DNA of 25,794 nucleotides from a virus. The DNA lies in the IMG/VR virus record IMGVR_UViG_3300030116_005251, positions 1-25,794 of that record. One strand, 5' to 3'. Shown in pieces: positions 1 through 25,794 of this stretch. The number at the start of each line of letters is the position of its first letter. The stretch's first letter is position 1. The notes under the pieces were generated by a model. That model did not search any database, was not told where the DNA came from, and saw nothing but the letters and a program-made list of their open reading frames with translations. The position numbers were made by a program, and so were the translations under genes.

Positions 1-693
1 GATTATGCTTACAAATGTAAGGATGCACCAATCAAGGATTATTGTAATCAAGACTTATGTCGAACAAGAAAATACGGTATAGACCCCGTGCTTTCAGGAT
101 CACGCATAGCGAATCTTCGTAAGTACAATTCTCAACCACCGATTTGGTTTTTAGATATTGACGGCAAACCATTAGAACTTGATACCGAAGCTTTGATGAG
201 CCAAACTGCATTTCAAAAATGTTGTATCGATCAATTAAATTATATGCCACGATCTGTTGGGAAACAAAGTTGGGAATCTCGAATTAATTTTTTGTTAAAT
301 GAGATGAATACGACCGAGGGTTCCGTTATTGAAGTAAGTCAAGACGCATCCGTGTCGGGTCAATTCTATGATTATTTAGAAGAGTTTTGCACTAGCTTTC
401 AACAAGCTACTAATCGTGAAGAGATTCTACTGAAAAGACCCTATACTGATTCTGATGCAAATACGACATTCTTTAGGTTAAAAGACTTTGAAAACTTTTT
501 ACGACAAAATAAGTTTTTTGAATACAAGTCACATAAGATTGCCCAAAGATTAAGAGAAGCAAATGGCAAGGCTACGCAGATAAACATAAAAAACAAAGCT
601 GTTCGAGTGTGGGAACTCCCTGCATTTGGTAACAGAAATATAGTTATTGATACACCTGATTTAGGTGGAGATGAGAGTGAGGTTCCGTTCTAA
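1..693 (+). CDS. C-terminal part of a primase/replication-like phage protein (5' partial)
   Basis: The frame is open from the first base, so this is the C-terminal 230 residues of a longer protein cut by the window edge; an internal ATG at 88 is not the start. The visible N-terminus carries cysteines at residues 6, 15 and 20 followed by RKYGI. I associate this Cys-rich stretch plus '(R/K)(Y/F)GI' with phage and plasmid primase/ATPase-type replication proteins, where a preceding cysteine would complete a metal site. The rest has no motif I recognise. It ends in an acidic tail, and its TAA overlaps the helicase ATG by one base (TAATG), implying translational coupling. Position directly before a helicase and a DNA polymerase supports a replication role. 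The partial reading frame is clear; the function is inference. Confidence 0.7.
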   Translation, partial: DYAYKCKDAPIKDYCNQDLCRTRKYGIDPVLSGSRIANLRKYNSQPPIWFLDIDGKPLELDTEALMSQTAFQKCCIDQLNYMPRSVGKQSWESRINFLLNEMNTTEGSVIEVSQDASVSGQFYDYLEEFCTSFQQATNREEILLKRPYTDSDANTTFFRLKDFENFLRQNKFFEYKSHKIAQRLREANGKATQINIKNKAVRVWELPAFGNRNIVIDTPDLGGDESEVPF

Positions 694-2204
694 TGTTTAG
701 AATATTCGGACCACCGGGTACAGGTAAAACATCGAGTTTACTTGATATGGTGGATAAAGCTTTAGCTAGTGGTATGAATCCACAGAAGATTGCATTTCTA
801 GCTTTTACTCGTAAGGCTGCAAACGAAGCAAAAGAAAGAGCAGCTAGACGATTTGGATTAGATCCAAAAGAAGATTTAATTTATTTTAGAACTCTTCACT
901 CTTTAGCATATAGGTCTTTAAGTATTCGGTCAGAACAGATTATGTCACGAGGTCATTATGCCGATTTGTCATCTAAAGTTGGGATTGAACTGCAAGGTTC
1001 CGTACTGTCAGAACACGATGATACCCTTGGTTCCGTTGCAAGTGACCATCCTATTCTTGCTTTGATTAATTTATCAAGACTAAAGAAGACAGATTTGAGA
1101 AAAGAATACAATCAATCTCAACTGCAACACACTTGGTTTGAAGTAGATTATGTTGCTAGAAGTTACCAAAAGTTTAAAGAAGTCAATGGTTTACTAGACT
1201 ATACCGATATGTTGGAGATGTTTGTTAAGGAGAAAGATTCATGTCCTGAATTTGATCTTTGTATGTTGGATGAAGCTCAAGACTTATCCCCAATGCAATG
1301 GGATATTGCTCACAAGCTCGATGCTCACTCAAAGAAAATGTATTGTGCAGGAGATGACGACCAAGCTATTTATTTATGGGCGGGTGCTGATTACAATCAT
1401 TTTATTCACCTTGATGGTGATGCAGAAGTCTTACAGCAATCTTACAGAATACCACACTCTGTTCATAGTTTGGCAGATAAAATTGTAAAAAGAATTTCAA
1501 ATAGGTTTCCTAAAACTTATCTACCACGACAGCAAAAAGGTAAGGTTGACCGAATCGTAGATATGTCCAATCTAGATATGTCTAACGGCTCTTGGCTCAT
1601 TCTTACTCAAGCTAACTATATGATGAATCCGTTGGTAGATGAATTAAAAACAAAAGGTTTACTGTTTGAGAGAAACAATGCACGATCTATTCCTGAAAAA
1701 CTATCAATCGCTGTAAATGGTTGGGAGAGACTACGACACGGTAATACAGTTGATTTAAAAACAGCCGAGACAATCTATAGCTACATGACTGGTAACAATG
1801 TTAAGATCGCTAGGGGGTGTAAGAAACTAAAACCTTTACCTGATAATCTTGATGAGGTCTTTACCTTTGACCTTTTAGTAAAACAGCATGGACTGTTAGC
1901 TAAACGAGAAGAGATATGGCATCAAGCGATGGATAGAATACCTGATGTGGATAGAGCCTATATCACGGCACTATTGCGTTCAGGCGAGAAGTTTAATGCC
2001 AAACCTCGTATTAAGATGTCCACGATTCATGGGTCAAAAGGTGGTGAAGCAGATAATGTCGTGCTGTTTACCGATTTATCAACTGCAGCAATGCAACAGA
2101 ACACAGATGATTTACATAGGGTGTTTTATGTTGGAGTTACTCGAACAAAAGAGAATTTATACCTAGTCGAGCCACAAGATGTTCATAAGGGATACATAAT
2201 ATGA
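693..2204 (+). CDS. UvrD/Rep-like superfamily 1 DNA helicase
   Basis: This is a 503-residue SF1A helicase, expected to unwind DNA 3'-to-5' with ATP during phage replication or recombination. The motifs appear in family order: Walker A GPPGTGKT at residues 6-13, the AFTRKAANEAKER motif Ia region near 37-49, DEAQD (Walker B, motif II) at 193-197, GDDDQAIYLWAGAD (motif III) at 220-233, QQSYR (motif IV) near 248-252, STIHGSKG (motif V) near 443-450, and VGVTR (motif VI, arginine finger) at 480-484. It is shorter than cellular UvrD (about 720 aa), with reduced 1B/2B subdomains, as is common in phage versions. The start overlaps the upstream stop by one base, and the stop overlaps the polymerase ATG (ATGA). 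All catalytic motifs look intact. Confidence 0.95.
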   Translation: MFRIFGPPGTGKTSSLLDMVDKALASGMNPQKIAFLAFTRKAANEAKERAARRFGLDPKEDLIYFRTLHSLAYRSLSIRSEQIMSRGHYADLSSKVGIELQGSVLSEHDDTLGSVASDHPILALINLSRLKKTDLRKEYNQSQLQHTWFEVDYVARSYQKFKEVNGLLDYTDMLEMFVKEKDSCPEFDLCMLDEAQDLSPMQWDIAHKLDAHSKKMYCAGDDDQAIYLWAGADYNHFIHLDGDAEVLQQSYRIPHSVHSLADKIVKRISNRFPKTYLPRQQKGKVDRIVDMSNLDMSNGSWLILTQANYMMNPLVDELKTKGLLFERNNARSIPEKLSIAVNGWERLRHGNTVDLKTAETIYSYMTGNNVKIARGCKKLKPLPDNLDEVFTFDLLVKQHGLLAKREEIWHQAMDRIPDVDRAYITALLRSGEKFNAKPRIKMSTIHGSKGGEADNVVLFTDLSTAAMQQNTDDLHRVFYVGVTRTKENLYLVEPQDVHKGYII

Positions 2205-4120
2205 CAGAAGAAAAGAATAATAAATTACAGTTTGCAATATTTAATCCTGATTCGGAGTGGGCTGTACCACACCATTTACCTGATTTATCTGATGCAAAAG
2301 AAATAGCAATTGACTTGGAAACAAGAGACCCTGACATTAAAACATTAGGTCCCGGGTGGGCTACTGAAAATGGAGAAGTTGTTGGGTATGCTATTGCTAC
2401 CGAGGGTTGGAAAGGCTACATACCGACTGGTCATTTGGGTGGGGGTAATTTAGATAAACGTATCGTTTCCAAGTGGTTAAGAAAAGTGTTCGAATCCCAA
2501 GCAGATAAGATTATGCACAACGCACAATACGACCTTGGTTGGTTACTTTCTGAAGGATTTACCGTCAATGGACGCATCATAGATACCATGATAACAGCCA
2601 GTCTGTTAGATGAAAACAGATATAGTTACAGTCTAAATGCTTTAGCCTATGATTATCTTGGAAAAACCAAGAGTGAAAAGACGTTAGTCGAAGCATCACA
2701 AAGCTTTGGAGTTGATCCAAAAGCAGAATTATGGAAACTGCCGAGTATGTATGTTGGACCATATGCTGAAATGGATGCTGTGTTAGCCCTTGATTTATGG
2801 AAACATTTTCAAGTGTTGATGAATAGAGAGGACATTTGGACGATTTGGGAATTAGAAACATCTTTATTACCTTTATTAGTGCAAATGACAAAAAAGGGTA
2901 TTCGAGTAGATTTAGATCAGGTTGAGCGATCCAAACAATTACTACTGAAAAAAGAAAAAGAATCAATGAAACAAATTAAAACATTGGTGGGTAATGATGT
3001 AGAAGTATGGGCATCTCAATCGATTGCTAAAGCGTTTGATAAATTAAACCTACCGTACCCAAAGACAGAAAAAGGCTCACCAAGTTTTACCAAGTCTTTT
3101 TTAAGTGAACACTCACATCAATTACCTAAACTTATTTTACAAGCACGAAACTACAATAAGACACAAGGCACATTTATTGGGTCAATCTTAAAGTATGTAT
3201 CTAAAGATGGGCGTATTCATGGGCATATTAACCAACTGCGTTCAGAAGCAGGGGGTACTGTGTCAGGTAGAATCTCTATGAATAATCCTAATCTACAACA
3301 GATTCCAGCTCGTGATCCTGAATTGGGTCCGATGATACGAGGACTGTTTTTACCTGAAGAGGGAGAAGAGTGGGCAAGTATTGACTTTTCTCAACAAGAA
3401 CCACGCATCTTGGTGCATTATGCCAAGACGGTCGGTAATTATCGAAGAATTGAGTTAAGAGGGGTAGAAGAGTTTGTAGATGCTTACAATACTGATCCCA
3501 ATATGGACTTTCATACAATGGTTGCTGAAATGGCAGATATACCTCGTAAACAAGCTAAAGTCATTAATTTAGCAATGATGTATGGAATGGGAGTGACAAA
3601 ACTTTCTCAACAGCTAGATATATCTATTGATGAAGCTAAAGCACTTACCAAGCAATATCATGCACGAGTACCATTTGTTAAGCAATTGATGGATAGCGTT
3701 AGCCAACGGCTCAATGATCCTCGTAGTAATGGGTCTATTCGTTCCTTAAAAGGTAGAAAATGCCGATTTGATTTATGGGAACCTGATAGTTTTCAAGCAC
3801 ATAAAGCTATGCCACGAGATCAGGCACTCGCTGAATACGGCTCAACTACACGATTGAAACGAGCTTATACTTATAAAGCTTTGAATAGACTTATTCAGGC
3901 ATCTGCCGCCGATCAGACAAAACAAAGTATGGTGAATCTGTACAAAGAGGGCATTATTCCGTTGTTACAAGTTCACGATGAATTAGCTTTTTCGGTAAAA
4001 AGTAAAGAACAAGCCCAAGTTTATGCAGACATTATGATTAATGCCGTAAAACTTGAAGTGCCAAACAAGGTTGATATTGAAATGGGCAAGAATTGGGGTA
4101 ATTGTAAGGAAATTAGTTGA
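2201..4120 (+). CDS. Family A DNA polymerase with 3'-5' exonuclease domain
   Basis: This is a 639-residue replicative polymerase of the Pol I/T7 type. The proofreading domain is intact: Exo I D38/E40 (IAIDLE), Exo II N107/D111 (HNAQYDLGWL) and Exo III Y188/D192 (YAEMD). The polymerase domain has motif A D395 (SIDFSQQEPR), motif B R449/K453/Y461 (RKQAKVINLAMMYG) and motif C H592-D593-E594 (VHDE). No 5'-3' exonuclease domain is present. The residue equivalent to E. coli Pol I Phe762 is leucine (L457), the variant common in marine viral PolA. The ATG overlaps the helicase stop by 4 nt, so the two genes are coupled. A promoter begins at its 3' end, so this closes the replication block. Family assignment is secure. 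Confidence 0.97.
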   Translation: MTEEKNNKLQFAIFNPDSEWAVPHHLPDLSDAKEIAIDLETRDPDIKTLGPGWATENGEVVGYAIATEGWKGYIPTGHLGGGNLDKRIVSKWLRKVFESQADKIMHNAQYDLGWLLSEGFTVNGRIIDTMITASLLDENRYSYSLNALAYDYLGKTKSEKTLVEASQSFGVDPKAELWKLPSMYVGPYAEMDAVLALDLWKHFQVLMNREDIWTIWELETSLLPLLVQMTKKGIRVDLDQVERSKQLLLKKEKESMKQIKTLVGNDVEVWASQSIAKAFDKLNLPYPKTEKGSPSFTKSFLSEHSHQLPKLILQARNYNKTQGTFIGSILKYVSKDGRIHGHINQLRSEAGGTVSGRISMNNPNLQQIPARDPELGPMIRGLFLPEEGEEWASIDFSQQEPRILVHYAKTVGNYRRIELRGVEEFVDAYNTDPNMDFHTMVAEMADIPRKQAKVINLAMMYGMGVTKLSQQLDISIDEAKALTKQYHARVPFVKQLMDSVSQRLNDPRSNGSIRSLKGRKCRFDLWEPDSFQAHKAMPRDQALAEYGSTTRLKRAYTYKALNRLIQASAADQTKQSMVNLYKEGIIPLLQVHDELAFSVKSKEQAQVYADIMINAVKLEVPNKVDIEMGKNWGNCKEIS

Positions 4121-4145
4121 ATCTTTACATTTAATTGTATATAAT
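4117..4145 (+). promoter_or_regulatory. Candidate sigma70 promoter for the small-gene operon
   Basis: A -35 element TTGAAT (4117-4122) and a perfect -10 element TATAAT (4140-4145) are separated by 17 bp. They lie at the very end of the polymerase gene, about 30 bp upstream of the next start codon. The -35 box overlaps the polymerase stop codon. The match is good, but no transcript evidence is available. Confidence 0.6.
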
Positions 4146-4175
4146 CTAATATATTCTAATAAGGAGAATTGCTTT

Positions 4176-4520
4176 ATGAGTATGGTTAAAAGATTAGCTG
4201 AAAGACAAGAAGAGATAAACGGTGAAGTAAGGAATATTATCTTTAATAAAGTAGGGAGTTTGGACTGTAAATGGGAAGAATACGATCCCTCTAACACAAA
4301 ACATACCGAACAAAATGGAACGGTGTTTGATGTTAATCTCAAAAAAGGTAGTATGAAAATTTTTGTCTATTCTAGTGGATTATGCGAAGTGTGTGAAGAA
4401 GAGTTTAGTGAATCTTTTTTACCTGATTGTAATTGCAGAGAATTGATGGATGCGTTAGGTATAAACGAAGTTTCTGATCTTTGGCACTACGAAGCTAAAA
4501 TGGAAAGTTGGAGAAATTAA
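4176..4520 (+). CDS. Small conserved-looking protein with a cysteine cluster, unknown function
   Basis: This is a 114-residue protein of unknown function. The reading frame extends upstream into the polymerase gene, but I chose ATG 4176 because AAGGAG sits at 4161-4166 and a promoter lies at 4117-4145. The middle of the protein has CEVCEEE followed by DCNC, four cysteines within about 20 residues that could bind a metal or form disulfides. The C-terminus is acidic and contains tryptophans. It is the first gene after the promoter and is followed after one base by a ribbon-helix-helix gene, so the two probably share a transcript. I do not recognise the family. Confidence 0.75.
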   Translation: MSMVKRLAERQEEINGEVRNIIFNKVGSLDCKWEEYDPSNTKHTEQNGTVFDVNLKKGSMKIFVYSSGLCEVCEEEFSESFLPDCNCRELMDALGINEVSDLWHYEAKMESWRN

Positions 4521-4521
4521 A

Positions 4522-4788
4522 ATGGACACTACAAAATGGAAATCAGTTTTATTACCACGAGATTTGTACGCAGAAGTGAAAACTGCATCACGCATCGAGG
4601 GTCGCACGTTATCTGGTCAACTACGGCTGATTATAGAAACTTGGAAAGCACAAAACTTATCTAAAAAAGATGTCATTATGCTTCAAGAAGAAACTGATGC
4701 GTATAATAAAAAGGTTTTAGCAGAACAGAAAAGAAGAGAGGATAAAAAAACACTTGATCGAATAGACAAGATGTTGGAAAAAGGGTAA
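4522..4788 (+). CDS. Ribbon-helix-helix (Arc/CopG-like) DNA-binding protein
   Basis: This 88-residue protein has an N-terminal ribbon-helix-helix fold. A short beta strand (WKSVLLPRDLY, residues 6-16) is followed by two helices, 'AEVKTASRIEGRTLSGQL' and 'RLIIETWK'. This pattern is typical of Arc/MetJ/CopG repressors, which dimerise so that the paired strands enter the DNA major groove. The C-terminal half is a charged, lysine-rich helix that could form a coiled coil. GGAG lies 8 nt upstream of the ATG. The gene is second in its operon and is closed by a strong terminator at 4845, an arrangement that fits an autoregulated phage repressor. Candidate operators are the GGTATA half-sites upstream of the MTase and DUF932 genes, but that pairing is only inferred. 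Confidence 0.7.
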   Translation: MDTTKWKSVLLPRDLYAEVKTASRIEGRTLSGQLRLIIETWKAQNLSKKDVIMLQEETDAYNKKVLAEQKRREDKKTLDRIDKMLEKG

Positions 4789-4844
4789 ACTGAAATCATA
4801 CATTTTTTCATTTTACTCCAACCTCTTTTGACAAGGAGAATCTT

Positions 4845-4868
4845 ACCCCTCTTCGGAGGGGTTTTTTT
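4845..4868 (+). terminator. Intrinsic terminator with UUCG tetraloop
   Basis: CCCCTC (4846-4851), loop TTCG and GAGGGG (4856-4861) form a six-pair GC-rich stem, extended by an A-T pair and followed by seven T residues. The C(UUCG)G tetraloop is exceptionally stable. It ends the two-gene promoter-proximal unit, yet small genes continue in the same direction from 4889, so it may act as a partial (attenuating) terminator. Confidence 0.9.
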
Positions 4869-4888
4869 ACCTTATAAGGAAAATAATT

Positions 4889-5032
4889 ATGGAAACAATT
4901 ACAAAAGAACAAGCAGACAAAGAAATTGACGCAATCTACGAAAGGTTGTTTGATCCTCAAACTAATGCTACCATGGACAAAGAAACACAAGATAAATTGT
5001 ATAATTTATTGAAAATAGTAAATGACAAATGA
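4889..5032 (+). CDS. Hypothetical 47-residue protein
   Basis: A 47-codon reading frame starts at ATG 4889, preceded by AAGGAAAA (4877-4884) at good spacing, and lies just downstream of the UUCG terminator. The product is acidic and predicted mostly helical (METITKEQADKEIDAIYERL at its start), with no motif I recognise. Its end overlaps the start of the next gene by 11 nt, typical of packed phage genes. It is shorter than usual gene-calling cut-offs, but the ribosome-binding site and tight overlap support it. Confidence 0.65.
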   Translation: METITKEQADKEIDAIYERLFDPQTNATMDKETQDKLYNLLKIVNDK

Positions 5033-5216
5033 ACAGTTAATGGGAATGGTGGGCAGAATATTAAAGCAACTGCCTGTCGAGTTTAAAACCATATCTTCGG
5101 AAGAAAAGATTTTGGCTCTTTTAACAATTGCTTTAGCTATTATGAGTGATGAAAAAGAGATAACTTTTGAACCTTACTTTGAAGAGGAAGACGACACATG
5201 CGACTCAAAACATTAG
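5022..5216 (+). CDS. Hypothetical small acidic protein
   Basis: This 64-residue protein has a hydrophobic helical middle (ILALLTIALAIM near residues 30-41) and a strongly acidic C-terminus (FEEEDDTCDSKH). The hydrophobic stretch is short for a membrane span and could be a buried helix. It overlaps the previous gene by 11 nt and the next by 19 nt. No family is recognised. No clear Shine-Dalgarno is seen, so it probably relies on coupling to the upstream frame. Confidence 0.6.
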   Translation: MTNEQLMGMVGRILKQLPVEFKTISSEEKILALLTIALAIMSDEKEITFEPYFEEEDDTCDSKH

Positions 5217-5416
5217 ATATACCTTTATATGCTAAAAAACCAAGTTGGTTTCGTAGATTAAAAACTAGAATTAGACAAAGACAAATGGAAGAACAAAATG
5301 GTTGGCATCAACCTGATTTTGTGGATGAATTAGTGCGATACTGTACAAACTTTGCTTTTTTGTTTTTAGGTTTATTTACCGTTTTTATTTTACTTGCTTT
5401 TATTGTAGGGTTTTAG
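5198..5416 (+). CDS. Small single-pass membrane protein
   Basis: This 72-residue protein has a very basic N-terminal half (WFRRLKTRIRQRQ near residues 17-29) and a C-terminal hydrophobic segment of about 20 residues (FAFLFLGLFTVFILLAFIVG) ending at the last residue. By the positive-inside rule it would be tail-anchored with its N-terminus in the cytoplasm. It overlaps the upstream gene by 19 nt, and its TAG shares a base with the next GTG start. Possible roles include host takeover or membrane attachment of another phage protein. It lies far from the lysis group, so I do not call it a holin. Confidence 0.65.
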   Translation: MRLKTLDIPLYAKKPSWFRRLKTRIRQRQMEEQNGWHQPDFVDELVRYCTNFAFLFLGLFTVFILLAFIVGF

Positions 5417-5661
5417 TGGGTGCATCAAACAAATGTTGGTATTGCACATTTGGAGATGGTTTACCTGACGGTAAAGTTGTTTGTCACTTATCTGGTAGTT
5501 ATACTGAACAAGAGTGTTTGATGTTTCAACCTAAACCTAATTTATTACATGAGAAAATGAAAAAATGTAGAAAAGGTGTAAAGACAAATTTGTTTTCAAA
5601 AGAAGAAATTATAATGCGTCCAAAAGATTATTTTGATACAATTGAAGGAGATGACACTTAA
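5416..5661 (+). CDS. Small Cys-rich putative zinc-binding protein (GTG start)
   Basis: This 81-residue protein begins with GTG, whose first base is the last base of the preceding TAG stop, so translation is probably by re-initiation. The N-terminal half has CWYC (residues 7-10), a cysteine near 23 and another near 34 (QECLMF), a spacing compatible with one zinc site. The C-terminal half is lysine-rich. Small Cys4 proteins of this kind are common in phage early regions as DNA-binding or adaptor proteins. No family is identified. Confidence 0.6.
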   Translation: MGASNKCWYCTFGDGLPDGKVVCHLSGSYTEQECLMFQPKPNLLHEKMKKCRKGVKTNLFSKEEIIMRPKDYFDTIEGDDT

Positions 5662-5938
5662 ATATCCTACATATTTAATCGAATGGGATGATGCAATGGC
5701 AGATGCGTCTTGGGAAATTTTAAGAGAAGAGGATATTAAAGATTCAAAGTGTTATACTTTAGGTTTTTTGATCGGAGAAACACAAAAACATATAGTAATT
5801 GCGTCTACTTATGATGAAGAAACCGAACATACTAATGCACGGTTACAGATTCCAAAAGGCATGATTACAAAACAAATTAGGGTTGACTTACCTGAAGAAA
5901 CAGAGAAAAAACATAATTTATTATTGAGAGAAGAATAA
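5651..5938 (+). CDS. Hypothetical protein, about 95 residues
   Basis: The product reads MTLKYPTYLIEWDDAMADAS and continues as a mixed alpha/beta protein with a lysine- and glutamate-rich C-terminus. I chose ATG 5651, which overlaps the upstream stop by 11 nt. The frame can be extended to TTG 5633, but that has no better ribosome-binding site, and AAGGAG lies immediately before ATG 5651 at abnormally short spacing. Start choice is therefore uncertain. The C-terminal section (IPKGMITKQIRVDL) looks like the end of a small beta domain. I have seen similar short 'W-D-D...W' proteins in tailed phages but know no function. Confidence 0.65.
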   Translation: MTLKYPTYLIEWDDAMADASWEILREEDIKDSKCYTLGFLIGETQKHIVIASTYDEETEHTNARLQIPKGMITKQIRVDLPEETEKKHNLLLREE

Positions 5939-6160
5939 ATGTCAGATTTTTTTAAACAAAGTATTGAGCAATCACAAAAATTACTTACTGCAATGCAAAA
6001 AGATTTTAACGAAACGGTGACTTTTCATAACGAAATGTACACTAATCTAATGAAAAAACTTGATGAAAGAGATGAGTTAATTAAATCATTAAAAGCAGAA
6101 GTTGATAAAACAAAAGATAAAAATAAACAATTAGCTAGTAATCAATGTCAATGTCCATAG
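5939..6160 (+). CDS. Small coiled-coil protein
   Basis: This 73-residue protein starts directly after the preceding TAA. It is almost entirely predicted helix with heptad-like hydrophobic spacing (LMKKLDERDELIKSLKAEVD near residues 36-55), indicating a coiled coil. It ends in CQCP. It overlaps the next gene by 16 nt. Probably an oligomeric accessory protein; function unknown. Confidence 0.6.
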   Translation: MSDFFKQSIEQSQKLLTAMQKDFNETVTFHNEMYTNLMKKLDERDELIKSLKAEVDKTKDKNKQLASNQCQCP

Positions 6161-6333
6161 ATAAAGCTAAAATGCAGACGTATCATACTTACTTGAACAT
6201 GCGTCAAGATGCAAGAGATTTATCTGACCGATTAGAAGAATTAAAAAAAATTAACGTAGAAAAAGCTGAACGAATAAAAGAAGAAAACTTGAAAAGAGCA
6301 ATCAGCGAGGAGAGAGTAGATGTATGGGCATAA
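6145..6333 (+). CDS. Small helical protein, unknown
   Basis: This 62-residue, highly charged and predicted all-helical protein contains LSDRLEELKKINVEKAERIK, again coiled-coil-like, and resembles its neighbour at 5939 in composition. Two in-frame ATGs (6145 and 6151) could serve as start; both overlap the preceding gene. The pair may form a hetero-oligomer, which is inference from their similarity and overlap. It overlaps the DUF3310 gene by 10 nt. Confidence 0.55.
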   Translation: MSMSIDKAKMQTYHTYLNMRQDARDLSDRLEELKKINVEKAERIKEENLKRAISEERVDVWA

Positions 6334-6536
6334 AAGTCAACAAAATACAAATCGGTGGTAGTCACTATAAAGACCTACCTATTCAAACATGGGATTACAT
6401 CTGGTCTAATAAGATAGGATACTTTGAGGGCAATGTTATTAAGTACGTTTCACGGTGGCAACAAAAGGGTGGAATATCCGATTTACAAAAAGCAAAACAC
6501 TATCTTGAAAAATTGATTGAATTAAATTCTAAATGA
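6324..6536 (+). CDS. DUF3310 protein (SaV-like phage protein)
   Basis: This 70-residue protein shows the full DUF3310 signature: GGSHYKDLPIQTWDYI at residues 11-26, then FEGNVIKYVSRWQQKGG and DLQKAKHYLEKLIE. The family is widespread in tailed phages, usually as a stand-alone domain near replication or nucleotide-metabolism genes. It is sometimes annotated as a nucleotide kinase, without solid evidence. GAGGAG lies 10-15 nt upstream of the ATG, inside the preceding gene. The stop overlaps the next small ORF (ATGA). Confidence 0.93.
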   Translation: MGIKVNKIQIGGSHYKDLPIQTWDYIWSNKIGYFEGNVIKYVSRWQQKGGISDLQKAKHYLEKLIELNSK

Positions 6537-6655
6537 CACGAAAAGACCGATTAAAGAAATGGATGCGACATACTGCCGTTTGGATATTTGCTTGTTTGCC
6601 TACGGCTTTTTTGTGGATTTACGTTTTCGCAACGATTGAGATATATACTTCCTAG
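6533..6655 (+). CDS. Very small membrane protein, possibly truncated
   Basis: A 40-codon frame is coupled to DUF3310 by an ATGA overlap. The product has a basic N-terminus (MTRKDRLKKWMRH) followed by a hydrophobic segment of about 22 residues (WIFACLPTAFLWIYVFATIE), so it should be a single-pass inner-membrane protein. Its last 56 nt overlap the 3' end of the convergent HNH gene. Either the two genes share coding sequence, or arrival of the HNH gene trimmed this one. No family is recognised. Confidence 0.5.
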   Translation: MTRKDRLKKWMRHTAVWIFACLPTAFLWIYVFATIEIYTS

Positions 6656-7127
6656 CATCATCTAATACTTGTGTGTTATCACGAAATAAACCTAGTGCCA
6701 AGTTACAAGAATTACATAATAGCCCTCTAACTTTTCCCGATTCGTGATCGTGATCAATTCGCAAATTGTCTGATTTTTTAAAACATATCTTGCATTTAAA
6801 ATTTTGTAAAACGAGTAGTTCAACATATTGTTCTTTCGTAATTCCATATCGCTTTAACCGTTTTTTTAATAAATAATCTTTGTACCATTGCTTACCAACG
6901 GCTCTATATTTACGGTTAAGTTTATTGTGTTTTTCTTTATTTTTCTCTTTATACCGATTAGTTTTTTTTCTAACTTTTTGTGAGTTTTCTGGTACGTTAT
7001 ACCATCTTCTTTGTCTTGCATTAGTACAAGTATGACACGTTTTTCGATGTGTTCCTCTATCTGTGCGAAACGTAAAGTCAGCAATGTTTTTTACTTCACC
7101 ACATTTACTGCATTTTTGTTTTTCCAT
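6600..7127 (-). CDS. HNH nuclease of the endonuclease VII type
   Basis: This 175-residue nuclease is the only convincing gene on the minus strand. The N-terminus has a zinc ribbon (CSKC at residues 6-9 and CHTC at 31-34). A basic helical linker follows (about residues 35-95). The C-terminal domain has the recombination endonuclease VII pattern: CKIC at 112-115, RIDHDHESGKVRGLLCNSCN at 123-142 (His-Me finger with catalytic His and second CxxC), then LGLFRDN. T4 endonuclease VII resolves branched DNA, but stand-alone copies flanked by unrelated phage genes often behave as homing (free-standing mobile) endonucleases. Opposite orientation between two operons and 3' overlap with a forward gene favour the mobile interpretation. 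No strong Shine-Dalgarno is visible. Confidence 0.92.
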   Translation of the reverse strand: MEKQKCSKCGEVKNIADFTFRTDRGTHRKTCHTCTNARQRRWYNVPENSQKVRKKTNRYKEKNKEKHNKLNRKYRAVGKQWYKDYLLKKRLKRYGITKEQYVELLVLQNFKCKICFKKSDNLRIDHDHESGKVRGLLCNSCNLALGLFRDNTQVLDDARKYISQSLRKRKSTKKP

Positions 7128-7194
7128 TTTCTTTTACCACGAACCACGGGTCTTTTCAACCATTTTACCTTTAAATAATCGGTAAATAAAGGGG

Positions 7195-7223
7195 TTGACA
7201 CATTTGATAAAGTCGCATACAAT
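7195..7223 (+). promoter_or_regulatory. Strong sigma70-type promoter upstream of the methyltransferase
   Basis: A consensus -35 TTGACA (7195-7200) and -10 TACAAT (7218-7223) have an ideal 17-bp spacer. The predicted transcript begins near 7230 and has a leader of about 110 nt before the methyltransferase ATG. It lies between the divergent HNH gene and the forward MTase operon. Confidence 0.75.
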
Positions 7224-7294
7224 TCTTATAGAAAGTGCGAAAAAAGGGCTTAAATAATCACGGCTGACGGCATTATCGCATATGAATTAATAGT

Positions 7295-7323
7295 ATGGTA
7301 TACCCATAAAATGAGGGTTTTTT
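7295..7323 (+). promoter_or_regulatory. Leader palindrome and weak attenuator-like hairpin
   Basis: The MTase leader contains the perfect palindrome GGTATACC (7297-7304), which can also fold as TATGG-TATAC-CCATA. Overlapping it, ACCC (7302-7305) can pair with GGGT (7315-7318), followed by a run of T residues to 7323. The hairpin is short, so attenuation is only a possibility. The palindrome could equally be a DNA operator. Confidence 0.35.
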
Positions 7324-7341
7324 GAGAAAAAAGGAGTGAAA

Positions 7342-8805
7342 ATGCTAGGAAATGTTTTAAGTTTATTTGATGGAATTTCTGGTGGTCAAGTTGCTTTAGA
7401 TCGATTAGGTATCAAATATGAAAACTATTATGCAAGTGAGATTGACAAATATGCTATTCAAATTACGCAAAAGAATTATCCCAAGACAATACAAATCGGT
7501 GATGTAACCAAAGTTAAAGCAAGTGACTTACCAAAGATAGATTTACTAATGGGTGGCTCACCGTGTCAAGGATTTTCAATAGCAAATCAAAATCGTAAAA
7601 ATTTAGTATTTAATGAGTATGGTGTTTGTAGTGATGAAAGAAGTAAACTTTTCTTTGAATTTGTCCGATTGTTAAAAGAAACAAAACCTGATTGGTGGTT
7701 TCTAGAAAATGTTCGTATGAAGAAAGAACATATGGAGATTGTCAACAAAGTATTATCTGATGCTGTTGGTTATACGGTAGAACCTTACCTTGTAAATTCA
7801 AGTGTACGAAGTGGGCAAAATCGTTTGCGATACTATTGGACAAACATTCCATTTGAGAATAATCTAGAAGATTGGGGTATTAAATTAAAAGACATACTAG
7901 AACCTATACCGTTTAGTAAAGATTACCCAAACTACTTAAAATTACCGATTGTTAGAAAAAAAAGTGGTGCAACTAAAAAAACAAGAGGTGAGATGGTACG
8001 ATCTATTGATGACGAAAAGTCTTTCACGGTTAATGCGACAATGTGGAAAGGTCAAAAGAGTAGTTATGTTAAAGCACAAGAGGTAAACCCATTTCAAGAA
8101 ATAAAAGAGAATTGGAATCCAAAAGAAACTAAAAATTATGTTCAATGGGATAGTAGTGGTAAAGGGCATAAATCTCAAGACCAAAGGGCATATTTAGAAA
8201 ATTCAAAACACGGTACAATTCCTAGTTCAAATACATCATCAAAAGTTAAAGTTGCGTTTCGACCATGCGAACCAAGAGAGGTAAAAAAAGATACTTTATG
8301 CCATCATGTTGCTGATGCTACTGATATCAATGGACATGATTATTTGAAAAGGGTTTACGGTGGAGAGGGTAAAGCACCTACTCTTACATCAATGGGTGGG
8401 GGGAATACAGAACCCAAAGTGTTAGTTCCACCAAAAGAAGTGCAAGATTGTATCGATCAAGGTATGAAGAATGTTGCTTTTACCGAAACAAGAACAGAAC
8501 AAGCAAAACAATTGCGAAAAGAACATATGGCAAAGTATAAAAAAGACTTTAGTCCAAGAAGAGCCAAAGTTCTGCAACCACGAACCGATGGCAAAATGAA
8601 TTGTATTACAGCATCTATGACAAAAGAACATACCGTAATTGATAACAATTGGTATTATCGCAAACTCACTCCAACAGAATGTTCTAGGTTACAAACATTT
8701 CCTGATGGATATTGCGATGGAGTATCTAATACCCAACAATATAAAGCTTTAGGTAATTCGTGGACAGTTGATGTTATCTGCGAGTTTTTTAAAAATATTC
8801 GTTAA
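7342..8805 (+). CDS. C5 cytosine-specific DNA methyltransferase
   Basis: This 487-residue enzyme transfers a methyl group from S-adenosylmethionine to cytosine C5. Motif I LSLFDGISGG is at residues 6-15. Motif IV GGSPCQGFS carries the catalytic cysteine at residue 75. Motif VI FLENV is at 120-124 and motif VIII QNRLRYYW at 159-166. Motifs IX/X lie in the C-terminus (CSRLQTFPDGY, KALGNSW near 468-474). The spacer between VIII and IX, which holds the target-recognition domain, is long. ATG 7342 was preferred over an in-frame GTG at 7336 because that GTG lies inside the AAGGAG ribosome-binding site. No partner restriction gene is visible, so it probably protects phage DNA from host restriction. 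It heads a long operon. Confidence 0.95.
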   Translation: MLGNVLSLFDGISGGQVALDRLGIKYENYYASEIDKYAIQITQKNYPKTIQIGDVTKVKASDLPKIDLLMGGSPCQGFSIANQNRKNLVFNEYGVCSDERSKLFFEFVRLLKETKPDWWFLENVRMKKEHMEIVNKVLSDAVGYTVEPYLVNSSVRSGQNRLRYYWTNIPFENNLEDWGIKLKDILEPIPFSKDYPNYLKLPIVRKKSGATKKTRGEMVRSIDDEKSFTVNATMWKGQKSSYVKAQEVNPFQEIKENWNPKETKNYVQWDSSGKGHKSQDQRAYLENSKHGTIPSSNTSSKVKVAFRPCEPREVKKDTLCHHVADATDINGHDYLKRVYGGEGKAPTLTSMGGGNTEPKVLVPPKEVQDCIDQGMKNVAFTETRTEQAKQLRKEHMAKYKKDFSPRRAKVLQPRTDGKMNCITASMTKEHTVIDNNWYYRKLTPTECSRLQTFPDGYCDGVSNTQQYKALGNSWTVDVICEFFKNIR

Positions 8806-8821
8806 CTAATAGGAGAAAACT

Positions 8822-9046
8822 ATGCCGTATACACCAAAATATGAACATGTAATGAAAAATAAATTTATTGAAGTTCAAACCATTCAAGATGATAACCACG
8901 TGCATTGTTCGGTTTACATTATTAAAGAAAATGGAGAAAAGGAATATCTAAAAGACTTTTCGACCGTTAACCATTTATTTAAAGCACCAAAAGGTAATTC
9001 AACAGAAGAACGAGAGCAATATCTCATGGACGGTGGGGAATTATAA
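8822..9046 (+). CDS. Hypothetical 74-residue protein
   Basis: The gene begins 16 nt after the MTase stop with a good ribosome-binding site (AGGAGA at 8812-8817), so it is probably co-transcribed. The protein has a short beta-rich core (VHCSVYIIKENGEKEYLKDF near residues 27-46) and a charged C-terminus, with no recognisable motif. Linkage to the MTase suggests, weakly, an accessory role in modification or anti-restriction. Confidence 0.65.
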   Translation: MPYTPKYEHVMKNKFIEVQTIQDDNHVHCSVYIIKENGEKEYLKDFSTVNHLFKAPKGNSTEEREQYLMDGGEL

Positions 9047-9063
9047 TTATTTAAATTTTTTTC

Positions 9064-9091
9064 TTGACATCTAGTATTTGTATGCGATATG
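9064..9091 (+). promoter_or_regulatory. Candidate promoter upstream of the 9136-11413 gene train
   Basis: TTGACA at 9064-9069 is a perfect -35. The best -10 at usable spacing is GATATG (9086-9091, 16 bp), while the better-looking TATAAA (9093-9098) is 23 bp away. The octamer ATGGTATA (9089-9096) overlaps the -10 zone. A regulated or weak promoter is likely. Confidence 0.4.
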
Positions 9092-9135
9092 GTATAAATA
9101 AGTGAGATAAATTAATTTTATTTAGGAGTGAAATT

Positions 9136-9471
9136 ATGAAATATTATTATTTGGTACAACAATTAGAATCTAATAATGGGTATGATTATGAATGGAAATA
9201 TTTGGTAAGAAGAGAAATACCATGTCAATTACATATCGCCAATCGCACACTAACACAAGAAAAATATAAGTCAGAGGATTATGACGAAGTTTTTGGTGAT
9301 GACGGTTTTCTTCATGTTTTGTTAGATGACGAAAGACAAGGAGTAGTCATACCACTAAAAGAAGTGTCAAAAGAAGATTGGGAAAAATATGACGAGATTG
9401 TAAACGTAAAGTTTAAGATTGTAGATGTTGGCAATAATGGAGAAACTAAAATTGTAGAGGAGAAAGTATGA
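9136..9471 (+). CDS. Hypothetical protein, paralogue of the 9759 gene
   Basis: This 111-residue acidic protein begins MKYYYLVQQLESNNGYDYEW. The gene two places downstream (9759) begins MKYYWMTVDFELNGNDYSD, and both end with a similar '(V)PLE...EKY' segment, so they look like duplicated copies of one small domain. The start is fixed by TAGGAGTG at 9123-9130. Its stop overlaps the next ATG by 4 nt. The family is not recognised. Confidence 0.7.
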   Translation: MKYYYLVQQLESNNGYDYEWKYLVRREIPCQLHIANRTLTQEKYKSEDYDEVFGDDGFLHVLLDDERQGVVIPLKEVSKEDWEKYDEIVNVKFKIVDVGNNGETKIVEEKV

Positions 9472-9749
9472 AAAATGATAAAAAAAGATTCTCTGTACAT
9501 TTGCTTGATGGTCATGTAGTTATTGATAAAGACGAATTAAAATCAGTTGATCTTAATCATTTCAGTTGGGATAACGGCTATTCAGCCACGCACTACAAAC
9601 AAGTCGATCGGTTAGATGTGGGTGATATGTTGCGTGTGACAGAAAACATTGTGATTGTTGAGCGAACAAAAGAAAACAACCATAAGCTACTTAAGAAAAA
9701 AGTCAAAGACCAATTAATTAAAGAACAAACAATTATTAGAATTTATTAA
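9468..9749 (+). CDS. Hypothetical basic protein, 93 residues
   Basis: The gene is coupled to the upstream gene by ATGA. The product has a beta-rich N-terminal half (RFSVHLLDGHVVIDKDEL), a middle section with aromatic residues and a lysine-rich C-terminal helix. 'RLDVGDMLRVTENIVIVERT' near residues 48-67 could be a small SH3-like barrel; this is a guess from strand spacing. No family is recognised. Confidence 0.65.
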   Translation: MKNDKKRFSVHLLDGHVVIDKDELKSVDLNHFSWDNGYSATHYKQVDRLDVGDMLRVTENIVIVERTKENNHKLLKKKVKDQLIKEQTIIRIY

Positions 9750-9758
9750 GGAGTGGGT

Positions 9759-10040
9759 ATGAAATATTATTGGATGACAGTAGACTTTGAATTAAACGGT
9801 AACGATTATTCTGATCGTTTTTTGTTAAAACATAAAACAGAAATTAGTGAAGAAGATGCACTTGAGCGATATATTTTGGAATGTGTTGACGAAGATTCTA
9901 TTTGTGAAAATGGTATGTGGATAACTGATAAGGGTAATACTCGTGACTATTCATTTACCGAAGTACCGTTGGAAGATGCTTTGATCATGGAAAAGTACAC
10001 CAAGTCATTAACTTTATATGGGGTGCAAGATGAAGTTTAA
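9759..10040 (+). CDS. Hypothetical protein, paralogue of the 9136 gene
   Basis: This is a 93-residue acidic protein. ATG 9759 is chosen over the in-frame GTG 9753 because that GTG lies within the AAGGAGTG ribosome-binding site (9748-9755). It shares the N-terminal MKYY pattern, similar length of the first strands and a comparable C-terminal '(V)PLE...EKY' block with the 9136 product. It overlaps the next small gene by 11 nt. Function unknown. Confidence 0.7.
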   Translation: MKYYWMTVDFELNGNDYSDRFLLKHKTEISEEDALERYILECVDEDSICENGMWITDKGNTRDYSFTEVPLEDALIMEKYTKSLTLYGVQDEV

Positions 10041-10185
10041 ATACGAAAACCAAAAACTAAAGTTTACCATCAAGATTGTCAATCAAGACAATGAGGAATG
10101 GTTTTTTAATGAAAGAGGTAGAACCAATCGTGAAGAACAAATTTTGGTTCTTAAAGAATTAATTAAACAAATGGAGTGTGAGTAA
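10030..10185 (+). CDS. Hypothetical 51-residue protein
   Basis: A 51-codon frame begins inside the end of the previous gene (11-nt overlap), and its TAA shares a base with the next ATG (TAATG), so it sits tightly in the operon. The product is charged: an N-terminal strand pair (KFTIKIVNQDNEEWFF) and a C-terminal helix (REEQILVLKELIKQM). It is below usual gene-calling length but fits perfectly between neighbours. No motif is recognised. Confidence 0.7.
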   Translation: MKFKYENQKLKFTIKIVNQDNEEWFFNERGRTNREEQILVLKELIKQMECE

Positions 10186-10559
10186 TGTTCAATGAATTAG
10201 ACCGATTGAGAATTCAGTTTCTTAAAGATTGTGAGGATTTTAATAACAAAATGAAAAAAAGGAGTGTGAGTATGACAGCAAAGACTATGCAGTTTGTATT
10301 AGTGTATCAAGATGAAGATCGTTGTAAGACTTGTTTTTTTAATTACAACAGTTTACTTAAGAAAATGAAAGAATTGGGATTGTTTAAAAAACGGTGGACT
10401 TATTACCACCGATCATATGACCGTTTGAAGATGTCATGGATACAATATGACAAAAAATTTTCAGATGTTATGGATAACATGACTTTTGAGTATTCACCGT
10501 TTCAGGCAGAAAGTTTAACAGCTTTTACTGATGGTGCGAAGATTTTTAGAATTACATAG
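10185..10559 (+). CDS. Hypothetical protein with two possible translation starts
   Basis: This 124-residue basic protein is rich in tyrosine, lysine and phenylalanine (KKRWTYYHRSYDRLKMSW in the middle). The first ATG (10185) is preceded by GGAGTGTGAGTA. A second in-frame ATG (10272) is preceded by the nearly identical GGAGTGTGAGT, giving a 95-residue form. Two similar ribosome-binding sites in one frame suggest two protein isoforms, or a fusion of a short upstream ORF to an older gene. CKTC (near residues 47-50) is the only cysteine pair. No family is recognised. Confidence 0.65.
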   Translation: MFNELDRLRIQFLKDCEDFNNKMKKRSVSMTAKTMQFVLVYQDEDRCKTCFFNYNSLLKKMKELGLFKKRWTYYHRSYDRLKMSWIQYDKKFSDVMDNMTFEYSPFQAESLTAFTDGAKIFRIT

Positions 10560-10569
10560 GGAGTGAGAT

Positions 10570-10809
10570 ATGAAAGTTAACCAATTAATCGAAAGGTTAA
10601 AACGATTTGACGGTGATAGAGAAATAATTTTTTATCACTTATCTGACAATAATTTAGAACAAGCTCTAGTTGAATCATGTTTTTCAGTACATGATGGTGA
10701 GGGTAATAGTTGGGTAGAGTTATCCACCACAACAGAAAACCTTGAAAAATATATTGATGACACAGAAAAAAATGAACTTTATCAACAACAAATTGGGAGT
10801 GAAGTATGA
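10570..10809 (+). CDS. Hypothetical small phage protein
   Basis: This 79-residue protein begins MKVNQLIERLKRFDGDREII, a pattern common in short conserved phage proteins ('M.v..Li..L..f..d..v...'). That fold is probably a small alpha/beta domain, and the biochemical role is unknown. GGAGTG at 10560-10565 sets the start, and the stop overlaps the following ATG (ATGA). Acidic C-terminus. Confidence 0.7.
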   Translation: MKVNQLIERLKRFDGDREIIFYHLSDNNLEQALVESCFSVHDGEGNSWVELSTTTENLEKYIDDTEKNELYQQQIGSEV

Positions 10810-11063
10810 AAGAAATAATTGTTCAAGCTTATCAATATAGTGAATTAGATGATGATGCAAAACATAATGTTAAATGTTGGTTAGATAAAGACGAATCTGA
10901 ATCTTCTGACCCACTTGCTTATCAAAATGAGCCGAAAACGTGGGAATATTACAATAACATGGACGAAAAAGACATCATTGAGCATTGCAACGCTAATGAG
11001 TATTTGTTCAGTATATGGGGTGAGCCGATTCACCATTTAGAAAAAGAAGAGGTCGTAATATGA
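10806..11063 (+). CDS. Hypothetical small acidic phage protein
   Basis: This 85-residue protein starts MKEIIVQAYQYSELDDDAKH, matching a loose pattern ('Y.f.EL...AK..v..w') seen in many short phage proteins of unknown role. It is strongly acidic, a property shared with some DNA-mimic proteins, though there is no specific evidence for that here. GGAGTG at 10796-10801 is its ribosome-binding site. ATGA overlaps at both ends couple it to its neighbours. Confidence 0.7.
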   Translation: MKEIIVQAYQYSELDDDAKHNVKCWLDKDESESSDPLAYQNEPKTWEYYNNMDEKDIIEHCNANEYLFSIWGEPIHHLEKEEVVI

Positions 11064-11413
11064 AAACAAAAGATATTGCATTGCTTAATGAAACGTTGAT
11101 CTTGAATATTGCTAGTGATAAATCATTTAAGCATAAAATTAAACGGTCAATTAATCAGATGGTCGAGGATAAACCTAAAGATTATAGAAAAGTTGATTTA
11201 AATATCCACCTTGAAATTCCAATTGATACGTCTATTGAACCTAATTCAGTACAGTTTATTGATCGGTTAAAGGGTGAGTGTTCACGGCTCTTGAATCAAT
11301 TAATGAAAGATGGAGAATTATCGGTCAATTATCAAATACAAAATAAATTTAGTGATTTAAAAATCGGTAAATTTAAATACGATGGTAGTTTTATTTTAAA
11401 CGATCTCTTATAA
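11060..11413 (+). CDS. Hypothetical protein, last gene of the MTase-side operon
   Basis: This 117-residue protein overlaps the upstream stop by 4 nt. It has a helical first third (IALLNETLILNIASDKSFK), a beta-rich middle (KVDLNIHLEIPIDTS) and a helix-plus-strand C-terminus. No motif is recognised. It is followed by about 260 nt without a gene, and no clear GC-rich terminator is seen after it, only an AT-only hairpin (TTTATTTTT-G-AAAAATAAA) starting near 11416 that lacks a following U-tract. Confidence 0.65.
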   Translation: MKTKDIALLNETLILNIASDKSFKHKIKRSINQMVEDKPKDYRKVDLNIHLEIPIDTSIEPNSVQFIDRLKGECSRLLNQLMKDGELSVNYQIQNKFSDLKIGKFKYDGSFILNDLL

Positions 11414-11457
11414 CATTTATTTTTGAAAAATAAAAAAATAAAAAAAGTCAATTTTTA

Positions 11458-11539
11458 GGTGGGATAGGCGATATGGTGGGATGGTTTTCTTACAAGCCAC
11501 TATTTACAAGGGTTTAGCTTATCCCATTTCATATCGTCA
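11458..11539 (+). repeat. Structured non-coding inverted repeat with TGGGAT/CGATAT half-sites
   Basis: TGGGAT occurs at 11460-11465 and 11477-11482, and its inverse ATCCCA at 11521-11526. CGATATG (11469-11475) pairs with CATATCG (11530-11536). Together they form a stem of 7 + 6 bp with a small bulge and a 38-nt loop. It lies in the gene-free stretch 11414-11672 between the long operon and the accessory array. It could be a structured RNA, a protein-binding array or a recombination/replication site; I cannot choose among these. Confidence 0.55.
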
Positions 11540-11590
11540 GTATACACTAGTTAGGGTTTGTTTTGATGCCGTTTTCACTATAAACGATTT

Positions 11591-11618
11591 TTGAAAAGTA
11601 TTTTTTATTATTTATATA
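11591..11618 (+). promoter_or_regulatory. Candidate promoter before the 34-residue ORF
   Basis: TTGAAA (11591-11596) and TATATA (11613-11618) are separated by 16 bp in a very AT-rich stretch, so chance matches are likely. It would give a leader of about 45 nt containing AGGGGTTTTTTG before the small ORF at 11673. Confidence 0.35.
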
Positions 11619-11672
11619 TTTGGGAATTCATACTATATAGATAGGGGTTTTTTGTAAAGAAAGGAAAAAAGA

Positions 11673-11777
11673 ATGTTTTATTTTTTGTATAGATGGTTTA
11701 AAGAATTTAATAAACCATTGACTAGGGAACAATTGAAAAAGTTATTTGAAAAAAAGAATAAAAAATATACCGATTAG
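11673..11777 (+). CDS. Putative 34-residue basic peptide
   Basis: ATG 11673 follows AAAGGAAAA at good spacing. The frame encodes a 34-residue lysine- and phenylalanine-rich peptide (MFYFLYRWFKEFNKPLTREQ at its start). Its stop codon overlaps the TAGGTAT half-site of the DUF932 operator region. It could be a genuine microprotein or a leader peptide; the evidence is only the ribosome-binding site and position. Confidence 0.4.
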   Translation: MFYFLYRWFKEFNKPLTREQLKKLFEKKNKKYTD

Positions 11778-11817
11778 GTATTGACATGGTATACAATTTT
11801 ATATTAATATATACCTA
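11775..11817 (+). promoter_or_regulatory. Promoter with overlapping operator-like inverted repeats, for DUF932
   Basis: TTGACA (11781-11786) and TAATAT (11805-11810, 18-bp spacer) form a plausible promoter. Around it, TAGGTAT (11775-11781) and ATACCTA (11811-11817) are exact inverse complements, and an extra half-site GGTATA (11788-11793) is inverse to TATACC (11810-11815). Half-sites embracing the -35 and -10 boxes are the classic layout of a repressor operator. Confidence 0.55.
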
Positions 11818-11841
11818 ATTATTAACTAATCGGAGAAAAAC

Positions 11842-12726
11842 ATGGATTTAATGACTACACGCTCAAATGAATTTATTGATTTAAATGACATTAACACTAA
11901 ATATCATTACAAGGTTAAAACACCATCTATTTTTAACACTAGGCAAAATGATACAACTAGTGATAGATATCAAGTATTTAGTACAATGGATGCTATTAAT
12001 AGACTTGATAAACATGGTTATCTACCTACACAAATTAAACAAGCTTATAGTAGAAAAAACCCTAATCAGACAAATCAATTTCAAAAGCACGTTATTAGAT
12101 TTGCTCATCGTAATCAAGATTTAAGGGCTAAAGAGTATCCTGAAATTATTTTATATAATAATCATCAAGGCGAACAAGCTTTAAGTTTATTGCTCGGATG
12201 TTATCGTTTAGTATGTGATAATGGTCATGTTAGTGGGTACGGTACAAATCAAAAACTAAAGCATTTTCAGTCTAATAAAAATATATTTGATGCAATGGTT
12301 CAAGAAACCATAGATGGCATAAATAAAATGAATAATATTATAGATCGGTTAAAGAGTGTGGATTTAACAGATAATCAAATTTACGATCTAACTAAAAACA
12401 CCATGCAAAATAGATGGGAGTATGCTAATTCTGAACAAGATATGCAGAAAGACGAATTTACAAATCAGTTAATTTCAAAAGCATATTTTAATGATGACAC
12501 TATTAAACAAGTTTCCACACCTAATCGAGTTGAAGATAGTGGAAAAAATGGTTGGAGAGTTTTTAACACTATACAAGAAAATTTTTCTAAACCATTATCA
12601 ATTTTTTCAGTATCTAAACAATCTAAAACGGCTAATATTAGACAATCAAAAGCATTAACGTCTATTGATGATAATAAAGAAATAAATTTAGCAATGTGGA
12701 AATATGCTGAAGAAATTTTAGCATAA
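11842..12726 (+). CDS. DUF932 phage/plasmid-like protein
   Basis: This 294-residue protein matches the DUF932 family. The core reads VIRFAHRNQDLRAKEYPEII at residues 84-103, then NNHQGEQALSLLLGCYRLVC at 106-125, followed by DNGHVSGYG. The pattern 'F.h...DL...E..PEi...NsH.g..a.....G.fRlVC.NG' is characteristic. DUF932 proteins occur on plasmids and in many tailed phages; their biochemical activity is not established as far as I know. A CGGAGA ribosome-binding site precedes the ATG. It has its own promoter with operator-like repeats and its own strong terminator, so it is a self-contained unit. Codon use is very AT-rich. Confidence 0.9.
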   Translation: MDLMTTRSNEFIDLNDINTKYHYKVKTPSIFNTRQNDTTSDRYQVFSTMDAINRLDKHGYLPTQIKQAYSRKNPNQTNQFQKHVIRFAHRNQDLRAKEYPEIILYNNHQGEQALSLLLGCYRLVCDNGHVSGYGTNQKLKHFQSNKNIFDAMVQETIDGINKMNNIIDRLKSVDLTDNQIYDLTKNTMQNRWEYANSEQDMQKDEFTNQLISKAYFNDDTIKQVSTPNRVEDSGKNGWRVFNTIQENFSKPLSIFSVSKQSKTANIRQSKALTSIDDNKEINLAMWKYAEEILA

Positions 12727-12740
12727 AAAATAACTTAATT

Positions 12741-12778
12741 AATCGGTATATTCTTTTTTTAGGATGTACCGATTTTTT
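12741..12778 (+). terminator. Strong intrinsic terminator after DUF932
   Basis: AATCGGTA (12741-12748) pairs perfectly with TACCGATT (12767-12774), and the stem continues inward through wobble and Watson-Crick pairs to a T6 loop, about 14 pairs in all. It is followed by a T-run to 12778. The next promoter starts three bases later. Confidence 0.88.
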
Positions 12779-12780
12779 AT

Positions 12781-12809
12781 TTGCATTGTATAAGCATATA
12801 TGCGATAAT
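12781..12809 (+). promoter_or_regulatory. Promoter of accessory unit 2
   Basis: TTGCAT (12781-12786) and GATAAT (12804-12809) are separated by 17 bp, directly after the DUF932 terminator. The -35 variant TTGCAT is the same as in the two repeated promoters at 13655 and 14468, which makes it credible. Confidence 0.65.
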
Positions 12810-12842
12810 TAAATTTCATTAACCAATTGAGATCGGAAAAAA

Positions 12843-13286
12843 ATGAAAAATACTGAAAAATTAATGGCATTATTAGAAGATCAAAAATCTGAAGTAAATA
12901 AGTATTGCACCAATTCAGATATGATAATGCACATTAGTGCTAAACATTTTTATCAAATTAAAGATTTATTAAATGATTATTTTTTTATAGGAAAATTAAA
13001 ATATAAAGAAGATCAATTTTTAAATGAAATGTATTTAATAAATCAATTTAAAGATTTTATTTTAAATATTAAAAAATTCGGTATAAATACAAAAACAAAA
13101 TTTATAAAAAATATAAAATCACCTTGTATTATGTTTACGTTTAGTGGTTCGATGTATGCACCATCAATTAAGGTTGAAAATACCCATATAGAAACATTTC
13201 CGAATGATATAAGCATGTTTTATTATATTATTGGTTATAACCAATTATCATGGAATATTGAATATTCCAAACATGAAAAAATTTAA
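12843..13286 (+). CDS. Hypothetical AT-rich accessory protein, 147 residues
   Basis: This is the first gene of accessory unit 2, 34 bp after its promoter, with a weak ribosome-binding site (ATCGGAAA). The protein is basic and rich in lysine, asparagine and isoleucine, with helical N-terminal and beta-rich C-terminal halves (FTFSGSMYAPSIKVENTHIE around residues 98-117). No motif is recognised. Base composition is markedly more AT-rich than the head genes downstream, which fits recent acquisition or relaxed selection. Confidence 0.7.
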   Translation: MKNTEKLMALLEDQKSEVNKYCTNSDMIMHISAKHFYQIKDLLNDYFFIGKLKYKEDQFLNEMYLINQFKDFILNIKKFGINTKTKFIKNIKSPCIMFTFSGSMYAPSIKVENTHIETFPNDISMFYYIIGYNQLSWNIEYSKHEKI

Positions 13287-13288
13287 AA

Positions 13289-13378
13289 ATGGTTATTTTA
13301 TTATTTTTAAGTTTTATTTTTATAATAACTATGCCATTAATATTCTTATTAATTATTGATCAATCATTAAACAAGTAG
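13289..13378 (+). CDS. Putative 29-residue membrane peptide
   Basis: ATG 13289 follows the preceding stop by two bases and encodes 29 residues. About 22 of them are one continuous hydrophobic segment (VILLFLSFIFIITMPLIFLL), with a polar tail ending DQSLNK. It would be a single transmembrane helix. Coupling to the upstream gene could supply ribosomes, as there is no separate Shine-Dalgarno. A hydrophobic frame in AT-rich DNA can arise by chance, so confidence is modest. Confidence 0.35.
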   Translation: MVILLFLSFIFIITMPLIFLLIIDQSLNK

Positions 13379-13385
13379 AGGTCAT

Positions 13386-13583
13386 ATGAATACAAAAACC
13401 AAAAATAAAAAAATAAATAGTTTTTTAAATGTTTTTAATGAAAATAAAAAGTTATTAAAAAATCATAATGAAATAGTTGATTTGCTTTTTAAAATTTCAT
13501 TATTACTAAACCAAAAAAACAATCAAGCCGAAATTAAAATAATTTTAGACCGTTTTTTATTTGAAAGTTTAAACAATAAATAA
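13386..13583 (+). CDS. Hypothetical small basic helical protein
   Basis: This 65-residue, mostly helical, lysine/asparagine-rich protein (FNENKKLLKNHNEIVDLLFK near residues 17-36) has an AGAGGT ribosome-binding site. It is the last gene of accessory unit 2 and is followed after about 20 bp by a terminator. Hydrophobic spacing suggests a helical dimer. No family is recognised. Confidence 0.6.
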   Translation: MNTKTKNKKINSFLNVFNENKKLLKNHNEIVDLLFKISLLLNQKNNQAEIKIILDRFLFESLNNK

Positions 13584-13603
13584 AAGCATTTAATTTTTTT
13601 ATG

Positions 13604-13631
13604 AGCCGTTATTAATTAACGGCTTTTTTTT
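13604..13631 (+). terminator. Intrinsic terminator of accessory unit 2 (AGCCGTTA type)
   Basis: AGCCGTTA and TAACGGCT pair perfectly over 8 bp around a TTAAT loop, followed by eight T residues. Its stem sequence is nearly the same as in the terminators at 14416 and 14801. Confidence 0.93.
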
Positions 13632-13636
13632 GTTTA

Positions 13637-13684
13637 CCGATTAATAAAAAACACTTGCATATCATTCTATAAAATCATATACTA
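13637..13684 (+). repeat. Promoter-containing direct repeat, copy 1 (48 bp)
   Basis: The segment from CCGATTAAT through TTGCAT to TATACTA is repeated at 14451-14497. The only difference is one extra A in the A-tract after CCGATTAAT here. It includes the whole promoter and begins just after a terminator. Confidence 0.95.
13655..13683 (+). promoter_or_regulatory. Repeated promoter upstream of the GP88-like gene
   Basis: TTGCAT (13655-13660) and TATACT (13678-13683) have a 17-bp spacer. The whole element is conserved base for base at 14468-14496, which argues for selection on it, or for recent duplication. Confidence 0.8.
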
Positions 13685-13715
13685 ATAATATTATAAATAG
13701 ATCGGAATTTTAAAC

Positions 13716-14393
13716 ATGTTAAAAACTAACTATAAAACAAAAAACCCTTTATTCTTACTAGATAGATCAATAGCACGTTTTCACTCCCACGGTGAATTGA
13801 TTAATAATACCCACTTAATAAACATATTTACCATTTGTGAAAATTACCCAAAAACAGAATTCACGTTATGGACTAAAAATAAAACAATTGTTTATGATGT
13901 CATTTTAAATAATGGTTATAAAAAACCAAAAAATCTAAAACTAATATATTCAAATGTTAAAGTTAACAAGCCATTAACTACAGTCCCAAACTTTTTTGAT
14001 GGTGTTTTTAACGTGGTTACTCATGATTTTAAAGATAAAAATATTGATATAAATTGCTTTTCAAAGTGTGCAGAATGTAAAATTTGTTATTCTGAAGAAT
14101 TAAAAAATGTTGAAATAATAACCGAAAGAATAAAAAAGAATTCGAAAAAACTAGGTATTTTGGATATTATTTGCCTAGCTTGTTACTCATTCCAATATTT
14201 AAAAATTAGAAAAAATATGATTCCACCCTTGCAGAATAATTCCGATATTTTAAGCAATAGCATTTTAGATATTGACACGTTAAAAAAATACGTCCACGTT
14301 TCAAAGGGATCGGCTAAAATGATAGGTATTGATAGTATTAATACAAATACATTATCAAATAAATTTTGTAATAAAATGCATTCGATAAATTAA
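13716..14393 (+). CDS. GP88-like phage protein, apparently lacking the usual N-terminal part
   Basis: This 225-residue protein resembles the phage 'gene product 88' family. RFHSHGELINNTHLINIF (residues 21-38) matches the family's 'R.h..Gel....hl..i', EFTLWTKN (48-55) is the conserved 'F.lwTKn' strand, and INCFSKCAECKICY (112-125) is the Cys-rich block. The cysteines at 114, 118, 121 and 124 include a CX3CX2C spacing like a radical-SAM cluster motif, though zinc binding is equally possible. The family as I know it normally has an additional N-terminal Cys-containing section, absent here. The gene is alone between its own promoter and terminator. The role is unknown; TIM-barrel relationship is inferred. 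Confidence 0.75.
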   Translation: MLKTNYKTKNPLFLLDRSIARFHSHGELINNTHLINIFTICENYPKTEFTLWTKNKTIVYDVILNNGYKKPKNLKLIYSNVKVNKPLTTVPNFFDGVFNVVTHDFKDKNIDINCFSKCAECKICYSEELKNVEIITERIKKNSKKLGILDIICLACYSFQYLKIRKNMIPPLQNNSDILSNSILDIDTLKKYVHVSKGSAKMIGIDSINTNTLSNKFCNKMHSIN

Positions 14394-14415
14394 TCAATCT
14401 ATTTATTTATAATTA

Positions 14416-14443
14416 AGCCGTTATTAATTGACGGCTTTTTTTT
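14416..14443 (+). terminator. Intrinsic terminator of the GP88-like unit (AGCCGT type)
   Basis: AGCCGTTA pairs with TGACGGCT (one T-G wobble) around a TTAAT loop, followed by eight T residues. It differs from the terminator at 13604 by a single base in the right arm. Confidence 0.92.
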
Positions 14444-14450
14444 ATTTCTG

Positions 14451-14497
14451 CCGATTAATAAAAACACTTGCATATCATTCTATAAAATCATATACTA
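14451..14497 (+). repeat. Promoter-containing direct repeat, copy 2 (47 bp)
   Basis: This is the second copy of the element at 13637-13684, one A shorter in the A-tract. Both copies directly follow an AGCCGT-type terminator, so the repeated unit is really terminator plus promoter, about 80 bp. Confidence 0.95.
14468..14496 (+). promoter_or_regulatory. Repeated promoter upstream of the 14531 gene
   Basis: TTGCAT (14468-14473) and TATACT (14491-14496) with a 17-bp spacer are identical to the promoter at 13655, including the spacer. Confidence 0.8.
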
Positions 14498-14530
14498 CTA
14501 TTAATATTAATAAATTGGAGTGTTTAAAAT

Positions 14531-14773
14531 ATGAATGCATATATTAAATCTAATAATCTAGGTGATGGCTCATTTTCTTTTGATGTTGTAGTAAGTGGTA
14601 ATTATGAATTTTTAGACATTGTGAGACATAAAAATAAACATCTTGATGATTGGAGCGAATTAGATAGCGATTTTAATTTAATTTATTATCCATCGGATCA
14701 CAAAACGGCACTTGAAATTCTTGAAAATGCTAAACAATCAGCGAAAATTATGGTCGATCGTTGGGGATCATAA
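14531..14773 (+). CDS. Hypothetical accessory protein, 80 residues
   Basis: This is the single gene of the last accessory unit, with GGAGTG at 14517-14522. The 80-residue acidic protein has a beta-rich N-terminus (DGSFSFDVVVSGNYEFLDIV) and a C-terminal helix (HKTALEILENAKQSAKIMVD). It is flanked by the repeated promoter and an AGCCGTC-type terminator. No family is recognised. Confidence 0.7.
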   Translation: MNAYIKSNNLGDGSFSFDVVVSGNYEFLDIVRHKNKHLDDWSELDSDFNLIYYPSDHKTALEILENAKQSAKIMVDRWGS

Positions 14774-14800
14774 AAAAATAACTTTCATTTTAAATTATAA

Positions 14801-14825
14801 AGCCGTCAATTAGACGGCTTTTTTT
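14801..14825 (+). terminator. Intrinsic terminator of the last accessory unit
   Basis: AGCCGTC (14801-14807) and GACGGCT (14813-14819) form a perfect 7-bp stem with an AATTA loop and a T-run to 14825. Confidence 0.93.
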
Positions 14826-14914
14826 ATGCCTATTGGTTTATATTATCAAGTCATTTAATTAAGCGATTCAATAGCCCTTAACCATTCTTAAAAAGTTTTT
14901 TAAACGTGAATATT

Positions 14915-14953
14915 GAGCCGTTATTAGATTATTTTGTTTTATTAATCGGCTAA
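14915..14953 (+). repeat. GAGCCGT...ATTAATCGGCTAA motif, copy 1
   Basis: GAGCCGTTATTA (14915-14926) is identical to the first 12 bases at the terminator at 13603, but the complementary arm is missing. ATTAATCGGCTAA (14941-14953) supplies only CGGCT for a 5-bp stem. It looks like a degenerate terminator. Confidence 0.6.
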
Positions 14954-14990
14954 CCCTTGCACCGTTTAAAAATCGTTAAAAAATAACCGT

Positions 14991-15036
14991 GAGCCGTGTT
15001 GAGTGGGTAAAAAATAACATTTAATTAATCGGCTAA
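14991..15036 (+). repeat. GAGCCGT...ATTAATCGGCTAA motif, copy 2
   Basis: GAGCCGT (14991-14997) and the exact 13-base ATTAATCGGCTAA (15024-15036) repeat the arrangement of copy 1 with different intervening sequence. Confidence 0.6.
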
Positions 15037-15250
15037 TATAAAAATTTAATCACGGTCAACGGTGCTAGTATCTTTATAAAATAGGGTGGTATGGAATAAA
15101 GGTTGAAAAGGTGCATAAATAGGGCGATTTCAGGCGATGCTTAAAAAATAGGCAATGTATCTTGGCGGACGCATGTAGTTGCATGTTTTTGACAAATAAT
15201 CACATAAAATTCGCAACCAAAATATATAAGATAAAATGGATAATATCGCT

Positions 15251-15279
15251 TTGACAAAAAAGTAATTTTTCTGTACCCT
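15251..15279 (+). promoter_or_regulatory. Candidate late-operon promoter
   Basis: TTGACA (15251-15256) is followed after 17 bp by TACCCT (15274-15279), which keeps the three most important -10 positions (T, A and final T). It lies about 30 bp upstream of the terS start codon. An activator may be needed because the -10 is weak. Confidence 0.5.
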
Positions 15280-15310
15280 TGTCCGTGTACATTTTAATTA
15301 GGAGACTATA

Positions 15311-16048
15311 TTGGGATTCTCGAGCCGTTATGTATTACCCAGCTCTCAAAGACAAACATTAAGGGCTAAAGACAAGCCACCCGCCAAAAGGCGACCGTTA
15401 ACACTTACTCGCAAACAAGAGCTTTTTGTTAAGGAACTCATCACCAAAGATGGCACGATCACGCAACGTGAAGCGGCAATCAATGCAGGATATTCTCCCA
15501 AAACGGCAAGTGCGATAGCAAGTAATATGCTAAACCCGAATGTCTATCCGCATGTGTATCAAGAATATATGCGTCAGAAACGGGAGTTGGATTCAAAGTA
15601 TGCTGTGCGTAAAGATCGGCACTTGAGGGATTTACAAGTTATCCGTGACACGGCAATGCAGAATGGTGCTTACTCGGCAGCGGTCATGGCAGAGTATCGC
15701 AGGGGTCAAGCATCGGGGGACATTTATGTGAATAAGAGTGAGATACGCCACGGCAGTATTGAATCGATGTCCAAGGACGAAGTAATCAAAGCACTGAAAG
15801 AAATAAGGGATAGCTATGCAATCGACATTACTCCAGAAAGAGTTGAAGAAGATGGGGTTGACCCAGACGATCAAAAGCACCTCACCGATGAACAAGACGG
15901 GCAAGAGGTTGAAGACACCGAAGAAGGAATCAACGGTTCGGAGGAAGGAGAACGCTCTGTGGACGATGATGAAGGACACGATGAAAGTGACCCATCCGAC
16001 ATGGATAGCGAATCGACTGGAAACGTGGTTAACACCGGGAATACCTGA
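15311..16048 (+). CDS. terS: Terminase small subunit (TTG start)
   Basis: This 245-residue protein recognises the packaging site and feeds DNA to TerL. The N-terminal third is basic and carries the family's helix-turn-helix region: 'LTRKQELFVKELI' near residues 31-43, then 'REAAINAGYSPKTASAIASN' near 53-72. A central helical stretch (residues 85-150) would form the oligomerisation core, and the last 60 residues are extremely acidic (repeated E/D). The start is TTG 15311 with AGGAGA (15300-15305) at proper spacing; no ATG serves better. Adjacency to a nuclease and TerL supports the call. GC content is visibly higher than in the accessory array. Its C-terminal 230 nt are also read in another frame by the next gene. 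Confidence 0.85.
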   Translation: MGFSSRYVLPSSQRQTLRAKDKPPAKRRPLTLTRKQELFVKELITKDGTITQREAAINAGYSPKTASAIASNMLNPNVYPHVYQEYMRQKRELDSKYAVRKDRHLRDLQVIRDTAMQNGAYSAAVMAEYRRGQASGDIYVNKSEIRHGSIESMSKDEVIKALKEIRDSYAIDITPERVEEDGVDPDDQKHLTDEQDGQEVEDTEEGINGSEEGERSVDDDEGHDESDPSDMDSESTGNVVNTGNT

Positions 16049-16352
16049 TGTATTAATCTGTGACCACGAGTCACGGTTCCATCTGGTGGAATTAAAATTT
16101 TGTGTTAGTAATAAGGTGGATATTCGTCCACACCAAGTGTCGTTTTTGTCCAAACACAAAAAGGCGAATGTTTGGCTTCTTGTGAAAAAGGTCACGGAAC
16201 TTGGATCAAAAGGCGAGTTGTATTTATACCGAGGGGACTCCGTGGTCGATGTAGCATATTCGGGACTCCAGACACCACCCTATTTTAAGATTAGCTTGGA
16301 TGAACAAAAAGATGGTATGGTAGATGTTTTACATACTATAGGTAAGAGATGA
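15816..16352 (+). CDS. PD-(D/E)XK nuclease (VRR-NUC/Holliday-resolvase-like), overlapping terS out of frame
   Basis: The C-terminal two thirds match a small PD-(D/E)XK nuclease: E45 in KENALW, RLETWLTPGIPDVLI (residues 67-81, with D78), VELK (residues 91-94, E92 and K94) and HQVSFLSKH (106-114, Q107), the usual order E...GxPD...ExK...Q. Such phage enzymes cut branched or single-strand/double-strand junction DNA and often sit beside terminase genes. Because ENALW and RLET belong to the domain, the start must lie far inside terS. ATG 15816 has AAGGGA at 15805-15810 and is used here; ATG 15852 or 15888 are alternatives. The resulting overlap with the acidic end of TerS is about 230 nt, with this frame giving a lysine-rich N-terminus. 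Confidence 0.75.
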   Translation: MQSTLLQKELKKMGLTQTIKSTSPMNKTGKRLKTPKKESTVRRKENALWTMMKDTMKVTHPTWIANRLETWLTPGIPDVLICDHESRFHLVELKFCVSNKVDIRPHQVSFLSKHKKANVWLLVKKVTELGSKGELYLYRGDSVVDVAYSGLQTPPYFKISLDEQKDGMVDVLHTIGKR

Positions 16353-16708
16353 AAAAGACATATATGTCTATTGTTTTCATACCGATTATTTTTTGGGCAG
16401 TTATTTATTTTACTTACACTCATGCGTGGAAGTTAGACGATTTGAATGAATGGGAGATGTGCGAAGAGATTTACCATTTGGCGACACGATTTGCGGAAAT
16501 AAGGAAACATGGGTTGGTTCCTTCGGTTAAGACTAATCGGATGTTGTCTCCGTTTGAGGAAAAGATGTTGCATGAGGTGGATAGGCGTGTGATGGAGTTA
16601 ATGAGTATGAAATTTGATGATCCAGAAAAATATGAAGGGATGCTTGAAACTCCCAACGCTATTGGATTACAGGTTTATGATGAATGTATGCTTGACCAAG
16701 GATTATGA
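16349..16708 (+). CDS. Small membrane-anchored protein, unknown
   Basis: This 119-residue protein has an N-terminal hydrophobic segment (IVFIPIIFWAVIYFTY, residues 8-23) after two lysines, with no obvious signal-peptidase site, so it is probably a signal anchor with a periplasmic or cytoplasmic helical domain. The remainder is charged and helical (FEEKMLHEVDRRVMELMSMK). It is coupled by ATGA to both the upstream nuclease and TerL. A membrane-anchored gene between TerS and TerL is unusual; roles such as superinfection exclusion are only guesses. Confidence 0.65.
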   Translation: MKKTYMSIVFIPIIFWAVIYFTYTHAWKLDDLNEWEMCEEIYHLATRFAEIRKHGLVPSVKTNRMLSPFEEKMLHEVDRRVMELMSMKFDDPEKYEGMLETPNAIGLQVYDECMLDQGL

Positions 16709-18159
16709 ACGAAATAGAAGCTAATGAGCGAAAATTAAAGTTAGAATTACGACTTGCTCAACTCAATAAGATTGACAAATGCAAGGAGAGTTTTCTGCCG
16801 TTTGTTAAATCGATGTGGGCTGAGTTTATTGTGGGCAAACATCACCGTATTATTGCTGAAAAATTGGAAAAAATAGCAACGGGTGAGCTCAAACGATTGA
16901 TTATTAACATGCCACCAAGGCATACGAAGTCAGAATTTGCTAGTTTTTTGTTTCCTGCATGGATGATTGGGCGAAAACCCAACATGAAAATTATTCAAGC
17001 GACACACACCACGGAACTTGCTGTTAATTTTGGTAGAAAAACCAAAAATTTGATGGAAAGAGACGAATATTTAGAAATTTTCCCAGAAGCAAAGCTTTCT
17101 GCTGACTCCAAAGCGGCAGGTCGATGGGACACGAGTCGTGGAGGAATGTATTATGCCGTGGGCGTTGGCTCAAACCTCGCTGGTCGTGGTGGTGATTTGA
17201 TTATTATTGATGATCCGCACTCGGAGCAAACGGCAATGTCGTCTAATGGTTTTGAAGATGCGTATGATTGGTACACGGGTGGTCCGAGACAGCGTTTACA
17301 ACCCGGTGGAGCGATTATTTTGGTGATGACACGGTGGTCAGAGAAGGATTTGACGGGCAAATTGATTAAAGCACAGCTCAAAGACCCCAATGCAGACCAA
17401 TGGGAAGTGGTAGAATTACCTGCTATTATGCCGTCTGGTAAACCTTGTTGGGAAGGATTCTGGTCTTTAGAGGATTTAACCAAGGTAAAAGCGTCTATTC
17501 CACCAAGTAAGTGGAACGCTCAGTATCAGCAACAACCAACGGGCGATCAGGCATCTATTTTGAAGAGGGAATGGTGGAAACGATGGACAAAGCCGAATGT
17601 CCCTGCTTTGGAATACGTTATTCAAAGTTACGATACAGCGTTTAGTAAAAGTGAAACGGCTGACTATTCAGCGATTACAACATGGGGAGTATTTCGACCA
17701 GAAGAAGCGGGTCCGATGGGTTTAATTCTGTTGGATGTGAAAAAAGATCGTTGGGACTTTCCAGAACTGAAGCAAGTAGCGTATGAGCAGTACAAATTTT
17801 GGGAACCAGAGACCGTGATTATTGAAGCAAAGGCAACAGGGACTCCACTCACACATGAGTTGAGACAAATGGGTATACCTGTGGTAAACTTTACACCTAG
17901 CCGTGGAAATGATAAATTATCAAGAGTACACAGCATTTCACCCCTATTTGAAAGTGGGATGATTTGGGCTCCAGAGGAACGATGGGCAGACGAATTGATT
18001 GAGGAGTGTGCTGCATTTCCGAATGGAGAGTATGACGACTTGGTGGATAGTACAACACAGGCACTGATGCGTTATCGTCAGGGCAATTTTGTGCAACTAC
18101 CGACTGATGATTGGGATGATGAACCTTTGAATTTGCGACCAATACAATATTACGGATAA
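16705..18159 (+). CDS. terL: Terminase large subunit
   Basis: This 484-residue packaging motor has an N-terminal ATPase and a C-terminal nuclease. The ATPase has the Walker A variant MPPRHTKS (69-76), Walker B DLIIIDDP (164-171) and coupling motif VMTRW (207-211). The RNase H-like nuclease has D310 (SYDTAFS), E374 (VIIEAKATG) and an acidic cluster D444/D445/D448 (GEYDDLVDST), which should bind two metals. Length and motif spacing fit the Terminase_6 type of tailed-phage TerL. It is coupled to the preceding gene by ATGA, and its TAA abuts the next ATG. The enzyme translocates DNA into the procapsid through the portal encoded downstream. All catalytic residues are present. Confidence 0.97.
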   Translation: MNEIEANERKLKLELRLAQLNKIDKCKESFLPFVKSMWAEFIVGKHHRIIAEKLEKIATGELKRLIINMPPRHTKSEFASFLFPAWMIGRKPNMKIIQATHTTELAVNFGRKTKNLMERDEYLEIFPEAKLSADSKAAGRWDTSRGGMYYAVGVGSNLAGRGGDLIIIDDPHSEQTAMSSNGFEDAYDWYTGGPRQRLQPGGAIILVMTRWSEKDLTGKLIKAQLKDPNADQWEVVELPAIMPSGKPCWEGFWSLEDLTKVKASIPPSKWNAQYQQQPTGDQASILKREWWKRWTKPNVPALEYVIQSYDTAFSKSETADYSAITTWGVFRPEEAGPMGLILLDVKKDRWDFPELKQVAYEQYKFWEPETVIIEAKATGTPLTHELRQMGIPVVNFTPSRGNDKLSRVHSISPLFESGMIWAPEERWADELIEECAAFPNGEYDDLVDSTTQALMRYRQGNFVQLPTDDWDDEPLNLRPIQYYG

Positions 18160-19545
18160 ATGATAGTACGACCTTTAATTCCTCAACAATCCACGGTTAA
18201 TGGTAAACGAAAAGTCATTTCTCGTTATGAAAACGGGGGTGAAGCCGCAAACACAGGTATAGGGAATTTTGCAAAACAGTTACGAGCGTTTGGGGAACGA
18301 TCTCCTGTTTACGGTATAGGTGGTTACGGAGACCTTATTGATTTTGTTCAAAGAGGTTTTTCTAAATTACCAATAAGCCCGGGATATTTTTTAGATAAAG
18401 AGGTACAGACCGACCCAGAAGTTGCTCAAACTTTACGCAATAAAGCTAATCCTCTTCCTACCTCAGAAGAAGTTACAAGTTTTTTAGAATCTAAAGGGGT
18501 TGAATTTACAGATAAAGAAGGAGTGGGAGATTTTCTTGCATCGGTAGCAAGTCCTGTTACATTACTCGCACTACCTAGTGCTATAGCTTCGGCAGCAAGA
18601 CAAGTACCAAAATTAGTTGAGAAAATTCCTGAAGTAATGGAGAGTTTATACGCACGGTTTCCTGCACTTGATCCTAAAATGTATATTGTTCCAAACCAAA
18701 AATATCCAATAAGACCTGCCCCAGAATCAGCTTTTTTCCCAAAAAAACCTCCACCAAATTTTGTGATGGGAGAAATACAAGGTTTTAAATTTGATCCTAC
18801 AGGACAACAATACCCTACAGGAAATTTTTTAGCTATGTCTAAAGAGGGGGTAGAAGATGCTACAAACTTAAATGCTAGTAAAACTAATATTAGAATTAAT
18901 TCAGATGCGGTGCGTGAAGAAGCTTTAAAAAATAATTCTTTCGTACCTCAAACTTCTATGACAGCATCGTTTGTAAGTGGTAAAAAACAACCGTATAAAT
19001 CTGAAACTAAAAAAAAGAATCCTAACATTGGAAGAAAATACCACACTAATTTATTAACAAATAAAAAAGGAAGTCCTGCAAAATGGGAGTGGCATGAAGG
19101 TGGTAAAGGGTATGAAAATTCAAACCAAATTGCAACCGTTCAGCAAGGGACAGGGGAACATTTTTATACTGTAGAGGTAGATTTACCCAAAGGTAGCCAT
19201 TTATCAAATTTTCCAAATAAAGAAAAGAACCCAAGACTTCGTCCTACTGTAAATGGTGACATAATATTAGGAAATAAAATTGGGGAAGTTATGGTTTACT
19301 CAGCTAGAGGGGATAATCTCGTAGAGGGAAAAAGAGTAACCCAAGGAGGAAAACGCTATAAGGGACGTATTCATCCTATTTATGACAAAATAATAATGTT
19401 AGATAACAGAACGGAAGCTGTTAAAAAAGCAATGGGTGGCGAGGTCAGTGGAGTAGGAACTTTGAATGATACAGCAAGAAACATGTTCAAACAGCCACGA
19501 GGTGTGGTAACATTGTCTTCTGTTGCAAGAAACATGTTTATATAG
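18160..19545 (+). CDS. Unknown 461-residue protein between TerL and portal
   Basis: The gene starts directly after the TerL stop. The N-terminus has GGEAANTGIGNF (near residues 26-37) and a hydrophobic Ala-rich helix near 127-148 (SVASPVTLLALPSAIASAAR). The middle is rich in proline and asparagine. The region about 290-415 looks like a folded beta-rich domain (KWEWHEGG, EHFYTVEVDLPKG, RLRPTVNGDIILG, HPIYDKIIML). The C-terminus has GGEVSGVGTLNDTARNMF followed by a second ARNMF at the very end, an internal repeat. Position and the glycine-rich 'GGE' segments suggest a virion-associated, possibly ejected, protein, but nothing proves it. Codon use is more AT-rich than TerL. I do not recognise a family. 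Confidence 0.75.
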   Translation: MIVRPLIPQQSTVNGKRKVISRYENGGEAANTGIGNFAKQLRAFGERSPVYGIGGYGDLIDFVQRGFSKLPISPGYFLDKEVQTDPEVAQTLRNKANPLPTSEEVTSFLESKGVEFTDKEGVGDFLASVASPVTLLALPSAIASAARQVPKLVEKIPEVMESLYARFPALDPKMYIVPNQKYPIRPAPESAFFPKKPPPNFVMGEIQGFKFDPTGQQYPTGNFLAMSKEGVEDATNLNASKTNIRINSDAVREEALKNNSFVPQTSMTASFVSGKKQPYKSETKKKNPNIGRKYHTNLLTNKKGSPAKWEWHEGGKGYENSNQIATVQQGTGEHFYTVEVDLPKGSHLSNFPNKEKNPRLRPTVNGDIILGNKIGEVMVYSARGDNLVEGKRVTQGGKRYKGRIHPIYDKIIMLDNRTEAVKKAMGGEVSGVGTLNDTARNMFKQPRGVVTLSSVARNMFI

Positions 19546-19577
19546 AATAATATAGGTACAGAATACAGGAAAATATT

Positions 19578-19961
19578 ATGGCAGAGTATACTAGAGGAGA
19601 AACTCGAAAAGAGTTTAAAAATAGATTAAGTAAAGTTTCTAAAGGTTTTGATTCAGGTATGAGTCAAGAAGAGATAATGAAATACAATCAAAAGGTTGGA
19701 AAAGACATTATAAACGACATGAAATCTGAAGGATACGATTTTAGAACTGTTTCTGAAGTAGCGGTGGATGCTATTAAAGGAGCTCCCAGTGCCGTAAAGA
19801 AAACAGTTAAAAAAATAGTTAAAACGGTTCAGTCTCCCGAATCAAGTATGGGAATGGAAACCATAGGAAAATTTTCAAAAGGCGGTGCAGTTAAAAGTAA
19901 AAAGAAGTCTATTGATGGTATTGCCATCAAAGGACATACCCGAGCTAAAAGGAGAAGATAG
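19578..19961 (+). CDS. Small virion-associated protein with conserved C-terminal tail
   Basis: This 127-residue basic protein is helical in its first two thirds and ends with a glycine/basic tail, FSKGGAVKSKKKSIDGIAI followed by KGHTRAKRRR. The form 'GG.V.....(D)GIA.KG.T...R' recurs at the end of many short proteins of marine tailed phages located near the portal. In those I take it as a head-completion or packaging-related signal, but function is unknown. AGGAAAA precedes the ATG, and the gene ends two bases before the portal start. Strong positive charge suits DNA or acidic-protein contact. Confidence 0.7.
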   Translation: MAEYTRGETRKEFKNRLSKVSKGFDSGMSQEEIMKYNQKVGKDIINDMKSEGYDFRTVSEVAVDAIKGAPSAVKKTVKKIVKTVQSPESSMGMETIGKFSKGGAVKSKKKSIDGIAIKGHTRAKRRR

Positions 19962-19963
19962 GT

Positions 19964-22387
19964 ATGGCAGAAAGCCCACCACCAGTATCTTTGGTAGAAA
20001 GAGTTACTGACGATCCAAAAGTAGAGGACGCTCAAACAGATTTAGAAATTGAGATGCCTGCTGCAACATTCAAGACCGACATTCCAGACGGTATTGAAAT
20101 TGAAATGACAGAAGACGGTGGTGTAACGATTGATTTAGACCCCACTGCTGAAAATAATCCAATGACTGGAGAGTTTTACAGAAACCTTGCAACAGAAATT
20201 GATGACAGTGAATTAGGTCGATTATCTTCTGATTTAGTCAGTGAATATGACGCAAACAAATCGTCTCGTAAAGATTGGGAAGATGCGTATGCTAATGGAT
20301 TAGAACTTCTTGGATTTAATTACGAAGAGCGTACCCAACCTTTTAGAGGAGCAACAGGGGTAACACATCCGTTGTTAGCTGAAGCTGCCACACAGTTTCA
20401 AGCTCAAGCATTTAATGAATTATTACCTCCAATGGGTCCAGTTAGGACAACCATTATGGGGACTCCAACTAAAGAGAAAGAAGAACAAGCTAAAAGAGTT
20501 CGAGAGTTTATGAATTACTACATGACAAACGTCATGGAAGAATATACTCCAGAGTTTGACCAGATGTTATTTTATCTCCCATTGGCAGGATCAACTTTCA
20601 AGAAAGTTTATTACGATGACGGAATGGAAAGGGCGGTTAGTAAGTTTGTTCCAGCAGAAAACCTCGTTGTGCCTTATGAAGCTAATGATTTAGATACTTG
20701 CCCAAATATTACGCAAGTTGTCAGAATGGATTTAAATGAGCTTCGTAAGAAACAAATTAGTGGTTTTTACAGAGATATTCCCGTGCATCCTGCACAGAAC
20801 CCAACTGATAGTGTGTCCAATGAAATTGATTATATTGATGGCGTTCAGCCTAGTAATATTGACTATGACTGTACATTGCTTGAATGTCATGTTGATTTAG
20901 ACCTCAAAGGTTATGAAGATAAAGACGAGAATGGGGAACCAACAGGAATTAAAGTGCCATATGTTGTCACAGTAAGTGAGGACAATGGTCAAATTCTATC
21001 AATAAGAAGAAACTACAAGGAGGATGATCCACAAAAGAGAAAGATACAGTATTTTGTGCATTACAAGTTTCTTCCCGGCTTTGGATTTTATGGATTAGGT
21101 TTAATTCATACCATTGGTGGACTCTCCCGAACTGCCACAGCAGCTTTGAGACAACTCATAGATGCAGGTACGTTATCAAATCTACCCGCAGGATTCAAAG
21201 CTCGGGGACTTCGTATTAGAGATGATAGTGACCCACTACAACCCGGTGAGTTTAGAGATGTAGACGCACCCGGTGGAGCGATTCGTGATAGCTTGATGCC
21301 ATTACCTTTTAAGGGACCAGATTCAACGCTGTTCCAATTACTTGGTTTTGTGGTTCAGGCAGGGCAAAGATTTGCAACTATTACTGATTTAAAAGTAGGA
21401 GATGGTAATCAACAAGCAGCCGTTGGTACAACTGTTGCAATGTTAGAGCAAGGCACAAGAGTTATGAGTGCGATACACAAGAGATTACATTATGCAATGA
21501 AACAAGAGTTTAAACTTCTTGCAAAAGTAATGTCGGAGTATTTACCACAAGAATATCCTTACAGTATTGAAAACGCAGAGCAGTCTGTTATGGCTGCGGA
21601 CTTTGACGATAGGGTGGATATTATTCCTGTTTCAAATCCAAACATATTTTCTCAAGCACAGCGTATTGCTTTAGCTCAAACACAGATGCAATTAGCTGCT
21701 CAAGCACCTGAACTACATAACATGTATGAAGCTTTCAGAAGAATGTATGAAGCATTAGGTGTCAGAGACATTGATAAGATTCTTAGAGCACCATCATCAG
21801 ATGAGCCAATACCAAAAGACCCTGCTCAAGAAAACATTGATGCACTAGAGAACACAGAGCTAAAAGCTTTTGAAGGACAAGATCACGATGCCCATATTAT
21901 GGCACACTTAGTTTTTGGTTCTTCTCCATTAGCACTAGCTAGTCCAAAAGTAGCAATTGATTTACAAAAGCACGTTATGGAACATGCTAAACTTAAAGCA
22001 CAAGAACAGACAATGATATTGTTCATGCAACAGAATCAAGGTCTATCTCCAACGGAAGATCAGATGATTGAGTATGAAGCAATGACCGCACAGATTATTG
22101 CTCAAGAAATGCAGAATGTGAAGATGTTAAGTGCACAGATTGCAGGTGGAGGACAGCAAGGCGATCCTGTTGTTGCTCTAAAACAGCAAGAATTAGGTAT
22201 TAAACAGCAACAAGCTCAAGCAGATGCTTTAAATGATCAAGCTAAGATTCAACTCGAAAGACAGAAGATGGCAGAAAGAGCTAGACAGTTTGATGAAAGA
22301 ATAGATAGTCAAACGAATATTGCTAGAGAAAGAATACAAGCTACCAATCAAAGAGAAATGATTAAACAACGAAATAAAGGAAAATAA
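19964..22387 (+). CDS. Portal protein (P22-like)
   Basis: This 807-residue protein should form the dodecameric ring at the head-tail vertex through which TerL pumps DNA. Diagnostic blocks include EERTQPFRGATGVTHPLLAE (around residues 122-141), FYGLGLIHTIGGLSRTATA (around 370-390, start of the conserved wing/stem region), LIDAGTLSNLPAGF, and the FATITDLKVGDGNQQAAVG segment. The order agrees with P22-type portals of podoviruses with about 700-800 residues. The last 110 residues are glutamine-rich coiled coil (KQQELGIKQQQAQADALNDQ), like the barrel extension of P22 portal. The N-terminal 60 residues are acidic. GGAGAAGATAGGT precedes the ATG. Confidence 0.92.
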   Translation: MAESPPPVSLVERVTDDPKVEDAQTDLEIEMPAATFKTDIPDGIEIEMTEDGGVTIDLDPTAENNPMTGEFYRNLATEIDDSELGRLSSDLVSEYDANKSSRKDWEDAYANGLELLGFNYEERTQPFRGATGVTHPLLAEAATQFQAQAFNELLPPMGPVRTTIMGTPTKEKEEQAKRVREFMNYYMTNVMEEYTPEFDQMLFYLPLAGSTFKKVYYDDGMERAVSKFVPAENLVVPYEANDLDTCPNITQVVRMDLNELRKKQISGFYRDIPVHPAQNPTDSVSNEIDYIDGVQPSNIDYDCTLLECHVDLDLKGYEDKDENGEPTGIKVPYVVTVSEDNGQILSIRRNYKEDDPQKRKIQYFVHYKFLPGFGFYGLGLIHTIGGLSRTATAALRQLIDAGTLSNLPAGFKARGLRIRDDSDPLQPGEFRDVDAPGGAIRDSLMPLPFKGPDSTLFQLLGFVVQAGQRFATITDLKVGDGNQQAAVGTTVAMLEQGTRVMSAIHKRLHYAMKQEFKLLAKVMSEYLPQEYPYSIENAEQSVMAADFDDRVDIIPVSNPNIFSQAQRIALAQTQMQLAAQAPELHNMYEAFRRMYEALGVRDIDKILRAPSSDEPIPKDPAQENIDALENTELKAFEGQDHDAHIMAHLVFGSSPLALASPKVAIDLQKHVMEHAKLKAQEQTMILFMQQNQGLSPTEDQMIEYEAMTAQIIAQEMQNVKMLSAQIAGGGQQGDPVVALKQQELGIKQQQAQADALNDQAKIQLERQKMAERARQFDERIDSQTNIARERIQATNQREMIKQRNKGK

Positions 22388-22389
22388 TT

Positions 22390-22602
22390 ATGCCACAACA
22401 TTCAAAAGTTAAAATTTTAGGTGCACCAATACAAGAGCCACCAGCTCCAAGTAAAGTCGCTGAAATTCAAGGACAAGGATCAATACCTTATGCACAATGT
22501 ATCGAAGAAGCTACACCAAATACGGCAGTCGGTAAGAAAGTTACTGGACAAAAGCGAGGAATGGGTGCTGCTCTCCGTTCTGGGCGTTATACTAGCTGTT
22601 GA
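22390..22602 (+). CDS. Small G/R-tailed virion-region protein
   Basis: This 70-residue protein starts three bases after the portal stop. The first half is proline-rich (GAPIQEPPAPSK), and the end is KKVTGQKRGMGAALRSGRY followed by TSC, a glycine/arginine tail resembling that of short proteins next to the portal in marine phages. An alternative overlapping frame (22421-22654) lacks a comparable start and family resemblance. Role unknown, perhaps a head-completion or packaged basic peptide. Confidence 0.6.
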   Translation: MPQHSKVKILGAPIQEPPAPSKVAEIQGQGSIPYAQCIEEATPNTAVGKKVTGQKRGMGAALRSGRYTSC

Positions 22603-22613
22603 GAAAAAAATAG

Positions 22614-22760
22614 ATGCCATTATTGAAAGGATCATCGGAAAAAACGATAAGTAAGAATATTAAAAAACTTATTGGTGAGGGATATAAACAAAAACAAGCT
22701 GTAGCTATTGCATTATCTAATGCAGGAAAAGGAAAGAATGGCAAAAAAACTAGAGCCTGA
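22614..22760 (+). CDS. DUF6496-like small basic protein
   Basis: This 48-residue protein begins [20 protein letters not shown] and continues [19 protein letters not shown]. The pattern 'S...I..NI..L...G....QAvAIAl..A.k' is the hallmark of a very common short phage and bacterial family (DUF6496-like) found near head genes. The function is unknown. It is short enough to be missed by gene callers. Its last 23 nt overlap the next gene, whose ribosome-binding site lies inside it. Confidence 0.8.
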
Positions 22761-23058
22761 AAGTCGCTACAATGAGTTTGATTTAAATCACGATGGCACA
22801 GTGGACGATGCAGAAATAGCAAAGTCAAAAGAAATGATAGAGCTTGAGTTACGAGAAGAAAAAAGTCACGCTCAAAAACAGATGTCTTGGACAGCCATTG
22901 GTAGTATGATTGCTTTTACCCTTTTGTTATTTTTACCTCTTGTTTCAGAAACAAGAGTAGCAGCATTAGCTGATTTATTAGGATTATTTTATTTAGGACA
23001 AGCATCCATTGTAGGTTTTTACTTTGGAGCAACAGCGTATATGAGTAGGTCACGATAA
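22738..23058 (+). CDS. EF-hand protein with two membrane helices, possible holin/antiholin
   Basis: This 106-residue protein has a perfect EF-hand calcium loop, [12 protein letters not shown] at residues 15-26, with ligands at D15, N17, D19, D23 and E26. A charged amphipathic helix follows, then two hydrophobic segments, [19 protein letters not shown] (51-69) and [20 protein letters not shown] (77-96). I chose ATG 22738 (GGAAAGA upstream) over an earlier in-frame TTG at 22708. Two TM helices with a soluble N-terminus and position before a 3-TM holin and an endolysin suggest a holin or lysis regulator. A single EF-hand loop suggests calcium binding, perhaps as a dimer. The lysis role is inference. 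Confidence 0.75.
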
Positions 23059-23420
23059 TGGATTTAGCACCACAATTTAGTATGCCCATGCAGATGCCAA
23101 CGGTAAATCAACCGATGATGGCACAACCACAAATGCCACAACCACAACAAACAATGGAGCAAAGGTTAGGTTCGTTGGAAGAAAAGTTTTCTGGACTAAC
23201 TAACCGATTAGATAAGTTAGGTAGCTTACAAACAGGAGTATTTAATCAAGAGAATACTCAACAGCCCTCATTTTATGGTAATTACCCACAAATGTATTTA
23301 CCAAAAGAAAACCAATACTATCAACAACAAATGATGAATCGCTATATGCCACCCGTTTATGGTTATCCATTTCAGGGTTCTTTTAGTTCTGGTATAGGTG
23401 GATTCTTACCCTTTTTCTAG
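23058..23420 (+). CDS. Low-complexity Pro/Gln/Met-rich protein
   Basis: This 120-residue protein overlaps the previous stop by one base (TAATG). The N-terminus is repetitive in P, Q and M (MPMQMPTVNQPMMAQPQMPQ). A short coiled-coil follows (MEQRLGSLEEKFSGLTNRLD near residues 33-52), and the C-terminus is rich in tyrosine, glutamine and glycine (YGNYPQMYLPKENQYYQQQM). Disordered proteins of this type occur in phage heads and as spacers. It sits inside the lysis group, so a membrane-exposed adaptor is possible. No family is recognised. Confidence 0.65.
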   Translation: MDLAPQFSMPMQMPTVNQPMMAQPQMPQPQQTMEQRLGSLEEKFSGLTNRLDKLGSLQTGVFNQENTQQPSFYGNYPQMYLPKENQYYQQQMMNRYMPPVYGYPFQGSFSSGIGGFLPFF

Positions 23421-23428
23421 GAGATAAC

Positions 23429-23833
23429 ATGTTAAAAAGTTTGATCGGTCCCGTGGCAGGATTGTTGGATAAGTTTATCGAAGATAAAGACCAAAAGAAT
23501 CAATTAGCCCATGATATTGCTACAATGGCACAAAAACATGCCCATGAAAGCAATATGGCACAAGTGGATGTTAACAAAGCAGAAGCACAGCATCGCAGTA
23601 TTTTTGTTGCAGGGTGGAGACCATTTATTGGTTGGGTATGTGGTGTGGCGTTAGCTTATCATTTTATTTTGTATCCTATTGTTGTTTTTATTCTAGCAAG
23701 TTTTCCAACAGAGACTTTTACAATAGATCAATTACCTAAGTTTGATATGGATAGTTTGATGACTGTATTGTTAGGTATGTTGGGATTAGGTGGATTAAGA
23801 ACTTTTGAAAAAAGTAAAGGATTAACTAAATGA
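23429..23833 (+). CDS. Holin of the 3-TM type (Holin_3TMs-like)
   Basis: This 134-residue protein has a helical, charged N-terminal half and then the family core: FVAGWRPFIGWVCGVALAYH at about residues 59-78, IVVFILAS, and LMTVLLGMLGLGGLRTFEKS near 109-128. The 'GWRPf.gW' and 'mLGl...Rt.EK..G' blocks are diagnostic of this holin family in podoviruses and siphoviruses of Gram-negative hosts. It would form the inner-membrane lesion that releases or activates the endolysin. It has an AGGAGA ribosome-binding site, and its stop overlaps the endolysin ATG (ATGA), so the two lysis proteins are co-translated. Confidence 0.9.
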   Translation: MLKSLIGPVAGLLDKFIEDKDQKNQLAHDIATMAQKHAHESNMAQVDVNKAEAQHRSIFVAGWRPFIGWVCGVALAYHFILYPIVVFILASFPTETFTIDQLPKFDMDSLMTVLLGMLGLGGLRTFEKSKGLTK

Positions 23834-24294
23834 GTTTTAAATTATCACAAAGATCACTAGACCGACTAGATAGTGTAGACCCAGACTTAATTAAAGTCGT
23901 AAAGTATGCTATAGGTGTTACCAAAGTAGATTTTGGTGTTATCGAAGGTGTTAGAACACTAGAAAAACAAAAAGAACTTGTAGCAGCGGGTGCGTCAAAA
24001 ACAATGAACAGTAAACACTTAAAAGGTTTAGCTGTTGATCTGATGGCATATGTTGGTGGAAGAGGATGTTGGGAACTAAAGGTTTATGATGATATTGCTG
24101 ATGCAATGAAACAAGGAGCCATTGAATATGGTGTACCGATTGTTTGGGGAGCATCTTGGCATATTAGAAACATTGCTGATTGGGAAGGTACTATGGAAGA
24201 AGCAATGAATGATTATATTGATACAAGGAGAAAAGAAGGTAAGAGACCATTTATTGATGGTCCACACTTTGAAATAAATTCCAATTTAGTATAA
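23830..24294 (+). CDS. Endolysin, M15 family L-Ala-D-Glu type peptidase
   Basis: This 154-residue enzyme is expected to cleave peptidoglycan stem peptides. It shows the M15_4 (T5 endolysin/VanY-like) pattern: FGVIEGVRTLEKQKEL (35-50), GASKTMNSKHLKGLAVDL (54-71, with zinc ligands H63 and D70), then GASWH in the middle section and DGPHFEI (143-149) with the third ligand H146. No signal peptide or transmembrane segment is visible, so export depends on the holin encoded just upstream, with which it shares a 4-nt overlap. Its position between portal and scaffold genes, rather than at a genome end, is notable. Confidence 0.95.
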   Translation: MSFKLSQRSLDRLDSVDPDLIKVVKYAIGVTKVDFGVIEGVRTLEKQKELVAAGASKTMNSKHLKGLAVDLMAYVGGRGCWELKVYDDIADAMKQGAIEYGVPIVWGASWHIRNIADWEGTMEEAMNDYIDTRRKEGKRPFIDGPHFEINSNLV

Positions 24295-24300
24295 GATATG

Positions 24301-24330
24301 GTATTCTTTTATCTTTTATTGTAAGAATAC
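24301..24330 (+). promoter_or_regulatory. Intergenic hairpin between endolysin and head genes
   Basis: GTATTCTT (24301-24308) pairs perfectly with AAGAATAC (24323-24330) around a 14-nt AT-rich loop. There is no following T-run, so it is not a standard terminator. GATATG flanks it on both sides (24295-24300 and 24333-24338, the second including the next ATG). It could be an RNA processing or stability element that sets different expression of lysis and head genes. Confidence 0.5.
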
Positions 24331-24336
24331 TCTGAT

Positions 24337-24534
24337 ATGAGCGAAATTGATTTTGTGCAGTTTGTGCAAAAGAAGATAAAAGAAAGACGAAGTAGTGTTT
24401 TAGATGTATTAGAACACAATGGAGTCAAAAACATGGAGCAGTATAGGGAACTTATGGGGGAACTTACTGCATTAAATTACCTTTCGCAGGAACTCTCGAG
24501 CCTGCTGGATAAACAGGAGCAATTTGATGACTGA
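24337..24534 (+). CDS. Small conserved-type head-region protein
   Basis: This 65-residue helical protein reads MSEIDFVQFVQKKIKERRSS and later YRELMGELTALNYLSQELSS. The pattern 'F..fv...i..r......l..g.....YR.l.G...al..i...i..ll' is typical of short phage proteins encoded upstream of scaffold or tail genes. It probably acts as an assembly factor, but no activity is known. There is no strong Shine-Dalgarno, and the hairpin at 24301 lies directly before the start. It overlaps the next gene by 8 nt. Confidence 0.7.
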   Translation: MSEIDFVQFVQKKIKERRSSVLDVLEHNGVKNMEQYRELMGELTALNYLSQELSSLLDKQEQFDD

Positions 24535-24946
24535 TAAAAAAGAGAACGTAGCAACCCTATACAAACCTAAAGAAGAAGTCGTTCTAGACCCTTCTGAAGT
24601 TACCGATAGTCTTTTAGAGCGTATGCCTAATCCAACTGGATGGCGTATTTTGGTATTACCTTACAGAGGTAAAGCCACGACAGAAGGTGGTTTGCATATT
24701 CCAACACAAGTTTTAGATGATACACAGATACAAACAGTCGTTGGTTATGTTTTAAAACTAGGAAACTTAGCTTATAAAGATGAAGAAAAATTTCCCAACG
24801 GTGGATGGTGTAAAGAAAAAGATTGGATTATCTTTCCTCGATACGCAGGTTCTAGATTCCGTATAGAGGGGGGTGAAGTTAGATTATTAAATGATGATGA
24901 AGTTTTAGCATCAATTAAAAACCCTGATGATATTGTTAGCTTTTAG
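24527..24946 (+). CDS. GroES-like phage co-chaperonin
   Basis: This 139-residue protein resembles the Cpn10/GroES fold found in phages. The block NPTGWRILVLPYRGKATTEG, then GLHIP, is the GroES N-terminal strand and mobile loop. VVGYVLKLGNLAYKDEEKFP follows, then WCKEKDWIIFPRYAGSRFRI and LLNDDEVLA, corresponding to GroES '..VGDIVIF..y.g......g.e..i...Dila'. Phage co-chaperonins such as T4 gp31 replace host GroES to fold the major capsid protein. The start is ATG 24527 with AGGAG at 24515-24519, not the adjoining TTG. Location just before the scaffold, with the capsid gene presumably next, fits a role in head folding. No GroEL is seen. Confidence 0.88.
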   Translation: MTDKKENVATLYKPKEEVVLDPSEVTDSLLERMPNPTGWRILVLPYRGKATTEGGLHIPTQVLDDTQIQTVVGYVLKLGNLAYKDEEKFPNGGWCKEKDWIIFPRYAGSRFRIEGGEVRLLNDDEVLASIKNPDDIVSF

Positions 24947-24956
24947 AGGATAAAAA

Positions 24957-25794
24957 ATGGCAGAAATACAGACAGACGATAAACAAGTAGAGTTAGAATT
25001 GGACACCAATGAAGACACTGAAGTTGAAGTTAAGGAAGATGAGAAGACATCTAAAAAAACTACCAAGATTGAGTCGAAAACTAAAGAAAAACCTGAAGTT
25101 GAGGTGGAAAAACCTCAGAAGAAAGATGAGCACGATCAGTATACCGACTCTGTTCAGAATCGCATTAATAAGCTTACAAAAAAAATGCGTGAAGCTGAAA
25201 GGCAGAGGGAAGAAGCGATACGTTACGCTCAACAAGTCCAAGACGAATCGACCCAAATTAAGCAAAGGCTCAAAAGCTTAGATCAAGGGTATATGACCGA
25301 ATATGGTGGTCGTTTAGAAGTAGAGCAAAAACAAGTTGAAGCTGATCTGAAAAGAGCGGTAGAGCTTGGAGATGCGGATGCCACTGTTTCTGCCCAACAA
25401 AGACTTACTCAACTTGCAGTAGCTAAAGATAGATACGATCAAGCTAAAGTTGCTCAACAACAAAGAGAAGAACAGGAAAAGCAACAAGAAGAACAGCAAC
25501 CTGCTTATCAACAACCCAAAACTCAACAGCAACAAGCTCCTAAAAAAGCTGATCCAAAAGCTGAAGATTGGGCATCTAGAAATAAGTGGTTTGGTCAAGA
25601 TGAAGCAATGACTTATGCTGCTTTTGGTATTCATAAAAGATTAATTGAGGACGAAGGATTTGACGGGAAGTCCGATGAATACTATAATGAGTTGGATAGG
25701 AGACTTAGAGATAGGTTTCCAAGAGAATTTGATGGTGATGTCGAAAGCGAGACACCACCTAAAAAAGTTACTCAGTCTGTGGCGGGTGTTTCCC
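24957..25794 (+). CDS. Scaffolding protein (3' partial)
   Basis: The frame is open for 279 codons to the window edge. The N-terminus is highly acidic with K/E repeats (likely disordered), followed by a charged helical core: YTDSVQNRINKLTKKMREAE (near residues 62-81), a long coiled coil, and a Q-rich linker. A conserved block follows, PKAEDWASRNKWFGQDEAMT then YAAFGIHKRLIEDEGFDGKS and DEYYNELDRRLRDRFPREFD. This last block is the diagnostic signature of scaffolding proteins in marine podovirus-like phages. The protein would template procapsid assembly with the portal and leave before packaging. AGAGGA precedes the ATG. The major capsid protein is expected just downstream, outside the window. 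Confidence 0.88.
   Translation, partial: MAEIQTDDKQVELELDTNEDTEVEVKEDEKTSKKTTKIESKTKEKPEVEVEKPQKKDEHDQYTDSVQNRINKLTKKMREAERQREEAIRYAQQVQDESTQIKQRLKSLDQGYMTEYGGRLEVEQKQVEADLKRAVELGDADATVSAQQRLTQLAVAKDRYDQAKVAQQQREEQEKQQEEQQPAYQQPKTQQQQAPKKADPKAEDWASRNKWFGQDEAMTYAAFGIHKRLIEDEGFDGKSDEYYNELDRRLRDRFPREFDGDVESETPPKKVTQSVAGVS

Follow-up and report, generated by a model that had tools for sequence, protein, structure and literature searches.

A conserved array of short half-sites in a marine phage group as a candidate replication origin of P4/PICI-like organisation

Introduction

The closest described counterparts of the locus analysed here are the replication regions of P4 and of the PICI and SaPI elements. 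In the GenBank record of P4, the region required in cis for replication (crr) is annotated with type-1 ori repeats at +4314, +4323, -4366, -4384 and +4398, an order of + + - - + in which the first two repeats are 9 bp apart; the region lies just downstream (46 nt) of the alpha gene. These type-1 iterons are bound by the alpha primase-helicase. PICI origins always have two sets of iterons flanking an AT-rich region, are located directly 3' of pri/rep, and have an organisation that is stated to be unique among known bacterial replicons (PMC6092414). Every SaPI/PICI element depicted there carries an iteron sequence of its own (Fig. 2 legend of PMC6092414), and the Rep protein of SaPIs binds iterons just downstream of its own gene (PMC7581432).

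HTVC023P-type phages are widespread in the ocean (PMC9599517), and the literature that we searched on this group makes no mention of a replication origin. Here we analyse an array of short half-sites in a related ocean phage record, IMGVR_UViG_3300030116_005251, which is a genome fragment of 25,794 nt (the window). We infer, with moderate confidence, that the array binds an initiator in cis as a set of iterons, and that it is probably the replication origin or its essential control region, with an organisation like that of P4 and the PICIs.

Results

The array occupies positions 11458-11539 of the window, in a gap between the early operon, whose last gene is 11060-11413, and a promoter-like stretch, a 34-aa ORF and a DUF932 gene. 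A reading made from the sequence alone (the sequence-only reading) had described the gap as free of genes and the element as unlike any tRNA or known riboswitch; indeed, no ORF of annotated size covers the array, and Rfam and tRNA searches of it returned nothing. That reading had counted two kinds of half-site, whereas we find that the five half-sites are variants of a single 8-bp motif, RRYGNNAY. The features of the array and its flanks are as follows (L003 and L004 are contigs with homologous gaps).

11419-11447, no strand: left A-rich tract that partly repeats the right A/T tract in inverted orientation (inverted-repeat arms; kept in L003 and L004)
11458-11465, plus strand: direct half-site 1, GGTGGGAT (sequence; matches the RRYGNNAY/GGYGNNAY triple)
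11467-11474, plus strand: direct half-site 2, GGCGATAT, 9 bp after copy 1 (sequence and triple match)
11475-11482, plus strand: direct half-site 3, GGTGGGAT, 8 bp after copy 2 (sequence and triple match)
11483-11520, no strand: spacer of 38 nt between the direct and inverted sets (sequence; spacing statistics)
11521-11528, minus strand: inverted half-site 4, ATCCCATT, reverse complement AATGGGAT (sequence; five-site match)
11531-11538, minus strand: inverted half-site 5, ATATCGTC, reverse complement GACGATAT (sequence; five-site match)
11579-11645, plus strand: right A/T tract with promoter-like TTGAAA-18-TATATT and a TACTATATAGAT box (about 71-75% identity in distant relatives)
11673-11777, plus strand: small ORF of 34 aa, a neighbour outside the array (ORFs similar in position and sequence in L003 and L004)

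The half-site cores are TGGGAT (11460-11465 and 11477-11482), ATCCCA (11521-11526), CGATAT (11469-11474) and ATATCG (11531-11536). Half-sites 4 and 5 have a spacing of 10 bp, and inverted-repeat arms at 11428-11455 and 11594-11621 flank the whole array. The spacer shows a modest AT-richness; the most pronounced A/T tracts are found beyond the array.

The full five-site pattern has a single match in the window, at 11458. For the triple GGYGNNAY the window likewise gives one occurrence, and 20,000 dinucleotide shuffles of the gap give none. GGYGNNAC was the form in which the motif had initially been recognised in relatives; relaxing its last position to A[CT] once the window had been seen weakens the shuffle test by a factor of less than 10. 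The left repeat block has no second match in the window at up to 3 mismatches (0.00 expected). A candidate second copy at 15050-15200 was rejected, as it gave only a weak alignment and contains no half-site triple.

The sequence-only reading had also described a bulged stem (CGATATG/CATATCG with TGGGAT/ATCCCA) around a 38-nt loop (11483-11520) and an alternative pairing, TGGGATAGGC/GCTTATCCCA. Both are present in the sequence, and the window element folds stably as RNA (z = -3.1), as a structured regulatory RNA switching like a riboswitch between alternative pairings would do. The homologous gaps argue otherwise: a consensus fold computed for the three closest homologues reaches -2.16 kcal/mol with a covariation term of 0.01, and L003 and L004 do not preserve the pairing. 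In relatives, moreover, copies dispensable for the proposed stem vary in concert with those that pair, and the element has no Rfam match. It is on the consensus fold, with its low energy and lack of covariation, that the RNA reading fails; we consider it largely refuted, and extremely unlikely.

The sequence-only reading had proposed that an absence of conservation in related phages would count against its element. What we found is an architecture that is very widely kept in letters that are not. DNA similarity searches with the gap against 50,697 phage records gave nothing relevant, and when relatives were retrieved solely through the adjacent early protein and the DUF932 protein, no more than two homologues were informative. 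One contig, L002, is practically identical to the window. The gap of L004 has the same framework in other letters (GGCGATAC, GACGGTAC and AATGGTAC, then AGTACCAC and a weaker fifth site), and the L003 half-sites are degraded, with NN doublets that disagree. In both L003 and L004, the flanking A/T tracts, the promoter-like sequence and the small ORF are better kept than the half-sites.

A search with polA yielded contigs with unmistakable arrays, in which GGCGGTAC, GGCGGGAC, GGCGTAAC or GGTGTAAC is present three times and is accompanied by two inverted copies. The layout recurs in polA- and terS-related contigs: one scan gave 26 matches with a score of at least 32, compared with a best score of 31 in shuffled loci, with the qualification that some arrays were counted on both strands and that L051 is a different case. 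In a search with terS, a half-site triple was located 190-310 nt upstream of terS in all 73 of the 73 loci that have enough upstream sequence; the scores reach 35, while shuffles give no more than 29, a range that the lowest-scoring loci overlap to some extent. Among 87 distinct arrays, the distance from the third direct to the first inverted copy is 36-66 nt by the motif measure (median 37), and 50 arrays have at least 2 exact inverted copies, 36 of these 50 with a further direct copy as well. All 10 of 10 near-complete contigs have one array per genome.

The doublet NN varies between phages, and yet in 92 of 98 arrays the three direct copies share one NN, compared with an expectation of 25% from the pool. 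Of 31 inverted copies in classes GA, GT and GG, 30 also have this NN; classes TA and TT are indistinguishable in this test because GTNAC is palindromic. Close relatives can differ in NN: L145 (TT) and L171 (TA) have nearly identical flanks and differ in all copies. In our reading, NN is a putative specificity tag that would switch between phages together with a partner.

The partner was sought among TerS, the ribbon-helix-helix (RHH) protein, gene X and the primase, and these comparisons in related phages did not reveal a reader of NN. The core of TerS is 100% identical (135/135) in L171 (TA), L145 (TT) and L180 (GT); because NN changes while TerS stays the same, TerS is not the specificity reader. 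This result bears on the possibility that the array is a pac/cos packaging site, with TerS binding both sets of half-sites and the DNA being cut in the spacer. Its placement immediately upstream of terS in 73/73 loci would suit such a site, as would the A-tracts that flank the array, which we take to resemble the pac of phage SPP1. On the other hand, TerS cannot read the doublet, the window, L003 and L004 have the array and terS apart from each other, HTVC027P and 023Pt carry terS on the opposite strand, and full-length contigs run through the array with no ends inside it. A packaging site is therefore improbable.

Gene X, which lies beside the array, covaries with NN in L097-L100 but is not universal, and was rejected as the reader. 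In the primase there are four GG-class-specific substitutions in a PriCT-like region, which are suggestive only. The near-identical L145 and L151 also differ close to one operon position (L145 4058-5059 versus L151 7758-8174), where the alternatives are a homing endonuclease of the GIY-YIG type, bearing I-TevI-like DNA-binding repeats, and a PDDEXK_14 nuclease.

Every member of the group has the RHH family, whose nearest-neighbour relation tracks NN best among common families (0.90; 5 of 7 informative loci). It is relevant to the main rival of an origin, namely that the array is an operator through which a phage regulator, for example the conserved early RHH protein (window 4522-4788), represses or activates a downstream middle/late promoter for the later genes. 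Close tandem sites suit a protein of the RHH type, and in all relatives the array follows the early operon and precedes a conserved promoter-like sequence. Three observations count against an operator. Between L145 and L151/L171 the RHH protein has 100% identity despite their differing NN, and L097, L098 and L100 share an identical RHH core though NN differs, which also led us to reject it as the NN reader. The layout of the array copies those of P4 crr and of arrays that adjoin primase-helicase genes, which are replication contexts. Finally, in the window lineage the array stays with the early operon, with terS 3.8 kb away behind other genes. We regard an operator as rather unlikely, though it deserves more weight than a packaging site.

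It could also be that NN has no reader at all. A conserved protein would then bind only the framework YG..A, while slippage and template switching between repeats would homogenise NN. In keeping with this, the framework is constant and NN is free, and in the window lineage NN is of two types, GG and AT, in nested order, the copies differing in nested pairs as expected from quasi-palindrome correction. A concerted switch of up to 6 separate 8-bp copies over about 100 nt, with the flanks kept, is nevertheless hard to achieve by slippage alone, and we consider this scenario very unlikely. It concerns the evolution of NN only, and is compatible with an origin.

Discussion

Three comparisons, with the layout of P4 crr, with bacterial arrays near replication genes and with the origins of PICIs and SaPIs, together make an initiator-binding origin array the best reading of the locus. 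The suggestion of the sequence-only reading that repeated half-sites mark a replication or recombination site is supported in its replication form.

P4 crr (ori1) has a short half-site, GGTGAACA, in two direct copies (9 bp), a spacer, two inverted copies and one further direct copy, and the marine array is built in a similar manner. The five-site pattern of the window likewise combines several short iterons, some direct (9-bp) and some inverted; both regions have an adjoining A/T tract, and the framework GGTG..A(C) is common to them. There are also differences. The P4 iteron sequence GGTGAACA/TGTTCACC is not matched, since the half-sites of the window are GGYGNNAT and are related only in the framework GGYG..A. 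The P4 half-sites (TGTTCACC) are one base shorter and face outward, opposite to those of the window relative to the centre, and the window has three direct copies before the spacer rather than the two of P4. P4 crr adjoins alpha, being located between int and alpha, whereas the marine array adjoins terS or other later genes. No initiator of the alpha type (D5_N/DUF927) was found in 14 related genomes, the window itself being a fragment. Because neither a cognate initiator nor the exact iteron was found, we do not claim membership in P4 or the PICIs.

A blind, DNA-only pattern search of bacterial genomes gave 67 matches, compared with about 4 by chance, a figure estimated from collection size and pattern length. 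Nineteen of the 67 are within 3 kb of a gene for a DUF927 primase-helicase, most of them within 400 nt, and the DUF927 domain is often fused to Toprim and a primase zinc ribbon. These arrays (in Pantoea, Yersinia, Proteus, Xenorhabdus and Caballeronia) share with the marine arrays the GGTGTAAC half-site, the 9-bp tandem and the inverted copies, and differ in having more copies and in lying directly downstream of the initiator gene. Several other bacterial arrays adjoin DUF6371/zinc-ribbon or AAA genes, and a number are in coding repeats or unrelated places. As a separate observation, GTGTAAC arrays start or separate DUF6371/zinc-ribbon and AAA genes in Bacteroidota loci that resemble mobile elements (L300, L324, L326 and L333; also L299, L322, L328, L329 and L350), and are possibly undescribed origins of these elements.

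Four similar arrays, three bacterial and one viral, adjoin tyrosine-integrase genes. Those in bacteria count to some extent against an origin, though P4 crr also lies between int and alpha. They raise the possibility of an attP in which the half-sites would be arm-type binding sites of a tyrosine integrase, and direct and inverted arms around a core do resemble attP. Against this, there is no integrase among the genes scanned in the window, which is a fragment, and none is annotated in the shown parts of HTVC027P and 023Pt; an integrase is noted for HTVC022P, not for HTVC027P (PMC12753301). We judge an attP to be highly improbable.

The origins of SaPIs and PICIs resemble the marine array in having two sets of short iterons around a central region. 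Unlike them, the marine array is not directly 3' of rep/pri, but follows the last gene of the early operon (11060-11413), and its host phages belong to a group that is not known as satellites and has no recognisable Rep.

Nearer relatives of the window are the HTVC023P-type phages. TerL of the window is 61-63% identical to those of Pelagibacter phage HTVC027P and phage 023Pt_psg01, and all three have their genes in the order primase, helicase, PolA, small early genes, terminase. The HTVC023P-type phages (HTVC027P, 023Pt_psg01 and HTVC023P) share with the window the genome layout and repeat clusters between replication genes and terS; their half-sites are different, being TGGCACA in 023Pt and ACTAGGAAA in HTVC023P, and a 3+2 order is not evident. 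In the corresponding gaps of the complete genomes, the clusters are TGGCACA x7 at 13570-13870 in 023Pt_psg01 (L093) and CTAGGAAA x5 at 7776-7870 in HTVC023P (L175); the HTVC027P record has its repeat gap at 14.75-14.95 kb.

If the array is an origin, an initiator from the early replication operon would load on both sets of half-sites and, once loaded, would open neighbouring A/T-rich DNA, starting replication. A weak candidate for the initiator is the archaeo-eukaryotic primase, with its PriCT-like region. Counting against an origin, most of the group has the array next to terS and not next to the primase gene, which is about 10 kb before it in the window. In near-complete genomes the strand asymmetry runs monotonically and does not switch where the array lies, and the GC-skew minimum is uninformative, but this test is weak because all genes run one way.

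An implication of an origin is that a single, precise and conserved candidate of 80 bp makes both origin and initiator directly testable. The swap of the doublet between otherwise near-identical phages raises the question of which protein reads it. More tentatively, a broad group of lytic ocean phages may use a P4/PICI-type origin with an initiator outside the known alpha and Rep families, the iteron doublet being exchanged among nearly identical phages in the manner of an incompatibility or origin-immunity code, by which co-infecting relatives or satellites would be kept apart.

Finally, we note several features of the surrounding genome. The small ORFs after the gap (window 11673-11777, MFYFLYRWFKEF...; L003 3780-3912, MLWLLRKFFEWW...; L004 8584-8703, MFWLLEKFLRWF...) are alike, with a hydrophobic/aromatic N-terminus. 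The adjacent DUF932 protein (phrog_12094; window 11842-12726) has about 24-26% identity to proteins of giant Erwinia and Cronobacter phages, and among the 30 related contigs searched, many of which are fragments, only 3 have it, which suggests a possibly recent gain. In several group members, terS and the first part of a Holliday-junction-resolvase-like gene share ~95-230 nt, read in different frames (window 15311-16048/15816-16352; L097 15894-16583/16489-16923; L151 11530-12195/12056-12520). Two near-identical intergenic cassettes, at 13590-13722 and 14402-14535 of the window and also present in L006 and L012, precede accessory genes; each consists of a terminator, AGCCGTTATTAATTAACGGCTTTTT, followed by a promoter-like CACTTGCATATCATTCTATAAAATCATATACT, so that they look like single-gene accessory units with their own promoter and terminator.
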